From positions 299,574-363,573 of the forward strand of contig CAMYOL010000007.1 in assembly GCA_947260005.1 (NCBI GenBank): a stretch of DNA of 64,000 bases, read 5' to 3'. This stretch comes from an uncultured Ectothiorhodospiraceae bacterium. Its GTDB lineage: Bacteria; Pseudomonadota; Gammaproteobacteria; UBA6429; Thiohalophilaceae. Below the pieces are notes generated by a model. It was not told the origin of the DNA. It did no database searches and worked only from the letters and a program-made list of their open reading frames with translations. Below, in pieces: positions 1 through 64,000 of this stretch; position 1 is the stretch's first letter, and each line of letters starts with the position of its first letter. Position numbers and translations under genes: made by a program.

Positions 1-786
1 TCCATCACGCAGCAAACCAGCGCAAACGTAAACAAACAGTTTAACGAAATTGATCAAATTGCTACGGCCATCAATGAGATGACGGCAACTGTGCAGGAAG
101 TAGCAAGCAACGCCACCAATGCGGCACAGGCGGCGGCAACGTCAAGCACCCAGGCCTTGTCTGGTAAATCAGTCGTTGAATCAACGATGTCATCCATTAC
201 CGATACGTCTACTGAACTGGAAAATGTTGAACAAGTTATCGAAAAATTACATAAAGACAGCGAAAATATTAATGCCGTGATGGATGTTATTAAAGGCATT
301 GCTGAGCAAACCAACCTGCTGGCATTAAATGCAGCGATTGAGGCAGCGCGAGCCGGTGAACAAGGTCGTGGATTTGCTGTCGTAGCCGACGAAGTTCGAA
401 CGCTGGCCAGCCGAACACAGAAATCAACCGGCGAGATAGAAGGCATGGTAGCTGCACTGCAAACCGGTGCAACATCTGCAGTACAAGCAGTGAGTGCCAG
501 TCGCGAAAAGAGTCAACAAAGTGTACAACATGCCGCCTCGGCCGGGGACGCACTAAGTACTATTACCCAATCGATTAATGATATTAACGATATGAACACC
601 TTGATCGCGGCTGCTTCTGAAGAACAGAGCGCCGTTACCGAAGAGATCAATAAAAATATCGTTGCGATTCGAATCGCCGCAGAAGAAACGACTTCGGCAG
701 CGGATAATAATAATACCGCCAGTGAAGAACTGAGCAAGTTGTCAACGGATTTACAACAACTCGTTGCACAATTTAAAACAGCTTAG
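1..786 (+). CDS. Methyl-accepting chemotaxis protein, C-terminal part (5' end outside window)
   Basis: The reading frame is open from base 1, so this is the cytoplasmic signalling part of a chemoreceptor whose sensor and membrane segments lie upstream of the window. The highly conserved hairpin tip that contacts CheA and CheW is visible as [20 protein letters not shown], followed by [15 protein letters not shown]. The protein ends in FKTA with no CheR/CheB-binding pentapeptide. Family knowledge: receptors of this kind pass ligand signals to the CheA kinase and are tuned by methylation of the flanking helices. The ligand cannot be inferred because the sensor domain is missing here. A relic of a second copy of the 3' end follows downstream. 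Confidence 0.95.
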
Positions 787-810
787 AAAACGGCTCCTTT
801 AGCCCTAACC

Positions 811-957
811 TGTCATTCTAACCGTAGCGCAGCGTAGGGAATACTGCACGAAACGCGAAGCGGTTCAAAGCATGTAGAGCAAAGCGAAGAATCTTCGTGC
901 ATCGCTTTGCGCAAACCTTAACGTTGCAAGATCCTTCGCTGCGCTCAGGATGACAAG
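811..957. repeat. Dispersed intergenic repeat, copy 1
   Basis: It runs from TGTCATTCT to AGGATGACAAG and contains AGCAAAGCGAAGAATC and AAGATCCTTCGCTGCGCT, which fold back on each other. Repeats of this TCATTCT...AGGATGACA type are common between genes in many proteobacteria. Compared with copy 2 it carries an extra segment of about 57 bases near its left end. Confidence 0.75.
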
Positions 958-958
958 A

Positions 959-1021
959 GAAGAGTTGAGCAAATTGTCGACGGACTTACAACAACTCGTT
1001 GCACAATTTAAAACAGCTTAG
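959..1021 (+). pseudogene. Relic 3' end of a second chemoreceptor gene
   Basis: These 63 bases encode the same last 20 residues and stop codon as the intact receptor gene ending at 786 ([20 protein letters not shown]). The five base differences (GAA/GAG, CTG/TTG, AAG/AAA, TCA/TCG, GAT/GAC) are all synonymous. The next ~30 bases after the stop also match. Upstream of 959 there is dispersed repeat rather than receptor sequence. I infer that a tandem paralogue, diverged under selection, was removed except for its tail. Confidence 0.8.
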
Positions 1022-1045
1022 AAAACGGCTCCTTTAGCCCTAACC

Positions 1046-1135
1046 TGTCATTCTGAGCAAAGCGAAGAATCTTCGTGCATCGCTTTGCGCAAACCTTAAC
1101 GTTGCAAGATCCTTCGCTGCGCTCAGGATGACAAG
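1046..1135. repeat. Dispersed intergenic repeat, copy 2
   Basis: This copy is nearly identical to the repeat at 811-957 but lacks about 57 bases. Together with the relic receptor tail before it, it fills the 362-base gap between 786 and 1149. I see no gene in that gap. Confidence 0.75.
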
Positions 1136-1148
1136 GCTCTAAACAGTC

Positions 1149-1664
1149 TCATCGAAATTGTTTCAAAATTAAGGTATCACCACGTTGAGTAAATTCAATC
1201 TGCTTGAGAAAGCTCATGCCAAGCAAAATAGTATCGTCATCGACGTTTGGGTTGATGCTGGCATTTAGATCGTTAAGTTTAATCTTGCCAATTCGCGCTG
1301 TCTTTATTTTTGTACCATAAGCCTTTGCCATTCCATTAGCGGTATAGATGTCGACTGGATATAATTTTTTAAGACCTATCTTATTAGCAATGTGCTCAGG
1401 AATGGAAATATTGGTGGCACCAGTATCTAACAGAAACTCCTGCTTAGTGCCATTGATATAACCCGTTGTATGGTAATGTCCCTGACGGTTGCGTTTTAAT
1501 ACAACCTGCTGCGAGTCACCTTCGACAGAAGTTTGAGGGTCATCGTTTGGATTTCGTTCTTTATCCACCCAGATCTGAAACAGATAAACCGAAAACCCGA
1601 GCAATAAAAACCAAAACCCAAACCAGATAAGCCCTCGTATCTTGTGATCATCCTGTGCTGGCAT
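1149..1664 (-). CDS. Retropepsin-like membrane-anchored aspartic protease
   Basis: 171 residues with one N-terminal membrane segment (about 12-32), then a compact domain of the bacterial retropepsin type (TIGR02281 family, clan AA). The active-site signature LLDTGAT sits at about 78-84, with Asp80 as the catalytic residue, and a second conserved hydrophobic ILLGMSFL strand follows near the C terminus. Such proteins act as homodimers like retroviral proteases. The bulk of this one probably faces the periplasm. The natural substrate is not known to me. Its stop lies just downstream of the dispersed repeats. Confidence 0.85.
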   Translation of the reverse strand: MPAQDDHKIRGLIWFGFWFLLLGFSVYLFQIWVDKERNPNDDPQTSVEGDSQQVVLKRNRQGHYHTTGYINGTKQEFLLDTGATNISIPEHIANKIGLKKLYPVDIYTANGMAKAYGTKIKTARIGKIKLNDLNASINPNVDDDTILLGMSFLKQIEFTQRGDTLILKQFR

Positions 1665-1680
1665 TAGTTAAAATAACATT

Positions 1681-2529
1681 CTACTTTTCAGCGACAATAT
1701 AAACCTGCCAGGATTCCTGGTTTTCCACTACGGTCGCTTCGAAAAATTCACCGGTACCTTCCATAAAGTCATCGTCTTCATCGTCCTCTTCAAACTCTTC
1801 CCAATAAATACGAACTTTACTGAAACCCGCTTCTTCCAGTAACTCACGTAATTCCTGTAATGACCACAGGCGCCAATCGTACGTGAAGGCTTTATCCATA
1901 CGCGAGCCATCAGGAAATTCAAAATGGATATGGCACAGAATGTCATTGTTAATGGGATTAAAACTTTTATGCTCCCATAGATAGCTGGCATCCACTTCAT
2001 CCATTTCGGTTTCTTCTTCGAGTTCATCCAGACACTCGGTGCCACCAAACATATCAAGTATTAACATGCCATCATCTTTGAGGCCTTCGAGTGCCTTGGC
2101 AAAGTAACCACGCAGTTCATCACGTGTCTTGAAAATACAGAAGCTAAAGTTTAAGCCACAGGTAATATCCACCTTGGGCTCAGTCACGTCACGGACATCG
2201 GCCTGGATGATCTGCAATCGACTAGCTATCTCTTCACCGGCAGGTTTAATGTTGTGTTCCTCACCCCATTTTAGTGTGTCAGGACAAATATCGACACCGA
2301 TAGCCGTACGTTCTGGATCAGACTTACACCACTCAACCGATAGATACGACGTTCCACAAAAATCTTCTTTCATGGACAGGGGTTTTTTACCGCGTAACTT
2401 TTGATAGGTATCCTCAAAAAACTCGATCTCATTCTCCGGCGCCTGTACTGCATATTGATACATCTCATGATGATCGGCTAATTCCGCCAGTGTCGGCTTA
2501 TTATCAGAATTCATATTATTCGCTCCCAT
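1681..2529 (-). CDS. Class I SAM-dependent methyltransferase
   Basis: About 282 residues with a Rossmann-type methyltransferase core. A glycine-containing motif I region (EDFCGTSYLSVEW) is followed by the acidic strand-2 end AIGVDICPD. Other core strands are at LQIIQADV and GMLILDMFG. The tail is strongly acidic (EEFEEDDEDDDF). I chose the ATG at 2529 because AGAGGA lies five bases before it; the ATG at 2514 also has a GGAG. Substrate unknown. It stands alone, divergent from ispG, so the two share a 100-base promoter region. Confidence 0.85.
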   Translation of the reverse strand: MGANNMNSDNKPTLAELADHHEMYQYAVQAPENEIEFFEDTYQKLRGKKPLSMKEDFCGTSYLSVEWCKSDPERTAIGVDICPDTLKWGEEHNIKPAGEEIASRLQIIQADVRDVTEPKVDITCGLNFSFCIFKTRDELRGYFAKALEGLKDDGMLILDMFGGTECLDELEEETEMDEVDASYLWEHKSFNPINNDILCHIHFEFPDGSRMDKAFTYDWRLWSLQELRELLEEAGFSKVRIYWEEFEEDDEDDDFMEGTGEFFEATVVENQESWQVYIVAEK

Positions 2530-2629
2530 CGAGTTCCTCTGTAGCATAGTCAATAAAGGCGCTAGTATATGTCTTTTTGAATAGCGAATCTCGCCGTTTT
2601 ATCGTCGCGGCTGTGATAAAATCAGTCGG

Positions 2630-3841
2630 ATGAGCACTAACAATTCCAATAGAACGAATCGTGTAGCCGTCGGTGGAATCCTGGTCGGTGGCCAGGCCCC
2701 GGTCGTCGTGCAGTCGATGACCAATACCGACACGGCGGAAGCGGAAAAAACGGCCCAACAGATTGTCGAACTGGCTAAAGCGGGTTCAGAACTGGTCCGT
2801 ATCACCGTCAATTCGGACGCCGCCGCAAAACAGGTCGCCAATATCCGTGATCGGGTAGCACAACTGGGTGTTGACGTACCGATCATTGGTGATTTCCACT
2901 TTAATGGACATAAATTACTGAGTGCCCATCCCAGTTGTGCCGAAGCCTTATCCAAGTATCGAATCAACCCAGGTAATGTCGGCCGTGGTAAAAAACGTGA
3001 TGAACAGTTTGCACAGCTTATCGAGTTCGCCTGCCAGTACGATAAACCCATACGCATTGGCGTCAATTGGGGCAGTCTCGATCAGGCCGTACTGGCCAGC
3101 ACCATGGATGAGAATGCGAAAAGCGCCAACCCGCTTGATGCCAAACAGGTCATGTATCAGGCCATGATTCGCTCCGCGCTGGAAAGTGCTCAACAGGCAC
3201 AAGACATCGGTCTTGCTGAAGACAAGATCATTCTATCTTGCAAGATGAGTAATGTTCAGGACCTGATTGCAGTTTACACTTCACTGGCAGAACAAAGTAC
3301 CTACCCATTGCATTTAGGCCTGACAGAAGCAGGGATGGGTAGCAAAGGTATTGTCGCTTCCACTGCCGCGCTTGCGGTGTTATTGCAACAAGGCATCGGC
3401 GATACGATTCGCATCTCACTCACACCGGAACCCGGTGGCGATCGAACTCAGGAAGTCATTGTCGCGCAAGAGATATTACAGTCCATGGGGCTGCGTTCGT
3501 TTACCCCCCAGGTAATAGCCTGCCCAGGTTGCGGCCGAACATCGAGTACCTACTTCCAGCAGTTGGCACAGGAAATCCAGTCTTATTTACGTAATAACAT
3601 GCCGAACTGGAAACAGCGGTATTCTGGGGTCGAAGATATGACTGTCGCGGTAATGGGCTGTGTCGTAAATGGTCCTGGTGAAAGTAAACATGCCAATATC
3701 GGTATCAGTCTGCCAGGTACCGGTGAAAAACCGGTTGCCCCGGTCTATGAAGATGGCAAAAAAACAGTGACCTTAAAGGGCGATCATATCGCTGAAGAAT
3801 TTCAGTCGATTGTCAAAAACTACATTGAACGACATTATTAG
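2630..3841 (+). CDS. ispG: 4-hydroxy-3-methylbut-2-enyl-diphosphate synthase
   Basis: This is the penultimate enzyme of the MEP isoprenoid pathway. It converts methylerythritol cyclodiphosphate to HMBPP using a [4Fe-4S] cluster and reduced flavodoxin or ferredoxin. At 403 residues it has the single-barrel bacterial form without the large insert seen in plants and chlamydiae. The three cluster cysteines are visible: CPGCGRT at 298-301 and [10 protein letters not shown] around Cys344. The N-terminal part ([20 protein letters not shown]) is the TIM-barrel half. It appears to be monocistronic. Confidence 0.98.
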
Positions 3842-4102
3842 TGGATATTTATATTTTAGAATATAGTAGCAAGCCGAAGATACCCATCGCAAAGACTATG
3901 CACCCCCAAGCACAACCTATCTACTAAGCGCTTTACCTCGACATCCTTGCCGAACCGAAAACCAAGTATATTCACTCAGGATATCACGGTTCATCTCCAG
4001 TCAGGCTTAGATTCGTCTTTACCAGCAGCATCAACGGCTTGCCTGTCATGGTTAACGCAATCGTTAATCTAAAAGGGTTAAGTTAATTAGATAAAGATGA
4101 AT

Positions 4103-4126
4103 AAAATGTTACTTAACATTTTTTTA
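4103..4126 (+). terminator. AT-rich hairpin with T-run
   Basis: A nine-base arm AAAATGTTA pairs with TAACATTTT across a two-base loop and is followed by more T residues. It is a plausible but weak terminator for ispG. The 366 bases between 3841 and 4208 hold only this hairpin and the tandem repeat that follows. I see no gene there. Confidence 0.5.
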
Positions 4127-4154
4127 GATTATTTCTTTTCTGGTTTATATCTTT

Positions 4155-4222
4155 GTAGTTTAAATTTTTTCTAGTTTAAATCTTTTCTAGTTTAAATCTT
4201 TTCTAGTTTAAATCTTTTCTAG
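4155..4222. repeat. 16-bp tandem repeat across the mltF stop codon
   Basis: The unit CTAGTTTAAATCTTTT recurs exactly every 16 bases (CTAG at 4171, 4187, 4203 and 4219), with a degenerate first copy starting GTAG at 4155. The last copy overlaps the final codons and TAA stop of mltF, read on the minus strand, so every copy repeats that gene end. Changes in copy number would lengthen only the untranslated tail. Confidence 0.9.
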
Positions 4223-5575
4223 GCGCTTTAAAAGAATATTGTGATAATCGCGAATACGTTGCACATACCGCACCGGCTCACGACCTCGCGCATAGCCATA
4301 TTTTAATGTCTTATAATATTTTTTCTGGGTTAGTAACGGTAAAACCTGACTGACTTCGTGCCAAACATCCGGATTTTTATCTAAGCGCCTTGCCAGCGTA
4401 CGAGCATCATGCATATGTCCCATGCCAACATTATAGGCGGCCAGCGCAAACCAGGTCCGATCATCACCGGTCACACTCTCCGGGACTCGTTTCATCAAAC
4501 GTTTAATGTATATCGCACCACCATGGATACTTTGTTTTGGATCAAGTCGGCTTTTAACACCCACTTCTTTAGCGGTGGTCAGTGTCAACATCATCATGCC
4601 ACGCACACCGGTTGGACTTCTGGCATTAGCACGCCAATGAGATTCCTGGTAAGACTGAGCCGCGAGGAGTGTCCAGTCAACGTTGTTTTTTTTGCCTGCT
4701 TTTTTAAATTCTTTTTTATATTTCGGCAGTACCTTGTGTATGCGTCGAACATATTTACGCGTGTCAACATAGTCAAATACTTCGATGTAACCATAATAAC
4801 GTTCAAGCAAGGCCTCAAGCTGTCCGGAGTCTCGATAACCATCAAACCATTCATCAACTTTTGCTTTTAAGTTTTTTGCATGTTGAGGCATGGCCCAGGC
4901 CAGCGGTTGCGGTTCAGTAAGATCAAACCGTACTCGTAATTCTGGATAATAGCGCCGATTCATCGCAGCGATATGAGAATCTGCCACAGTACATTGTATT
5001 TTTTTAAGCCAGACTTTTTCGAGCAGGAGCTCGGTGTCAGCGGCGTAATCCATTTGCCAGGCAATTTCCTTGTTTTGTTCGCTAATCTTTGTCAGCTTTT
5101 CAGCATAACTGGTTTCTGCCGGCACCTGTAATTCCACATCGATGAGATCGGCTATTTTTTTCGGATTAGGTCCGCCTCGACGACAAACGACTTGTTGCTG
5201 TACCTCCTGATAAGTCGGACCAAATAAAAACAATGACTGGCGATCGGGAGTTTTCGTCAAACCCGCCGCGGCTAAATGCGCCTCACCTGATTGCAGTGTC
5301 GCTAATAATTCACGCATAGAATCTTTAACGATGTATCGAACATTAACACCGAGTGATTGTGCAAAGGCCTGAGTCATGTCGAATTCAAAACCGGTTTGCT
5401 CATCGCGCAAGTTGTAATAAGTGGTCGCCGCATTTCTGGTGACCACCACTAGTTCTTTTTGCTCGAGAATGCTATCCAGTACAGGCGGTAGATTCTGCTC
5501 ACTTTTACCAGACTCTTGCTGACAGGCAGACACGCAAATCAGGCTGATACTATATATAAGTATTCGTAACTGCAT
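4208..5575 (-). CDS. mltF: Membrane-bound lytic murein transglycosylase F
   Basis: MltF cleaves peptidoglycan between MurNAc and GlcNAc, forming 1,6-anhydro ends, at the inner face of the outer membrane. The 455-residue protein has a lipoprotein signal with lipobox VSAC (Cys18), a solute-binding-like regulatory domain at about 40-265, and a C-terminal SLT catalytic domain. The SLT domain shows the catalytic Glu311 in QSYQESHW, then RGMMMLT and AAYNVG. This matches the two-domain layout of E. coli MltF, in which cell-wall peptides bind the first domain and switch on the second. The 3' end lies in a tandem repeat. Confidence 0.95.
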   Translation of the reverse strand: MQLRILIYSISLICVSACQQESGKSEQNLPPVLDSILEQKELVVVTRNAATTYYNLRDEQTGFEFDMTQAFAQSLGVNVRYIVKDSMRELLATLQSGEAHLAAAGLTKTPDRQSLFLFGPTYQEVQQQVVCRRGGPNPKKIADLIDVELQVPAETSYAEKLTKISEQNKEIAWQMDYAADTELLLEKVWLKKIQCTVADSHIAAMNRRYYPELRVRFDLTEPQPLAWAMPQHAKNLKAKVDEWFDGYRDSGQLEALLERYYGYIEVFDYVDTRKYVRRIHKVLPKYKKEFKKAGKKNNVDWTLLAAQSYQESHWRANARSPTGVRGMMMLTLTTAKEVGVKSRLDPKQSIHGGAIYIKRLMKRVPESVTGDDRTWFALAAYNVGMGHMHDARTLARRLDKNPDVWHEVSQVLPLLTQKKYYKTLKYGYARGREPVRYVQRIRDYHNILLKRLEKI

Positions 5576-5607
5576 TAAACCCTCTCAATAATGCACCTAT
5601 ATATAAC

Positions 5608-6513
5608 TTATTTCTTCTCCCGTAACCAGACGCGTGGCAATAAATATGACCATTGATAAACACTCATCCCTAATAAAATCATCGCGCTGCCGAGCCAGGC
5701 CCCCCAGACAAGCTCTTCATTATTAAACAATTGACCAATCCAAAGTGCCAGCACCGGAGTAATCAGAGTGAGCAAAGCTACCTGGTTTGCCTGCATGTGT
5801 TTTAACACATAAAAATACAGATTAAAGCCAATCGTGGTCGCTATCACACCGAGATAGATAATCGACCATAAGGCATGGGTCGGAATCACCTCCGGAAAGT
5901 CACCATCCAATATTAACCAGGTAACCAGATAAGTGGGTGTCGCAAATAACATCCCACCGGTAGTTACACTGGCCGACGGTAGATCACCATGCACGCGTTT
6001 CACTGCAACCGCACTGAGCGCATGAATAAAAACCGATAACAACACCGCCGCGATGCCGTAAACCGCAACGCCACCAAAGTCGATGCTCTGCCAAAAAATA
6101 AACAGCAAACCAATGATACCCATCACCAGACCAATTAATTTTGAAAAGGACCAACTTTTTTCCTGCAAAATAAAATAGGCCAACAGGCTGGTCATAAACG
6201 GGGTTAAACCAAACAACACTGAAATAAATCCCGACTGAATATATTGAGCCCCCCAATACACGGACAGCATCGCACCATATATGCCAAAACCAGCGGCAAA
6301 GTACGTTAGCAACGCTTGTTTATGTAAAGGGATGGGCACCTTTTTAATAAATGCAATGAGCAACAGCAAAACTAGTCCAATGGTCATACGAGCAGAAACT
6401 CCGAAAATAAACCCCGGCCCTTCTCCGCTCCATTTAATCGCTAATGGAGTCGTTGACCAAATGAGAATTATAATTATAAAGCCGGCAAAAAGCCGGTAGG
6501 GTTGTGCTGTCAT
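5608..6513 (-). CDS. EamA-family (DMT) transporter
   Basis: 301 residues, almost entirely hydrophobic, with about ten membrane segments arranged as two EamA repeats. The second-half motif LTLITPVLALWIGQLFNNEE is typical of RhaT/YdcZ-like inner-membrane metabolite exporters. The substrate cannot be told from sequence. I placed the start at 6513 (AGGA upstream). The frame stays open to 6573, but a strong minus-strand terminator lies at 6573-6604, so a longer protein would begin inside that hairpin. Confidence 0.88.
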   Translation of the reverse strand: MTAQPYRLFAGFIIIILIWSTTPLAIKWSGEGPGFIFGVSARMTIGLVLLLLIAFIKKVPIPLHKQALLTYFAAGFGIYGAMLSVYWGAQYIQSGFISVLFGLTPFMTSLLAYFILQEKSWSFSKLIGLVMGIIGLLFIFWQSIDFGGVAVYGIAAVLLSVFIHALSAVAVKRVHGDLPSASVTTGGMLFATPTYLVTWLILDGDFPEVIPTHALWSIIYLGVIATTIGFNLYFYVLKHMQANQVALLTLITPVLALWIGQLFNNEELVWGAWLGSAMILLGMSVYQWSYLLPRVWLREKK

Positions 6514-6572
6514 TTTGCTATTTCCTTTTGCCTTCCTTTTTGCCGTGATAGCTTTTTTGGGCTCCAAAAACA

Positions 6573-6604
6573 AAACGGGCCGCAGTTTTAGCTGCGGCCC
6601 GTTT
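6573..6604 (-). terminator. Rho-independent terminator
   Basis: A perfect 13-base stem (AAACGGGCCGCAG / CTGCGGCCCGTTT) with a six-base loop. Read on the minus strand it is followed by TTTTGTTTTT. It ends transcription arriving from the 42-aa ORF and/or the zinc-ribbon gene upstream, and insulates the EamA gene. Confidence 0.85.
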
Positions 6605-6629
6605 GAAAAAATAAAGTTATCAGATTAAA

Positions 6630-6758
6630 TCAATCAGGAACGCAGCCATAAGTCAGCACCCAGCGAATGCACGGTGCCTTAGCCACAACCTTGATCGCCG
6701 CATGCGCTTGCATCGCGGTAGACAAGTGACGTCCGAATTGGTTTAAGTTTTTATTCAT
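6630..6758 (-). CDS. Possible 42-residue small protein
   Basis: A short minus-strand frame from an ATG at 6758 to TGA at 6630. It begins MNKNLNQFGRHL, has a mildly amphipathic centre rich in Ala, Val and Lys, and ends CIRWVLTYGCVPD with two cysteines. It ends 26 bases before a strong intrinsic terminator on the same strand, and a TTGACA hexamer lies 35-40 bases upstream of the ATG. There is no clear Shine-Dalgarno sequence. It could be a small protein, or the segment could be an untranslated or regulatory RNA. I do not recognise the family. Confidence 0.4.
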   Translation of the reverse strand: MNKNLNQFGRHLSTAMQAHAAIKVVAKAPCIRWVLTYGCVPD

Positions 6759-6813
6759 GCTTTGAGTTTGCTCTGGATTAAAGATTCTGTCAAGCCTTCA
6801 ATTTTTTAAATCG

Positions 6814-7431
6814 TTAAGCTTTGTCACTCACCAAATGACCATAGTAATAAAAATATCGCCAGTCAATTTGGGTGAGTTTTTCTAATTGTAATAAAAGACT
6901 TTCTGTTGGAATCGCCTCTTTAGGATAAACATTCACAATACTAACCATGGTCCGGGCACAACCACCAAACTCACGCCAGTCAAGTTCGCATAAATCGCTT
7001 GAGTGTTGACAATGAGGACATGAAAACCGGCTTTTACTGTCATCAAAATAATTCTGACCCGAACTCAATGCAGTGCGTTTATTACATGCAGGACACTTTG
7101 GTTTTGCCATTGTTTCGTCTATATAACAAGCAGGTTGATTCCGTTCCGGAGGAATAAGCACGAAGGTAAATTGATGCCAATACTGAGTATCGTTTAACTT
7201 TTTATCCTGACCCGGTGTGAATTCGACCGCCGGTGCACACCCCATAAAATTAATGTGTTGTAGAAATTGCTCACCGATGGCAAAACGCCCCTCAGATGAA
7301 ACATCGACCTGGGAAGCAATCAAACCGACTGAGCGTAAGACTGTCTCCAGGTCGATTTGTTTTTCACGACCAGTAGAAATCCATTGTGGATCTTGTGGAC
7401 AAAAAACTAACTGCCGAAAGGGTTCTGTCAT
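6814..7431 (-). CDS. Conserved unknown protein with zinc-ribbon
   Basis: 205 residues, not recognised as a named family. Two CxxC pairs at Cys113/116 and Cys138/141 (CPAC and CPHC), 22 residues apart, form a likely zinc ribbon in the middle of the protein. The N-terminal half contains an alpha/beta segment (QIDLETVLRSVGLI) and the C-terminal end is aromatic (WRYFYYYGHL). No signal peptide or membrane segment, so it should be cytoplasmic. It is transcribed toward the 42-aa ORF and may share its terminator. Confidence 0.75.
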   Translation of the reverse strand: MTEPFRQLVFCPQDPQWISTGREKQIDLETVLRSVGLIASQVDVSSEGRFAIGEQFLQHINFMGCAPAVEFTPGQDKKLNDTQYWHQFTFVLIPPERNQPACYIDETMAKPKCPACNKRTALSSGQNYFDDSKSRFSCPHCQHSSDLCELDWREFGGCARTMVSIVNVYPKEAIPTESLLLQLEKLTQIDWRYFYYYGHLVSDKA

Positions 7432-7526
7432 ATCGTTCCTGTTTGAATTTAATTAGCGCAAAATTTTAGCATGCCCGGCATGGCCTCAGGTATAATGCAG
7501 CGCTTAATCGTATTTGGGAATCCAAC

Positions 7527-7823
7527 ATGTCAGAGCAAGACAGCAGCAAAGAACAAGAAATTCTACAAATGGTCAAACGGGTGTTAACCGATGTCGCCCG
7601 CGACACACACGTTAAACCGGGTTTACGCCACCCATTATCAGAAACCACCATTTTAGGGATTCGTGACTGCCTGGCCCTGATCAGCGCGCGTGAAAGTGAA
7701 ATCGGCCAGGCCGCTGGTCGGGAACAAAATATGCGGCCTACCTTTGCGGGTGAATCCAATGCGCCGAAAAATGTGGTCGTTTCCATTGATCAACTGACCC
7801 GCAAGCCGGATAACGACGAATAA
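7527..7823 (+). CDS. Small conserved protein of unknown role
   Basis: 98 residues, soluble, with a helical first half (EILQMVKRVLTDVARDT) then PGLRHPLSETTILGIRDCLALISARESEI. I have an impression that relatives in other gammaproteobacteria are sometimes labelled segregation/condensation protein A, but the protein is far shorter than real ScpA and I would not transfer that name. It is followed after 42 bases by a DnaJ-related gene on the same strand, so they may be cotranscribed. Confidence 0.75.
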   Translation: MSEQDSSKEQEILQMVKRVLTDVARDTHVKPGLRHPLSETTILGIRDCLALISARESEIGQAAGREQNMRPTFAGESNAPKNVVVSIDQLTRKPDNDE

Positions 7824-7865
7824 AGGGACATAGGAATCGCTTGAGCAAGCAGGTATCTGTCTGAC

Positions 7866-8459
7866 ATGCTGAAGCCAACAAATAGCCAATATCCTGCGCC
7901 TGAGAGCCTTTATGAGCCCATTCAACAAGTATTGGCACGGCACCATAACGGATTGACGGAATATGAGTTCCTGTCCGAGCTAGGCCAAAATTTGAGCTAT
8001 TTTTCAACTACCGGCCCTGACTCGCTCGCCCTGTTTAAGCGACATTTCCTACTTTTTCACTGCCTGTACCAACTTCAGCAAGACTATTATGAAACCCAAT
8101 CCGGCATCCTACAGATCTCCGCCCTGGAGATTCGTCTCTGGCCCTATCAAGCCGGTCATAATGAACTGGCCCAACCCGACCCGGTACGTGACTACTACCT
8201 GGATATCGCCCAGCTTGAAACAACTGATTCATCGCAAGTTGATGATTTATTAGGTAAATTTTGGTTAGCCCTGGCTCGGCATGATTCGCGTAGTGATGCG
8301 TTAAATTTATTGGGACTATCCGACCCCATTGATGACCAGCAGATACGACAGCAATATCGAAAATTGGTGATGCAACATCATCCCGATCGTGGCGGTGACG
8401 CCAATAAAATCCAGCAACTCAATGTAGCCCTGGGTAACTTGCTGCCTAAAATAAAATAA
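7866..8459 (+). CDS. DnaJ-related protein with C-terminal J domain
   Basis: 197 residues. The first ~120 match the style of the DNA-J-related domain found with J domains in gammaproteobacteria (LYEPIQQVLARHHNGLTEYE...). The last ~55 form a short J domain (ALNLLGLSDPIDDQQIRQQY) with the HPD triad at 172-174, which stimulates DnaK ATPase. There is no Gly/Phe-rich or zinc-finger region, so it is a specialised co-chaperone rather than DnaJ itself. Client unknown. The stop codon abuts a long inverted repeat. Confidence 0.85.
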   Translation: MLKPTNSQYPAPESLYEPIQQVLARHHNGLTEYEFLSELGQNLSYFSTTGPDSLALFKRHFLLFHCLYQLQQDYYETQSGILQISALEIRLWPYQAGHNELAQPDPVRDYYLDIAQLETTDSSQVDDLLGKFWLALARHDSRSDALNLLGLSDPIDDQQIRQQYRKLVMQHHPDRGGDANKIQQLNVALGNLLPKIK

Positions 8460-8527
8460 TAGGGGTCAGAGACGTATTTTTGGGTAGCAACTAGTTAAAG
8501 TTCAAAAATACGTCTCTGACCCCTATT
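8458..8527. repeat. Perfect 25-bp inverted repeat (RAYT/REP-like or MITE-like)
   Basis: Two 25-base arms, AATAGGGGTCAGAGACGTAT and its extension TTTTG, are exact reverse complements separated by 20 bases. The right arm is followed by TTTTT, so it may double as a terminator for the DnaJ-related gene. The AGGGGTCAGAGNC core is one I associate with REP elements mobilised by REP-associated tyrosine transposases. No transposase gene is nearby. The following stretch to 8731 has no intact gene. Confidence 0.8.
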
Positions 8528-8731
8528 TTTCTGGCCCCCTATTATTTCCCATCTGTGACTAAGCGCAAATATTTAACAACGGGCAGTCTATTGCAGCTGA
8601 TGAAGTCCTCAACTATCTTTAAATAGAAGTCTATGCAGAAATGCTTAGCGGTTGATTTCTAGCGACAGCGTGGACAATTTGGGGCAATATGTTAACTTCT
8701 ATACCCTTGTTTTAAGAGTAAATTTCACAGT

Positions 8732-8947
8732 ATGGATGATATAGATGAAACCGATGTCGAGGCCATTAAAGAACGGCTTGAGGAGTTACGTGTGGAGCAT
8801 CGGGATCTGGATGACATCATTCATCGCTTAGCCGCCGATCCTCTGGTAGACCAATTGCAACTACGACGCCTAAAAAAAAGAAAACTCGGCCTGAAAGATA
8901 TGGTTTTAAAACTCGAAAGCAAACTCATCCCTGATATTGAAGCCTGA
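8732..8947 (+). CDS. YdcH-family (DUF465) small protein
   Basis: 71 residues, highly charged and predicted all-helical, with the DUF465 pattern of heptad-like leucines: LEELRVEHRDLDDIIHRLAA and LRRLKKRKLGLKDMVLKLES. Family members form short antiparallel helical hairpins, and their cellular role is not settled. The next gene, a PilZ protein, starts 24 bases after the stop, suggesting one transcript with it and the thioredoxin-HEAT gene. Confidence 0.88.
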   Translation: MDDIDETDVEAIKERLEELRVEHRDLDDIIHRLAADPLVDQLQLRRLKKRKLGLKDMVLKLESKLIPDIEA

Positions 8948-8971
8948 TTAATTCCTAACTTTTAAACCACT

Positions 8972-9244
8972 ATGGATAATAAACGAAGAGAAAGTCGTCT
9001 ACCGATACAATTAGATGTTGAATTGGTTGCTGACGATAATAACGAGAGCTCATTACAAACACGCGACTTAAGTAATAGCGGTGTTTATCTTGAAAAAGGC
9101 GATAGCAACCTGCCCCCCGAAGGCACGATTGTGCACATCAGAATTAAAAACAATATGGGTGAAGGCGAGGCACCATTAGTCAAAGCACGCGTGGTGCGTG
9201 TCGATAACGACGGATTAGCACTTGCTTTTATCACCGATGACTGA
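8972..9244 (+). CDS. Single-domain PilZ protein
   Basis: 90 residues forming one PilZ beta-barrel, a cytoplasmic c-di-GMP receptor type. The N-terminal NKRRESRLPIQLDVEL carries the RRxxR-like binding arginines, and RDLSNSGVYLE supplies the D/NxSxxG motif. Both binding elements are present, so c-di-GMP binding is expected. With no output domain it probably acts on a partner protein. Its last eight bases overlap the start of the next gene, which points to translational coupling. Confidence 0.88.
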   Translation: MDNKRRESRLPIQLDVELVADDNNESSLQTRDLSNSGVYLEKGDSNLPPEGTIVHIRIKNNMGEGEAPLVKARVVRVDNDGLALAFITDD

Positions 9245-9887
9245 AGTAACTAACACTGACATCCATGTCATCCTGTTTACTACCCCGCATTGCGCCTATT
9301 GTCCGGGTGTCAGTAAAATTTTTACCGGACTGGATGAAAAAGGACTGCTTGCCAGATATGAAAAATATGACTTAACAACAGACACCTCTCTCGCCGAACA
9401 ATACAATGTCCGCTCTGTGCCGTGGTTTAAGATAAATGATCTGGAGTTTTTTGGTTCTCACAGCTCGGCAGAGATTGAATATTGGGTGACTCACGCAAAC
9501 AGCCCAGAAGGCATCCTTCGTTATATATCGGAAGCCCTGGAAGCCGGCCATCTCAAACAGATTGAACAGTTAATTCGTAAACACCCTGCCTGGTTAGAGA
9601 TCTCGCTTAACATTTTGGCGGATACGAACAGCCCGATACAGGCCCGCATTGGTTTGGGAGCCATCATAGAAGGGTTTGCCGGTGATAAAATATTGACGAC
9701 GATCTTGCCGAGCCTTGAGACATTCCTTAGTAATGAAGATCATCGAGTTCGTGCCGATGCCTGCCACTATTTAGGAATGATACCTTCGGTCAAATGTGAG
9801 GCCTTGTTAAAAACATGTTTGAGCGACGATCACCCTGAAGTACGAGAAGTCGCTGAAGATGGCCTCGAATTCATTCAGTCAAACTAA
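9237..9887 (+). CDS. Thioredoxin-fold protein fused to HEAT-like repeats
   Basis: 216 residues from an ATG that overlaps the preceding PilZ stop. The N-terminal thioredoxin-like fold has a CAYC redox motif at 19-22 (TTPHCAYCPG) and the cis-proline loop VRSVPWF. After about residue 100 come helical repeats of HEAT type (LETFLSNEDHRVRADACHYL, LLKTCLSDDHPEVREVAEDGL). No signal peptide, so cytoplasmic. The repeats probably bind a partner whose thiols are handled by the N-terminal domain; the partner is unknown. Confidence 0.82.
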   Translation: MTEVTNTDIHVILFTTPHCAYCPGVSKIFTGLDEKGLLARYEKYDLTTDTSLAEQYNVRSVPWFKINDLEFFGSHSSAEIEYWVTHANSPEGILRYISEALEAGHLKQIEQLIRKHPAWLEISLNILADTNSPIQARIGLGAIIEGFAGDKILTTILPSLETFLSNEDHRVRADACHYLGMIPSVKCEALLKTCLSDDHPEVREVAEDGLEFIQSN

Positions 9888-10257
9888 GCTGGTTCAAAGC
9901 CTCGCGTAAAGATTTTTCTTCAATCGGAAAAGCCAAAGTCGCCTGCAGCGTATATTGCACTTTTAATTTTTCAAGCTGATGTTCATATTCCTTTTCGAAA
10001 AACACCACTATGTCACATTCCTCAAGCCACTGTATCGACGATAACAACGACTCCAGATTACTGGTTCGATCCCGGAAGTCGGATTGAAAATTAAACTCGG
10101 CGACCACCACATCTGGCTTTAACTTTTTCAACGTTCTTATCGCATTTCGTACCGATGTTTCCGTCGTCACTTCAAATCCCAGGGACTCATAAATGGGGGT
10201 AAAATCCGGGTATCCACCAAGCTCAACGACCGCCAGCAATTGTTTTTTAGTTTTCAT
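9871..10257 (-). CDS. Receiver-like protein lacking the phospho-acceptor
   Basis: 128 residues with the alternating helix/strand order of a response-regulator receiver: QLLAVVELGG, AIRTLKKLKPDVVVAEFNF, CDIVVFFEK, ATLAFPIEEKSLREAL. The strand-3 end where Asp is normally phosphorylated reads AEFNF, and the N-terminal acidic pair is also missing. It is therefore likely a phosphorylation-independent pseudo-receiver. The 3' end overlaps the convergent thioredoxin-HEAT gene by 17 bases. Confidence 0.65.
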   Translation of the reverse strand: MKTKKQLLAVVELGGYPDFTPIYESLGFEVTTETSVRNAIRTLKKLKPDVVVAEFNFQSDFRDRTSNLESLLSSIQWLEECDIVVFFEKEYEHQLEKLKVQYTLQATLAFPIEEKSLREALNQLSLTE

Positions 10258-10327
10258 AGTTTGGGTATTCTAGGTAATGATAATTTTGGGTTATAATCAG
10301 GTTAACTAAGCGACAGGAATTAACAAT

Positions 10328-10567
10328 ATGCCATACTTCATTTATCGTATCAATCAAGGGCCGACCGCGATTGTAAAAAACCTGGAACTCGTCAAAGAGT
10401 GTGAAGCGTATAAAGAGGCAAAAAACCTGGTTAAAACGATGCGTAACGAGCAGTCAGAAGATGACAAATCTGAACTGAAAATTATGTTCGCCGATAATCA
10501 GCTACTCGCCGAAGAACAAATCCTCGAAACCAGGGATAAACCCATCATTCGTGAATGGGAAAAATAA
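10328..10567 (+). CDS. Small conserved protein of unknown role
   Basis: 79 residues starting PYFIYRINQGPTAIVKNLEL, followed by a charged helix (YKEAKNLVKTMRNEQSEDDK) and LKIMFADNQLLAEEQILE. Soluble, with no recognisable domain. A TATAAT hexamer at 10292-10297 is a good -10 element for it. The stop overlaps the start of the next gene by 13 bases if that gene begins at 10555, so the two probably form a unit. Confidence 0.78.
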   Translation: MPYFIYRINQGPTAIVKNLELVKECEAYKEAKNLVKTMRNEQSEDDKSELKIMFADNQLLAEEQILETRDKPIIREWEK

Positions 10568-11034
10568 GCCAGGCAACCACGATGGAAGAAGGAGAATATC
10601 GCCAGACCTATCATGAGTTTAACCAGTTACGCTGTAAGTTCGAAAAAAGTATCTTATCCCGACAAACCATGTGTGAACATGCTCATCGATTTTGTTTAGC
10701 CGATCGTGAAGGAATCGCCTGCAACAATAATGAAGCTAACCGTCAATGCGATTTGCTGTTAACCCAATTACGCTCCAAAGCCATTTTCGCTCTTAAGCTG
10801 ACCAAAATTGAAGGTCCCCTGCCCCATGCTAAAGAAGTTAAGGTGCAAACTGGTGGTGTAATGGGATTAAATAATATCATTAACAACGAAACACCGACAT
10901 CGTCGAATGTTGAAAACATCTTTGCTCTGATCGAGCAGGCCAAACATAAATATGGTCGTTTAGAAACGCTCCCCTACGATGAAATCGCTCGACAAATCGT
11001 TCAGTTCGAAGGTCGCAAACGTAGTCGACGCTAG
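10555..11034 (+). CDS. Conserved unknown protein with four-cysteine cluster
   Basis: 159 residues, not recognised. The first half has four cysteines in a short helical stretch, MCEHAHRFCLADREGIACNN then QCDLL (spacing C-x6-C-x8-C-x8-C), which could hold a metal or iron-sulfur cluster. The second half is variable, then ends in an Arg/Lys-rich tail (EGRKRSRR). An alternative start is the ATG at 10582. The overlap with the preceding 79-residue gene suggests a functional pair. Confidence 0.75.
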   Translation: MGKISQATTMEEGEYRQTYHEFNQLRCKFEKSILSRQTMCEHAHRFCLADREGIACNNNEANRQCDLLLTQLRSKAIFALKLTKIEGPLPHAKEVKVQTGGVMGLNNIINNETPTSSNVENIFALIEQAKHKYGRLETLPYDEIARQIVQFEGRKRSRR

Positions 11035-11038
11035 CAAA

Positions 11039-11058
11039 GCAAGATCCTTCGCTGCGCT
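11039..11058. repeat. Fragment of the dispersed repeat
   Basis: GCAAGATCCTTCGCTGCGCT is identical to an internal part of the repeats at 811-957 and 1046-1135. Here it is only a 20-base remnant, between the four-cysteine gene and the Xre-type gene. Confidence 0.65.
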
Positions 11059-11066
11059 TGATAAAT

Positions 11067-11474
11067 CTACGGATTAATATGCCAGTCGTAGGCACAATCA
11101 ACATGACTTCGCACGGCCATTAACCCTTGCAGTCCTTCGCGAACAATCTTTTGAATAGGTGATGCACCTTCAAAACGTTTATTTGCTTGTTTCATCCACA
11201 ACGCTGCCATTGGTGGGTTGTGAGGATAACTGGTCCGTAGTGCGTCAGAAATACCGATGATGTGTTCGACTCGTTCATAGAGGGCTGAGTCGTTTGGAAA
11301 AGGTGTGTCTTCACGATAACGACGTAGAGCACGAGTCGGAGTGCCATTTGGCAAAGCAAGCAGACTTGCGAGTTGCTTAGCATTCAGACCCCAATCATCT
11401 AGTATGGCCATTATCGAACGCGCCAATTCTGCGCACTCATCGTGGCTCATTTTTTTATAACTCTCGCTAAGCAT
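11067..11474 (-). CDS. Xre/MbcA/ParS-type antitoxin-like protein, no toxin partner seen
   Basis: 135 residues. The N-terminal part is helix-turn-helix-like (LARSIMAILDDWGLNAKQLASLLAL), then YRRYRED-type basic loops. The C-terminal ALWMKQANKRFEGASPIQKI matches the style of the MbcA/ParS toxin-binding domain (DUF2384). Family knowledge: such antitoxins usually precede a RES-domain NAD-degrading toxin. Here the minus-strand sequence downstream is a repeat fragment and then a convergent gene, so no toxin follows. It may be a solitary regulator or what remains of a module. Confidence 0.7.
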   Translation of the reverse strand: MLSESYKKMSHDECAELARSIMAILDDWGLNAKQLASLLALPNGTPTRALRRYREDTPFPNDSALYERVEHIIGISDALRTSYPHNPPMAALWMKQANKRFEGASPIQKIVREGLQGLMAVRSHVDCAYDWHINP

Positions 11475-11606
11475 TAAAACACCCTATTAACTACAGCTGG
11501 CTAGTCTATATGTTAGAATACTAATACACAAACCAAATATAAATTGAATCTATACCTCCAATTAAGCCTGAATTGGTATCAATATATTGTTTATTAAGGA
11601 ATTATT

Positions 11607-11945
11607 ATGGCTGTGCATGATGAACAGGGGAAAATAACGATGTTCCCCGTGACCTCAAAAGACGCATTAAAACCGGGCCAGATGTCTTGTTTTGATGTGA
11701 ATCAACAACGCATCATTCTTGCCCGAATCGATGATGATTTTTTTGCATTTGATGAAATGTGTTCGCATGAAGATGCGGAATTATGGAAAGGTGCTTTACG
11801 TAAGGATCATATCGAATGTCCTTTGCATGGTAGTCGGTTTTGTCTGCGCAGTGGAGTACCAATCGAGGAACCTGCAACTGATCCTATTTCAACCTATCCA
11901 GTTACTATTAAAGAAGATACGATTTATATTGAACTATCAAAATAA
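11607..11945 (+). CDS. Rieske [2Fe-2S] ferredoxin
   Basis: 112 residues, the size of a stand-alone Rieske ferredoxin like those serving ring-hydroxylating oxygenases or NirD-type systems. Cluster ligands are visible as CSHEDAEL and CPLHGSRF, two Cys-x-His / Cys-x2-His pairs about 17 residues apart. Start supported by AAGGAA seven bases upstream. No oxygenase or reductase gene adjoins it, so its electron-transfer partner is encoded elsewhere. Confidence 0.9.
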   Translation: MAVHDEQGKITMFPVTSKDALKPGQMSCFDVNQQRIILARIDDDFFAFDEMCSHEDAELWKGALRKDHIECPLHGSRFCLRSGVPIEEPATDPISTYPVTIKEDTIYIELSK

Positions 11946-11966
11946 TGTTCAATCGAGACGCGCTAA

Positions 11967-13292
11967 TTAAAATTTAATTAGCGGGAGTGAATAATCAAAA
12001 CTCATCATTTGTTGCTCAAGCATGGCATGAAAGACCACCTGCAAAAAATTATGATTGTGATCAATGCTTCTGGCAAATAAATAAACCACCTCTACCACAA
12101 GTGCATCAAATTTCTGTTGCAGATCTTCATCGGGTATTTCAGCTTGTTCAGATTTTTTCGGGTTAAGCAAATCCAGCATCTTTGGATGACTGGTGAGAAG
12201 GAATCGTAATATTGCAATCCGAATGCTTAACATGTGGATATAAACAAATGGATCAGGCATGCTAATGAACCACTCGCGCTGTAAACAGTTCGTTACATAA
12301 CGGGTTAAATAAACCTCGAGTTGCGCGCCATATTGAGAGTTAAGCAACTCCCAATCGGCCTGGAACCGTTGCCATAAAATATCAGGTGGAACATTCTCAC
12401 CAAACACATCAAAATCTTCAGAACGTTGTACATCAGTCTGGTAGTTTTCAAATATCTGCCCGGCTAACTTACTAAGCTTATCACTACCTTCATATTGTAT
12501 TCGCAGCTGTAAAATAGATTGAACAATGATCATAGCCACCGGCTCGGTGGTATTGAACTGAAAAAAATACTCGTCTAATTGTTTCTTGATTTCATCTTTA
12601 TTAATGCGCTTTATTTCTTCATCAATTAGTTTCAGTTTATCTTCACAGTCCTGTCGATAATTAGGAGCAAGGCGATAAGTAAAATTTGCCAGGAAATACA
12701 TTCTGGTTTCAAAAGAGTATTGTTCATCATTGATTAACTCAATTAACTGTGAATTAACATCGTTAAATTTTTGATGATAGAGATTATCAGTTAACCCAAG
12801 CCGATGGGCAATGGGAAAATCATCTCTTGGTAAGATAGACGTCGATATATTAGAAAATTTATAGTCATCCGAGGGCGAAAAGAGACAACGCCGAACCACT
12901 TCCGGGCACGATAAAGCGCCGGTCATTTCAGGCTTATCATTTCGTTGCGAAAATACTCTTGGAAAAAAAGTGCATATGTTACTTAACGGCTCTACGCCAA
13001 ACTCGGCATGAATATGACATAAACCATGTTGATTTAAAAAAGGGCAAAAACCGGATTCATTTACTTTTATATAGGCATAGTTACGTTCATTCGCATCTTC
13101 CTTGTCATATTTTTTTACATAGGTATCAAATGTGTTTTTTTGACTTGCATCGCCATTGAAGGCCTGCTCTAAAGATTTATAATGTTTTTCATCTAAACGG
13201 ATGTCCCAGTTTTGACAACAGGTATCTTCACAATCCCCACCCAGACATCTAAATTCATGCATATACGCAGGGGCGAGAAGTTTTTTAGACAT
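11967..13292 (-). CDS. fliB: FliB-type flagellin lysine N-methylase
   Basis: 441 residues. The N-terminal cysteine cluster CLGGDCEDTCC (Cys16-26) followed by FCPFL and LCHIH, and the overall length, match the FliB/YkgJ-like flagellin lysine methylase family. In Salmonella, FliB methylates surface lysines of flagellin. The cysteines suggest an Fe-S cluster and radical-type chemistry. No flagellin gene lies in this window, so the substrate is encoded elsewhere or is a different protein. The stop codon sits in an 11-base inverted repeat (11961-11983) with no T-run. Confidence 0.8.
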   Translation of the reverse strand: MSKKLLAPAYMHEFRCLGGDCEDTCCQNWDIRLDEKHYKSLEQAFNGDASQKNTFDTYVKKYDKEDANERNYAYIKVNESGFCPFLNQHGLCHIHAEFGVEPLSNICTFFPRVFSQRNDKPEMTGALSCPEVVRRCLFSPSDDYKFSNISTSILPRDDFPIAHRLGLTDNLYHQKFNDVNSQLIELINDEQYSFETRMYFLANFTYRLAPNYRQDCEDKLKLIDEEIKRINKDEIKKQLDEYFFQFNTTEPVAMIIVQSILQLRIQYEGSDKLSKLAGQIFENYQTDVQRSEDFDVFGENVPPDILWQRFQADWELLNSQYGAQLEVYLTRYVTNCLQREWFISMPDPFVYIHMLSIRIAILRFLLTSHPKMLDLLNPKKSEQAEIPDEDLQQKFDALVVEVVYLFARSIDHNHNFLQVVFHAMLEQQMMSFDYSLPLIKF

Positions 13293-13307
13293 TGATATTA
13301 TGGCTAA

Positions 13308-14654
13308 CTAAAAGACAGAGTTTAGCTTCGTCGTTTCGGCTGAAGCGACAGGTTTATCACCAAAATCAACTAACACCATTCCGCAAAATTGATTTTTTTT
13401 GTAGATTTCAACCCGAAACAATTTCCCGTGTTTGTCAACTGAGAATTTCGATTTAATGTCACGCTTTGAAATCGGTAACCCATGTTCGCTAGCGTAACCT
13501 TTTTTAGTAAACCCTATAATATTTACACGATACCCATCCAACTGATTAACCTGGAAACGTTTATCAACCGCGACGATATCACCGAGCATAACCTGTTTAG
13601 TCACACCGTCGACCGATAGTGATATTGAATCGATACTGCTGTCAAAATCAAAGTACTGTGGTAATAATTTGGTAACCGAACGATTGCCGTAACGAACATT
13701 GTAATAACGTTTATTATCCAACACAGCAATTAATGGATTACTGCCACTAATCGTAAGCGGCTCACCTTTTTTCATTGGCACATATCGTAATCGATCACGC
13801 ACATTTCTCATATCAAAGAACATCTTTCGCTCATAGAGCGCCAATTTAACGTTGTTATCGATGCGATTTTTTACCGTTTTAATACTCAGCTCCATATCAC
13901 GTTCGTAGTTAATACCTAAATATTGCATAAAGCTTTCGATCAACTGTAAATGATAATAGGCACGATAATGAGTGCCAAACGATTTACTTGCCTCAATTCC
14001 AAATGCGGCTTTTCCATTTTGAATGGCATAATAAGTTAAGGTTTTTTCCATCTCGACGTTTCCTGATCGAGTCTCGGTATTTTTGATATGATAACGATGT
14101 TCCTTGTTTTTGATCCTTAGATTCGCTTGTTGCGTAATAATCCTGGCAATCGAATCCAGTCGACCATATCTCACTCCGTCCAACTCAGTTTGATCGATAA
14201 TCAAACTTTGTCCCCAACGTTGAGGTCCACGTAACTTATCCACGTATCTGGGACGATAAAAACCACTGCCGTCATGTAAATTTAATATAATATCGACTTG
14301 TTCATCTTTGATGATTGATTTGATTTTTTCGACTAACTTAAATTCAGGATCATTTTGACGAATACCTTTGAATTTCCGGTTCATGTCACCATGAACACCA
14401 CGTGAGCGTTTGATGATGCTTTCAAAATTCAGGTTCGGCACGACCCACACTTCACCGCTGTGAATAACATAATCGGTCACTAACAAAGAGGCCGCATTAA
14501 AACCGCCCGGCTCATCACCCTGTATTCCACCAATCACCAATAAGGTTGGTCCTGGTTGGACCGATTTATGTTTATGTAAGGTGAAGTCCCATTGTTGCGC
14601 CTGCACAAACAGACTCATGAACAAACCACTGCAACATAAAAACGTTCTAAACAT
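13308..14654 (-). CDS. Csd4-like M14/M99 peptidoglycan carboxypeptidase
   Basis: 448 residues with a signal peptide (LFMSLFVQAQ) and an M14-type catalytic domain. GGIQGDEPGGF gives Gln45 and Glu48, and LNLHDGSGF gives His127. This Gln/Glu/His zinc set and its spacing match Helicobacter Csd4, where I recall Gln46, Glu49 and His128; Glu221 in GIEASKSF fits the catalytic Glu. Csd4/Pgp1 trim peptidoglycan tripeptides to dipeptides and are needed for helical cell shape. The C-terminal ~190 residues are beta-rich. The gene overlaps the M15 peptidase gene by eight bases. Confidence 0.85.
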   Translation of the reverse strand: MFRTFLCCSGLFMSLFVQAQQWDFTLHKHKSVQPGPTLLVIGGIQGDEPGGFNAASLLVTDYVIHSGEVWVVPNLNFESIIKRSRGVHGDMNRKFKGIRQNDPEFKLVEKIKSIIKDEQVDIILNLHDGSGFYRPRYVDKLRGPQRWGQSLIIDQTELDGVRYGRLDSIARIITQQANLRIKNKEHRYHIKNTETRSGNVEMEKTLTYYAIQNGKAAFGIEASKSFGTHYRAYYHLQLIESFMQYLGINYERDMELSIKTVKNRIDNNVKLALYERKMFFDMRNVRDRLRYVPMKKGEPLTISGSNPLIAVLDNKRYYNVRYGNRSVTKLLPQYFDFDSSIDSISLSVDGVTKQVMLGDIVAVDKRFQVNQLDGYRVNIIGFTKKGYASEHGLPISKRDIKSKFSVDKHGKLFRVEIYKKNQFCGMVLVDFGDKPVASAETTKLNSVF

Positions 14655-15570
14655 CCCTGATCACCTTTATATGCCACGGTTCATGTCGAACGCCAAATGG
14701 ATTTGATTCAGGATAACGCTCGGCAATTAAACCCAAATCGGTCAATTGTTGGTGTATTTTTGTTTCCATGAAGGCACTGGTAAAATTTGCCGCGCCAAGC
14801 CCTTTTTGGCCGACATCAAAATCACCGATGCCGTGAAACGAATGTCCCGGCGGCGCTAACGAGCGAGCTGCGCGAGATAAATTGCCATCCGACTTATCCG
14901 CCTTAGCCATGAAGAGATGGAGTTGCTTAACGACACTGCGTATCCCGGAGGTTAAAATAAGATCATTACTGAGTTCTTTTTTTAGTTTTTGATACAACTT
15001 CAACGCTTCACCTTGATATAAATAGTGACCGCTACCGGCAATTTTTTTGACTTCTTTAACCACAATTTTGTCAGTTAGCTTTTCGGAAACTTTCTGGCCG
15101 AGAAATCCATAATTACTTGCATCATAAACATATAACGCTTCAATTAATGCGATCTCGCGTTTGCTAAATCGACCCACGACGGGATATCGCCTGGCATAGA
15201 CAATCGCAGAATCAAAACTGATTAAATTAAAATTGGCATAGCCAACCAGACGTTGTAAGCGGGTGAGGCGATTTAAAGTAGAACGTAAGAGCACCCTTTG
15301 ATGTTTGGATAAATAAATGTCATTGGCATAGTCCTGCTCGAAGTCCTTCGCTTTATTAACGGCATCTTTTACATGACTATCAAGCTGATAGCCTTGCTCT
15401 CGCTGAGAATGAGTCGCTAATGAAGGGCGGGTTGCCCCGGACACTTTTGGGGAAAGATTCGACCGGGATAGCGGACTGGCCTGTGCCTCCAGCATACCCA
15501 AACTGCTGAGAGACAAGCCACTAGTGAGACTGCTAATTAGCGCACCTGATATAAATTTACGTCTGTTCAT
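14647..15570 (-). CDS. Tat-exported M15 (VanY-like) D,D-carboxypeptidase
   Basis: 307 residues. It opens with NRRKFISGALISSL, a twin-arginine signal, so it should be exported folded. The C-terminal domain has the M15 zinc signature: GHSFHGIGDFDVG (His and Asp ligands) and HEPWHIKV (catalytic Glu and third His ligand). M15 enzymes remove terminal D-alanine or cut D,D bonds in peptidoglycan stems. It is the first gene of a two-gene unit with the Csd4-like enzyme, which would act later on the shortened stems. Confidence 0.87.
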   Translation of the reverse strand: MNRRKFISGALISSLTSGLSLSSLGMLEAQASPLSRSNLSPKVSGATRPSLATHSQREQGYQLDSHVKDAVNKAKDFEQDYANDIYLSKHQRVLLRSTLNRLTRLQRLVGYANFNLISFDSAIVYARRYPVVGRFSKREIALIEALYVYDASNYGFLGQKVSEKLTDKIVVKEVKKIAGSGHYLYQGEALKLYQKLKKELSNDLILTSGIRSVVKQLHLFMAKADKSDGNLSRAARSLAPPGHSFHGIGDFDVGQKGLGAANFTSAFMETKIHQQLTDLGLIAERYPESNPFGVRHEPWHIKVIRDV

Positions 15571-15673
15571 TAATTAAACGGAGCGTTACCACCGTCACAA
15601 CTCTCTAACGATTTATGTCCTATCATTACAGCTCTAATTTGTTGAAAATTCAATGACCTAAACGATTATAATT

Positions 15674-16045
15674 ATGGCAATTCTCTGTTTTGAGCACAAT
15701 TTTACATCGATGGACTCTGAATTTACCCAATTAATCCCCTTTGACCGGAATTATCAGCATGTCCAGTTTAGCGGATCCTTCGCTGGTCAGGGCTTAATCT
15801 GGGATGCGCACATCTACACACTTACCTACTATTTTCGTGAAATTAAAAATATCTCAGCAGCCAGATTAAACAGCCGCGCCTTCCTGGATGTCGGTGACAA
15901 CAATGAACATGGGCGAAAAATAGAAATTGGCCTACACTTACCTTATCTTGATCTGCCAAGCTTAAGAAAAACGATGATCATGGTTCGCCAATATAAACGG
16001 CTGAAACCAGGTCGATATGAGTTCGGTGAAACAATTATTATTTAA
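15674..16045 (+). CDS. Conserved unknown protein, paired with the ferredoxin fusion
   Basis: 123 residues, soluble and beta-rich by eye, with central segments TLTYYFREIKNISAARLNSR and IEIGLHLPYLDLPSLRKT. No known motif. An internal ATG (15710) is an alternative start. It ends six bases before the HTH-ferredoxin-reductase gene, so they are almost certainly one transcript and may act together. Function unknown. Confidence 0.75.
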   Translation: MAILCFEHNFTSMDSEFTQLIPFDRNYQHVQFSGSFAGQGLIWDAHIYTLTYYFREIKNISAARLNSRAFLDVGDNNEHGRKIEIGLHLPYLDLPSLRKTMIMVRQYKRLKPGRYEFGETIII

Positions 16046-16051
16046 GGATTT

Positions 16052-17533
16052 ATGTCTAGACTCGTTACGGTATCTCGCGCAGCCAAACTCGCTGGTGTTT
16101 CTCGCGGTAATCTACAAAAATACATTCGTGATGGAGTGATACAGAGTTTTGAAGGCATGGTGCGCTTACAGGACGTTGCTGAACACTTTCCCGACGTTAA
16201 CGCCAAACCCAATGACATCCTCGAAGCACTCGAACAAATTATGGATAATGCGGCCATCAAGGCGCGCAATCGTACCCCAACCATGCCACCTGACATGGAA
16301 ACCCTCGCCGCACGGGTCGCCATTCTTTCTGATGAGTTAGTTGAATCAAAGCTCGAAATCAGTATTTTTTATAATATTATTGACAAGCTCAAGACTCGAT
16401 TAAAACAATTTACCGATAACCATCCTGAGTCCACTGCGGCCATGCGTGAACTGCAAGGCTGGTTACTCAACGAAGTTGAAACCATATCGGATAAAAAGTT
16501 TGCGCAATATCCGATGATTGCGACCGACACGATTTTACGACTAGTGGCGGCGCAAATCCGACTGGAACCCAGCGGTCACGAATTTTTCGTTGAAGGTTCC
16601 GATAGCATCCTGGAGGCCGGTTTAAGCTCAGGCCTGGCCATGAACTACGGTTGTAGCAATGGCAATTGCGGCAAATGCAAAGCCAGAGTCATCTCTGGCG
16701 AAGTTAAAAAAATAAGACATCACGACTATGTGCTAAGCGAAAAAGATAAATTACAAGGATACATATTAAGTTGTTCAAACACTGCGGTCACCGACCTCGT
16801 CCTCGAGGCAGAAGAAGCCGGTAATGAAAATGATATCCCTAATCAGTCTATCTCCGCCTGGGTACGTAAGGTCACCCCGTTAAATGATTCTGTCGCTACG
16901 CTCAATATCAAAACACCTCGCACCCAACGGCTGCGCTTTCTGGCCGGGCAAACCGTTAATCTGGTCATCTCCGGAGTTGGCGCAAAGACCTTACATGTTG
17001 CCAGCTGCCCATGTGACGATATGAATTTACAGTTCCACTTCAATCATCATGACAGCGATGCCTTCAGCCAATATCTGGCTCAAGAGATAAAACCAAACGA
17101 TACGATTACCGTTGAAGGACCGGCCGGGCACTTTGTATTACATGAAGATGAGCCCAATCCAATTGTCTTTATCGCCTTTAATACGGGCTTTGCTCCCATC
17201 AAGAGTTTAATCGAGCATGCCTTAACACTTGATGTCACCGAACACATTCAACTCTATTGGTTAGTGCCTGGCCAGGACGATCTGTATATGCATAATCATT
17301 GTCGCTCGTGGGCGGATGCCTTTGAACTTTTTGACTACTACCCGCTTTGTTATGATGATTTGGACCCGGTCGAGTTATGCCTCGATAAATTGAATTCAAA
17401 CAATCCGGATACTGACGCACTGACTAATCATCACGTCTATATCGCCGGATCACAAAATGATATTACCAAAACAAAAAATGCCTTGCTCGAGCAAGGCATT
17501 CCTGAGGCTTCAATTTATATTGAAGCGATATAA
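16052..17533 (+). CDS. HTH + [2Fe-2S] ferredoxin + FNR-like reductase fusion
   Basis: 493 residues. Residues 5-50 form an excisionase/MerR-like helix-turn-helix (TVSRAAKLAGVSRGNLQKYI). A helical linker spans ~80-150. A plant-type ferredoxin domain follows, with Cys201, 206, 209 and 241 (C-x4-C-x2-C...C). From ~265 comes a ferredoxin-NAD(P) reductase-like module: FLAGQTVNLVI, EGPAGHF and NTGFAPIKSLIEH. The usual RxYS flavin motif reads HVAS, and the first Gly of GTGFAPIKS is Asn, so flavin or nucleotide binding may be altered. It could be a redox-sensing DNA-binding protein or a reductase with a structural HTH. Confidence 0.85.
   Translation: MSRLVTVSRAAKLAGVSRGNLQKYIRDGVIQSFEGMVRLQDVAEHFPDVNAKPNDILEALEQIMDNAAIKARNRTPTMPPDMETLAARVAILSDELVESKLEISIFYNIIDKLKTRLKQFTDNHPESTAAMRELQGWLLNEVETISDKKFAQYPMIATDTILRLVAAQIRLEPSGHEFFVEGSDSILEAGLSSGLAMNYGCSNGNCGKCKARVISGEVKKIRHHDYVLSEKDKLQGYILSCSNTAVTDLVLEAEEAGNENDIPNQSISAWVRKVTPLNDSVATLNIKTPRTQRLRFLAGQTVNLVISGVGAKTLHVASCPCDDMNLQFHFNHHDSDAFSQYLAQEIKPNDTITVEGPAGHFVLHEDEPNPIVFIAFNTGFAPIKSLIEHALTLDVTEHIQLYWLVPGQDDLYMHNHCRSWADAFELFDYYPLCYDDLDPVELCLDKLNSNNPDTDALTNHHVYIAGSQNDITKTKNALLEQGIPEASIYIEAI
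17477..17500 (-). terminator. Minus-strand terminator inside the convergent gene
   Basis: A perfect 24-base palindrome (AATGCCTTGCTC then GAGCAAGGCATT). Read on the minus strand it is followed by TTTTGTTTTGG. It fits an intrinsic terminator for the 100-residue gene at 17555-17857, yet it lies within the last 60 bases of the plus-strand fusion gene, so it also encodes protein there. Confidence 0.75.
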
Positions 17534-17554
17534 GATATCAGGTATCGAACCGGC

Positions 17555-17857
17555 CTATTCTGCCGCTTTCTCCGCTTCCTCTATCCAGGGAGTCAGACCA
17601 GCAATCACTTTTTTAGCCTGATCGACACTGCTGATATTAAATTTTGACTTCGGGCGATAACTGCCTTCACGCTTCTGATAACGACGAATGGAAAATTTAG
17701 TCGGGCCAAATTGTTCATCCTTACGGTTCCAGTCCTGGTATTTAAACAAAATCGTCGACCAGGCGCCTTTTGTTAAGATGACTTTATCGAGCTCTTTAAC
17801 CAGCTGCTGACCATTTTCCTCATAATTCATAGTTATTTCATCGACTGTCTCAGCCAT
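17555..17857 (-). CDS. Small conserved cytoplasmic protein of unknown role
   Basis: 100 residues: VDEITMNYEENGQQLVKELD, then LTKGAWSTILFKYQDWNRKD, PTKFSIRRYQKREGSYRPKS and KFNISSVDQAKKVIAGLTPW. The regular, conserved-looking layout resembles small proteins I have seen in sulfur-metabolising and other proteobacteria, without an assigned function. No signal peptide or cysteines. It converges on the ferredoxin fusion gene, with a terminator inside that gene's 3' end. Confidence 0.78.
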   Translation of the reverse strand: MAETVDEITMNYEENGQQLVKELDKVILTKGAWSTILFKYQDWNRKDEQFGPTKFSIRRYQKREGSYRPKSKFNISSVDQAKKVIAGLTPWIEEAEKAAE

Positions 17858-17945
17858 GGGGGTTACCTTCCTTCTTTATAATTCGTTGTCGTAACCCATA
17901 GCTTACTCAAATCTAAAGGAAAAATCAGCTGGGAATTTTTTTAAA

Positions 17946-18365
17946 TCAGGCGCTCCAGCGAGGAAAATTTGCGGCATATTTCTCAATCCATTCTCTGGCG
18001 GCCTGTTCGCCACTGAGCTGACGCCCTTCACGCAGCGCCATCTCACGCTTGTAATGCTCAATATGGCAGACCTGCTCAACCATTCGAGCGACAAATAGAT
18101 CGTCTTTGCGGATAAACTCAATCCCGATCACATAATGACCGTCTTCTAGACTACAGTGAGTCACCAGCCCCTGGGCTTCAAAAACCGGAGTAACCGTATC
18201 AATCTTTAACTTGATCGTCAGGCCCACCTGAACCGGTGACACCGATGTAAACGATAAACCGCCGTGACTGATGTTATTCAGCATTTGAGCATGATTGGTC
18301 ACTTCTGTACTGGTATTGTCAACCTGGATAGGGATATCAGAAGGATGTCGGATATAACTACGCAT
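17946..18365 (-). CDS. PilZ-domain protein
   Basis: 139 residues. MRSYIRHPSDIPIQV begins the PilZ fold, with only part of the N-terminal RxxxR motif (RSYIRH). The MLNNISHGGLSF segment provides the N-x-S-x-x-G binding motif. The last ~35 residues extend beyond the barrel as helices (MVEQVCHIEHYKREMALREG). It probably binds c-di-GMP in the cytoplasm and changes contacts with a partner. It stands alone, divergent from the flippase-like gene. Confidence 0.85.
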   Translation of the reverse strand: MRSYIRHPSDIPIQVDNTSTEVTNHAQMLNNISHGGLSFTSVSPVQVGLTIKLKIDTVTPVFEAQGLVTHCSLEDGHYVIGIEFIRKDDLFVARMVEQVCHIEHYKREMALREGRQLSGEQAAREWIEKYAANFPRWSA

Positions 18366-18428
18366 AATGTTCTCGATTCGTCATGTTCATCATAACTTTG
18401 TTAGACTCCAGTTGAGTCATTTACAATA

Positions 18429-19484
18429 ATGCATAATCCAGGCCAGTATAAAAAATTTCCGATGTCACAAAACTCAACGAATAACTCAAACCAGGGTGCG
18501 CCCCTTCGCACTCCTAACCGAGGCCGGCCCTCACTATTAAGCGCCAAACAACGCAAGACCATCGTCGCGTCATTAGTGCTGGCAGCAGGCGCCTACCTGA
18601 TCGTCATCTTTATGGCGGGTTTTGAACAAATCAGTACCGCCTTTGTTAAATTCGGACTGACTAATTGGAGTATAGTACTGATTGCTTCATGCATGAATTA
18701 TCTACTGCGTTTTTTTCGCTGGCAGCTTTATATAAAAAAATCTAATAATGTAATTCCAGTCACTCAGCATCTATTATATTACTTAGCCGGGTTCGCACTG
18801 ACTACTACACCCGGCAAAGCTGGTGAAACCATTCGTTCCTTATTATTACGTCCCCATGGTATACCCTACCCATTTAGCCTCGCCGCCTTCTTTACTGAGC
18901 GATTTTTAGACGTGATTGTGATCGCAATGTTAGCCAGCCTGACCGTGTTTGCCTTTGCCGAATATAAAGCGTTTGTTCTGATTAGCTGCCTGGCAATTAT
19001 TTCCTTATTACCGTTAGTCCGTAGCCAGGTCTTTATCAAAATCTTAAAACAAATCGATCAGCGACTAAGCGCAAAGAAATTAAAAACCATCATCAGCCAC
19101 CTCATCGATACCGTCAATTCCATGCACCTGTTTTTATCCTGGCGGTTGATCGGTTCCGGACTCAGCATTGGCTTCGCTTCTTGGCTGATACAAGGCTTCG
19201 CATTTTATTTGATTGTCACCGAATTAGGATTTGAACTCAGCTTGCCCGCGGCATTGGGAATCTATTCGATCAGTTTATTAGCCGGTGCAATATCGTTTAT
19301 CCCTGGTGGGGTTGGTAGCACAGAATTGGTAATGGGATTATTACTCGCTGCATTAGGTGCTGACACAAGCATTGTCGTTAGCGCACCCATCATTAGTCGT
19401 TTAGGTACATTATGGTTTGCTGTATTGGTTGGTCTGCTTGCAACGAGTTTAATCACCATGCGTAAAAACCCAAAAATTAGATAA
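18429..19484 (+). CDS. Flippase-like (UPF0104/LPG-synthase TM) membrane protein
   Basis: 351 residues with a basic, disordered N-terminus and about eight membrane segments. Signature segments are LLRFFRWQLYIK, TTTPGKAGETIRSLLLR and FIPGGVGSTELVMGLLLA, which match the AglD/MprF-flippase-like family. Members handle lipid-linked glycans or phospholipids in the inner membrane. The start could instead be the ATG at 18462. Substrate unknown; no glycan-synthesis neighbours. Confidence 0.85.
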   Translation: MHNPGQYKKFPMSQNSTNNSNQGAPLRTPNRGRPSLLSAKQRKTIVASLVLAAGAYLIVIFMAGFEQISTAFVKFGLTNWSIVLIASCMNYLLRFFRWQLYIKKSNNVIPVTQHLLYYLAGFALTTTPGKAGETIRSLLLRPHGIPYPFSLAAFFTERFLDVIVIAMLASLTVFAFAEYKAFVLISCLAIISLLPLVRSQVFIKILKQIDQRLSAKKLKTIISHLIDTVNSMHLFLSWRLIGSGLSIGFASWLIQGFAFYLIVTELGFELSLPAALGIYSISLLAGAISFIPGGVGSTELVMGLLLAALGADTSIVVSAPIISRLGTLWFAVLVGLLATSLITMRKNPKIR

Positions 19485-19512
19485 TCAATCTAATAGACAT
19501 TCCAACCCATCT

Positions 19513-19540
19513 CGTCATTCCCCTGGAGAGGGGAATCCAT
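19513..19540. repeat. Short inverted dispersed repeat
   Basis: CGTCATTCCCCTGGAGAGGG then GAATCCAT. The arms ATTCCCCT and AGGGGAAT pair. It belongs to the CGTCATTCCC...GGGAATCC class of intergenic repeats. Confidence 0.7.
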
Positions 19541-19558
19541 AAATAAAAATACACACAT

Positions 19559-19636
19559 CCCGTCATTCCCGCGGACGCCTACATGGACGTAGGCGGTAGG
19601 GCGAAGCAGGAGCCAGAGCCGAGGCGGGAATCCAGA
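19559..19636. repeat. Nested inverted dispersed repeat
   Basis: The outer ends CGTCATTCCCGC and GCGGGAATCC pair. A second hairpin, CGCCTACATGGACGTAGGCG (19576-19595), lies inside. This and the copy at 19513 begin the 396-base gap to 19881, whose remainder is AT-rich and holds no gene I can support. It marks the left edge of the AT-rich block. Confidence 0.78.
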
Positions 19637-19880
19637 AATACAAAGACATACCAAATCAATTATTAAATAACTCTAATATAAACTCATCATGTTGTTTTCA
19701 ATTGATTTTAATAAATCCCAAACCAAACCCGGTATTATTACCGGACAACACATATATTATATTTACCACAAAATCTGTAAACTTCTGAATATATTAAAAT
19801 AAAAAAACTATCTTGAAAAAAGTTCGAGTTAGAATTCGAATTTAGCCTGATGAATAATAGTTAAGGTTAATTAAACAAGT

Positions 19881-20135
19881 ATGGAAATTATTGTTGCATT
19901 TTTATTATTGGTGCTTTTTGTATATGCAATGTTGTTGCTCGTCTATGGAATATTAAAATATTTTCATTTTGTTAGTCAGACTAAAGAAGAGAAATCGGTA
20001 GAAAGAATAGTTAATACATTTAAATTCACTTTCTCTACAAAGTTGAGTGAAAAATTTACATTTTTAAACATACTTTTAATTGCAATCCTAATTTCTACTT
20101 TTATAGTGATTATCATATATTTATCAGGCAGTTAA
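19881..20135 (+). CDS. Small two-TM membrane protein, unknown
   Basis: 84 residues: a membrane segment at 3-27 (VAFLLLVLFVYAMLLLVYGI), a basic loop (SQTKEEKSVERIVNTF), then a second segment near the C terminus (LLIAILISTFIVIIIYL). AT-rich codons unlike the neighbouring core genes. No recognised family. It is the first ORF of the AT-rich block. Confidence 0.55.
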   Translation: MEIIVAFLLLVLFVYAMLLLVYGILKYFHFVSQTKEEKSVERIVNTFKFTFSTKLSEKFTFLNILLIAILISTFIVIIIYLSGS

Positions 20136-20233
20136 ATAATTATGAGTAAAAACCATAACAAGGTCGCCCAGACCTACACCAAAAGTCGCTACAGGAAATT
20201 TAGCGTCACTGGCCTTAATCGTAAGGGTTAAAT

Positions 20234-20861
20234 ATGACCACTGAGAGTCTTATTAGTATCATAATAAACGGCACAATAGCAGTAGGTACGATAGTTGTAA
20301 CTATCCTCGCAATATGGGGAGAAAGAATACGCTCTTTATTATCCCCGCCAAAACTTGTATTGGAGCCTCATAACAATTTCCGTGGCGACGCAAATATACT
20401 AAAAAACTCAAATGGGGATATTTTTGGAAGAGCTATGTACTTCCATTTAAAGGTGGTTAATAAAAGGCCTTGGTTGCCAATAAAAAATTGTAGAGTTTTG
20501 TTGAAGGGAATAAACAGGAGGGGGCAAGATAAAGATTTTCATCCATCACCATTAGTGGTGCCTGCACAAATGATTTGGGCTCCCGCAAGTTTTGCTCCAA
20601 TATTGGTCACAATTACTAAAGAGCAAATTCTAGATTTGGGAAATGTTTGGCCCAGCTCTTTATTCGACACCGCATAATTTTCAAGGTTTCGTTAAAAAAG
20701 ACGATGCCGTTAGGTACGAGCTATCAATTGAGGCAGATAATTTTGCATCTAAGAGGCACCAAGTATTTGAAGTATCCTGGGATGGAAAGTGAAGATTTGA
20801 GCCAGAAAAAATGCAACAACATCTTCGTATTCGAGAAATTTTTGAATCTGTAGTGGCATAG
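20234..20861 (+). pseudogene. Broken membrane-anchored protein gene (frameshift plus nonsense)
   Basis: The frame from 20234 encodes an N-terminal membrane anchor (IINGTIAVGTIVVTILAIWG) and a soluble domain, then drifts and stops at 20677. Just upstream, at about 20625-20650, the +1 frame continues with clear protein sequence: FGPALYSTPHNFQGFVKKDD, then SWDGK. After that comes an in-frame TGA where TGG (Trp) would continue as RFEPEKMQQHLRIREIFES to the stop at 20861. Two independent lesions make this a decayed gene of about 208 codons. Family unknown. Confidence 0.8.
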
Positions 20862-20872
20862 TTAATTAAACT

Positions 20873-20892
20873 GTTGAAGCTGTAGAAAAACC
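20873..20892. repeat. 20-base direct repeat, copy 1
   Basis: GTTGAAGCTGTAGAAAAACC. It differs from the copy at 21494-21513 at one base. The two copies flank the small lipoprotein gene. Confidence 0.7.
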
Positions 20893-21015
20893 CCAAAATA
20901 GGGAATTGCCAGCAAACAAATCTGATCAAAACAAAGAGCTATGAGTACACAAAAAGAAATTTCTAATTATCCTACTGCCTCTTTATGTGTCTCTAGATTA
21001 ATACTGGGGGGATTA

Positions 21016-21414
21016 ATGAAATATTACATATTGGTGTTTACCGTATTCTTGTTTACAGGATGTGTAGATGACAGAGGGTGTTGGGAATGGGAGTCTCAAG
21101 AAGAATGTGATGCCCGGATAAACCCTCAACCTGAAGATGCAACGGTAAGTGTGTATAGATGTGTAAGCAACCAAACCACAATAGATGAAAGTAGAATGGC
21201 CTTAATTACTGCAGGTCTTGATGTAATATCCTCTAATTGTGCGGATTTAACTACCCCGATTACTGATGGGGCTGAAGCATGCGTCGATAATAGATTTATG
21301 CAAGTTGATATTCATATCATCCCTTATGAAAGTAGATTTGACGCATTAGCTGTTGAAAATTTTAATTATCAAATAATCTACTCTAGTCAGTACACGGTTA
21401 AAGCATGTATGTAA
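21016..21414 (+). CDS. Small lipoprotein, unknown
   Basis: 132 residues from the ATG at 21016, chosen because GGGGGG lies just upstream and the protein then opens with a proper lipoprotein signal (YYILVFTVFLFTGC, lipobox FTGC, Cys near residue 15). The mature part has eight further cysteines, several likely disulfide-bonded in the periplasm. No recognised domain. It lies in the AT-rich block between two copies of a 20-base repeat. Confidence 0.65.
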   Translation: MKYYILVFTVFLFTGCVDDRGCWEWESQEECDARINPQPEDATVSVYRCVSNQTTIDESRMALITAGLDVISSNCADLTTPITDGAEACVDNRFMQVDIHIIPYESRFDALAVENFNYQIIYSSQYTVKACM

Positions 21415-21493
21415 CACAGAAACTCAACCAGATTCGTACTTATCCGCTGGACTGTCAAACCACGTTGCTTTTTGGCAGCTACTTATTTCGATC

Positions 21494-21513
21494 GTTGAAC
21501 CTGTAGAAAAACC
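21494..21513. repeat. 20-base direct repeat, copy 2
   Basis: GTTGAACCTGTAGAAAAACC. The 70 bases before it can be read as a short coding tail ending FGSYLFRSLNL and a stop at the repeat, which might be the end of an old transposase. That is only a guess. Confidence 0.7.
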
Positions 21514-21582
21514 TCTTCTCTTTTTAATTATATATTAGATAAAATAAGTATTAAAACATACTTTTGGATTTCTTTATTAATA

Positions 21583-22140
21583 ATGAAAATAGTTCTCCTA
21601 AGACACGGAAAACCAGAAATCGATATGGTGACAAAAATTCGAGCCACCGATTTTCGAACATGGGTTGAGAAATACGATCAGGTGGGAATTGAAGACGAAC
21701 CAAAACCTTCGTATTCTACAATTGAAATGGCTGCGAGTTGCTCGTATGTCTTGTGTAGTAATTTACCACGATCATTAGAGTCCGTTAAAATGCTGGGAAT
21801 TGAAAAACCGAACTTGGTCAGTCACGAGTTCCGCGAATGTGAGATACCGTCGGCCAACTTTAGATCTCCAAAATTTTCGTTAAAAGTGTGGGCCATTTTT
21901 TTTCGCATACTTCAATTATTAGGTTATCATTCAAACGCTGAATCATACCAGGCTATAAAGGTAAGAGCCCAAAAATGCACCTGTAAGCTCATCGAACTGT
22001 CGAAGGAGCACGAGACTGTTCTTTTTGTTGGTCACGGTACCCTGATTTGGTTTATACACAAACATTTGTTACGAACTGGATGGTCAGGACCTGATAAATC
22101 GGCCAGAACATATTGGGCATTTGGAATCTATAGACCTTGA
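21583..22140 (+). CDS. Histidine phosphatase superfamily protein
   Basis: 185 residues. VLLRHGKPEI at the N terminus carries the phospho-accepting RHG motif. CSNLPRSLES provides the second arginine, and VLFVGHGTLIWFIH provides the second catalytic histidine. That is the full set for branch-1 histidine phosphatases (PGAM/SixA type). Substrate unknown; cytoplasmic. It sits in the AT-rich block with no cotranscribed partner. Confidence 0.85.
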   Translation: MKIVLLRHGKPEIDMVTKIRATDFRTWVEKYDQVGIEDEPKPSYSTIEMAASCSYVLCSNLPRSLESVKMLGIEKPNLVSHEFRECEIPSANFRSPKFSLKVWAIFFRILQLLGYHSNAESYQAIKVRAQKCTCKLIELSKEHETVLFVGHGTLIWFIHKHLLRTGWSGPDKSARTYWAFGIYRP

Positions 22141-22243
22141 AAAAAGAGCTTTATTGTCCAATCTGTTCTCACCATTATCATCTAAAGCTCTTTTCCCAAT
22201 ACGCTTTTCCTGGACCGTATGTAAAAACTATAAATAACCTCAA

Positions 22244-22915
22244 ATGATAAATTGGTTTTATATTATTTTAAACATTATTGGTGCCTGCCTGATATTGTTG
22301 ATCGGCAGGTTTATACTGAAACAATATTTTCCGGATAAACGATTTGTATGGATTGTTGTCGCCATTGCTGTTTCTGCGTTATTTTGGTTAATACCCATTA
22401 CCAGCAATAATTTTTTCTTATTTAGTTCGAAATGGGGAAGTCTGGGACTTTCTATCTACTTATTAATAAAAATATTCGAGGCGGAAAAATGGAAACATAA
22501 TTCTAATAAAACGAATCCTGATAATCCTAAAATGGAAATTACTTCATCTTATCTTGAAGATATAGATACTTTAATTCACGATCTTACTAATAACCCAAAC
22601 AACAATTTTCTCATAGTTTGTGAATGGATAGATGGGGTAAACTCTACCGAAGACCTTGATAAAATGAAATCATTAGAAAAAGAGCTCACCGGAAATATAA
22701 CCCTGCTGTACGGACCACCCACATATGCTGGCCCTGGAAAACGTATCATCGACTATGATGGCCCAAATCTCGAAAAACAACTTGGTTATTTTTTTAGGAA
22801 ATCATTAGCTTTAAGTTACTGGGAAAGTGAGAATAAAATTATCGCCGTGATTGTCACTGGCCATGATAGCGATACATTACTGATATTAAATATATTAGCA
22901 AAAAATAAAGATTGA
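22244..22915 (+). CDS. Membrane protein with soluble C-terminal domain, unknown
   Basis: 223 residues. Three membrane segments in the first 90 (FYIILNIIGACLILLIGRFI; FVWIVVAIAVSALFWLIPIT; SLGLSIYLLIKIF) are followed by a cytoplasmic alpha/beta domain of about 120 residues (FLIVCEWIDGVNSTEDLDKM, IAVIVTGHDSDTLLILNILA). I recognise no family. It is the last gene of the AT-rich block and is followed by a strong terminator. Confidence 0.65.
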   Translation: MINWFYIILNIIGACLILLIGRFILKQYFPDKRFVWIVVAIAVSALFWLIPITSNNFFLFSSKWGSLGLSIYLLIKIFEAEKWKHNSNKTNPDNPKMEITSSYLEDIDTLIHDLTNNPNNNFLIVCEWIDGVNSTEDLDKMKSLEKELTGNITLLYGPPTYAGPGKRIIDYDGPNLEKQLGYFFRKSLALSYWESENKIIAVIVTGHDSDTLLILNILAKNKD

Positions 22916-22918
22916 ATT

Positions 22919-22952
22919 AATGATCGGCGATAAATAAATATCACCGATCATT
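22919..22952. terminator. Bidirectional terminator
   Basis: A 14-base stem (AATGATCGGCGATA / TATCACCGATCATT, one G-U type mismatch) with a six-base loop and T-rich sequence to the right. It lies between two convergent genes and probably serves both. Confidence 0.75.
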
Positions 22953-22961
22953 TTCACTTTT

Positions 22962-23543
22962 TTATCTTACCGTTATCGCCCCAATCCAACGGTTTGTATT
23001 GCTTGGCGCTCCGTTCCACCAGCCCGCCGGACAGCTAAACGCCTGTGATCGATCGACGCCAATGTAATAGGTCCCGGGGGTTGATGGTGCCGTCAAGGTC
23101 GTACTTCCGGAACCTGAAACGCCAGCTACACCAGGAATACCGGAATAAACACAGTCCGTCGGAGCAGTATGACTAAAACCTACCTGGATTTGATCAATAC
23201 AGCCCGGACAACCTGGATCGACAATATTGTAATCCAAAGCGACCGTTATTGTACTGCCAGCTTCAACAGGAGAGGTAATTGCTCCACCATTGACTAACAC
23301 ATTGGTAATGGTAACTCCTCTAACCGTAGGAGTTCTTGAATAACCAAAGCTGGCCATGACATCGGGTTTGCTATTGACGGCGGCCTCGAGTTCATCAAAA
23401 TTGGCATTCACTTCATCGGCATAGGCCGGTGCACCTGCAGTAAAGTTATAAGGTATTTCAGCATTGTCGGCAAAGACATTTTTGGTAAAGCCCATGACCA
23501 ACAGGCCGGATAAAAAAGTGATGGTTAATGTATTTAAATTCAT
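22962..23543 (-). CDS. Secreted beta-rich protein, unknown
   Basis: 193 residues from the ATG at 23543, which has GAGGGA five bases upstream. The N-terminal signal peptide (TLTITFLSGLLVMGFTKNVFA) is followed by AYADEVNANFDELEAAVNSK, a short helical segment common at the start of surface-anchored proteins. The rest is immunoglobulin-like: VEAGSTITVALDYNI, then SGSGSTTLTAPSTPGTYYIG. Four cysteines. It probably functions outside the inner membrane, paired with the small lipoprotein just upstream. Confidence 0.75.
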   Translation of the reverse strand: MNLNTLTITFLSGLLVMGFTKNVFADNAEIPYNFTAGAPAYADEVNANFDELEAAVNSKPDVMASFGYSRTPTVRGVTITNVLVNGGAITSPVEAGSTITVALDYNIVDPGCPGCIDQIQVGFSHTAPTDCVYSGIPGVAGVSGSGSTTLTAPSTPGTYYIGVDRSQAFSCPAGWWNGAPSNTNRWIGAITVR

Positions 23544-23574
23544 GATATTCCCTCTTGTTAAGATAGTTAATGCG

Positions 23575-23745
23575 TTACTGCCAGTTGGTCTGGTCCCAGT
23601 TGGAACCATCCCATTCGGCGTTGTCGTTACCGGGATTACTCCCGCCATCACCGCCTCCGCCTCCACAAGCCGTTATACTCAGTGCCAATAACAGGCCTGT
23701 AGCCATTCGTAAGATGGCCGTTCGATAGATTGATATTATTTTCAT
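23575..23745 (-). CDS. 56-residue lipoprotein
   Basis: A short frame with GGGAGAA seven bases before its ATG. It encodes a lipoprotein signal (MATGLLLALSITAC, lipobox ITAC, Cys27), a run of glycines (GGGGGDGG), and a Trp/Asn-rich tail ending WDQTNWQ. Nothing else could explain such a lipobox in frame with a good ribosome site. It ends 32 bases before the start of the secreted beta-rich protein, so the two form a unit. Confidence 0.75.
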   Translation of the reverse strand: MKIISIYRTAILRMATGLLLALSITACGGGGGDGGSNPGNDNAEWDGSNWDQTNWQ

Positions 23746-24224
23746 ATTATTTCTCCCTGATTCAAAATAACTGTTGCAGAATTTCCCTGCTTAACCAGTA
23801 AGCGCCAAGCCGCCTCAAATCCCCTCAATTTTTTTTAATTGCAAACTGGGCCTTATCTCTTTGTGTTGGGAAAACGAAATTGGAAACATTCAAAACAGGG
23901 ATATGATCTAGATTATGACGGTCACGATCGAAGCGGAAATGACAAAAATAGTAAGAGGGCAAAGCACAGCGACGGTGCGATATTTGATTTTTCCTCTTGA
24001 AACAACCGATTATGCCCACACAATAGAGGGGACTTCGCTTTAAACTAAGAGACAAGTTATATGCAATATTTTCTAAATGTTTATGGATGAATTGCCGATA
24101 AATACACCACTCAACCCGTTCTTTCTTAATAGATAGAGATAACCGATGATCTTCGGTACCATTCCATTATTAGCCAATTTTGCTTAGCGCATTAAACTAC
24201 CCAAATACCTGGACAGGACACTTT
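23746..24224. other. Gap of ~480 bases without a supported gene
   Basis: Intergenic region between divergent genes. A 76-codon minus-strand frame (23825-24055) has no ribosome site and unconvincing composition. The region must contain promoters for both the lipoprotein pair and the desaturase. I could not pick out a confident hexamer pair or RNA structure. Confidence 0.5.
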
Positions 24225-25409
24225 ATGAATATTTTATTAGACGGCGTATTAAATTTATCCGCATGGGGTTATGTCGGAGCAACGTTGCTCGTCACGCATA
24301 TCACCATTGCCTCCGTCACCATTTTTCTGCACCGCTCTCAAGCTCACAATTCATTAACTTTACACCCGGTCATTAGTCATTTTTTCCGCTTCTGGCTGTG
24401 GCTGACAACCAGCATTGTAACCAAAGAATGGGTTGCGGTTCACCGCAAACATCACGTCAAATGTGAAACCGACGATGATCCGCATAGCCCGCAAACGCGA
24501 GGGATTAAAAAAGTACTCCTGCAAGGTTACGAGTTATATCGCGCCGAAGCCGACAAGACCGAAACGCTCGACAAATACGGCAACGGTACACCGAATGACT
24601 GGATCGAACGCAATCTTTACAGTCGTTTTTCGTGGTTGGGCATCAGTTTATTGTTGTTTATTAACATTGCCCTGTTTGGTCTGATTGGCATTACCATCTT
24701 TGCGATTCAGATGATCTGGATTCCCTTTTGGGCTGCCGGGGTCATTAATGGTGTCGGTCACTACCTGGGTTACCGGAATTTTGAAACTCCGGATGCCTCT
24801 CGAAATATCAGTCCCTGGGGTATTCTCATTGGTGGTGAAGAACTGCACAACAACCATCACAGCTATGCAAACTCGGCAAAACTTTCGAATAAGTGGTGGG
24901 AGTTTGATATTGGTTGGTTTTATATTCGTTCACTGGAAATACTTAAACTTGCCAGGGTGAAAAAAATCGCACCCAGGGCCATGGTCATTTCCGACAAACA
25001 CATTATAGATATTGAAACGGTACGCGCCGTCATCCGTAATCGTTTTCATATCCTAAAGCTATATGCCCGTCGGGTTACCAAACCAATGCTGAAACAACAG
25101 CGACGCAATAGTGAGTTGGCTTATCGAAAACTACTACGTCGTGCGAGCAAGTTGTTAACCCGTGAAGACATTGTCCTCGATAGCGATAAACGTCGCCGCC
25201 TGGATGCGGCGCTCAATTACAGCCAGACACTGGAAACCGTTTATCATTTCAAGCAACAACTCAAAGAAATATGGATAAAGTCATCCAACGACCAGGTCAA
25301 ACGAGTACAACGACTGCAGGCATGGTGTGCTGAGGCTGAAAAAAGTGGTATCGAAGTATTACAGGAGTTTGCCCTTTATCTGCGTGGCTATACTTTGCAG
25401 CTGCGTTGA
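24225..25409 (+). CDS. Acyl-CoA / fatty acid delta-9-type desaturase
   Basis: 394 residues in the ATG-started form. The three histidine boxes of membrane di-iron desaturases are present: HRSQAH, HRKHH and HNNHH, with hydrophobic pairs between them. That matches stearoyl-CoA delta-9-desaturase-like enzymes, which insert a double bond into acyl chains using oxygen and electrons from ferredoxin or cytochrome b5. The C-terminal ~130 residues are a charged helical extension (RRVTKPMLKQQRRNSELAYR) beyond the usual end. It would help keep membranes fluid in the cold. Confidence 0.93.
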   Translation: MNILLDGVLNLSAWGYVGATLLVTHITIASVTIFLHRSQAHNSLTLHPVISHFFRFWLWLTTSIVTKEWVAVHRKHHVKCETDDDPHSPQTRGIKKVLLQGYELYRAEADKTETLDKYGNGTPNDWIERNLYSRFSWLGISLLLFINIALFGLIGITIFAIQMIWIPFWAAGVINGVGHYLGYRNFETPDASRNISPWGILIGGEELHNNHHSYANSAKLSNKWWEFDIGWFYIRSLEILKLARVKKIAPRAMVISDKHIIDIETVRAVIRNRFHILKLYARRVTKPMLKQQRRNSELAYRKLLRRASKLLTREDIVLDSDKRRRLDAALNYSQTLETVYHFKQQLKEIWIKSSNDQVKRVQRLQAWCAEAEKSGIEVLQEFALYLRGYTLQLR

Positions 25410-25467
25410 TGCTATAAATTATACGCAATCAAACACAACCAAAAATAATTAACTGGTTGTATAAAAT

Positions 25468-25495
25468 AATACGGTAACCCAAAGGTTACCGTATT
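25468..25495 (-). terminator. Rho-independent terminator
   Basis: A perfect 12-base stem AATACGGTAACC / GGTTACCGTATT with a four-base loop. Read on the minus strand it is followed by ATTTTAT. It ends transcription of the SodC-like gene and may also act for the desaturase. Confidence 0.75.
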
Positions 25496-25529
25496 CGTCA
25501 CCTCACATTAAAATTAAACTCGAACTGTT

Positions 25530-25573
25530 CTAGAGTTTCTCTAAAATTGCACTAGAATTTCTCTAGAATTGCT
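25530..25573. repeat. 11-bp tandem repeat across the SodC-like stop codon
   Basis: Four units of 11 bases each starting CTA (CTAGAGTTTCT, CTAAAATTGCA, CTAGAATTTCT, CTAGAATTGCT), giving an exact 22-base higher-order period. The stop codon of the SodC-like gene lies in the last unit. The arrangement echoes the 16-bp repeat across the mltF stop. Confidence 0.8.
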
Positions 25574-26030
25574 CAAGGGAACCACAGGCCACGCGTTCAC
25601 CGCCGTGAGTGTATCCTAGTGTTGAATTGACTCGCTTGGAGATCACGATAGAGCGACGACTAATATCGTTAAATCCAACTTCGGTTAACATCATCGGTTG
25701 ATAAGTATCAATATCTTCAGATACTTTCAAATCCGGTAATCGCCATAGACTCTTTCCCGCAGCCATGGCCGGGAGGGAGATACCGGTACTGGAGAACGAA
25801 TTATGGCAACTCAGTGTTTCATTTATACTAAAAGTATAATCACCTGCTGGCATTCCATGTAAAAATGGCGTCAATTGCAAACCTGATTCTGTTTCGGTTA
25901 TGACCACCACACCAATTGCATCACCAATTCCATTCGCATTAACCTTATTCATGGTGATTGAGACTTCTCTTGCCTGTGCAACCGAGATGGGCACACAAAG
26001 CACTAATACAAAAATAACCAATTTTTTCAT
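25563..26030 (-). CDS. Periplasmic SodC-like protein lacking metal ligands
   Basis: 155 residues with a signal peptide (LVIFVLVLCVPISVAQA). The order of strands and the segments IGVVVITETESGLQLTPFLH and HGGERVACG follow Cu/Zn superoxide dismutase. Where SodC has HGFHxH the sequence reads YTFSIN, the zinc loop of His and Asp residues is absent, and the last copper His is Ser/Lys (IVISKRVN). Both disulfide cysteines are kept. It cannot be a normal dismutase and may be a structural or binding protein. Confidence 0.78.
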   Translation of the reverse strand: MKKLVIFVLVLCVPISVAQAREVSITMNKVNANGIGDAIGVVVITETESGLQLTPFLHGMPAGDYTFSINETLSCHNSFSSTGISLPAMAAGKSLWRLPDLKVSEDIDTYQPMMLTEVGFNDISRRSIVISKRVNSTLGYTHGGERVACGSLEQF

Positions 26031-26386
26031 CTTACACCTCCATAACTCAGATACAAGATAGGAAAAAGCTTATACTCCAATCGATTCGATCTTATTTAAC
26101 AAGCTTGAAATAATAAAATCGATAGCGAGTATAACTTTTGTTATTCTGAGTTTGGTTGAGGTAGTTACTAAGTCAAGCAATTACACTTAGATTAAATTTA
26201 TAAGACAATATTAAATAAAATTATAATCGCGTCCGGAATTTATTTGATCCAGATTGATACTCCAGATTGTTAATAATCAAGCTGTTTAGACTTACTAAAA
26301 ATAGAAAAACATATAAGTTACATTTATCGATTAACACACCTTATCAAGTATTTGATCCACAAACCGGCTTAGAGTCTTATCATTGA
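26031..26386. other. Gap of 356 bases without a supported gene
   Basis: AT-rich intergenic sequence between two minus-strand genes. It should hold the SodC-like gene's promoter. I see no ORF with a ribosome site, strong hairpin or repeat. Confidence 0.5.
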
Positions 26387-27001
26387 CTAATGGTTTCGCA
26401 TCCGTTTCTTTAATCGCTGCTTATACTGCTGACGCTGCTCTGGAGTCGCATTACGCCATCGCTCACGCATACGCTGTCGTTCTTCTGGTGAAGCATCCCG
26501 CATACGTTTCATGATAGCCCGTCTCTCTTGTGGAGAGAATTCCTTCATAAAGTTTCTGGCATTTTGTCGCTGTTCTGGCGTCATTCCCTGCCAGCGTTTA
26601 CGAATTTTCTGTTGACGTTCTTCTGGCAATGAATGATACCAGTGATATAGGCGTCGCAATTCTTTACGACGCTCAGGCGGTAAACTTCTAAATTTATCAA
26701 ACCGTTCACGGGTACGCTGCCGTTGTTCAGGACTCATGTCCTGCCATTGCTGAAAGCGTTTTTTTACCCTGGCCCGTTGTTCCGGGTTCATGTTCTCCCA
26801 GTTGTTCGCGCCTTTTTGTAATCGTTGCTGGCGCTGAAGAGGAAGTTGCTCCCATGTCCCTTGTAATGGTTTTAAGACCTGTTTCTCTTTATTGCTCAGG
26901 CTATCCCAACTTATCGAATCATCGGCGAAGACGATCGAATTACCTGCCAAAACCAGATAACAAAACATGAACATCATAGTGAAGAAATTTTTAATATTCA
27001 T
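26387..27001 (-). CDS. DUF3106 protein, Arg/Gln-rich helical repeat
   Basis: 204 residues: a signal peptide (FFTMMFMFCYLVLAGNSIVF), then about eight degenerate repeats of ~17 residues built on MxPEQRQRxRERFxxWxxL (for example MSPEQRQRTRERFDKF, ATPEQRQQYKQRLKKR). That is the DUF3106 pattern, resembling periplasmic stress sensors of the CpxP/Spy fold in its repeated LTxxQ-like units. It is the last gene of the sigma-factor operon, with its start codon overlapping the preceding stop. It could sense damaged envelope or modulate the sigma system. Confidence 0.85.
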   Translation of the reverse strand: MNIKNFFTMMFMFCYLVLAGNSIVFADDSISWDSLSNKEKQVLKPLQGTWEQLPLQRQQRLQKGANNWENMNPEQRARVKKRFQQWQDMSPEQRQRTRERFDKFRSLPPERRKELRRLYHWYHSLPEERQQKIRKRWQGMTPEQRQNARNFMKEFSPQERRAIMKRMRDASPEERQRMRERWRNATPEQRQQYKQRLKKRMRNH

Positions 27002-27306
27002 TATTCCTCACCTCCTGTGTCTGGCTGTTTAGTTGTCTTATCAGTTTCACTCTGGACGGCTTTATTTTGTGACATGGTATCCTGTTCGATATCAGCATAA
27101 TTTACTGGATCCAGATATTCATCTTCGATAACGATTCCTTCACCCAGGAATTCGAGAAATTCCATTGGCAACGCTTCTTGTTCACCTGCATGGCCCTGTA
27201 TTGAAGTTATTAATAAAGTCATCATCATAAAGATATATGCACCATTAACCCGCGCGGTCTTCAAACTCCAGCCATTGATAAAATTCCAGTTCTTCATATA
27301 ACTCAA
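27001..27306 (-). CDS. Small membrane-anchored protein of the sigma operon
   Basis: Up to 101 residues, with a hydrophobic stretch (AYIFMMMTLLITSI) followed by an acidic tail (EFLGEGIVIEDEYLDP...). The start is uncertain. From 27306 it overlaps the DUF3619-like gene by 62 bases. From the ATGs at 27228-27222 there is no overlap, but the signal sequence lacks a basic end. No recognised family. Placement between a DUF3619-like protein and a DUF3106 protein suggests it belongs to the same regulatory unit. Confidence 0.6.
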   Translation of the reverse strand: MSYMKNWNFINGWSLKTARVNGAYIFMMMTLLITSIQGHAGEQEALPMEFLEFLGEGIVIEDEYLDPVNYADIEQDTMSQNKAVQSETDKTTKQPDTGGEE

Positions 27307-27604
27307 ACTCTTCTGTTGCCGTTAACAAAGGTAGATCATTGAGCGTATCAGGGTGCCCTATCGAATCGGTTTGCATAAACTTAAGCCCGATCATGATAAC
27401 AAATACACTCATTACCATGGCAAGCGCACCAAGTGGCCGTCCCCCCGTTCGCCATTTTTGATGTTGATTGTCAAGCTTGTCCAACGCCACTTGACGACTT
27501 TGCCGTAACTTACTAACAACGTCTGCCGATAACGTCTGTTCAGATTCATCTAAATGTTGATCTATCTTATGCAAAAACGTTTTATCATCTTGCTGTTTAC
27601 TCAT
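27245..27604 (-). CDS. DUF3619-like inner-membrane protein, probable sigma regulator
   Basis: 119 residues. The N-terminal ~55 are a charged cytoplasmic helix (LHKIDQHLDESEQTLSADVV...KLRQSRQVALDKL), then one membrane segment (LGALAMVMSVFVIMIGLKFM) and an acidic periplasmic tail. This is the shape of DUF3619 proteins that accompany ECF sigma factors. The start overlaps the sigma gene's stop by four bases (ATGA type), so translation is coupled. It may act as an anti-sigma factor; that is inferred from position. Confidence 0.75.
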   Translation of the reverse strand: MSKQQDDKTFLHKIDQHLDESEQTLSADVVSKLRQSRQVALDKLDNQHQKWRTGGRPLGALAMVMSVFVIMIGLKFMQTDSIGHPDTLNDLPLLTATEEFELYEELEFYQWLEFEDRAG

Positions 27605-28182
27605 ATGTATTCCTCGAGTGTGTCACGCAGTTTATGCACTGCTCGTGAATAATGCGTCTTTACGCTACCTTCACTAATTCCCATTGCCCTGGCGGTTGAC
27701 GCAACATCCAGACCTTCCCATTGCCGAAGCAAGAATACCTGTTGTTGGCGCAATGGTAATTGTTTAATCTGCTCATCCAGATGTTCCATCGCGCTTGCCT
27801 GACCGGTTAACTCATCCGGTTGATGAGTCCCATTTTGCGGTTGCTGTTCTAATCCGTCCTCAATTTCACCTTCATCATCATGTCGTGAAAACCAGTGACG
27901 CCAATGACGTCTAATCTTTTCCTTACGATACCAATCCTTAATCGTATTTTGAATGATACGGTGAAACAATGCCGGCCACTCTGTTGGGGCATGTCGTGCA
28001 TAATGCTTCACCAGCTTCAACATCGCGTCCTGCACAATATCCAGGGCGTCAGCCTGCTCACCGGTGGCTAACAAACAGAGCCGATAGGCGCGGCGCTCAT
28101 TGGCCGCCAAAAACTGATCCATCTCGTTGACCATCTGGCCGCTTGAACTCACCCGGTTATTACCCCGATAATCATCATCCAT
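27601..28182 (-). CDS. ECF-type RNA polymerase sigma factor
   Basis: 193 residues. Region 2 (ALDIVQDAMLKLVKHYARH) binds the -10 element and core polymerase. Region 4 is at the end, with the helix-turn-helix LRQQQVFLLRQWEGLDVAST then ARAMGISEGSVKTHYSRAVHKL. No region 1.1 or 3, as expected for ECF sigmas. GGGGGAG lies directly before the ATG. It heads an operon with DUF3619-like, small membrane and DUF3106 genes, so it probably answers to the envelope. Confidence 0.92.
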   Translation of the reverse strand: MDDDYRGNNRVSSSGQMVNEMDQFLAANERRAYRLCLLATGEQADALDIVQDAMLKLVKHYARHAPTEWPALFHRIIQNTIKDWYRKEKIRRHWRHWFSRHDDEGEIEDGLEQQPQNGTHQPDELTGQASAMEHLDEQIKQLPLRQQQVFLLRQWEGLDVASTARAMGISEGSVKTHYSRAVHKLRDTLEEYI

Positions 28183-28360
28183 CTCCCCCTGCCACGACTT
28201 CAGGTCTATTGACCTGAACTATTCTCGGAATTTTCGCTTTTCAAGATTAAGCGCCCGCCCAAATTCATTATTTTGTACAACTTCATGGTATTTTTCCTGA
28301 AAATTATCATCTTATAGATATTAAAACGCACCAGGGAGAGTTTCGTTGACATAAAAAAAA

Positions 28361-28379
28361 CCCCACTTTGAAAGCGGGG
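28361..28379 (-). terminator. Rho-independent terminator of the cold-shock gene
   Basis: Stem CCCCACTTT / AAAGCGGGG (one G-U pair in RNA). Read on the minus strand it is followed by a run of eight T. It lies 30 bases past the stop of the cold-shock gene. Confidence 0.88.
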
Positions 28380-28408
28380 CCAGATTTCGTTCTTATTAAT
28401 TTATTTTT

Positions 28409-28615
28409 TTATCCGGTCGGTTCAACATCGGTTGCTTGTAAGCCTTTGGGGCCGGTCTCCACTTCAAAGTTAACGCTTTGACCTTCGTTAAGACTACGGT
28501 AGCCATCCGTTTTTATTGCACTAAAGTGGACAAAAACATCATCACCGCCATCTTGTGGTGCGATAAAACCAAAGCCCTTTGCGTTGTTAAACCATTTGAC
28601 TGTGCCTGTGGCCAT
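28409..28615 (-). CDS. CspA-family cold-shock protein
   Basis: 68 residues, a single OB-fold. It opens [20 protein letters not shown] and contains DVFVHFSAI, the RNP1 and RNP2 motifs that bind single-stranded nucleic acid. Members act as RNA chaperones in the cold or in fast growth. Promoter and 5' leader lie in 28616-28860, where cold-shock genes often have a long structured leader. I could not confirm one here. Confidence 0.95.
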
Positions 28616-28863
28616 AATTAATTACCTCAAATTGCTAATACACTTACTGTCCTGTACACCCCTCCTCCTCCTAATCGATCGATGGACATACAGTTGCCCT
28701 GAGTATACCCCTCACTATTAAAATTGCCTATGCATATCCGTATAATTTTTATCGTTATAAAACTTTATCAGAATATTCTAAAATAATTCAATTTACGAAA
28801 ATTATTCGTCATTTGAAATAAAGTGAACACATAAAGATAAAATTTAGCTGAATTTAGCCGAAT

Positions 28864-29529
28864 TTAACTGGGAAGGTTCTCGGCTAGAAACTCAGAATAA
28901 TTTTCTGCACTAATGATTTGGGTACCATCACAATTAAACTGAATTCGCACAATAGACTGCACGATATTGATGGTGACATTGCGCATATAATAAGAAGGCA
29001 TCTCACGTAATGTCTTTAGCGTGGTAACAACCGAAATAATTTCATCGACTTCCATCGGTTCCCAGTTTGCGCCACGGCGAGTCAGTATATTTTGCCAGTA
29101 GGTCGGCATATGTTTGTATACCGGATTATCACGCAGGCACTGATAGGTATCCCGAATCAGTCTGATTTTGTCATCGTAGTCAATTAAAGGAAACTGCCTT
29201 TCAATATAATTATGATCCGCCATCTTTTCGGCCGAGTGAATCTCATGCGTCATCGGATCAAATACTGAATTAGTGCGAATCTCACCATTATTAAATCCAA
29301 CGAATAACTGATAGGTGCTTCTATTTAGCAGAAGCTCCTGAAACCAGGGAATCAATTCATCAATATTTTCATCCACATCGGAACGATAACGCTTTCGATC
29401 ACCCGTGGTCTCGCGCATAGACGGATCACCACGAATACCGATCTGTAAACTAGAGGCATTTAATCCGGCAGCACTCACCAGGCTTTCCTTGAGTACCAAC
29501 TCTTCAATTTCGTTTTCGTTGTCAGACAT
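28864..29529 (-). CDS. Conserved unknown soluble protein
   Basis: 221 residues, cytoplasmic, mixed alpha/beta. It has a clear N-terminal charged helix (ENEIEELVLKESLVSAAGLN) and a longer core including ELIPWFQELLLNRSTYQLFV and EMPSYYMRNVTINIVQSIVR. The last 40 residues alternate hydrophobic and polar like beta-strands. I know no named family. It is a single gene between the cold-shock gene and YgiQ. Confidence 0.7.
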   Translation of the reverse strand: MSDNENEIEELVLKESLVSAAGLNASSLQIGIRGDPSMRETTGDRKRYRSDVDENIDELIPWFQELLLNRSTYQLFVGFNNGEIRTNSVFDPMTHEIHSAEKMADHNYIERQFPLIDYDDKIRLIRDTYQCLRDNPVYKHMPTYWQNILTRRGANWEPMEVDEIISVVTTLKTLREMPSYYMRNVTINIVQSIVRIQFNCDGTQIISAENYSEFLAENLPS

Positions 29530-29591
29530 ATTTTTTATTAATTAATTAAAATTTTCTTTTTATCCGTAAAAGCTCGAATCATAAATCAAGT

Positions 29592-31784
29592 TCAGCCTTC
29601 ACGACGCGACCGATTACGCATTTTTTGTTTTGATTTGTTCTCAAATTTAAAATCCGTCCGCTGTGTTTTAAATTGTTTGCCCGCTTTGGCCCCTGCTTTT
29701 ACTGAACGACTGTTTTTCGGTTGCCAACTTGGGACTAAATGGTGTTTACCATTACCAATTAAATTAGCATGCCCCATTCGTTGCAATGCTTTTCTCAATA
29801 TCGGCCAGTTCTCCGGATCATGATAACGTAAAAAAGCCTTATGCAACCGGCGTTGCTTTAACCCTTTGGCTGAAAAAACGTCATCCGTATTATGGCGAAC
29901 TTTCTTTAACGGATTTTTACCCGAATGATACATTGCGGTAGCAATGGCCATCGGTGAAGGTAAAAAGGTTTGCACTTGATCGGCACGAAAGCCATTTGCC
30001 TTTAACCAGATGGCTAAATTCATCATATCTTCATCCGTTGTGCCTGGATGGGCCGCAATAAAATAGGGGATTAAATATTGCTCTTTACCTGCTTCTTTGG
30101 AATAACGCTCAAATAATTTTTTAAACCGATCATAGCTACCCATGCCCGGCTTCATCATTTTAGATAAGGGCCCGGTCTCAGTGTGCTCAGGTGCAATCTT
30201 TAAATAACCGCCAACATGATGAGAAACTAACTCTTTAACATACTCAGGCGATTCTATCGCAAGGTCATAGCGCAAACCCGATGCAATTAAAATTTTCTTG
30301 ATACCCGGCAGGCGTCGGGCACGACGATACAGTTTGATCAAGGAATTGTGATTAGTATTCAAATTTTTACAGATACCCGGGTAGACACATGACAAACGTC
30401 GACATGCCGTTTCGATCTCTTTGCTCTTGCAGGCTAGTCGATACATGTTTGCAGTCGGTCCACCCAGATCAGAAATAATTCCGGTAAAACCGGGCACGGT
30501 ATCACGAATCGTTTCGATCTCTCTGATGATGGAATCTTCCGATCGATTTTGAATAATGCGTCCTTCATGTTCGGTTATCGAACAAAAGGTACACCCACCA
30601 AAACAACCGCGCATAATATTAATCGAAAAGCGTATCATTTCGTAGGCTGGTATATTTTTATTCCCATAGGCCGGGTGCGGCAAACGTGTGTAACTTAGTT
30701 CAAACACCTTATCCAACTCTTCGGTTTTTAACGGTATCGGTGGTGGGTTAATCCAGACATCCTGTTTACCATGTTTTTGCACAACCACGCGCGCATTTCC
30801 CGGATTCGTTTCCAGATGAAACACCCGCGACGCATGTGCATACATAACCGGATCCTGTTTTACCGTTTCATAGTCCGGTAACCTTACATAGGTTTTATTA
30901 CGTGGGTGCTTACTTACTTTACGAGTAAACGCAACGATTGCACTTTGAGCCTGTGGTTCATCTGTAAAAGGATTGACAGATTCAGCTGACTCCGTTAGTT
31001 CATTAGTGACCTTATCCTGCGACGGGTTATTGTCCGCATAGGGATCCGGATGGTTATCGATTACACCGGGTTGATCAACTGTTGAAGAATCCACCTCTAA
31101 CCACCCGTCAGTAGCATGTCGACGAATAAAGGCACTACCGGCCACATCCGTGATTTGATTGATGGCCTCACCCGCTGCCAGGCGATGAGTGATTTCTACT
31201 ATCTGTCGTTCAGCATTGCCATATAACAACAAGTCGGCCTTACTATCGAGTAAAACAGAACGGCGAATTGTCTCAGACCAGTAATCATAATGAGCAATCC
31301 GACGCAGGCTGGCCTCGATGCCGCCGATAATGATCGGTACCTCTTTGAAGGCTTCACGACAACGCTGGGCATATACATTCACCGAACGATCGGGCCTTAA
31401 GCCCCCTTTGCCTTCAGGTGTATAGGCATCATTGCTGCGGATCTTTCTATCCGCCGTATAACGATTCACCATGGAATCCATGTTACCGGCCGTAATACCA
31501 AAACAAATGTTGGGTTTGCCCAGCTTCTGAAAATCCGTCGCCGAGCGCCAGTCGGGTTGAGCAATAATGCCGACTCGATAACCCTGGGCTTCCAGCACCC
31601 GCCCGATGACCGCCATACCAAAACTGGGATGATCCACATACGCGTCGCCGCTGACGATGATGACATCGCAACTGTCCCAACCTAATTCTGCCATTTCCTC
31701 CAAACTCATCGGCAAAACAGGCGCAGGCCCGAGCTTATGCGCCCAGTGTTTACGATATGAGAATAATGATTGAACCGATGACAT
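29592..31784 (-). CDS. ygiQ: YgiQ-family radical SAM protein
   Basis: About 730 residues from the ATG at 31784 ([14 protein letters not shown], the family's usual start). The radical SAM cluster motif CFGGCTFC is present ([16 protein letters not shown]), preceded by a YgiQ N-terminal domain ([20 protein letters not shown]) and followed by the TIM-barrel and the basic C-terminal tail ([12 protein letters not shown]). The family is widespread, and its substrate was not clear to me. A frame upstream to 31841 also exists but lacks a ribosome site. Confidence 0.95.
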
Positions 31785-31980
31785 AGAAAAACAACCCAGC
31801 GGGATTATCCCGGCGATATAAAATGAATACAATTTCAGCAATTATATCATAGGTACGGATGGCCTAAATTTAAATATGCTGCCCTAAAAATATCCTACAC
31901 AAGTCAGGGATATTCCGGGTGTTGCTGAATTGACATTAGTGATGACGACATCGTACACAACGGCAGATTTTGGAGCTTGA

Positions 31981-32319
31981 TTAACTGTCCCAGTCTTCCT
32001 GGCTCAGCGTATCACCGTCCAGGCACTTTAACAGCAGACGTGACTGTCGATCCGCCCGATGAGAATGTTCACCCTGTGTTTGTGGGTAATATTCTACGGC
32101 TGATTTTAAATGCGCTTTGATTCTCCGGCTGATGCTGACCGAACCCTTCTCGGGATCGTATTCATTTAATAAACGCTGTGCACACGACTGTAATGCCTCG
32201 CGTGCGGATTGGGCGCATTCTGAACCGCCCGGCGGATACGCTGCCACTACATAGCGTTCCACCACCTCAGATAAAACCTGAGTAGCCGCATATGGGAGCT
32301 TGAGTGAAATCTGTTTCAT
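31981..32319 (-). CDS. Small conserved protein of unknown role
   Basis: 112 residues, soluble and helical: LSEVVERYVVAAYPPGGSEC, AREALQSCAQRLLNEYDPEK, ISRRIKAHLKSAVEYYPQTQ. No recognised motif. It is divergent from the thioredoxin gene at 32441 and separated from ygiQ by ~140 bases without features. Confidence 0.65.
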   Translation of the reverse strand: MKQISLKLPYAATQVLSEVVERYVVAAYPPGGSECAQSAREALQSCAQRLLNEYDPEKGSVSISRRIKAHLKSAVEYYPQTQGEHSHRADRQSRLLLKCLDGDTLSQEDWDS

Positions 32320-32440
32320 AGTTTCAGAGTATACTACTGAACGCTCTGCAAGTTTAAAAAATCGATAATTAAAACCAAAGGTAATATTAAATTGATACAG
32401 ACATTAATTTATAATCTGCGAAATTTTATGGAACGATAGA

Positions 32441-32782
32441 ATGTCACAAGCCATTACCCTGTCCTTAGCAAGTTTTCCATCCGAAGTCATTGATGCCTCC
32501 TACAATAAACTTGTGCTCGTGGATTTCTGGGCTGACTGGTGTTCTCCCTGTCTGGTCATCGCACCGATACTCGATAAAGTGCTAAAAGAATATGAGAACG
32601 AGGTAATATATACAAAACTCGAAGTCGATGAAGGTGAGAATATGAAATTAGCCGGTCGCTACAAAGTCAGAGGCTTTCCAACGATTATGTTATTTCGAGA
32701 TGGTGAAGAAATTGATCGTTTTAGTGGCGCCAAACCTGCACAATTTATCGAGCACTTTTTAGATGCCCAGTTAGACAATTAA
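32441..32782 (+). CDS. Thioredoxin with CSPC active site
   Basis: 113 residues, a complete thioredoxin fold. WADWCSPCLVIAPIL is the active site, with Ser-Pro rather than the usual Gly-Pro between the cysteines, and VRGFPTIMLFRDGEEIDRF carries the cis-proline. CSPC is seen in cytoplasmic thioredoxin homologues of related bacteria and shifts the redox potential. No signal peptide. It probably reduces protein disulfides as a second thioredoxin. Confidence 0.92.
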   Translation: MSQAITLSLASFPSEVIDASYNKLVLVDFWADWCSPCLVIAPILDKVLKEYENEVIYTKLEVDEGENMKLAGRYKVRGFPTIMLFRDGEEIDRFSGAKPAQFIEHFLDAQLDN

Positions 32783-32814
32783 ATAAACAATTGAACCTAA
32801 CAATAAACAATGCG

Positions 32815-33000
32815 TTAATTCAGGCCCAAATACACTAATACGCTCGGTACGATCAACCACAATAACCCTTTAATCAAAAAAAATAAAAAGCCCGCCACAC
32901 CGATACGTTTAATAAAATGACTATTGACGCCAGGTAATGGCAACGAAAACCGATTTGATTTAACCGGACAAATTGGTTTGTTTTCTAATTTTGCTGGCAT
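32815..33000 (-). CDS. Small conserved membrane protein
   Basis: 61 residues from the ATG at 33000. A basic, proline-containing N-terminal part (KLENKPICPVKSNRFSLPLP, then GVNSHFIKRIG) is followed by one membrane segment (AGFLFFLIKGLLWLIVPSVL). I have seen similar short proteins in related genomes without a function. The next minus-strand gene upstream ends ~100 bases away. Confidence 0.65.
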   Translation of the reverse strand: MPAKLENKPICPVKSNRFSLPLPGVNSHFIKRIGVAGFLFFLIKGLLWLIVPSVLVYLGLN

Positions 33001-33098
33001 GGTGATAACACCCATTAGAACCGATATTTAACCCTATCGGCCAGCAACAAGGATTGTTTAATTTTAGCGGGTATAAATTATTACAATAGCTGCCGATA

Positions 33099-33437
33099 TT
33101 AATAGGCCGTTGAAATTTCTCTAAAGAAAGGCACCCAGCGAACCATGAGTATTATTGCCAGGCTAATATTTACCATAACGATGATTAAGTAACGCGCTTT
33201 TACTTCGACCGGTTTATCACTGCGATAAACCATCGCCATAATACTGTCTAATAACAGCAGCATAAATAAGATTGGTGACATTACCGGCGCCAATAAACCC
33301 GGGACCATTTCCCAACCTTCATAGGCTAAGCGGGTGCCTGGTTCAGGTCGTAACAACATGTCGACAATAACCAGTAAGATCAGAGTAATTCTCAATGGAC
33401 CAAAGGCGCGAATAATATGGTTTACTTCACTTGTCAT
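33099..33437 (-). CDS. Small inner-membrane protein
   Basis: 112 residues with three hydrophobic segments (LRITLILLVIVDMLL; LLAPVMSPILFMLLLLDSIM; LIIVMVNISLAIILMVRWVP). No known family. It starts 13 bases after the stop of the next gene upstream, so it is part of the same transcript as the GGDEF-EAL gene cluster. Confidence 0.7.
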   Translation of the reverse strand: MTSEVNHIIRAFGPLRITLILLVIVDMLLRPEPGTRLAYEGWEMVPGLLAPVMSPILFMLLLLDSIMAMVYRSDKPVEVKARYLIIVMVNISLAIILMVRWVPFFREISTAY

Positions 33438-33450
33438 TTTTTTACACTTT

Positions 33451-33840
33451 TTAATGTTTAGTTTTTAGACCTGGATCAAATTGTACCGCAACCTGATTCT
33501 TTTGTTCATCGGTAAATACTAAATCGAATGAAATATTATCGCCCTGCTCGATTGCCTGTACCTGTTTCAAGTCCGGAATCCGTGTTGCTAAATAGGCACA
33601 GGTCGCCGCGATCATGGCTTCATTATCATTAAGTATGGATTGAACTAAATGCATTGCGATATATTGCGCCCGCACTTTTAGATCCGGTTTTGCGACATGC
33701 TCACCATTGATACTCACACCGGCATCCATGTCAAAATCCATTTTATCCAGGAATTGACGTTGATGCCCAGGTAAACGGGTATTTCGATCATATTCGATCA
33801 TTGACTGACCATTAACAACAATGACAAGTTTTGTGCTCAT
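33451..33840 (-). CDS. Conserved unknown protein, cotranscribed with c-di-GMP gene
   Basis: 129 residues, soluble: LVIVVNGQSMIEYDRNTRLP, FLDKMDFDMDAGVSINGEHV, then a helical ILNDNEAMIAATCAYLATRIPDL segment (quoted here in parts). No motif I can name. It lies 34 bases downstream of the GGDEF-EAL gene stop, on the same strand, and in front of the small membrane protein. It could be a partner of that signalling protein. Confidence 0.7.
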   Translation of the reverse strand: MSTKLVIVVNGQSMIEYDRNTRLPGHQRQFLDKMDFDMDAGVSINGEHVAKPDLKVRAQYIAMHLVQSILNDNEAMIAATCAYLATRIPDLKQVQAIEQGDNISFDLVFTDEQKNQVAVQFDPGLKTKH

Positions 33841-33874
33841 AAGATATTACTACCGGGATAATGTTCTGCGGGTT

Positions 33875-36418
33875 TTAGCTCTGGTGGAATACGTCGGTTA
33901 TAGAATAGCTTTCCAGATATTTTTCATAGTTCTCAAGTGAAAGTGGATGGCTAATATAAAAACCCTGCGCATAATCACAACTCCAGGTTTTTAACCAACT
34001 CCAGGTTTGGTCGGATTCTACTCCTTCTGCAACCACTTGCAAACCCAGATTATGTGCTAATTCTACAATCGAATGCACTATCGCGGCATCACTTTCATCC
34101 AGCATCATATCGATAACAAATGACTTGTCGATCTTAAGCATAGATACGGGCAACTGTTTGAGATAAACCAGTGAAGAAAAACCAGTACCAAAATCATCAA
34201 TGACTACATTCAAACCCATTGATTCTAAATTATTTAAAACCTGTCTAGCTCGTTCAGGTTCTGCCATCATCACTCGCTCAGTTATCTCCAGGGTAATATA
34301 TTTTGCCGGCAAACCCCACTTCTCTAATTTTTGCGTAATGCTAAGACTGATGTTTGGATCCTGGATATCCCAAACGGAAAGATTAAGAGAAATATTTACT
34401 TGATGTCCCTTCTGATGCAAACGATAACAATCACGTATAGCCGTATCCATTACCCAGTTTGATATACGTTTAATCAATCCGGTTTGTTCTGCTGCATTGA
34501 TAAAATTATCCGGCATGATACGACCATGTTTTGGATGATTCCAGCGTATAAGCGCCTCAGCCCCGTGAATACTACTGTCACTCATGGTCACTGTCGGTTG
34601 ATATTCCAGAATAAATTCATCGTTTTCAATTGCCGTCCTTAAATCGGATAACACTGACAATTGCGAAAGGCTATGTTCATCTAGTTCTAAATCATACATT
34701 GTAATACTGGTATTCGATCTTTTAGCGACGTACATGGCCACATCAGCATGTTGCAGTAATGATTGGGCCGTCTCACCATGTTGAGGGAAAATAGCAACTC
34801 CGATACTGACGCCAACATACAACGAATGATCATAAACGTCGTAAACTTTTTCGAGTTGTTCGTGAATAGCCGCTGCAATACGTAATGCATTGGTCTCATT
34901 CACATTAGATAACAACACCGCAAATTCATCGCCACCCAGACGGGCAACGGTATCCGAATCACGCAATACGTTTCTTAATCGCACACCTACCTGCTGCAGG
35001 AGTGCATCACCAGTTTGATGCCCAAGGGTATCATTTATCTCTTTAAATCGATCTAAATCCAGCATTAACAACGCTAAAGAACGTTTTTTGCGTTGAGTAC
35101 TCATTATCGCCTGATTTAAGCGATCCATTAACAAGGCCCGATTGGGCAATGACGTTAATGAATCGTGCATGGCAATGTGTTCTAAGGCAAGCTGGCGGGT
35201 ATGTACCTGCTGACGAAGCTCAATAAACGCCTCAGTTAAATCACGAATTTCAACTGCCTTGACGTCTGGTAATTCACTTACCTCGTGGCCCTTGGCCTCG
35301 GCCTTCAAACTCGAGGCAACCTTTGCGATCGGCCGTATAAAATTTATTTCTAAAACAATAAAACTGATAATGGACAGTAACAATATAAATATGGCCATCC
35401 CCCACAATGATGTCGACACCGTTTTAGCTGCCTTGCTCTGGGTTACTAAGTCATGGTTGGCCAGATGAATTAACGCGTCATCAATTTTTACTAACTTGTC
35501 ATATAAATCACTGAATAAAGGATTAATAATGTTTTTAACCAGTGGCGTATCTGCCCGCCATTGTCCATCTTCATTAATTTCCAACACCTTTTGAAATCCA
35601 CGGCGCCAACGTGGACCAAGCTCCTGAATGGATTCGATGGCGATTGAGATTTCCAGGTCGAGTTCATATTTTCGATTTAATTGAGATAATTTATCAATAC
35701 TTTTTTCAAAATCTGCATACAAATAATCGATATCGTCAATTTGGTTTAGTAATGATCTCTCAAACAAAGACCCCATCCTGTTCACTAAAAAAAGTCGATA
35801 GGCCGCAATAACCCTAAGCCAACGATCTCGAGCAATATTGAGTTCGTTAAAGACCTCCAGATTATATTTTTTTAATTTGCGAATGTTTTTTAAATCAAAG
35901 GTTGCGAGAGCCTGACCAGTCTCAGTGACAATTGATCGATTCGCCTCAAGCATATCACCATTGGCCATACGCATGGCCGGATACATCAGGTTGGCTGTTT
36001 GGCGGATTTCCATTATCTGGTTAGCCGCCGTCTTCATTTCATCGAGCGTGATGATCAGCTCTTTAAGAATGGCGATTATTTCAGTGTGATAAATCAAGTC
36101 TGAGTTAATAATATTATTGATCTCAGCTCGTGTCTTTGCGAACTCATCATTAAAAACAGCACGTCTATCTGGATCGGGCGATAATAAAAATAAATCGAGT
36201 GTGTTATCAGCCGCAACGATCGAGCGACGAATGTGATTGGTTAAGGACGACACCTCAATTCGCTGTTCACCACGTTTAAAGTGTGCCTGATTTGAGCTAT
36301 CTATCCATAAGCCGGTCAGCGCAGTATAGGTCACCACCACAATGGCTAACAAAATAGCTAAAAGCAGGTATTGTTTACGGATACTCCGGAGAGATATAAA
36401 TTTTTTTAATGCGGGCAT
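33875..36418 (-). CDS. Membrane-bound GGDEF-EAL c-di-GMP protein
   Basis: 847 residues. Two membrane segments (about 16-36 and 341-361) enclose a helical periplasmic sensor of ~300 residues. A short HAMP-like linker follows, then GGDEF (ARLGGDEFAV, with inhibitory-site RDSD five residues before it), then EAL (EALIRW, NLSVWD, EITERV, DDFGTGFSSL, LKIDKSFV, AEGVES). All metal and catalytic residues for both domains are present, so it could make or break c-di-GMP depending on the sensor. It is a homologue of the protein at 60006. Confidence 0.95.
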   Translation of the reverse strand: MPALKKFISLRSIRKQYLLLAILLAIVVVTYTALTGLWIDSSNQAHFKRGEQRIEVSSLTNHIRRSIVAADNTLDLFLLSPDPDRRAVFNDEFAKTRAEINNIINSDLIYHTEIIAILKELIITLDEMKTAANQIMEIRQTANLMYPAMRMANGDMLEANRSIVTETGQALATFDLKNIRKLKKYNLEVFNELNIARDRWLRVIAAYRLFLVNRMGSLFERSLLNQIDDIDYLYADFEKSIDKLSQLNRKYELDLEISIAIESIQELGPRWRRGFQKVLEINEDGQWRADTPLVKNIINPLFSDLYDKLVKIDDALIHLANHDLVTQSKAAKTVSTSLWGMAIFILLLSIISFIVLEINFIRPIAKVASSLKAEAKGHEVSELPDVKAVEIRDLTEAFIELRQQVHTRQLALEHIAMHDSLTSLPNRALLMDRLNQAIMSTQRKKRSLALLMLDLDRFKEINDTLGHQTGDALLQQVGVRLRNVLRDSDTVARLGGDEFAVLLSNVNETNALRIAAAIHEQLEKVYDVYDHSLYVGVSIGVAIFPQHGETAQSLLQHADVAMYVAKRSNTSITMYDLELDEHSLSQLSVLSDLRTAIENDEFILEYQPTVTMSDSSIHGAEALIRWNHPKHGRIMPDNFINAAEQTGLIKRISNWVMDTAIRDCYRLHQKGHQVNISLNLSVWDIQDPNISLSITQKLEKWGLPAKYITLEITERVMMAEPERARQVLNNLESMGLNVVIDDFGTGFSSLVYLKQLPVSMLKIDKSFVIDMMLDESDAAIVHSIVELAHNLGLQVVAEGVESDQTWSWLKTWSCDYAQGFYISHPLSLENYEKYLESYSITDVFHQS

Positions 36419-36505
36419 TAACCGACCAGGAAAGTAAATATCTCTAAACTATAGACAATTTTTACCTACTTCCACTAGTGTAATATTTGAATTTACAGGA
36501 ATTTT

Positions 36506-37018
36506 TTATTCAGCCGTCGCAACACTCTGACTGTTGATAAATTCTTCAATTAAGCTGGTTGGTACGGCTCCCGGCTGAGCCGCCTTCAATTCACCCTTTG
36601 GATTATAAATAAGGATAGTAGGTGTTCCTAACCATACACCACCGGTTAGTGACTCATACATGGAGGCGACCTGCTCAAATTCGCCGATTAGGTTTGGAAA
36701 GGTGACGTCATGGCGCTTGATGAATTTCTTCGCATCGTCCAACTTTGCCGCCCCATCCAGAGATATTCCTAATAGTTCGATTTGCTTAGCTTTGTTTTCT
36801 TCGTGAAATTGGATGTATTGCTCGGCCTCCTGATTACAGGCATGACAATCCGATGCCCATAAAATGACCACCTTCCATTTCCCTTGACCAATGTGCTCTT
36901 CAAGACTAGTACTTTTGCCGGCTATACTTTTCAACCCATATTGTTCGGTTGCAGCAATGGAAGTTGTCGTGAAAGTAAAACTAACTAGCAAAATTAATAA
37001 CGATGTAACATTTCTCAC
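36506..37018 (-). CDS. TlpA/ResA-type periplasmic thioredoxin
   Basis: 170 residues, with a signal peptide (LLILLVSFTFTTTSIA) and a TlpA fold. The active site CHAC is in LWASDCHACNQEAE, and the TPTIL cis-proline strand follows. The His-Ala between cysteines is unusual against the common Pro-type pairs. Such proteins keep periplasmic thiols reduced, often for cytochrome c assembly. No cytochrome genes are adjacent, so its client is unknown. Confidence 0.88.
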   Translation of the reverse strand: MRNVTSLLILLVSFTFTTTSIAATEQYGLKSIAGKSTSLEEHIGQGKWKVVILWASDCHACNQEAEQYIQFHEENKAKQIELLGISLDGAAKLDDAKKFIKRHDVTFPNLIGEFEQVASMYESLTGGVWLGTPTILIYNPKGELKAAQPGAVPTSLIEEFINSQSVATAE

Positions 37019-37143
37019 TGGATATCCCTCGAAGCCGTCCTGATGTTCAATAGACTATGCTTGGTATTATTTAGTTCAGATTATTTACCGGTATAGACCA
37101 TCATAGATCATCGCATTTTGAGCCTTCAAACTCAAAATCTGAA

Positions 37144-37905
37144 TTAATTGTTTATTGAAACACTCAACACCGTGGCTGTTTGATGGTCCACTGAAAAACG
37201 AACATTTAATCCAAACACATTTAAGCCATACTCATTTTGTGCCTGCACAGTTTTATAGGCAGGCCTGGGATCAAGTTGTATTAGCTCAGTGATAACACGT
37301 AGCAATTGTTCAGCATTTTGATTTTCCACTACCTCAGGTTCAGACGTGCTCACAAATAAACACTGCTCTTTTGCCTGTGGTTGAAATTCAACATCAAGTC
37401 GTGGTTTCGCTATTGAATCCACATACCCACCTTGTGCGCCATTCACATGATCCGCATAAGGTAAGTAGGGCTTAATATCGATAATAGGTGTACCATCAAC
37501 CAAATCCGTTCCACTCACATCTAAAAACAACTTGCCTGCCCGGCGAGTGATCGCGATTAGTTTAAATACCGACAAGGAAATTGGATTGGGTCGGTTCGGA
37601 GAGCGTGAAGCAAATACACCCACGCGTTTATTCCCGCCTAAGCGAGGAGGTCTGACCGTGGGCTGCCACTGTCGCGGCTGAGTTTCATTGTCTGATTTAG
37701 TTTTAAATTTTATCTGGTGAAACATCCCCAGTACCCAAATATGAGAAAACCCATCTAATGCCTGAAAGGCTTCATCTTGATCATAAGGAGAGAGAATCTC
37801 AATTTGCCCGATCAGGCCAGGCGCTAATCCGGATTGTCGCGGCACGGCAAACTTTTCTTTGCAGGGAGAATGCAGTATAGCGATATTGTTAATCGTCCAT
37901 TGCAT
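37144..37905 (-). CDS. trmO: tRNA (t6A37) N6-methyltransferase TrmO
   Basis: TrmO adds a methyl group to the N6 of t6A at position 37 of certain tRNAs, giving m6t6A. At 253 residues the beta-barrel domain (VRPPRLGGNKRVGVFASRSP then NRPNPISLSVFKLI) and the short C-terminal domain match the TrmO family (YaeB/VirR). The conserved RSPNRPNPI segment and DGTPIIDIKPYLPY are clear. Its 3' end lies ~140 bases from the TlpA-type gene. Confidence 0.93.
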   Translation of the reverse strand: MQWTINNIAILHSPCKEKFAVPRQSGLAPGLIGQIEILSPYDQDEAFQALDGFSHIWVLGMFHQIKFKTKSDNETQPRQWQPTVRPPRLGGNKRVGVFASRSPNRPNPISLSVFKLIAITRRAGKLFLDVSGTDLVDGTPIIDIKPYLPYADHVNGAQGGYVDSIAKPRLDVEFQPQAKEQCLFVSTSEPEVVENQNAEQLLRVITELIQLDPRPAYKTVQAQNEYGLNVFGLNVRFSVDHQTATVLSVSINN

Positions 37906-37915
37906 CTAAGTAACT

Positions 37916-39115
37916 TTACAAACGTGCGATTAAAATCGATTTAATCTCATCGTCCGTTAATACGATTGGATTAGTCTTCATGCTACTGCCTCTTGAATGA
38001 AGTACAACCTTATCAAGTTCATTCTCTTTAACGCCATACTCGCCCAGACGCGGTAACTGCATTTGCTCAGTCCAATTCGTTAATAAATCGATTAAGGCCT
38101 GCCAGGCCGTCTCTTTTGAGGGGTGGCGCTTTTGTGCCAACACATCCGCCAATCTTGCATACTTATCCAAAGCCATGTTATTCACGTCACGATCTAACAT
38201 ACTCTCGATATTCACTTTGGTGGCCGTCGCAACCAGCGTGCCACAGACCACGCCATGGGCTATCGGGTAAAACGCGCCTAAAGGTGACGCCAGACCATGC
38301 ACTGACCCTAATCCAACCTGGGCCAGTGTGATGCCGGACGTCATTGATGCATAGGCCATTTTATCCTGCGCATCAAACGCAGTCACGCCATTGGAATACC
38401 AGGCTAATAAGCCATCGCGCACAGCGCGTAAACCGCTAATAGCTAAGGCATCAGTCATTACATTGGCACGGATTGAGACATACGATTCCATTAGTTGCGT
38501 CAGCGCATCCATTCCATTAGCAGCAATCAGCCTTTGATTACAAGTACCGAGCAAAGCTGGATCGACAATCGCATATTCCGCCACCAATTTGTCATCGCGA
38601 AACGATTTTTTAAAACCAGTTTCATTTTGTACACTGAGTACGGCGTTTTTTGTCGCTTCACTCCCGGTACCGGCTGTTGTGGGTACGGCGATAAACGGGA
38701 CAGACGGTCCGATATAATCCAGCTCAGGCCCGACCCCCTCTAAAAAATCCATGACGCTATGATCGGCATCTAACTTAAGTAGACCCGCAATCGCCTTTGC
38801 GCCATCCAGCACACTCCCCCCACCAATTCCGAGCACGACATCGACGGATTGTGGTTTAAATTCTGCGACGAGACTATCGATTAATGAGGGCGACGGTTCA
38901 GATGCTATCTGACAATACAACGCTTGTATGTTCAATGCCTTTAATTGAGCCAGTAAGTCTGTCCATTGCGTCGTTTGCTGAGACGATTTGGCCCCAGTAA
39001 CCACCAACACCCGACGTCCATAGTTAGCAACGTAGTTTGCAACCTCACTAAACTTACCCCGACCAAATTCAATACGGGGCAACCGTGCTATGCTAAACCC
39101 ATCAAATGAATTCAT
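37916..39115 (-). CDS. Iron-containing alcohol dehydrogenase
   Basis: 399 residues, a complete group III dehydrogenase. The NAD-binding GIGGGSVLDGAKAIAGLL and TTAGTGSEATKNAVL segments are clear. The metal-site region reads NGMDALTQLMESYVS then HGLASPLGAFYPIAHGVVCG, keeping Asp and two His with Gln at the usual second position. It oxidises alcohols or reduces aldehydes using NAD(P)H and a divalent metal; specificity unknown. It overlaps the upstream ABM gene by four bases, so they are cotranslated. Confidence 0.92.
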   Translation of the reverse strand: MNSFDGFSIARLPRIEFGRGKFSEVANYVANYGRRVLVVTGAKSSQQTTQWTDLLAQLKALNIQALYCQIASEPSPSLIDSLVAEFKPQSVDVVLGIGGGSVLDGAKAIAGLLKLDADHSVMDFLEGVGPELDYIGPSVPFIAVPTTAGTGSEATKNAVLSVQNETGFKKSFRDDKLVAEYAIVDPALLGTCNQRLIAANGMDALTQLMESYVSIRANVMTDALAISGLRAVRDGLLAWYSNGVTAFDAQDKMAYASMTSGITLAQVGLGSVHGLASPLGAFYPIAHGVVCGTLVATATKVNIESMLDRDVNNMALDKYARLADVLAQKRHPSKETAWQALIDLLTNWTEQMQLPRLGEYGVKENELDKVVLHSRGSSMKTNPIVLTDDEIKSILIARL

Positions 39116-39405
39116 TGTGGAAATAATCCTGAGTACTGGACCCCTTTGCGCTGGATAGCCATCCAGTCGGCGACGGTGTTTCGCCAGTTCAGGTAATGCT
39201 CGGTTTGTTTATGAGCGGTGGCGGCCTCTTCATCCGAATAAGCCTCGTATAATACAAACTGGGAGGCATCATTCGAGAGCTGCAATACATCAAATCGGCG
39301 ATTGCCCGGCTCTTTAATGGATGCCTGATGATTTTTCCCGGTGGCCTCAATGAACCCATCGACATATTCTGGCTTTACGGATACATAAACAATCGTGATA
39401 TACAT
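39112..39405 (-). CDS. Antibiotic biosynthesis monooxygenase-like (ABM) small protein
   Basis: 97 residues with the ferredoxin-like ABM fold: ITIVYVSVKPEYVDGFIEAT, NRRFDVLQLSNDASQFVLYE and HKQTEHYLNWRNTVADWM. Relatives such as LsrG and YgiN act on quinones or small sugars. The four-base overlap (ATGA) with the dehydrogenase gene suggests that both handle one short-lived aldehyde or quinone-like product. Confidence 0.85.
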   Translation of the reverse strand: MYITIVYVSVKPEYVDGFIEATGKNHQASIKEPGNRRFDVLQLSNDASQFVLYEAYSDEEAATAHKQTEHYLNWRNTVADWMAIQRKGVQYSGLFPQ

Positions 39406-39720
39406 GGCTAACTCCCTTTGCTATCCAATTGGCCTTTCAGTATACCGGCTAAGAATCTGAATGAGACAATGTAAATCAGCCGGTTAAATTGCCAATCAAG
39501 TCGCAGATTAACCATAAATTTTGCACAGTTTTACAATTTTTCACAGTTATAGATCAATATGTTAGCTTAAATTGTTTATACTAAGTACGGTTAAATGTAT
39601 TAACTTACTGATTTTACATGAGTTGATCAAAAGTCGTGATTTGAAGTTTGTATTGTTCAAGCCCGATTAAACTCGCTAAAATTAATCCGTATTTAAGATT
39701 TTTATGTGGAGCCACCATCA
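39406..39720. other. Gap of ~315 bases without a gene
   Basis: AT-rich intergenic region between divergent genes. It contains the close repeats TTGCACAGTTTTACAA and TTTTCACAGTTATAG around 39520-39550, which may be a binding site, and a TATACT near 39577 that could be a -10 element for the receiver gene. I see no ORF. Confidence 0.4.
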
Positions 39721-40188
39721 ATGGAACGAAAGTCATTCCGAAATTTGTTTAGCCGCCGTAGCGCGAGTAATGAACGCCGAGTAAAGCAAAGAATGCCCAA
39801 AGACCGAGTTATTAAGGTTTTAGTGGTCGACGATTCTCGTACCGTTGTTCACGGTCTACGTGGGGTATTAGAACAAGATGGCTACTACGTTATGGAGGCC
39901 TACGATGGCATGACGGCGATTGAGCTCGCCAAGGCACATCAACCCGATCTTATCCTTATGGACGTCATCATGCCTGGGCTTAATGGCTTTCAGGCTACCC
40001 GTAAAATACGTAAAGATTCTTCTACGAACTCAATTCCAATCATCATTATCAGCGCCACCGAACAGCCAACGGAGCAATTCTGGCTAACCAAGCTGGGGGC
40101 AAATGATTTTCTGGGTAAACCTATTATTCGTGGCGATCTTTTTAATAAAGTTGAAAGCCAGCTTTACCCTCGTCAGGTTGTTGCTTAA
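39721..40188 (+). CDS. PilG/PilH-like response regulator, receiver only
   Basis: About 155 residues from the ATG at 39721 (GTGGAG upstream). A basic tail (RKSFRNLFSRRSASNERRVK) precedes one receiver domain: LVVDDSRTVVHG with the acidic pair, LILMDVIMPGLNGFQATRKI with the phospho-accepting Asp, SATEQ, and LGKPI with the conserved Lys. No output domain, as in PilG/PilH/CheY, so it acts on other proteins, possibly type IV pilus or chemotaxis-like control. Confidence 0.88.
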   Translation: MERKSFRNLFSRRSASNERRVKQRMPKDRVIKVLVVDDSRTVVHGLRGVLEQDGYYVMEAYDGMTAIELAKAHQPDLILMDVIMPGLNGFQATRKIRKDSSTNSIPIIIISATEQPTEQFWLTKLGANDFLGKPIIRGDLFNKVESQLYPRQVVA

Positions 40189-40388
40189 CTGATTCTCTCC
40201 CTCATCTCTCGTCTAGCGATTGGTGACTAAATCTAATTATTAGCAAACTCTAATTAATTATTCTCTAATATATTGAATTTATTCAATTTATTGCAAAAGA
40301 TATATTGATATTATTAGTGCGGATAAGTCATGATGGGCGCTTAGTAAATAACCAGCTATGTCGCTTTAGTTTAATTTGGGTGTCCATC

Positions 40389-41279
40389 ATGTTGTATTCA
40401 ATTCCTCGTTATCTATTAACTATTTTAATTAGCTCTTTCCTATTCGGTCTGCATACCTCCGTATTTGCCAAACAGGATAATAACCAGATTACCTGGGCAG
40501 GTTGCGGTATCACTAAAAAAGCCTTTATGTCTGAACTGGCCAAGGCCTATGAAGCAAAGACCGGAATTCAGGTTATGCTACAAGGTGGCGGTGCCACTCG
40601 CGGAATTCGTGACACGGTAAAAATGAAAATGGATATGGGCGGTAGCTGCCGCATGAGTCTACCAGGTGAAGATCGTTCTGAACTACATGCGGCATTGCAT
40701 CCTGTTGCCTGGGATGCACTCGTTATTGTTATCAATAAAGAAAATAAAATTAAAAATTTAACCAAAAAACAAATCCGTGATATTTATTTAGGCAAAATCA
40801 CCAACTGGCGTCAAGTTGGAGGTCAAAATGCTCGTATCAATCTATATATACGACGCGGAAAGATTTCAGGTGTCGGATACGCGATCCGCCAGTATTTATT
40901 TCAGGACTCGAATCTTGATTTTGTAACTAAATCAGCATACAAAATGCGCTCTTCTGGCCCACTGGAAAAATCAATTGAAAAAGACCGCCATGGAATTGGT
41001 ATAACCGGCGTCAGTTCCGCTCGTAAACGAGATATAAAAATCATCAGCATCGACAGCAAATCGCCAACCTATGAAAATGTAATGCATGGAAAATACTTGT
41101 TATATCGTCCTCTTTACCTGGTCACGACACCGACTCCATCTAAAAAAGTAAAACAATTTGTTTCTTTTGCCATGTCAAAAGAGGGTCGTAAAATTATTCG
41201 TGATAATGGAACGGTGCCTTATAAAGACGCACCAAAACTCATGTCGAAGATGTTAATTTATGGGTTTGATGTAAAATAA
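40389..41279 (+). CDS. PstS-like phosphate-binding periplasmic protein
   Basis: 296 residues from the ATG at 40389, which gives a signal peptide (LLTILISSFLFGLHTSVFA). The domain matches PstS-like binding proteins: TWAGCGITKKAFMSELAKAY, IQVMLQGGGATRGIRD, VAWDALVIVINKENKI, LTKKQIRDIYLGKITNWRQV and GIGITGVSSARKR. Real PstS proteins feed a PstCAB importer. No importer genes are nearby, so it may be a stand-alone sensor or scavenger. Confidence 0.88.
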   Translation: MLYSIPRYLLTILISSFLFGLHTSVFAKQDNNQITWAGCGITKKAFMSELAKAYEAKTGIQVMLQGGGATRGIRDTVKMKMDMGGSCRMSLPGEDRSELHAALHPVAWDALVIVINKENKIKNLTKKQIRDIYLGKITNWRQVGGQNARINLYIRRGKISGVGYAIRQYLFQDSNLDFVTKSAYKMRSSGPLEKSIEKDRHGIGITGVSSARKRDIKIISIDSKSPTYENVMHGKYLLYRPLYLVTTPTPSKKVKQFVSFAMSKEGRKIIRDNGTVPYKDAPKLMSKMLIYGFDVK

Positions 41280-41284
41280 TCGGG

Positions 41285-42367
41285 TCAAGGACGGTGAGCC
41301 ATGGCCATATAGTCATGGCTGGCCATCTCAATTAACCGGCTGACTGTTCGTTCAAACATACCGGTTAGCAGTAGGCCGTGATACAACTGTTCCGGGTTCT
41401 GCTCCGAGGTTGCGATCAATTTTACTCGATGATCATACAAGGCATCGATTAAATGCATAAACCTTTTTGCCGCGCTATCCTTGGCAGCAACGAGGGTCGG
41501 TATATTGCTTAATAAAACCGTATGATACAACTTCGCGATTTCCAGGTAATCTTTTGCTGCCCGCGGAGTGTCACATAACTCACTAAAATCAAACCATACC
41601 ACATCATCTGAAAGTGCAATTGTTTGAATATGGCGGTTATAAATTATAATTGCCTGTTGGTACTCAATTTTTCCCGGAGCTAATTCCAAAAGTTTTTCAG
41701 TCATCCACTCTTTTTTAGTATGATCGGTATCGACTAAAAATGTTTTACCTTTTTCGAGGTGTTCCAGGCGATAATCGATACCAGAGTGTAAATTAATCTC
41801 CACGGTATGATCGTCTAACAAGTTTATTGCCTGCATAAAACGTTCTCGTTGTAGACCGTTCATGTATAAATTATTAATACAGGTATTTGAAGTAGCCACT
41901 AATATGACCCCATGACTAAATAATGTAGCTAATAATCCCGATAGCAACATTGCGTCGGCGACATCGGTAACATGAAACTCATCCAGACATAACACCCTGA
42001 CATTACTGGCAATCTGTTTACCAATAATCACTAACGGATCAGGTGATTTCGGTAGCTTTTTTAAACGTTCATGAATATCCATCATAAAACGATGGTAATG
42101 AACGCGTTTTTTCCTGCTTTCAGATATACATTCGTAAAACAAATCCATTAAATATGTTTTACCCCGCCCCACAGTACCGACCAGATAGATACCAGGAATC
42201 GGCTCAGGCTTGCGAATAAAACGTTGTATGAATCCTGATTTTGAATCATTTGAAGCTGAAATTTTTTCCGATAGTAAATTTAGCGATTCAATCGCTCGTT
42301 GTTGCGATGGATCTTGCAGGAAGCCTGCGCTTTGTAAATTCTGGTTATACAGCTCAATGGGTTTCAT
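41285..42367 (-). CDS. zapE: Cell division protein ZapE (AFG1-type ATPase)
   Basis: 360 residues with the ZapE/AFG1 fold. Walker A is GTVGRGKTYLMD, Walker B is RVLCLDEFHVTD, and VATSNT is the sensor segment. In E. coli ZapE reaches the constricting Z-ring late in division, mainly under low oxygen or heat, and weakens FtsZ filaments. It converges with the PstS-like gene with only five bases between stops. Confidence 0.95.
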   Translation of the reverse strand: MKPIELYNQNLQSAGFLQDPSQQRAIESLNLLSEKISASNDSKSGFIQRFIRKPEPIPGIYLVGTVGRGKTYLMDLFYECISESRKKRVHYHRFMMDIHERLKKLPKSPDPLVIIGKQIASNVRVLCLDEFHVTDVADAMLLSGLLATLFSHGVILVATSNTCINNLYMNGLQRERFMQAINLLDDHTVEINLHSGIDYRLEHLEKGKTFLVDTDHTKKEWMTEKLLELAPGKIEYQQAIIIYNRHIQTIALSDDVVWFDFSELCDTPRAAKDYLEIAKLYHTVLLSNIPTLVAAKDSAAKRFMHLIDALYDHRVKLIATSEQNPEQLYHGLLLTGMFERTVSRLIEMASHDYMAMAHRP

Positions 42368-42429
42368 GTTAAATGATTACTAGTCTACCTTAAGATATAT
42401 AGCGTTTATAAATAGAAATTCTTAAGGAC

Positions 42430-43020
42430 CTATACAATTTCACAGGCCTCGGAAAATTCTAACCGCGGCCCACGAGGATGTAATTTGTCTTCATCGCCAT
42501 AGCCAAAAGCACAAATAAAATTGGATTTAATCTTACCATCAGGGAAAAAGGTGGCATCAAGTTTATCGCTATCAAAACCAGACATTGGCCCGGCATCAAG
42601 CCCTAAGCTACGAATGGCAATAATCAAGTAAGCCCCCTGCAAGGAACTGTTCCGAAATGCCGCATCAAATATTTTATCCTGTTTCCCGGCATACCAGCTT
42701 CGAGCATCGGTATGAGGAAAAAGCCTGGGTAATTGTTCGTAAAATTCCATATCCATTCCAATTATGGCGACAACCGGGGCAGACATGGACTTTTCAATAT
42801 TTCCTTCTGCCAGACACTCTTTTAATTCGAGCTTAGCTGCATCAGATTTAACAAAAACAAATCGTGCCGGGCAGGAATTTGCACTCGTCGGCCCCATTTT
42901 TAAAATATTATATATTTCATCAATGGTTTCATCACTAACTGACTTATCTTTCCAGACATTATGACTTCTTGCTTCGGTAAAAAGTTGCTCTAACGCACGT
43001 TGTTCCAATTTATTCCCCAT
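42430..43020 (-). CDS. RutE-like malonic semialdehyde reductase / nitroreductase
   Basis: 196 residues of the RutE/HadB nitroreductase type: [60 protein letters not shown] and [16 protein letters not shown] are characteristic of FMN-dependent RutE-like enzymes. RutE reduces malonic semialdehyde to 3-hydroxypropionate during uracil degradation. No rut genes are adjacent, so here it may be a general nitro or aldehyde reductase. Confidence 0.85.
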
Positions 43021-43035
43021 GTTTAACTCCTTTTC

Positions 43036-43554
43036 TTAATTTAAATTCAATATATCTACCGGTCGAGTAATGGATAAAAGCTTACCTTGATGTTTTAGCT
43101 CTAGCCAATTATCCGGACATTCGAATTGTGCAAGACAACCAGTGGTCATCAACTTGCCAGATTTAGTATGTGGGACTTTAGTACCGCTAATATGTTCCAC
43201 CAGATAATCCAGTCCGGGATTATGTCCTACAACCAGAACAGATGTGTACGATCTATCCACCTCATTTAGAGACTCAAGTAGTGTCTTTAAGCTTGCTAAA
43301 TATAACTTTTCATGGAAGTGAATCCAGTTTTCAGGTATTTGCAACGACTCATTTACAAGTTCCAGAGTTTGTCTGGCGCGCACGGCGGAGGAACAAAGCA
43401 CAAGATTGGGAGCAAAAGAGCACTCACTCATCCAAAGCCCTAATTTTGAAGCATTGTTTACCCCTCGTTGCGATAATGGGCGCATCGCATCCTGACGAAT
43501 ATTATTATCCCAGTCTGATTTACAATGCCTTAAAACAAAAAGTTCACGTGCCAT
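43036..43554 (-). CDS. sixA: SixA-like phosphohistidine phosphatase
   Basis: 172 residues. LFVLRHCKSDWD has the catalytic RHxxS/K motif, and CSSAVRARQTLELV and LVVGHNPGLDYLVEHI supply the second Arg and His. The short length and RHCKSDW start match SixA, which removes phosphate from histidine in phosphorelay proteins such as ArcB or PtsN-type proteins. Target here unknown. It lies 15 bases after the RutE-like gene on the same strand, so they may be cotranscribed. Confidence 0.88.
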   Translation of the reverse strand: MARELFVLRHCKSDWDNNIRQDAMRPLSQRGVNNASKLGLWMSECSFAPNLVLCSSAVRARQTLELVNESLQIPENWIHFHEKLYLASLKTLLESLNEVDRSYTSVLVVGHNPGLDYLVEHISGTKVPHTKSGKLMTTGCLAQFECPDNWLELKHQGKLLSITRPVDILNLN

Positions 43555-43597
43555 AATGATTCACCCTGATTAATCTATATCAACGGCTAATAGTGAT

Positions 43598-44440
43598 TTA
43601 ATGTAGCGGAGTAGATTGTTCATGTAACGATTCCATCAGGGCCTCAATAATGGCACGGTCATGAGATTCAGGCTCAAGCTCTAAATAAGATTTCAAATCC
43701 TGTAAAGCACCTTCAGTGTATTCAAGGTAATGATAAACCAAACCACGATCACGAATCTCTTCACTGGAAAAAGGAATCAAACCCAGGATCATTTCAATGA
43801 CCAGCAATGATTTTTCGGCATCTTGATGCTCGATATAATAACTTTTTAAATTTCTTAACAGACGTACAATAATTTGTCGGTTACTCGCTGGATGTAGATA
43901 TGCGGCCAACTCATCATCGCTATTTATCTGTATTTGTTGATTTAATAACATTTCTTTTATGTCTTCTCGCTCAAGCACCATACCCTGTCGGAATGCATCA
44001 TAAATATGAAAATATCCTGCCACCTTTGCGCCAACCAGAAAATGACCAGGAAAATTAATGCCTTTACTCTCGATTCCTGCAAGCGAAAGCATTTCCATAT
44101 AAATTAGTGATAATGTTATAGGAATACCGGTACGACTCGTTATGACCTGGTTCATCATGCTATTGTTTGGATTAAAATAATCCTCCTGGTTGGCGGTAAT
44201 ACCCAACTCATCAAATAAGTAAGTATTTACGGCTGCCAATTTTTCAGTTGTTGAACTAATACCGCTTATCCGATCATTTAATATAAGTTTAAATTGTTCA
44301 AGTGACTGTCGACTAAACGATAAATCAACATCGGGCTGTAACTGTCTGGCCACCATAAAAGCCATTTCCATTAATGACCATTGGTGTTCAGGCATGGAAA
44401 TATAATCCTGCCAATTTTTAGTCATTTGAACATTGTCCAT
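43598..44440 (-). CDS. SirB1-family (transglutaminase-like + TPR) protein
   Basis: 280 residues. The N-terminal part reads DYISMPEHQWSLMEMAFMVA. The transglutaminase-like core follows: NQEDYFNPNNSMMNQVITSR, GIPITLSLIYMEMLSLAGIE and KGINFPGHFLVGA. The end is tetratricopeptide-like (GALQDLKSYLELEPESHDRA). The catalytic Cys of true transglutaminases is not obvious. SirB1 genes are widespread, and the function is not settled. It is divergent from the unknown gene at 44592. Confidence 0.88.
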   Translation of the reverse strand: MDNVQMTKNWQDYISMPEHQWSLMEMAFMVARQLQPDVDLSFSRQSLEQFKLILNDRISGISSTTEKLAAVNTYLFDELGITANQEDYFNPNNSMMNQVITSRTGIPITLSLIYMEMLSLAGIESKGINFPGHFLVGAKVAGYFHIYDAFRQGMVLEREDIKEMLLNQQIQINSDDELAAYLHPASNRQIIVRLLRNLKSYYIEHQDAEKSLLVIEMILGLIPFSSEEIRDRGLVYHYLEYTEGALQDLKSYLELEPESHDRAIIEALMESLHEQSTPLH

Positions 44441-44591
44441 GTAAAAACTTTCAACTCGGATGATAAGGTCGTGCCATGATCATACGTGTTTCTTGCCTGA
44501 CTTTCCATGTGTGGTTATTTCAGGCAAAATCAATAAACTTTGGAAACTCAGTAGAATTCTATTGTCTGATCTGCGTCAATACAGTGAGCGT

Positions 44592-45470
44592 ATGTTGAAC
44601 CCATTTTCTGGTACGGCACAAATTGTCGAACTCAATAATACCCGTGCGATTAGTACCGATGGGATAACCTGGCAGTTACTGGTTTTAAATGAGATATTAC
44701 AAAAACCATGGCGTGAGCTCAGAGTTCAGGGCTACTCGGATGACTATTTAAAATTTGGCAGTTGGTCTGATTCAGCAGGACTTAAGAAAATACCGGTTCA
44801 TCCAACCCTGTATCAGGAAAATGTCGAAAAGCAAATACAATTGCTAATAGAGCGGCTGCAAAACCAAATTGTCGCGTTACCGTTTGTAGCAAGGGATATT
44901 TACGAATGCTGGTTACTCGATCCTGAACTCAAACCCGTTGTTTTAGTCAAAAGTGCAATCGAACATAAAAATTTATTATTACCTAAAAAACCTCATTGGT
45001 ATCCATTTGATCTAAATGGTAACAGTTTTAAATCAAAATCATGCGCGCCAACTCAATCAGCCCAGCAAATGTTAAGCACTATCGTGTTAGAGCGACTTGG
45101 TACGCATCCGGCGTGTGCCTGGATTAAACGAGACGAACAAAGACACGGGCACGTTATTACATGTCACCCTAAAAAGATGATTAAAAATCAAGCTATAATC
45201 GATAATGAACTATTTCCAGAACGCTTGATATCAACAGAATGGAACAACAAAATTGTTAATGGACTTGTTCATGACTTTATTTCCTGGCAAGCACCTGTTC
45301 TACTCACATTAGATCCATTAAGTAATGAAACCAGGAGAACGCTTGAAATCTTTGCGCAGCAACGTCCGACTGTTGTTGCCAGCTACCATCGTTTATACCC
45401 AAAGGTGATCGACAGCGAATTACTAAATAAGATTCTCGTGGAAGCAACCATGCGCCAGGCACTGGTCTAA
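44592..45470 (+). CDS. Conserved unknown protein
   Basis: 292 residues from the ATG at 44592. The frame is open to 44460, and a TTG at 44562 is another possible start. It looks soluble and cytoplasmic: LNPFSGTAQIVELNNTRAIS, YECWLLDPELKPVVLVKSAI, and an end with FAQQRPTVVASYHRLYPKVI. I recognise no domain. It neighbours SirB1, which may be a conserved pairing in this group, but I cannot check that. Confidence 0.7.
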   Translation: MLNPFSGTAQIVELNNTRAISTDGITWQLLVLNEILQKPWRELRVQGYSDDYLKFGSWSDSAGLKKIPVHPTLYQENVEKQIQLLIERLQNQIVALPFVARDIYECWLLDPELKPVVLVKSAIEHKNLLLPKKPHWYPFDLNGNSFKSKSCAPTQSAQQMLSTIVLERLGTHPACAWIKRDEQRHGHVITCHPKKMIKNQAIIDNELFPERLISTEWNNKIVNGLVHDFISWQAPVLLTLDPLSNETRRTLEIFAQQRPTVVASYHRLYPKVIDSELLNKILVEATMRQALV

Positions 45471-45578
45471 GTCCAATGATCCGGTTGTACTATATTGCTT
45501 TATAACTTATCTAATGTCATATTTAATATAGCCATTATGGCTCTAGACAAATGAGATAAACGACTAAATAATTGATCT

Positions 45579-47006
45579 ATGCCCAATTCAAAATTAAAAA
45601 TAGTCGTAACCATTGCATACAGTCTGGTGCTAATTGTACTTTTTTTATTCTTATTTAATCCCTTCAAAAATGTAACCGGCCTCGGTGAATTAAAATATAT
45701 TGGCCCTTCAACGGGACGAATGATGGAACGCCATTTGGAATTTTACGAAGGTTATGAAAATATTTCTTTTATAGAAAGAAATTTACACAGTTTTTTATTT
45801 GGTTCCAGGCAGCACGTGCAGGATCAAACCATTAAGGCATACCAGGAAGTATTGAATTATTTCTCGACCCACAGTGATAGCACAGAAGCCTGGGATATAC
45901 TGAATACAAAAGCACGGTGGATAATAACGATTGCTGAGCTTAGAAGTCATGACCAACTAGTCACCGCCTTAGATCAATTCGATAATAATCCGGAAGAAGA
46001 AGTCATCGCTGAAGCAGTAAAATATGCATATTTTGATGATTATCAGGATCGGTTTTCCCCAGAGGTTTATACCGGAGCGACCATGGTACCAACTGGTTGG
46101 GCGAAAAACCGACTGCGACTTAGAATTAATACTCGTCTACAAAAGCCCTATTTCGTTAAATTGTTTAAGACTCGTTTAGAAGATAATGGAAAAAATCTCC
46201 GAAGAAATCTACTACAGATCGTCCTTCTTATTTCATTTATCATTCTTTCTGGTTTAGTTGTTATGTTACGCTACAAAATATTTTATATCCCTCCCCCGTG
46301 GAAAAATAACCTAATCGATCATCCCTGGTCTCTGGAGGAAGGATTTTCGGTTGCACTCAGAGCTGCGGTTTATGGATTAGCGGTTTGGCTAGCATTACAA
46401 ATGCTCTCAAATCAATTCTTTACACCCGGCATAACGAGTGCGTGGAGTACTTTATTTGCGTCTCTACCGATGCTATGGCTGATCCACCATTACTTATTGC
46501 GTCCACGCGGAAAGAATCTGATAAATGCGTTCGGATTATCATTAAAAGGAGTCAATTTTCGAGATTTTATTTATGTAACCGGCGCATTATTAGCGTTGGA
46601 ACTAGTCGGCTTACTGCTTATTGGATGGGGAACCTGGAAACTAGGATTTGAGAACCACTGGGCTCATGGAATACATGAACGTTTAGTTTTTGGTCCTACT
46701 GAAACCGTCGTATTCAGTGTGATTAATATAATTTTGTGGACGCCTATTTTCGAGGAAATAGGCTTTCGCGGTTTAATATATACAACGTTCAGGTACCGCC
46801 TACAACCAACAACCGCCATCGTCATTAGTGCGTTACTCTTTAGTGCTTTGCATTTACAAACACTAAATGGGTTTTTATCAATTTTTTGGAGTGGCTTGAT
46901 TCTGGCCTATGCTTATGAAAAATATCGCAGCCTGCTACCAGGGATACTTATCCATAGTTTTGGCAACCTGTTATTTCTTAGTACAATTTTACTCTTTTAT
47001 CGTTAA
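45579..47006 (+). CDS. CPBP-family intramembrane metalloprotease
   Basis: 475 residues. After one N-terminal membrane segment there is a ~200-residue periplasmic helical part (ending about residue 210), then about seven membrane segments. The CPBP signature is complete: FEEIGFRGLIYTTFRYR (Glu-Glu and Arg), then SALLFSALHLQT and LIHSFGNLLFL, where His residues complete the metal site. CPBP (Abi) proteases cut within the membrane; the long sensor-like domain suggests a signal-triggered enzyme. Confidence 0.9.
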   Translation: MPNSKLKIVVTIAYSLVLIVLFLFLFNPFKNVTGLGELKYIGPSTGRMMERHLEFYEGYENISFIERNLHSFLFGSRQHVQDQTIKAYQEVLNYFSTHSDSTEAWDILNTKARWIITIAELRSHDQLVTALDQFDNNPEEEVIAEAVKYAYFDDYQDRFSPEVYTGATMVPTGWAKNRLRLRINTRLQKPYFVKLFKTRLEDNGKNLRRNLLQIVLLISFIILSGLVVMLRYKIFYIPPPWKNNLIDHPWSLEEGFSVALRAAVYGLAVWLALQMLSNQFFTPGITSAWSTLFASLPMLWLIHHYLLRPRGKNLINAFGLSLKGVNFRDFIYVTGALLALELVGLLLIGWGTWKLGFENHWAHGIHERLVFGPTETVVFSVINIILWTPIFEEIGFRGLIYTTFRYRLQPTTAIVISALLFSALHLQTLNGFLSIFWSGLILAYAYEKYRSLLPGILIHSFGNLLFLSTILLFYR

Positions 47007-47073
47007 AGCAGTTTTGACATAATACCTCTCAGTATTGATGAATTTAATCCATATACAATAAGTGAGAAATAAC

Positions 47074-47334
47074 ATGGCTAAAGTGAAAATTTTCAGCACC
47101 GCCACCTGCCCTATTTGTGATAAAACCAAAAATTTGTTTCAGAAATGGGGAATAAACTATATTGAAGCGCGCGTAGATCAGGATCGGGAAGAACTAAAAG
47201 AAATGCTCAGCGTCACCAATGGTGCCCGAACTGTCCCTCAAATACTCATCGAAGGTAAATGGATTGGCAGTTTTACCGATCTAACAGAGCTCCATATGGA
47301 TGGGAAGCTTGATAAACTCATGGAATCAAATTAA
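47074..47334 (+). CDS. Glutaredoxin
   Basis: 86 residues, a single glutaredoxin domain. ATCPICDKTKNLF carries the dithiol CPIC active site, ARTVPQILIEGKWIGSFTDL has the cis-proline and GSH-binding segment. It is cytoplasmic and would reduce mixed disulfides with glutathione. The start at 47074 follows AGTGAGA; a GTG at 47062 is less likely. Its stop overlaps the end of the convergent deacetylase-like gene by four bases. Confidence 0.93.
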   Translation: MAKVKIFSTATCPICDKTKNLFQKWGINYIEARVDQDREELKEMLSVTNGARTVPQILIEGKWIGSFTDLTELHMDGKLDKLMESN

Positions 47335-48278
47335 CTTTCATGTTCAATAAATGTCTTCACCACCTCACACCATGTTTTGGCTATATTATCCAGATTATAT
47401 CCCCCTCCTCCCATTGCCATGATTCGTCCTTGTGAAAATTTATCAGCAAGAAAACATAACCTACTTGCTGCATGAGCATGAGCTGCTGGGGAATATTTTA
47501 GATGGGTTATCGGATCACCTTCGATACTATCTGCACCACACTGAAATAAAATAAATTCTGGCTCTACTTTTTCCAAAAATATTTCGGCTTTTTCCCAGGC
47601 CTGCATAAAAGTCTCATCATTGGCGTACATTGGCATGGGTATATTTAATTTTTTACCTATTGCAGGTCCTTCCCCAGTTTCCGATTCGCTACCGGTTCCT
47701 GGATACAAATATCGGCCATCTTCGTGAATATCAACAAATAAAACGGTTGGATCATCGGTAAAACTGTAATAAACCCCGTCACCATGATGGGCATCAATAT
47801 CAACATAGGCGATATTTTTTAATTTATACTTTTTTTTCAACCATTCGATGGCAATACCACAATCATTAAAGACACAAAAACCTGCCGCCGTATCACGCCG
47901 GGCATGATGTAAACCGCCAATAGGTGTGAATCCTGTAAGATAATTTCCTTGCATTATCTGATCAATACCCGCCAGAGTCGTGCCGACAACCGTTTTTGCT
48001 ATTTCATAAACTCCTTTAAAAGCAGGCGTGTCACCACAGTCCAATAAGCCTTCACCGGAAAGTGACGCCTTTTTCACTAAGTCCAGATAGGCTGAAGTAT
48101 GAAACAAAAGAATTTGCTCGTCCGAACCTTCTACTGGATTTAATACATCAACCATTTGATCAAGCTTTAATATTTGAAATTGCTCGGCAAACCGATCATG
48201 ACGTGCCGGTCCAAAAGGATGAGTCTGGCCAAAATTATAAGCCGCCAGTTCATCACCAAGAAATACAAATGGTTTCAT
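47331..48278 (-). CDS. Histone deacetylase-family (AcuC-like) protein
   Basis: 315 residues. All hallmarks of the class II arginase-deacetylase fold are visible: GGLHHARRDTAAGFCVFNDC (catalytic His pair), AYVDIDAHHGDGVYYSF (metal Asp and His), PGTGSESETGEG and MAMGGGGYNLD. Bacterial relatives deacetylate acetyl-CoA synthetase, acetoin or polyamines. Which one applies here is unknown. Confidence 0.92.
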   Translation of the reverse strand: MKPFVFLGDELAAYNFGQTHPFGPARHDRFAEQFQILKLDQMVDVLNPVEGSDEQILLFHTSAYLDLVKKASLSGEGLLDCGDTPAFKGVYEIAKTVVGTTLAGIDQIMQGNYLTGFTPIGGLHHARRDTAAGFCVFNDCGIAIEWLKKKYKLKNIAYVDIDAHHGDGVYYSFTDDPTVLFVDIHEDGRYLYPGTGSESETGEGPAIGKKLNIPMPMYANDETFMQAWEKAEIFLEKVEPEFILFQCGADSIEGDPITHLKYSPAAHAHAASRLCFLADKFSQGRIMAMGGGGYNLDNIAKTWCEVVKTFIEHES

Positions 48279-48324
48279 CTAACAATTATAGTCTTGCTGA
48301 ATGTATTCAATATTGAAATATGTA

Positions 48325-48684
48325 CTAATCGACACGATGAGAAATTAACCGCGCCTGTGGGTAAACATCAATTAAGCGCGAAGCTATTTCAATACTCAGA
48401 TTAGGCCGGGGCAAATGAGAAACCCAAAGAAGATTCGTTTTGAGGTTCATATCGGCTAAAAGAATGACTTTGGAATAAACCTCTAATACAGAATAAATCT
48501 TATCCAAAGCATTTTTCTGTTTACCAGGAACAAGTTTATTTAAACGCTTGACTATCATAATAAAATCAAAAGCAAGCTCACCGGTATCAGTGCGTGTAGG
48601 AACACGTTGCCATAAGGGTTGAGTAACATCGTACTCAGTAGTAAGTTGAATAAGATTAGGGGTTTCAGTCTGTATATTTGACAA
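48325..48684 (-). CDS. Conserved unknown small protein
   Basis: 119 residues, soluble and mixed: IQLTTEYDVTQPLWQRVPTR, FDFIMIVKRLNKLVPGKQKN, ILLADMNLKTNLLWVSHLPR. No recognised family. Regular length and clean codon use argue for a real gene. It is separated from the deacetylase gene by 46 bases on the same strand, so it may be cotranscribed. Confidence 0.7.
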   Translation of the reverse strand: MSNIQTETPNLIQLTTEYDVTQPLWQRVPTRTDTGELAFDFIMIVKRLNKLVPGKQKNALDKIYSVLEVYSKVILLADMNLKTNLLWVSHLPRPNLSIEIASRLIDVYPQARLISHRVD

Positions 48685-48804
48685 GGTTCCATCCTGCTAA
48701 ATTATTCTACGAGTTATTATTAATATAGAATAAATTTCCTGTCCTGCAGATATATTTTACTTTATTACAATCAATATACCATAAGTCGATGATTTTAAAC
48801 TACA

Positions 48805-49173
48805 TCACCTTGTCTCAAACTCGAATTCTTCGTCTTCTTCATATTCATCCTCCTCTTCCCATTCCCCACTTTCGTAATCATGGGTAATCTCATCGCCGGG
48901 GTGAATATCCCGAATCGCACAAACTTCCAGTGTATCGTACAGCACGACATTTGGATCATCACTGTGATTGATGTATTTGAATTTACACAAAATTCTTAAT
49001 GGATGATCTTCATCAACCCAAAGTACGTATGAGCCATTGCCATTAGTACGAAACCCTTGAATGGAACCGAGGATGTCGCCCTCAGGAATAAAGTCCTGCG
49101 CAAACAATCCTTTGCCATGAATTGGGCTTGTTGTTACTTTGAGTTTGGCTTTATTGGGAGTAAAAAAGAGCAT
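48805..49173 (-). CDS. Small SET-domain protein with acidic tail
   Basis: 122 residues. VTTSPIHGKGLFAQDFIPEG is the SET N-terminal strand region, YINHSDDPNVVLYDTLEVCA holds the NHS motif of the SAM pocket, and GDEITHDYESGEWEEED gives the ELTxDY-like catalytic Tyr segment. The last ~20 residues are nearly all Glu and Asp. SET enzymes methylate lysine. In bacteria small ones are rare and may modify ribosomal or nucleoid proteins; the target here is unknown. Confidence 0.85.
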   Translation of the reverse strand: MLFFTPNKAKLKVTTSPIHGKGLFAQDFIPEGDILGSIQGFRTNGNGSYVLWVDEDHPLRILCKFKYINHSDDPNVVLYDTLEVCAIRDIHPGDEITHDYESGEWEEEDEYEEDEEFEFETR

Positions 49174-49274
49174 GAGATAAGAGCCTTTCTATTTCTTCTA
49201 TTTTACATGAGCCATATTATAACGAATCCACCAGTTTTTTTCATTAATAATATAATTTTGTAAAAAATAAAGAT

Positions 49275-49829
49275 TTAGCCAAGAAAAGCTTTACCAGACT
49301 TTAAATATTCATCTTCGTCAGCGGTGTTTTTACGTTCGAGTATTTTATTGCGATGCGGAAACCGGCCAAAACGCTTTATAATATCATGGTGGTGTCGGGC
49401 ATATCTAAGATTGTCTTTAAGATCTGCCTTAGTAAAAAGCTCAATGGCCTTATTTTGATCATCAATATTTTCACTATGCATAAACGGCATGTACATAAAA
49501 GTTTTTTGTTGCTTTGATAAATTTTCATCAAAATTGCTTTCAATGGCGATGGCTGCAACATCTCTTGATTTAGCCTCGGTTAAAAAGCTCTCTAGCTTAC
49601 CGCGATACATGTTTAGAGGGAATTGATCAAACAGTAAAATTAGGGCCAAACAACCTAAAGGGGTTGTTTGCCAATCATTAAAATTTCCATCTACAGCTGA
49701 TTGATAGGTCGATTCAAATAATGATTTAATTTTTAAATCTAATTCCGGAGTTGAGTTAAACCAGCGTTTGATAATTTCTTCCGAAAACCAGAAATCAATA
49801 ATTGAATTTATTGTTTCTTCACTATTCAT
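49275..49829 (-). CDS. DUF924-family protein
   Basis: 184 residues, all helical, with the DUF924 signature: IIDFWFSEEIIKRWFNSTPE, GCLALILLFDQFPLNMYRGK, MYMPFMHSENIDDQNKAIEL and RYARHHHDIIKRFGRFPHRN then NKILERKNTADEDEYL. The family is TPR-like and common in proteobacteria with no assigned role. It is a stand-alone gene. Confidence 0.9.
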   Translation of the reverse strand: MNSEETINSIIDFWFSEEIIKRWFNSTPELDLKIKSLFESTYQSAVDGNFNDWQTTPLGCLALILLFDQFPLNMYRGKLESFLTEAKSRDVAAIAIESNFDENLSKQQKTFMYMPFMHSENIDDQNKAIELFTKADLKDNLRYARHHHDIIKRFGRFPHRNKILERKNTADEDEYLKSGKAFLG

Positions 49830-49886
49830 ATCAGTAATTCAAACAATAACCTAACAATTTGTTAACTACACTCAAAACAAGCATGT

Positions 49887-50522
49887 TCATTTAATGTATT
49901 GGACTCCGATTCCACCAAGCCCACAATAGCCAGTAGGATTTTTTGCCAGATACTGTTGATGATACTCTTCTGCGTAGTAAAAATTAGTCGCTGGAATAAT
50001 TTCAGTGGTAATCATTCCATAACCATTATTTAATAACGCTTGTTGAAATTTTTTCTTGCTCTGCTCAGCTTGCGTTGCCTGGTCAGGAGAATAAAAATAG
50101 ATACCCGATCGATATTGTGTGCCCCTGTCATTACCCTGACGCATCCCCTGGGTTGGGTCATGTGATTCCCAGAATATTTTTAGTAATTCGATATATGAAA
50201 CCTCGTTGGTAGAAAAGACCAGCTGAACAACCTCATTATGCCCGGTTTGCCCCGAACAAACCTCCTGATAGGTAGGATTCGGCGTTAAGCCGGCGGCATA
50301 GCCAACGGCTGTCACATAGACACCGGAGGTTTCCCAAAAACGGCGCTCAGCCCCCCAAAAGCAACCCAGCCCAAACATGGCATACTGAGTGTCCTCCGGA
50401 TACGGCGGCAGCATGTTATGACCGTTGACGAAATGATGGTTCGGTGGCCTTATTGCCTCTGTTCGCCCAGGTAAAGACTGTTCTTTTGTAGGCATGTTGG
50501 ATTTTTTTTCAGAACCAAACAT
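49887..50522 (-). CDS. msrA: Peptide methionine (S)-S-oxide reductase MsrA
   Basis: MsrA repairs oxidised methionine in proteins, reducing the S form with electrons from thioredoxin. At about 211 residues it has [20 protein letters not shown] with the catalytic Cys, [39 protein letters not shown] and the resolving Cys in PTGYCGLGG near the end. I chose the ATG at 50522, which has GGAG six bases upstream. No MsrB gene is adjacent. Confidence 0.97.
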
Positions 50523-50607
50523 CACTTGCTCCTTGATATTAAAGCACCAAGTGTATTTTATTGTATCGATTTATTCTTGTCATTTTTTTATAAATGACAA
50601 AAGATTG

Positions 50608-51225
50608 TTAACGTGATTTTTTGTCCGACATGGAAAAAAGCTTATCTTTCGCCTGATTATAAACGCCCTGTGTAATAACTCCTTGACTGGCTAATCGGCG
50701 TAACATGCGCATTTCACCCGCTATCTGGTGTTCTGGTTTTAAATCCCAAAAACGACGTGCCTTTTGTAAATAGCCACTCAGAGAATCGATAAATGATTTA
50801 TAGCTACGATAATCGGGGTTACTGATTAAAATTTCAAATAAACTGACTTTAGCATAGCGCGATACAAACACACGTTTTCGTGAAATATTTAATATAAATA
50901 AAATCAATGCCAGCAAACCGGTCAAACTAACCCCGGCAACAAATGAAAACTCGTAACTTGATAATGAATATCCCCATATGGCTTTGCCAAGGTAATAGCC
51001 CGCCAATATAAACGCACTGACAATCAATAAGACAAGCCACCGCCAGGCGATATGTAATCGCAAGTAACCTTTGTCCGCCAATGCTAATAAATGCACCGCA
51101 TAAGTCTGTGGTTTTGGTTTACTGTTGATGCTTATGCGAATTTCTTTGCCATTAACAATCTGGAATTGACGTAGCGGACCCAGTCGACCTTGCTGTTCTA
51201 AGCTGGCATTTATTTCAATTGGCAT
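50608..51225 (-). CDS. Inner-membrane protein of unknown role
   Basis: 205 residues: a soluble N-terminal 60 (LGPLRQFQIVNGKEIRISIN), two membrane segments (WRWLVLLIVSAFILAGYYLG; FSFVAGVSLTGLLALILFIL), and a basic helical C-terminal domain (YLQKARRFWDLKPEHQIAGE, RRLASQGVITQGVYNQAKDK) that resembles a short oligomerisation motif. It starts five bases after the stop of the YihY-like gene, so both are surely cotranscribed. Confidence 0.75.
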   Translation of the reverse strand: MPIEINASLEQQGRLGPLRQFQIVNGKEIRISINSKPKPQTYAVHLLALADKGYLRLHIAWRWLVLLIVSAFILAGYYLGKAIWGYSLSSYEFSFVAGVSLTGLLALILFILNISRKRVFVSRYAKVSLFEILISNPDYRSYKSFIDSLSGYLQKARRFWDLKPEHQIAGEMRMLRRLASQGVITQGVYNQAKDKLFSMSDKKSR

Positions 51226-51230
51226 CTAAT

Positions 51231-52592
51231 TTATGTACTTTCCGGTGATTGGCTACTCTTATATTCGTCACCGTCTAACAAATCTTTAAGGCTAATTCCT
51301 TGTATTGCAACCTGGGCCGCAGTTTGATACTGCTCAAAAAGTTCGGCAATCCTGTTATCTTTTGGCAAGTGAGATATTTTCACCACATCATCTTCCTCTG
51401 CTTGTCGAACAGCATTAATAATGTCGCTCACTGTTAAGGAATCAGGCGCCTTGCCCGGAATTAATTTAGCCGGTTCCGAATCTGTCCTTATCAGCAACCC
51501 CATCCTCAGTAAAGAGTTCATCACTGGTGCAAATGACTCGGAAGATATATTTAGATATTGGTTTAAATCATTGAGAGTAATATTTTCATCATCTGAATAA
51601 TAGCATTCTGCTACTTTTAGCATGGCCACCAATGCCGCCTTTTCCTTCATTCTGTTGCTCAAATACCATTTTCGTTTATTCCGCGAACGATAAGTTGGAT
51701 TCTGATAATAGAATGCGATACTGGCTCCGATTAATATAATGGTCCAGCTGATATATAACCAAATCATAAAGAAAAATAATGCGGCAAATGCAGCATAAAT
51801 AGCAGAGTAATTCGCTTTAGAAACATAGGAGGCAAATAACCAACCGACGGTTTGCCAGGCAATCCCCGCTACAATGGCACCAATCAGAGCTGAGCTAAAA
51901 TTAACTTTTGTATTGGGAATAAAGATATATATAAATGTAAAAGCCAGAATAATCAGCGCATAGGGAACCGCTAACTTAAAGACATCAATAATGGAGATAA
52001 AAAAATCGTATCTCAGTGCAGCTTGATATAACGTCGTATTCGAAAGTGTGGCGGTTAAACCAATTGCAGTGAACACCAATACCGGACCAATCAAAATAAC
52101 GCTGAAATAGTCACTAAAGCGTCGAACAAAGGTACGCTCTTCGCTAACATGCCAGGTAAAATTAAAAGCTGCCTCAATCTTTTGAATTAAAGATATAACT
52201 GTATAAAGTAATAGCAATAACCCGACCGAGCCTAAAATGCCAAAATTAATTCCCTGAACAAATTTCAATATCGTCGCGCTGATTTCAGGACCCTTTTCAC
52301 CTAATGGTTCTAATAAATTGAGCAGGGCAGGTTCGATTTGATTTTGTCCTCCGAAGCCTTTTAGTACCGACACACTTACCGCAATTAACGGTACAATTGA
52401 CAGCAGGGTCGTATACACCAGACTCATCGAACGGAGATTTAACTGTCCATCAAAAAACACATCACGTATTGTTAAATATGCGATACGCAGGGTTCCTACA
52501 GAATAACGTTGCCAACCCGGTGACAAACTAAAATCTTTGTCCCAAATATAGGAAATAATATTTGCACGGAAATTCTGGATATAATCAATCAT
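51231..52592 (-). CDS. YihY/BrkB-family membrane protein with winged-helix tail
   Basis: 453 residues. About six membrane segments from ~40 to ~300 carry the YihY signature (SLVYTTLLSIVPLIAVSVSV, FFFMIWLYISWTIILIGASI). The remaining ~130 residues form a soluble domain with a winged-helix look (ITLNDLNQYLNISSESFAPV, MNSLLRMGLLIRTD). Members were once thought to be RNase BN, which is now known to be wrong; the true role is unclear. It leads a two-gene unit with the unknown membrane protein. Confidence 0.9.
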   Translation of the reverse strand: MIDYIQNFRANIISYIWDKDFSLSPGWQRYSVGTLRIAYLTIRDVFFDGQLNLRSMSLVYTTLLSIVPLIAVSVSVLKGFGGQNQIEPALLNLLEPLGEKGPEISATILKFVQGINFGILGSVGLLLLLYTVISLIQKIEAAFNFTWHVSEERTFVRRFSDYFSVILIGPVLVFTAIGLTATLSNTTLYQAALRYDFFISIIDVFKLAVPYALIILAFTFIYIFIPNTKVNFSSALIGAIVAGIAWQTVGWLFASYVSKANYSAIYAAFAALFFFMIWLYISWTIILIGASIAFYYQNPTYRSRNKRKWYLSNRMKEKAALVAMLKVAECYYSDDENITLNDLNQYLNISSESFAPVMNSLLRMGLLIRTDSEPAKLIPGKAPDSLTVSDIINAVRQAEEDDVVKISHLPKDNRIAELFEQYQTAAQVAIQGISLKDLLDGDEYKSSQSPEST

Positions 52593-52945
52593 TTAGATTT
52601 TTCAAAAAAATGGTTTTAGCCCCAGTCTGAGATAATATTCGCGTCGTTTGTCAGAAGTGATAACAAACCCTTATAACTCCCGTTGATACCCTATACCTAT
52701 ATAAATGTCAAAGATATCCGTCATGGAAGTGAACAACATGACCTGGTCAATGCGAATGCTGATAAACATTGTTGAGTCTAACTCTGTTTAATCTTATCAA
52801 TTCTATGACAAACTGCTAAACGGTTGAGAAAACCATGTCTAAGGTTTGAGCAAATTTACCCGTATGTTATACTGAGCAATTACTAGACATCTTTAAGATA
52901 TAGCAATATTAATTATTGCTTATCCACACCACAGGAACCCAAAAC
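52593..52945. other. Gap of ~350 bases without a gene
   Basis: Intergenic space between divergent genes, AT-rich. No ORF with a ribosome site, no hairpin with a T-run, and no repeat was found. It should contain promoters of both the FKBP gene and the YihY-like operon. Confidence 0.5.
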
Positions 52946-53425
52946 ATGGTTGTAAATCAAAACAAAGTCGTCACTATCAATTACACACTTAAAGATAATG
53001 ACGGACAAATCCTGGACCAGTCTCAAAATGGCGAATTTGCCTATTTACATGGTGCCAGCAATATAATTCCAGGCCTTGAAAATGCTCTGCTCGATAAAAA
53101 AGCAGGTGATACTCTGTCCGTAACAGTGCCACCGGAAATGGGTTATGGCGAGCGCAATGACACGCTAAGTCAGGTTGTGCCGATGGATATGTTTGATTCT
53201 CCCGATATGGTGGTAGTTGGTCAGCAATTTCATGCTCAAGGCGAAGATGGTCATGACATCATGATAACCATCACGGAAGTGAATGGCGATGATGTGACAA
53301 TTGATGGCAACCATCCTTTGGCTGGCATTGAACTGAATTTTGACGTTACCGTAGTAGAAATTCGCGACGCAACCGAAGAAGAAGCCTCACATGGTCACGT
53401 CCACCAACCCGGCCATTCGCACTGA
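52946..53425 (+). CDS. SlyD-like FKBP-type peptidyl-prolyl isomerase
   Basis: 159 residues. The FKBP domain with the SlyD-type insert-in-flap is clear: VVTINYTLKDNDGQILDQSQ, YLHGASNIIPGLENALLDKK, VTVPPEMGYGERND, and the insert with QVVPMDMFDSPD. The His-rich tail (HGHVHQPGHSH) probably binds nickel or other metals, as in SlyD. SlyD folds proteins and supplies metal to hydrogenases or ureases; neither is in this window. The start at 52946 follows AGGA. Confidence 0.93.
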   Translation: MVVNQNKVVTINYTLKDNDGQILDQSQNGEFAYLHGASNIIPGLENALLDKKAGDTLSVTVPPEMGYGERNDTLSQVVPMDMFDSPDMVVVGQQFHAQGEDGHDIMITITEVNGDDVTIDGNHPLAGIELNFDVTVVEIRDATEEEASHGHVHQPGHSH

Positions 53426-53438
53426 GTAATTCCGCTTA

Positions 53439-53465
53439 CCCCACAACTTGATCCAGGTTGTGGGG
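53439..53465. terminator. Bidirectional terminator
   Basis: A perfect nine-base stem CCCCACAAC / GTTGTGGGG with a nine-base loop. It sits between the convergent FKBP and peroxiredoxin-like genes. A TTTAGTTTT run follows on the plus strand. Confidence 0.82.
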
Positions 53466-53491
53466 TTTAGTTTTCGGACTTCAATACAACT

Positions 53492-54253
53492 TTACTTTTT
53501 ATTTATTGTCTTTAACGCCTTAACGATCTCGCTCGGTTCCATGCGGGTCTTGTAGTCCAGCTCTGCATGTAAAGCGACAATTTTTCCTGCCTGGTTGAGC
53601 ACAAATGTACCCGGCACAGGTAGACCTACTCGTCCTTTACCGTTAAAGGCTTCAATATCAAGGCCAAATTTAGTTTTGTATAAATTATGTAATTCAGGAA
53701 TCACTTCAAAATATAAGTTATAGGCCTTAGCAACCTCATAGTTTAGATCACTCACGATTTCAAAAGGATATTTGTCTTTCTTGACCTGACCCAGTGACTT
53801 ATCTGGAGTTTGAGGTGTCACCGCAATCAGGGAAGCCCCATATTTTTTAAATGTTGGCTCACTTTCCAGTAATGCATGTAAATGAATATTACAATATGGA
53901 CACCAGGCACCTCGATAAAATACTAAAACAACCGGACCTTTTTTTAAGTAAGCAGACAGTTTTACTTTATTGCCATGTGCATTGTTCAGTTCAAAATCTG
54001 GGGCAATGGAATTTAATGGTAATCCAGGATTCGGTAATTCTTTGGCCAGGTTATCTGCTGCCTTTTTCATAACGGCCATGTCAGCGTCACTCATCTTAGG
54101 CCCATCTTTTTGTTTCATCATCTTCTGGTTATAAGCATCAACCCGCTTTTCGACACTGGGCAAATCATCTGCTAACACAATACTACTAAATATAAACAAT
54201 ACGAATATTGTGATAACGGGTAAACCGATCTGGTTATTAGAATAACGATTCAT
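53492..54253 (-). CDS. Secreted AhpC/TSA-type peroxiredoxin-like protein
   Basis: 253 residues from the ATG at 54253 (AAGGAG upstream), with a signal peptide (LPVITIFVLFIFSSIVLA). The AhpC/TSA fold has the redox motif RGAWCPYCNIHL, giving a CPYC pair where classic peroxiredoxins have one peroxidatic Cys. Other core strands are at VVLVFYRG and SLIAVTPQTPDKSLG. It probably reduces peroxides or thiols in the periplasm. Confidence 0.9.
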   Translation of the reverse strand: MNRYSNNQIGLPVITIFVLFIFSSIVLADDLPSVEKRVDAYNQKMMKQKDGPKMSDADMAVMKKAADNLAKELPNPGLPLNSIAPDFELNNAHGNKVKLSAYLKKGPVVLVFYRGAWCPYCNIHLHALLESEPTFKKYGASLIAVTPQTPDKSLGQVKKDKYPFEIVSDLNYEVAKAYNLYFEVIPELHNLYKTKFGLDIEAFNGKGRVGLPVPGTFVLNQAGKIVALHAELDYKTRMEPSEIVKALKTINKK

Positions 54254-54478
54254 ATTAAAACTCCTTTTCCCTTCTAAGGTTAATATCATTTAGCTGCGAT
54301 AGTTAACAATCTTAGGTTCATTCCACCTTTAAAGTTCGATGTACTAAACTGTTTATATAAAGCAAATATTTTTCAAGTACTCAATATGGCATATTAAATG
54401 CATTATTTAACAAGTGATAAATAAATGTCGGATTATTGACTCAAGTTATACCAACCGCGACATAACAGGAGTACGACT

Positions 54479-54703
54479 ATGAAACCCATACCTTTACAGC
54501 TTATTACCGTAAAATTAGACAACGGCGATCATGGCGTCTTTGTCGGTAGTCCGCTTATCGCCAATAAAAATGCTATGCAAAGCAGTCAGGTGAGTGAAAT
54601 CTGGTTTTCAGATATTCGCGACTTGCCAGATCAAATGAAACTCGATGAACTTATGACAATTGTCCATGATCAGATCTGCCAGTGCAAAGATAGCGTACAC
54701 TAA
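54479..54703 (+). CDS. Small conserved protein of unknown role
   Basis: 74 residues starting KPIPLQLITVKLDNGDHGVF, then VSEIWFSDIRDLPDQMKLDE and a two-cysteine end (CQCKD). Soluble. CAGGAG lies seven bases before the ATG. Its final codons overlap the convergent methyltransferase gene by four bases. Function unknown. Confidence 0.75.
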   Translation: MKPIPLQLITVKLDNGDHGVFVGSPLIANKNAMQSSQVSEIWFSDIRDLPDQMKLDELMTIVHDQICQCKDSVH

Positions 54704-55380
54704 TGTGGTCTGACCAGCGTAAGGCCATCTGCGACTGGTAACATACTCAGCTCCACACGTGAATCATTGTAGATAAATTTATTTAATTTGCGGATAGCCA
54801 GAGTATCATCGGACTGATCACTGTCATCAATAACAGCCCCACCCCATAGCACATTATCAATCAAAATTACCCCACCGGGTTTAATTAACTGTAAACACAG
54901 TTCATAATAATTTTTATAATTTGTCTTATCCGCATCGATAAAGGCAAAATCAAACTGATGTTGCTTACCCTCATCAAGCATGTTTTGTAAAGAGTTTACT
55001 GCCAAATCTAATCGAAGTTCTATTTTGTTTTCAACCCCTGCCTCACGCCAATACCGCTGAGCAATATCCGTCCATTCCTTGTTTATATCACACGCAATTA
55101 ACTTCCCATTCTGAGGTAATCCCATTGCAATCGACATACTGCTATAACCGGTGAATACTCCGACTTCAATCGCGTCTTGGACATTAAGTAATTTTACTAA
55201 TAACGATAGGAACTGCCCTTGCTCAGGTGAGATTTGCATGATGGCCATATCTAATTGGCTGGTTTCGCGCCGAAGTTGAGCTAAGACTTCTGGTTCACGC
55301 ACTGAGTGTTGAACTAAATATTCATAGAGAGGCGCATTTAATGCGGTAAACTTACTTGGCTTATTTGTATTGGTTGACAC
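54700..55380 (-). CDS. O-methyltransferase (caffeoyl-CoA OMT family)
   Basis: 226 residues. IEVGVFTGYSSMSIAMGLP is the SAM-binding motif, FDFAFIDADKTNYKNYYELC carries the metal-binding Asp pair, and GGVILIDNVLWGGAVID completes the signature of family 3 cation-dependent O-methyltransferases. They methylate catechol-like hydroxyls using SAM and a divalent metal. The substrate in bacteria is generally unknown. Confidence 0.93.
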   Translation of the reverse strand: MSTNTNKPSKFTALNAPLYEYLVQHSVREPEVLAQLRRETSQLDMAIMQISPEQGQFLSLLVKLLNVQDAIEVGVFTGYSSMSIAMGLPQNGKLIACDINKEWTDIAQRYWREAGVENKIELRLDLAVNSLQNMLDEGKQHQFDFAFIDADKTNYKNYYELCLQLIKPGGVILIDNVLWGGAVIDDSDQSDDTLAIRKLNKFIYNDSRVELSMLPVADGLTLVRPH

Positions 55381-55419
55381 AAAAAAGTCACCTTATCATT
55401 ACTTTTGAGATATTACTGG

Positions 55420-56286
55420 TTACGATAACTCATCAACATATTCTTTTTTAAACATATCCAGCCGCTTAATACTCTTTTTTGAAACTTTATACGTAAAAAT
55501 ACCACCATAAATCTTTCGTTCTAAAATAATTCGTGACTTGGTTACTTTAACCAGAATTCCCCGGTGTTGATTACCCTTCTTGGTCGTAACAATAAAGTAA
55601 CGACCTTTATAATTATTAATTTTGCTTAATTTGACTCGGACTGAACCACTTTGTGGCTTCTTTTTAGGAGTAACCAATGGATCCACCGTAATGGTCCCTG
55701 GTGTGGGGTAATCAAGTGCTTCCTTTTTTTCATCAATGATGACTTCCAGCTCTTCACCCGCATCTGGCTCCACAATTTTAGCTATCTCAGTAGAGTCAGC
55801 CTGAACCTTTGGATCCGTTAGCCGTTTAGTATCGTCAACAGTAGAGTTTGTATCACCCGTAATGACCGCTTGCGGAGTGTCAATAATACCATCACCGTCC
55901 AGGTCTATTCCTACTTCCGTTTCTTCACCCTCATCTTCTTCTCCAGGTAACAGAGTATTAGGATCGAGATAGAGGAAAGCCTCATTTTCATTAATCTGTC
56001 CAGACTCAATTGCCATGGAAATTTTTTCTATCCGTTCCAGGCCGATGGCATCAAAAAATAGATAAAGCGATGCCACTATACCCAACGCCGAGAGCATATA
56101 AAGCAAAAAAGAGTATTTCGCTTCAAACCAATTCGTAATCGCAAAGATAATCGCTGAGAATGGCGAGAGCAAAAAGATCAAAATACCCCAAAGTATGCTG
56201 CGCTTAAATCCGACCACCACTAACCACACATAGCCGATTAAATTGAGCAATGAGGCGACAACCAAAATCAATAAGTAGGTTTCCAC
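55420..56286 (-). CDS. Inner-membrane protein with EF-hand-like loop and basic tail
   Basis: 288 residues. Three hydrophobic segments in the first 80 (LLILVVASLLNLIGYVWLVV, GILIFLLSPFSAIIFAITNW, LLYMLSALGIVASLYLFFDA) are followed by an acidic part with GIDLDGDGIIDTPQ, the D-x-D-x-D-G calcium loop. The last ~70 residues are strongly basic and beta-rich (SGSVRVKLSKINNYKGRYFI, RGILVKVTKSRIILERKIYG), like a small nucleic-acid or glycan-binding barrel. Family unknown. Confidence 0.78.
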   Translation of the reverse strand: METYLLILVVASLLNLIGYVWLVVVGFKRSILWGILIFLLSPFSAIIFAITNWFEAKYSFLLYMLSALGIVASLYLFFDAIGLERIEKISMAIESGQINENEAFLYLDPNTLLPGEEDEGEETEVGIDLDGDGIIDTPQAVITGDTNSTVDDTKRLTDPKVQADSTEIAKIVEPDAGEELEVIIDEKKEALDYPTPGTITVDPLVTPKKKPQSGSVRVKLSKINNYKGRYFIVTTKKGNQHRGILVKVTKSRIILERKIYGGIFTYKVSKKSIKRLDMFKKEYVDELS

Positions 56287-56497
56287 AGATATTTCTCTCT
56301 TTTCATTTTCTCAGACAGGACCGGCAATTGTCTCGCCGCCGGTAACTTTAAATTCTAACCTTCGAGCTAATAATAGCAAATAACTCATTGAAATTAGAGA
56401 TGTCTTTTAAATAACCCTGATAATATCACGCATTGTGCGAACTATGCCCGACTTCATACAGCCTATTGGGGCTGGACTCGCTACGAAACAATGCGGG

Positions 56498-57976
56498 TTA
56501 ACTTAGATTAAGTAATAGCTGCCAATAAAAACGAATCGCGGCGTGATAATCCCGAACCAGGATACGCTCGTTATCGCCGTGTATACGAGTTAAATCCTGC
56601 TTTGACAGCCTCATTGGCATAAACCGGTAAATATTGCTCGACAAATCCTGGTAGTGGCGTGAGTCCGTTGCCGCCAACACGAGACCGGGAGCCACCAATG
56701 CCTCCGGATAAACCTGAGATATAGATTTTTCTATCTGTCGATAGACATCAGTATCTAACAGCGAGACCGCAGCAGGCTCATAAGCCCCATCAACCACTCG
56801 CATCTGAATATTGGGATTGTTAATAGTCGCTTTAATGTATTGCTGAACTGAATTGATAGTATCGCCGGGCAGGATTCGTATATTTAAATTGGCAATAACT
56901 CGGGTTGGTAATACGTTAATTTTATTTGATGTACTGATTTGTGTCGCGACAATGGTCGTGCTGACGGCAGCATGTGTCGCCGGTGATTTTTTAAATTTGT
57001 TAATCACCATCGGCTTGAATAACCACAAGTTACTCAATGCCAGCCGATTCATCCCGTTTGTTTCCGAAGAAAGTCGCGATAACATGGTTGATATAGGATA
57101 GGTCAACCTTGCCGATATCGGATTATCTTCCAGTTGCCGCAAGGCTCGGGACATTTGCCCAACCGCAGTTGTACTGCCAGGCATCGATGCATGGCCACCT
57201 TCGTGTTCCAGGCTTAATTCCAGGTTAAGTAAACCCTTCTCTGAAATTCCAATAAGCGCTACTGGCCTTTGAACAAGATCGATGACATTTTCCGTCACCA
57301 CCAGGCCTTCATCCAGGATCATATCGAACTCTAAACCCCTCGAAGCAAAATAGGCTGCTATTTGTTTTGCACCTTGTTCACCCCCAGTCTCTTCATCATG
57401 ACCGAAAGCGAGATAGACATCTCTATCGACTGACTTGCCCTGTACTAATAGATTTTCGATGGCTTCAAGCATCGCTAACATCGATGACTTATCATCCAGA
57501 CTTCCACGTCCCCATATTGCCTTACCATCATTTATCCCTGAGAAGGCAGGTTGTAACCAACGGTTTCCTAGCTCAGGAACGACATCATAATGAGCCAGTA
57601 ACAAAATCGGTTTTAATTTTTTGTCGCTTTTTACAGCTGACCAATAATAGACGAAGCTTTTCTCATTGATTATCGTGAGCGTCAGGTTATTATGAATATT
57701 AGGAAAACCGTTCTTAAGAAAATCTAAAAAACTATGAGCAATTTGCTTACCCTGCTTGCCAGCCAGGTCGTGCGACCGGGTTTTAATTTTAATCGCCTGA
57801 CTTAATCGTCCCTCGGCGGCTTGTAACAATATAGAATTGAACGGTGTCGCCATTGGTGCGATATCATGTTGCGGAGTAGATTTACTGGCAAACATATTGA
57901 AGAGCAACACAACAAGCAATAAAAGAATGGCAACGAATAGAGGGCTGACCCAAAAAAGTATTACATGTTTAAGCAC
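56498..57976 (-). CDS. M20 metallopeptidase (PM20D1-like carboxypeptidase)
   Basis: 492 residues with one N-terminal membrane segment (VILFWVSPLFVAILLLLVVL). The M20 catalytic and metal motifs are visible: LLAHYDVVPELG, GRGSLDDKSSMLAMLEAI, FGHDEETGGEQGA, DEGLVV, and the dimerisation region with HEGGHASMPG. The length and layout match the PM20D1 or carboxypeptidase S group. It would cut N-terminal or N-acyl amino acids at the outer side of the inner membrane. Confidence 0.93.
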   Translation of the reverse strand: MLKHVILFWVSPLFVAILLLLVVLLFNMFASKSTPQHDIAPMATPFNSILLQAAEGRLSQAIKIKTRSHDLAGKQGKQIAHSFLDFLKNGFPNIHNNLTLTIINEKSFVYYWSAVKSDKKLKPILLLAHYDVVPELGNRWLQPAFSGINDGKAIWGRGSLDDKSSMLAMLEAIENLLVQGKSVDRDVYLAFGHDEETGGEQGAKQIAAYFASRGLEFDMILDEGLVVTENVIDLVQRPVALIGISEKGLLNLELSLEHEGGHASMPGSTTAVGQMSRALRQLEDNPISARLTYPISTMLSRLSSETNGMNRLALSNLWLFKPMVINKFKKSPATHAAVSTTIVATQISTSNKINVLPTRVIANLNIRILPGDTINSVQQYIKATINNPNIQMRVVDGAYEPAAVSLLDTDVYRQIEKSISQVYPEALVAPGLVLAATDSRHYQDLSSNIYRFMPMRLSKQDLTRIHGDNERILVRDYHAAIRFYWQLLLNLS

Positions 57977-58072
57977 AGATTCATGACATCAAAATAAAAA
58001 TTCCGCTTAGCTTAACATGGCGTGTTGACTACATCATTAAATCCGCTGATTTAGATGTTTTGACCACAAAAT

Positions 58073-58097
58073 AAAAGGGCCCCAGAGGGCCCCTTTT
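58073..58097 (-). terminator. Terminator of the rhodanese gene
   Basis: AAAAGGGCCC then CAGA then GGGCCCCTTTT fold into a GC-rich stem with one bulge and an A/T-rich base. It lies 40 bases past the stop of the DUF4395-rhodanese gene on the minus strand. Confidence 0.75.
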
Positions 58098-58136
58098 CGA
58101 ACTACTAAATATCAAAGTTTCAAAACCAGAACATGA

Positions 58137-58919
58137 CTAAACGCTCGCCGCCACAATTTCTTTAGCTCGGTTATAGTCTCCCAGGTTATATATTTCATCT
58201 ATTCCCTGATTTTTCAGTTTCTCACTGGCAATATGACTACGGGTACCGCTATTACAAAACAACAGACAAATCCCGTGCTTAAACTCATCAATGAAATGGT
58301 CTAATTCTTCGAGTGGCAAATTTATTGCTCCGGCCAAACTGTCTTTAGCAAATTCATTCTGACTGCGTACATCGATCAGTTTTGCTCCGCTGCTCAAAAA
58401 GTTTTGAGCCTGTGAAGCCTCGATAGGCTTTTGCCATTTACCCGCTAAACGCATAACGCCTTCATATATCCAGGACAAAGTACAAAAATGGGTAAAGATC
58501 ACGATAGCTTGTAAAAAGAGTAAACTCACACCCACAATCGTCGCAGCAACTGGCATATTAAAAATAAATAAACTGCCAGCGGCAATGTTCATTAAACCCG
58601 CCGATAAACAGGCCAGCCTTCTTTGCAAAGGATTTGCAGGTAATTTTACTGCACCAAAAAGAGGGCGTACCAGATGATTATAAATCAAATCCATTGGATG
58701 GGCAGCTGGAAAGAAAAAGGCCCAGATACCAAGTGCCGCGACGGCAAACAATATACTCGGTTGTTGTGTATAAAGACCATATGCTGCAATTAACGAACAG
58801 GCGGCAGGGGTGAATCGCAACCCCCACTCCAGCTGTTTCAATTCTTTAGGGGAAAAGCGCTGAAAACCTTGCTGGAACAGGCTTCGCTGCTGAAACGACA
58901 TCGAACATTCTTTAGCCAT
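58137..58919 (-). CDS. DUF4395 membrane + rhodanese fusion protein
   Basis: 260 residues. The first ~165 form a DUF4395-like membrane domain with four segments (FTPAACSLIAAYGLYT, ILFAVAALGIWAFFFPAAHP, LMNIAAGSLFIFNMPVAATI, GVSLLFLQAIVIFTHF). The rest is a rhodanese domain, KLIDVRSQNEFAKDSLAGAI then GICLLFCNSGTRSHIASEKL with the active-site Cys. Rhodaneses move sulfane sulfur; the membrane domain may bring in the substrate or anchor it. GAGAGG upstream of the ATG supports the start. Confidence 0.88.
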   Translation of the reverse strand: MAKECSMSFQQRSLFQQGFQRFSPKELKQLEWGLRFTPAACSLIAAYGLYTQQPSILFAVAALGIWAFFFPAAHPMDLIYNHLVRPLFGAVKLPANPLQRRLACLSAGLMNIAAGSLFIFNMPVAATIVGVSLLFLQAIVIFTHFCTLSWIYEGVMRLAGKWQKPIEASQAQNFLSSGAKLIDVRSQNEFAKDSLAGAINLPLEELDHFIDEFKHGICLLFCNSGTRSHIASEKLKNQGIDEIYNLGDYNRAKEIVAASV

Positions 58920-59130
58920 TAGGAAAACCTCTCAATTTAATATTAGGATATTCTAATATAGAGCTGAAAACCTGTAAACCCAAGTAGCCAAATCAATCAT
59001 TGATGATTAATTCATTAAATACCAATAGCTTATATTTTGTATTTTATGGAGCAGGAGATAAAAATAATGACTATATTTATAAGGCACTTATCTGATGCGA
59101 TTAGCATTGCTATCGTAGAATGAGGTCCAG

Positions 59131-60006
59131 ATGAAAATTATACTACTCCTTCTTTCGATCAGTTTTTTACTTGGTGAGGTTAAGACCACATCAGCAAGTG
59201 AGCCCACTGTAAAGGCCGCCCCCCTAAAACTTGGAATATTTCCTCGACGTAGAGCCGATGCAACGGCCAAAATGTTTCAGCCCCTGGTAGAATCATTGTC
59301 GAAACAGCTTAATGTTTCCATCGTGCTCGAAACAACTCATGACTTTGCCTCATTTTGGGAAAATGTTGCAAATCAAGAATATGATATCGTGCATTTTAAT
59401 CAGTATCACTACGTGAAATCTCATCCTAATTATGGCTACCGTGTAATAACTCGAAACGTTGAACTAGGCTATAGCAAGATCGCCGGCGCCTTGTTGGTTC
59501 GCCGCGATAGTCAGATAAAATCACTAAAAGATCTAAAAGGTAAAAAAATTGTTTTCGGTGGTGGACGAGGCGCAATGCAGGCCTATATAGCCACCACCTA
59601 CTTATTACGCCAGGCAGGCTTAAATAAGGGCGACTATTTTGAACAATTCGCATTAAACCCACCAAAAGCATGCATCGCAACCTTCTATCGCCAGGCGGCT
59701 GCGGCCGGCGCCGGTAATTATGTACTCGAATTACCCCATGTAAAAAAACAAATCAATACTGATGAAATGAAATATCTTGCTGTGGGTGAATCAATGGCAC
59801 ACTTACCCTGGGCAGTAAAGCAATCCATGCCGGATGAACAGGCAACTAAAATAAAAAATGCATTGATTAACTTAATTAATTCTGAAAAAGGTAAAACTAT
59901 TTTAAAATCGGCTCAGATAACAAAGTTTATATCATCCACTGACCAGGATTATGATGCCCATCGAACAATCATCAAAAATGTTTTAAACGAGGACTTTTTT
60001 CCTTAA
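59131..60006 (+). CDS. PhnD-like periplasmic phosphonate/phosphite-binding protein
   Basis: 291 residues. A signal peptide (IILLLLSISFLLGEV) precedes a PhnD/PtxB-type binding fold: LKLGIFPRRRADATAKMFQP, DIVHFNQYHYVKSHPNYGY, VRRDSQIKSLKDLKGKKIVF and GGGRGAMQAY. PhnD-type proteins usually serve an importer; none is present. Instead it overlaps the following GGDEF-EAL gene by one base (TAATG), which implies it is the ligand sensor for that protein. Confidence 0.88.
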   Translation: MKIILLLLSISFLLGEVKTTSASEPTVKAAPLKLGIFPRRRADATAKMFQPLVESLSKQLNVSIVLETTHDFASFWENVANQEYDIVHFNQYHYVKSHPNYGYRVITRNVELGYSKIAGALLVRRDSQIKSLKDLKGKKIVFGGGRGAMQAYIATTYLLRQAGLNKGDYFEQFALNPPKACIATFYRQAAAAGAGNYVLELPHVKKQINTDEMKYLAVGESMAHLPWAVKQSMPDEQATKIKNALINLINSEKGKTILKSAQITKFISSTDQDYDAHRTIIKNVLNEDFFP

Positions 60007-62585
60007 TGCCTAACAGCCATATCAATAAATTTAATTGGTTTGGGATAAGGACACTCCGACATAGATATCTTAGCGCCACGATTCTGGTATCGATCGTATT
60101 ATTATTTTCCGCCTATTTTGGCTGGCATTATGTCAACTTAACCAGCCATCAACAAATACAACACATCAACCACCGCACAGATGCTGCGGACGCACTTTCT
60201 GACGTAATCTTACAACAGCATACATTAGAAACAAGTTTACAGAGATTTATCACACTGCCCACCGAAGAAAATATAAAAACGATACGTCGCTCGTTCGATT
60301 TGTTTGAAGTAGCAATTAAAAAACTATCGAATAACCATTGGATCAAAGCTGACCTGGCATTATCAGACCTGGTAGTGTCTCTTTCCGAGGATAAATCCCA
60401 GTTAGTCAACGTTGCTAATGAATTAATCGCGGTACGAAGGGATGAAACCAAATGGTTTCCTGCATTAAATATTATGCAGGAAAGAATGTTCAACCATAAT
60501 TTGAATTTTATGTCTGCCCTGGATTTTATTTTACTGGAAAGCTCGGAAGACCTGACTAACAAATCCAAACAACAAACATATAAATTAGCAAATAAAATTA
60601 GACATAGCTGGCAAAAGATAATCTCCGAATTCCGATTATTCGTATCCAATAGCTTTGGTGTTTTCTCTAATAACCCAGGTACAGGAATGCAGGCACGCAA
60701 ACAAAATATTGAAATTTATTTAAGCCAGTTAGATAAGTTATTAAAGGAACTGGATCAACTCGACAAACAAGGCAAGCTCGATATATTAAGTAATAAATCG
60801 TTACAAGACATGCGTCGCTGGAATGAACAATGGCAGTCAGCATACCAGGATGTATACCAATCATTATCGAGTAAACATTGGCGGCATGATTTAGTTATTC
60901 TAAGAGATAACGTTACTCCGATTCTGACTCGTATCCAGCAGCGATCCTCCAGCCTGCAACTTGAGCTAGGCGTAGCCTCTGCAAAAAACATTACCGACCT
61001 AACCATACTGGCCCGTGGTTTATCCGATTTTGTTATTTTCCTGGCGATAGGTTTGTCTGTAATTGGAGTCATCGGTTATTTCGTTTTTCATCGCTCGGTA
61101 CTAAAGCCTATCCAGGGTTTTTCCTCAGCATTACGTTCGACCGCAAGTGGCGAACGCATCGATCGTACAAAACTAATGGCCTCGAATGCGGAAGAATTCC
61201 AAAGCCTGGCAAAGTCATTTACTGATATGCATGAACAGGTTCAGATTCGACAGTCCAACCTTGACCACATGGCTCATCATGATGCCTTAACACAGCTACC
61301 AAATAGAATATTGTTACGGGATCGACTTGAACTCGCTATCGCTCGAGCACATCGAGACAATACGATAATCGGCCTTATGTTTTTGGATCTTGACCGTTTT
61401 AAACAAATCAATGATAGTTTAGGGCACGATACTGGCGATCACCTTTTAGTTATGGTATCGCGTCGGCTACGCAGTTGTGTACGCAGCACCGATACGGTTT
61501 CCCGCCTGGGTGGTGACGAGTTTGCCATTGTTGTCGAGGGTATTACTCACGTTGATCAAATCGTAAGTATGGCCCGTAAAGTCGTCAATTCGTTTGTCGA
61601 ACCCTTTAATGTAGAAAAACACGAATTACATAGTTCCACTTCAGTTGGTATTGCTTTAGGCCCAAATGATGATAATGATGTTGATGCATTAATTAAAGAT
61701 GCGGATATTGCTATGTATCATGCGAAAGATCTGGGCCGTAATAATTATAAATTTTACTCTGCTGAAATGGCCAAGCAAGTCGCTGAACATGTGGCACTTG
61801 AAAATAAATTACGCCATGCCTTTGAACATAATGAATTCTTCCTGTTATATCAGCCTATTGTCGATATTAATACGGATGAGATTGTTAGCACTGAAGCTTT
61901 AATTCGCTGGCAACATCCGGAAAGAGGCGTCGTTGGTCCCGACGAATTTATTCACAGCCTGGAAGATTCCGGTCTGATTCGTCCGGTTACACAATGGGTT
62001 TTAACCACGGCCAGCCAACAATATCTCGAATTTAAAAAAGCAGGCTATTCCAACACAAGGATGTCGGTCAATCTTTCCGGGGTATTATTAAAAGGCGATT
62101 CGATTCTGGATATTGTTATCAATTCGATTGAAAAGACAAAAGTCGATCCTCATGGACTGATCATGGAAATTACTGAAGATACCTTATTAGAAGACTTTCA
62201 GGGCGCTGAAAAGTCACTTTCTATCCTGAAAGACATGGGTATCCGCATCGCGTTGGATGATTTCGGAACAGGTCAGTCATCCCTTAGCCATCTACGTCTG
62301 AACCCTATCGACATTGTTAAAATAGATCGCAGCTTTGTTCGCGATATTCCTGGAGACAGTAATGATTCCGATCTAGTGGATGCGGTTATTGCCATGGCAC
62401 ACAAATTACGCATGAAAGTGGTTGCTGAGGGCGTTGAAAATAAAGAGCAACTGGAATTTTTACGTTGGCATAAATGCGATGCTATCCAGGGCTATTATTA
62501 CAGCAAACCTTGTTCCGGACGAGATATACTTAAATTGCTCAACGAAAAAAATAACAAAGTTTTTGATAATCGTAAGACTGAATAG
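60006..62585 (+). CDS. Membrane-bound GGDEF-EAL c-di-GMP protein
   Basis: 859 residues. Two membrane segments (about 23-43 and 335-357) enclose a helical periplasmic domain of ~290 residues. A HAMP-like linker, GGDEF (SRLGGDEFAI with inhibitory-site RSTD five residues earlier) and EAL follow (EALIRW, VNLSGV, EITEDT, DDFGTGQSSL, VKIDRSFV, AEGVEN). Catalytic residues of both are kept. Coupled by start-stop overlap to a PhnD-like binding protein. Same architecture as the protein encoded at 33875-36418. Confidence 0.95.
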   Translation: MPNSHINKFNWFGIRTLRHRYLSATILVSIVLLFSAYFGWHYVNLTSHQQIQHINHRTDAADALSDVILQQHTLETSLQRFITLPTEENIKTIRRSFDLFEVAIKKLSNNHWIKADLALSDLVVSLSEDKSQLVNVANELIAVRRDETKWFPALNIMQERMFNHNLNFMSALDFILLESSEDLTNKSKQQTYKLANKIRHSWQKIISEFRLFVSNSFGVFSNNPGTGMQARKQNIEIYLSQLDKLLKELDQLDKQGKLDILSNKSLQDMRRWNEQWQSAYQDVYQSLSSKHWRHDLVILRDNVTPILTRIQQRSSSLQLELGVASAKNITDLTILARGLSDFVIFLAIGLSVIGVIGYFVFHRSVLKPIQGFSSALRSTASGERIDRTKLMASNAEEFQSLAKSFTDMHEQVQIRQSNLDHMAHHDALTQLPNRILLRDRLELAIARAHRDNTIIGLMFLDLDRFKQINDSLGHDTGDHLLVMVSRRLRSCVRSTDTVSRLGGDEFAIVVEGITHVDQIVSMARKVVNSFVEPFNVEKHELHSSTSVGIALGPNDDNDVDALIKDADIAMYHAKDLGRNNYKFYSAEMAKQVAEHVALENKLRHAFEHNEFFLLYQPIVDINTDEIVSTEALIRWQHPERGVVGPDEFIHSLEDSGLIRPVTQWVLTTASQQYLEFKKAGYSNTRMSVNLSGVLLKGDSILDIVINSIEKTKVDPHGLIMEITEDTLLEDFQGAEKSLSILKDMGIRIALDDFGTGQSSLSHLRLNPIDIVKIDRSFVRDIPGDSNDSDLVDAVIAMAHKLRMKVVAEGVENKEQLEFLRWHKCDAIQGYYYSKPCSGRDILKLLNEKNNKVFDNRKTE

Positions 62586-62597
62586 GTCTCTTCTCGT

Positions 62598-63752
62598 CTA
62601 GGCCTCTAAAACAATTAGCGGTGTAAACATCTCCAACTCACTTACTCCCCCATGAACACCGTAATGAAAAAACTTCTGCTCCTGCGGTAACCAGTCTTTA
62701 ACGACATAATTATCTTTCATGATCAGTGTAAAATCACCAATTCGTTCGGCCAGTTTAGGATGGGGCTCGCCCAAACCAAAATAATGATCATTAATTAATT
62801 TATGACTTGGAATACAATCTAACTGTTCAGCAAAGTTGAAAGTTACATAATCATTAAATAATTCATGTTTATCCGGTGCAACATAACAATAAGCCACTCT
62901 CGGTTCGCCACTTAATGGGGCGTTTAAACAGTTTTGCAGAATTGGATGATCATTTATGGTAATACATCGTTCAGGCATCGTATCAATAAAACCATGATCG
63001 GATGTTATTAGCAACAGACTATTTGTACCGGCAATCTCTGATATAAATCGTTTAGTTTCAGACTGTAGTTGCTGAAAATGTATAGCCACTTGTTCACTTT
63101 GGTTACCATGTACATGAGATAGATGATCAAACTGAGACCAATAGGCATAAATATATTGTTTATCCTGACCGTCTTTCACTCCGTCTCGTATTTGATCAAA
63201 CATTTCAGAAAGATCATTATATCCACGTTTTTGAGCAACTCCGGTGTGGGCTTTATTGAAAGTCGTGTCCAGGATCCAGTTTTCTGAGACCACAATACTG
63301 TTGCAGTCTAACTGATCAAAAAACACGGGATGTTGATACAATTCAGCAAGATTATATCCCTGCTCCGTCAGTTCACTATCCGTACCACGTAAACGAAAGG
63401 GTAAAACCGCCGTTACGCCGCCCACTTCTCTTAAATAAGTAAACCAACCCGTTAAACCATGCTGTTGCGGGGCAAGGCCGGTCATAAAGGCTGAAATACT
63501 GGTCGCCGTGGTCGATGGAAAGACTGAGGTTAACTCGCCTGTGCAATGAGAGCGAAACAAACCCGTTGTTGATTGAACATAGCGATGACCCAGTCCATCA
63601 ATGACGAGTAAAACAATGTTGTCATAATGCGCCAAATCAATTCCGCTAACAGCAGCACACTCGGGATACACACCTTTGTCCCGTCCATAGACCTGTCCCA
63701 GGCTGGACATCAAATTAACCAGGCTGTTGCCCTCGTAATCAGGTAAATACAT
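62598..63752 (-). CDS. Alkaline-phosphatase-family / nucleotide pyrophosphatase-type enzyme
   Basis: 384 residues with the type I phosphodiesterase/nucleotide pyrophosphatase fold. The metal Asp is in IVLLVIDGLGHRYVQ, the nucleophile Thr or Ser in TSVFPSTTATSISAFMTGLA, then PQQHGLTGWF, YWSQFDHLSHVHG and LLITSDHGFIDTMPE with the second metal ligands. No signal peptide. Such enzymes hydrolyse phosphodiesters or phosphonates. Placement beside the PhnD-like gene is suggestive, but they are convergent and not in one operon. Confidence 0.9.
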   Translation of the reverse strand: MYLPDYEGNSLVNLMSSLGQVYGRDKGVYPECAAVSGIDLAHYDNIVLLVIDGLGHRYVQSTTGLFRSHCTGELTSVFPSTTATSISAFMTGLAPQQHGLTGWFTYLREVGGVTAVLPFRLRGTDSELTEQGYNLAELYQHPVFFDQLDCNSIVVSENWILDTTFNKAHTGVAQKRGYNDLSEMFDQIRDGVKDGQDKQYIYAYWSQFDHLSHVHGNQSEQVAIHFQQLQSETKRFISEIAGTNSLLLITSDHGFIDTMPERCITINDHPILQNCLNAPLSGEPRVAYCYVAPDKHELFNDYVTFNFAEQLDCIPSHKLINDHYFGLGEPHPKLAERIGDFTLIMKDNYVVKDWLPQEQKFFHYGVHGGVSELEMFTPLIVLEA

Positions 63753-63896
63753 GAATTAACCTCCCACCAACACTCATGTAAATTTTTTATTGAAAATCAT
63801 CAGCTTACAAACTTTCATATGTTCAGCTTTGGTTCATGGTCACAAGCCTATTCTACCCATCACACAATAACCATCCACATCAAGCGGAGGTGGATT

Positions 63897-64000
63897 ATGA
63901 ATAACACACTAACAAAGTCAGCACTCATCGCGATTACCTTACTGGGATTCATCGGTATGAGTAGCCAAACGCTCGCTTCACAACGAGATGACTCGCTAAA
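63897..64000 (+). CDS. Start of a secreted protein (cut by window end)
   Basis: Only the first 34 codons are in the window: MNNTLTKSALIAITLLGFIG then MSSQTLASQRDD. This is a classical signal peptide with cleavage after LAS or nearby. GGAGGTGG lies four bases before the ATG, an unusually strong ribosome site, so expression may be high. Identity unknown. Confidence 0.75.
   Translation, partial: MNNTLTKSALIAITLLGFIGMSSQTLASQRDDSL

Follow-up and report, generated by a model that had tools for sequence, protein, structure and literature searches.

The closest described counterparts of the locus analysed here are two peptidoglycan-trimming enzymes of family Peptidase M99, Csd4 of Helicobacter pylori, which gives Helicobacter its helical shape, and Pgp1 of Campylobacter jejuni, and the proteins Csd6 and Pgp2, which the accessible parts of the literature describe as LD-carboxypeptidases; Pgp2 is reported there to supply the substrate of Pgp1. 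Csd4 homologues have been placed, in the available text of two published accounts, either within the delta- and epsilonproteobacteria or chiefly in these groups, with a few extremophiles in addition. One of the sources on the enzyme, as far as its available text goes, calls the zinc-site signature QxxE-H strictly conserved in Csd4 homologues (PMC4220969), and helicity of H. pylori is reported to require the Gln (Chan et al. 2015).

Here we describe a Csd4-type gene of a gammaproteobacterium whose reading frame overlaps that of an upstream gene for a predicted zinc carboxypeptidase of family M15. Both lie in the window, by which we mean the whole stretch of 64,000 nucleotides that was analysed, and their coordinates are collected with those of the neighbouring genes in Table 1. 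Neither a link between Csd4-type and M15 enzymes nor a Csd4 in gammaproteobacteria was found in the open-licence literature, and either may be in print elsewhere; in the available text of PMC4398505, PMC9448923, PMC5335918 and PMC5077204, the string "M15" denotes only the lacZ allele of E. coli strains.

Table 1. Features of the M15-M99 locus in the window, and the Csd6-like gene found elsewhere in the host genome.
Feature	Position	Strand	Description
FliB-type flagellin lysine-N-methylase	11967..13292	-	211.3 bits (cut-off 85); 15 bases downstream of M99
Peptidase M99 gene	13308..14654	-	Csd4/Pgp1-type, predicted DL-carboxypeptidase; 448 aa; downstream gene of the pair
Overlap of M15 and M99 reading frames	14647..14654	-	8 bases; possible translational coupling
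M15 (VanY/LdcB-fold) zinc carboxypeptidase, predicted	14647..15570	-	307 aa; upstream gene; twin-arginine N-terminus
Small gene	15674-16045	+	no Pfam match; near the pair, conserved in relatives
493-aa protein	16052-17533	+	2Fe-2S ferredoxin and FAD-binding domains; position upstream of the pair kept within the family
Small gene	17555-17857	-	no Pfam match; near the pair, conserved in relatives
PilZ-domain gene	17946-18365	-	close to the pair
Csd6-like YkuD-NTF2 gene, host genome	G000:C55:20601-21413		467-aa frame; on a contig other than the pair's

The M99 product

The downstream gene of the pair encodes a true Csd4/Pgp1-type (Peptidase M99) protein. Its product matches the Pfam Peptidase_M99 catalytic domain at 268.9 bits (cut-off 27; E 6.5e-80) and the C-terminal Ig-like domain, Peptidase_M99_C, at 85.3 bits (cut-off 27). 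The HMM of the middle domain, the central beta-barrel, scores 16.7 bits, below its cut-off of 27.5; the predicted model has a three-domain layout and aligns with Csd4 over residues 23-432. A search of solved structures returned H. pylori Csd4 (E 7.6e-96, residues 34-431), and the AlphaFold model (mean pLDDT 90.5, 35-row alignment) superimposes on Csd4 (4wcl) with a Z of 47.6 and an rmsd of 2.4 Å over 407 residues at 38% identity, the next-best family being the succinylglutamate desuccinylases at Z 19.8. The Csd4-type identity proposed in the initial annotation is thus borne out by the Pfam match, the structure search and the model alike. The same can be said of the zinc set and catalytic glutamate it had named: the ligands Gln45, Glu48 and His127, the general base Glu221 and, in addition, the oxyanion Arg85 are all in place and align with Gln46, Glu49, His128, Glu222 and Arg86 of Csd4 as numbered in PMC4220969. 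In this comparison, run against Csd4, the likeness covers the entire mature protein and includes N378 and E390, which correspond to the Asn and Glu of the calcium site. What distinguishes the window gene from its Csd4/Pgp1 relatives is its setting, for it overlaps an M15 gene, precedes a FliB gene and belongs to a gammaproteobacterium.

The M15 partner

The upstream product matches Pfam VanY at 45.8 bits (cut-off 25). Neither this protein nor any of four further members scanned matches a Pfam family other than VanY, and the YkuD plus NTF2-like architecture of Csd6 and Pgp2 was not found in the window M15. Its N-terminus starts MNRRKFISG, with a twin arginine (R3 R4) found in every one of 24 aligned homologues; if any RR within residues 1-100 is accepted, 47 of the 48 distinct M15 sequences have the motif, and the remaining one is truncated by the end of its locus. 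The partner had been described at the outset as a Tat-exported M15 peptidase, and both the twin arginine and the VanY match are present, Tat export itself being a prediction. It had also been called translationally coupled to M99; the frames do overlap, and coupling is possible.

Residues from about 60 to 155 form a conserved helical N-terminal extension that matches no Pfam family. The model has a mean pLDDT of 78.9, with residues 1-61 below 50, and its structural comparison covers in practice residues 157-307. Over that part it resembles VanXYg (Z 11.3, 2.4 Å, 140 residues), VanYB (Z 10.4) and BaLdcB (Z 10.0 over 134 residues); Z ranges from 11.3 to 10.1 for the DD-peptidases and from 10.0 to 7.9 for LdcB, and is 3.6 for the one phage L-Ala-D-Glu peptidase among the matches. 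The active site is that of the LdcB/VanY/VanXY group (M15B, LAS superfamily), for which the available text of PMC4087270 gives the LdcB zinc ligands His153, Asp160 and His207, together with Glu204, Arg120, Gln125 and Ser151. The zinc triad H246, D252 and H300 and the catalytic E297 are invariant in 24 of 24 rows, and the full LdcB residue set is present (R211, Q216, S244, H246, D252, E297, W299 and H300, with Y286 also kept), R211 and Q216 being invariant in 24 of 24 homologues and S244 in at least 90%.

The window M15 differs from these enzymes in its extra N-terminal helical domain, its Tat-type N-terminus and its possible coupling to M99, as well as in two details of the active site. Its metal spacing, H-X5-D, is one residue shorter than the H-X6-D of LdcB and lies inside the LAS range H-X(3-6)-D given in PMC4087270, and, counted from the Glu, the S1' residue Tyr201 of LdcB has its counterpart in Val294, which is invariant across the M15 homologues (Ile in VanXYc, Tyr in BaLdcB). 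Residues that LdcB shares with DD enzymes do not discriminate between an LD and a DD bond. A further parallel, drawn by description, is LdcV of Vibrio cholerae, presented in the available text of PMC8649774 as an LAS-type LD-carboxypeptidase and thus a LAS zinc carboxypeptidase in gammaproteobacteria; LdcV serves recycling, whereas the window M15 carries a predicted export signal.

Distribution of the pair

Among the best 80 of 129 M99 loci from named genomes, 24 have M15 immediately upstream of M99; by the taxa given in the record titles, 18 of these are gammaproteobacterial, four epsilonproteobacterial (MAG loci L052, L059, L060 and L061) and two deltaproteobacterial (MAG loci L050 and L072). 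The arrangement holds for 18 of the 19 gammaproteobacterial loci in that set, and in the 19th (L046) M15 is found apart from M99, on a different contig of its genome (G068, evidently identical with G406); no M15 was found in the examined stretch of the remaining delta- and epsilonproteobacterial loci among the best 80. Binning errors are possible in MAGs, yet L059 and L060 come from different assemblies with common flanking genes. The initial annotation had set the M15 enzyme outside the known Helicobacter shape set; it is indeed foreign to the H. pylori set, but it does occur in the four epsilonproteobacterial MAG loci. The gap from M15 to M99 is -59 to +3 bases in 42 loci, measured from the first start codon and with some genomes represented twice.

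Closer to the host, 58 relatives were examined, 37 from its own family and 21 from others. M99 is present in 30 (29 over the cut-off; the M99 of G023 is a fragment, and that of G011, below the family cut-off, may not be an M99). All 30 are among the 37 members of the host's family, and M99 was found in none of the 21 relatives of other families and in none of 14 well-known control genomes. Strong M15 matches occur in 21 of the 37, every one of them M99-positive, with the M15 gene on the same contig and adjoining M99; a weak 22nd match, in G048, spans only model positions 193-286, and nine of the 30 M99-positive relatives have no M15 match. The two genes form a conserved module that was probably already present in the ancestor of the host's gammaproteobacterial family.

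A sample of 369 genomes, drawn evenly from the class, was scanned for M99 over the cut-off and for M15 at E 1e-20; at most six first-look M15 candidates were scored per genome, such that a few M15s may be missed. M99 was found in 13 genomes, M15 in 18 and both in nine, a co-occurrence with a Fisher p of 1e-10 when kinship is ignored. The two genes are adjacent in seven of the nine, in six families (f1, f43, f90, f102 twice, f125 and f154), and unlinked in two; four genomes have M99 without M15. A strict dependence of M15 on M99, which holds in the host's family (21 of 21), fails in the class, where nine of the 18 M15-bearing genomes have no M99, and these nine, with the two unlinked cases, indicate an independent role for M15 in such genomes. 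The orphan M15s are not monophyletic (seven changes among 48 rows). In two loci (L164 and L165) an orphan M15 adjoins a homologue of the window gene at 17555-17857, and in L164 a homologue of the window gene at 9222-9887 is also close by, a context suggesting that the same locus once held M99 and lost it. A homologue of the 17555-17857 gene also lies near an M99 without M15 (L179). No M15 match was found in 72,556 plasmid records.

Csd6 in the upstream slot

In 13 Sulfurimonas and Sulfuricurvum loci the position directly upstream of M99 is taken by Csd6, with gaps of -17 to +12 bases and, in L098, a split Csd6 frame. The one slot protein scanned has YkuD and Cds6_C domains and matches 4xzz, described as H. 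pylori Csd6, at E 1.8e-74. Csd6 also stands in tandem with a divergent M99 in two other gammaproteobacteria (L180 in G206 and L181 in G187); in G187 an unlinked M15 lies elsewhere. The divergent M99 branch comprises L180, L181 and L137, the last from a Desulfobacteraceae MAG genome (G064), where it is a second M99 in addition to that of an M15-M99 pair. Csd6, like Pgp2 and Bd1075 a YkuD-NTF2 LD-carboxypeptidase, resembles the window M15 in filling the same slot in Sulfurimonas and in the two gammaproteobacteria, but it is a cysteine YkuD enzyme where M15 is a zinc enzyme of unrelated family and chemistry, and hence a positional counterpart only.

A Csd6-like YkuD-NTF2 gene is also kept elsewhere in the genome in 17 of 20 M99-positive and one of five M99-negative members of the host's family (G000-G024; 17 of 19 and one of six if the doubtful G011 is counted as negative). 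These retained genes argue against a simple replacement of Csd6 by M15, a scenario weakened further by two Sulfurimonas MAG genomes (G058 and G059) that carry both Csd6-M99 and M15-M99, the Csd6 frame of G059 being interrupted by stops. Taken together, the retained genes and the genomes with both pairs suggest that M15 may perform a second LD step or a prior DD step.

The two partners also go with different zinc ligands in M99. The Gln of Csd4 is present in all 37 distinct M15-paired M99s, while 15 of the 17 Csd6-paired M99s have His in its place, likewise the residue at this position in ordinary M14 enzymes, and these 15 come from Sulfurimonas or Sulfuricurvum; the two gammaproteobacterial Csd6-paired M99s keep Gln. 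Where neither partner occurs in the examined stretch (n = 53), 51 M99s have Gln, one has His (L102, cut off upstream) and one is incomplete. The His-type M99s (L097-L110 and L051:7280-8581) mostly adjoin Csd6, and Malonomonas rubra (L051) has two M99 copies in tandem, one with Gln and one with His. Conservation of QxxE-H is therefore not strict in this wider M99 set.

FliB, flagellin and other neighbours

FliB and M99 are probably in the same operon. Of 29 host-family loci (L001-L029), 25 have FliB adjacent to M99, and two of the four misses end at the locus edge; FliB also adjoins M99 in a genome of another family (G155; L155 and L174); it was not found beside the delta- and epsilonproteobacterial M99 loci. 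This adjacency raises a possible link between wall trimming and the flagellum. Flagellin was found in 19 of 20 M99-positive versus one of five M99-negative host-family genomes examined (19 of 19 versus one of six with G011 as negative), and, outside the host's family, in eight of 15 genomes without M99. The flagellin and FliB context and the published distribution of homologues fit a predicted role in the shape of swimming cells. Bactofilin proved uninformative as a marker of a shape system, since it is present in 35 of 40 relatives, and for a role in defence there was no PADLOC match. The 493-aa protein has an N-terminal HTH match and an NAD-binding match, both below their cut-offs, and in another genome (G101, L179) a homologue of the PilZ gene shares 29 bases with the M99 frame as called.

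Function of the pair

We propose, with moderate confidence, that M15 and M99 form a consecutive peptidoglycan-trimming pair that removes first D-Ala and then mDAP, and that the local trimming would bend the cell. The M15 enzyme, to judge from its N-terminus, would be exported folded by the Tat system and would take the C-terminal D-Ala off the stem peptide, most likely converting tetrapeptide to tripeptide as an LD-carboxypeptidase. M99, presumably exported by Sec, would then act like Csd4 and take mDAP off the uncrosslinked tripeptide to leave a dipeptide. Stems so trimmed could no longer be cross-linked through mDAP, and by analogy with Helicobacter and Campylobacter such local trimming may bend the cell. 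Stepwise trimming of stems had been suggested from the outset, and it is the likely joint role, in keeping with the families, the active-site residues and the overlap of the genes. The bond cut by M15 is the less settled part: we give the LD assignment about an even chance, its main ground being that Csd6, an LD enzyme, occupies the same slot elsewhere; a DD bond is less probable, and some other bond less probable again.

Should M15 instead be a DD-carboxypeptidase, it would convert pentapeptide to tetrapeptide, the role that Csd3 has in H. pylori; the Csd6-like YkuD-NTF2 protein would then perform the LD step and M99 would finish. The Csd6-like genes favour this reading, as 17 of the 20 M99-positive genomes could draw their tripeptide from them and 13 of the 14 M15-M99 host-family genomes checked possess one; so do the structural matches of M15 to VanXY and VanY, which are no weaker than its matches to LdcB, and the Val at position 294, which is Ile in VanXYc and Tyr in BaLdcB. 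It leaves the presence of an LD enzyme in the same upstream slot of other genomes without explanation, however, and we consider it rather unlikely. A role in wall recycling, repair or nutrition, in which the pair would release D-Ala and mDAP in straight cells with no part in their shape, seems to us no more probable than that. The M15 genes without M99 in nine class genomes speak for it, as does the accessible literature, in which tests of M99 in cell shape were found for Helicobacter and Campylobacter only; against it, the Csd4 and Pgp1 papers, in their available text, put homologues mainly in curved or helical bacteria, and in the host's family M99 accompanies flagellin and adjoins FliB.

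MepK (YcbK) of E. coli is a Tat-exported M15 relative, a precedent that counts for an endopeptidase freeing stems for M99, whether MepK-like on 3-3 cross-links or ChiX/CwlK-like on L-Ala-D-Glu bonds; with VanY as the sole Pfam match of all five M15 proteins scanned and a poor structural match to the one phage L-Ala-D-Glu peptidase listed, this reading is improbable.

Origin of the gammaproteobacterial M99

Acquisition of M99 by gammaproteobacteria from epsilonproteobacteria, which the initial annotation had raised for a tree to decide, is not supported by the trees, and we regard it as improbable. In an 84-row tree, 39 gammaproteobacterial M99s form one group (SH-aLRT 95, starred), apart from which fall the two divergent Csd6-paired M99s; with these two left out, a thinned 66-row tree also places the gammaproteobacterial proteins on one side of a branch, with support 87 (not starred). 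Both were quick, bootstrap-free inferences. In neither do the epsilonproteobacterial rows enclose the gammaproteobacterial M99s, and the rows beside the gammaproteobacterial group in the 84-row tree are mainly deltaproteobacterial. These neighbours include L052 and H. pylori Csd4, itself a long branch of unsure place; their presence there favours transfer, as do the occurrence of the same pair in epsilonproteobacterial MAGs and the union of gammaproteobacterial and epsilonproteobacterial M99s, which is not rejected (p-AU 0.64).

Implications

A broader view, which we put forward as tentative, is that Csd4-type enzymes are preceded by a swappable feeder slot, filled either by Csd6, a cysteine YkuD enzyme, or by a Tat-type M15 subfamily of zinc enzymes with the LAS fold, two unrelated folds that would perform the same LD step. 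On this view M15-M99, in some lineages with FliB, might count as an independent second module for curvature that extends across gamma-, epsilon- and deltaproteobacteria, with some Sulfurimonas carrying both modules and both Gln-zinc and His-zinc forms of M99. The M15 subfamily with a Tat-type N-terminus appears to be undescribed and, if it is an LD-carboxypeptidase, two unrelated folds have served in one gene slot for wall trimming beside Csd4-type enzymes. The pair recurs in several bacterial groups and may therefore shape cells there too. The M15-M99 module offers a specific candidate for an enzyme set that makes curved or helical cells outside Helicobacter and Campylobacter.
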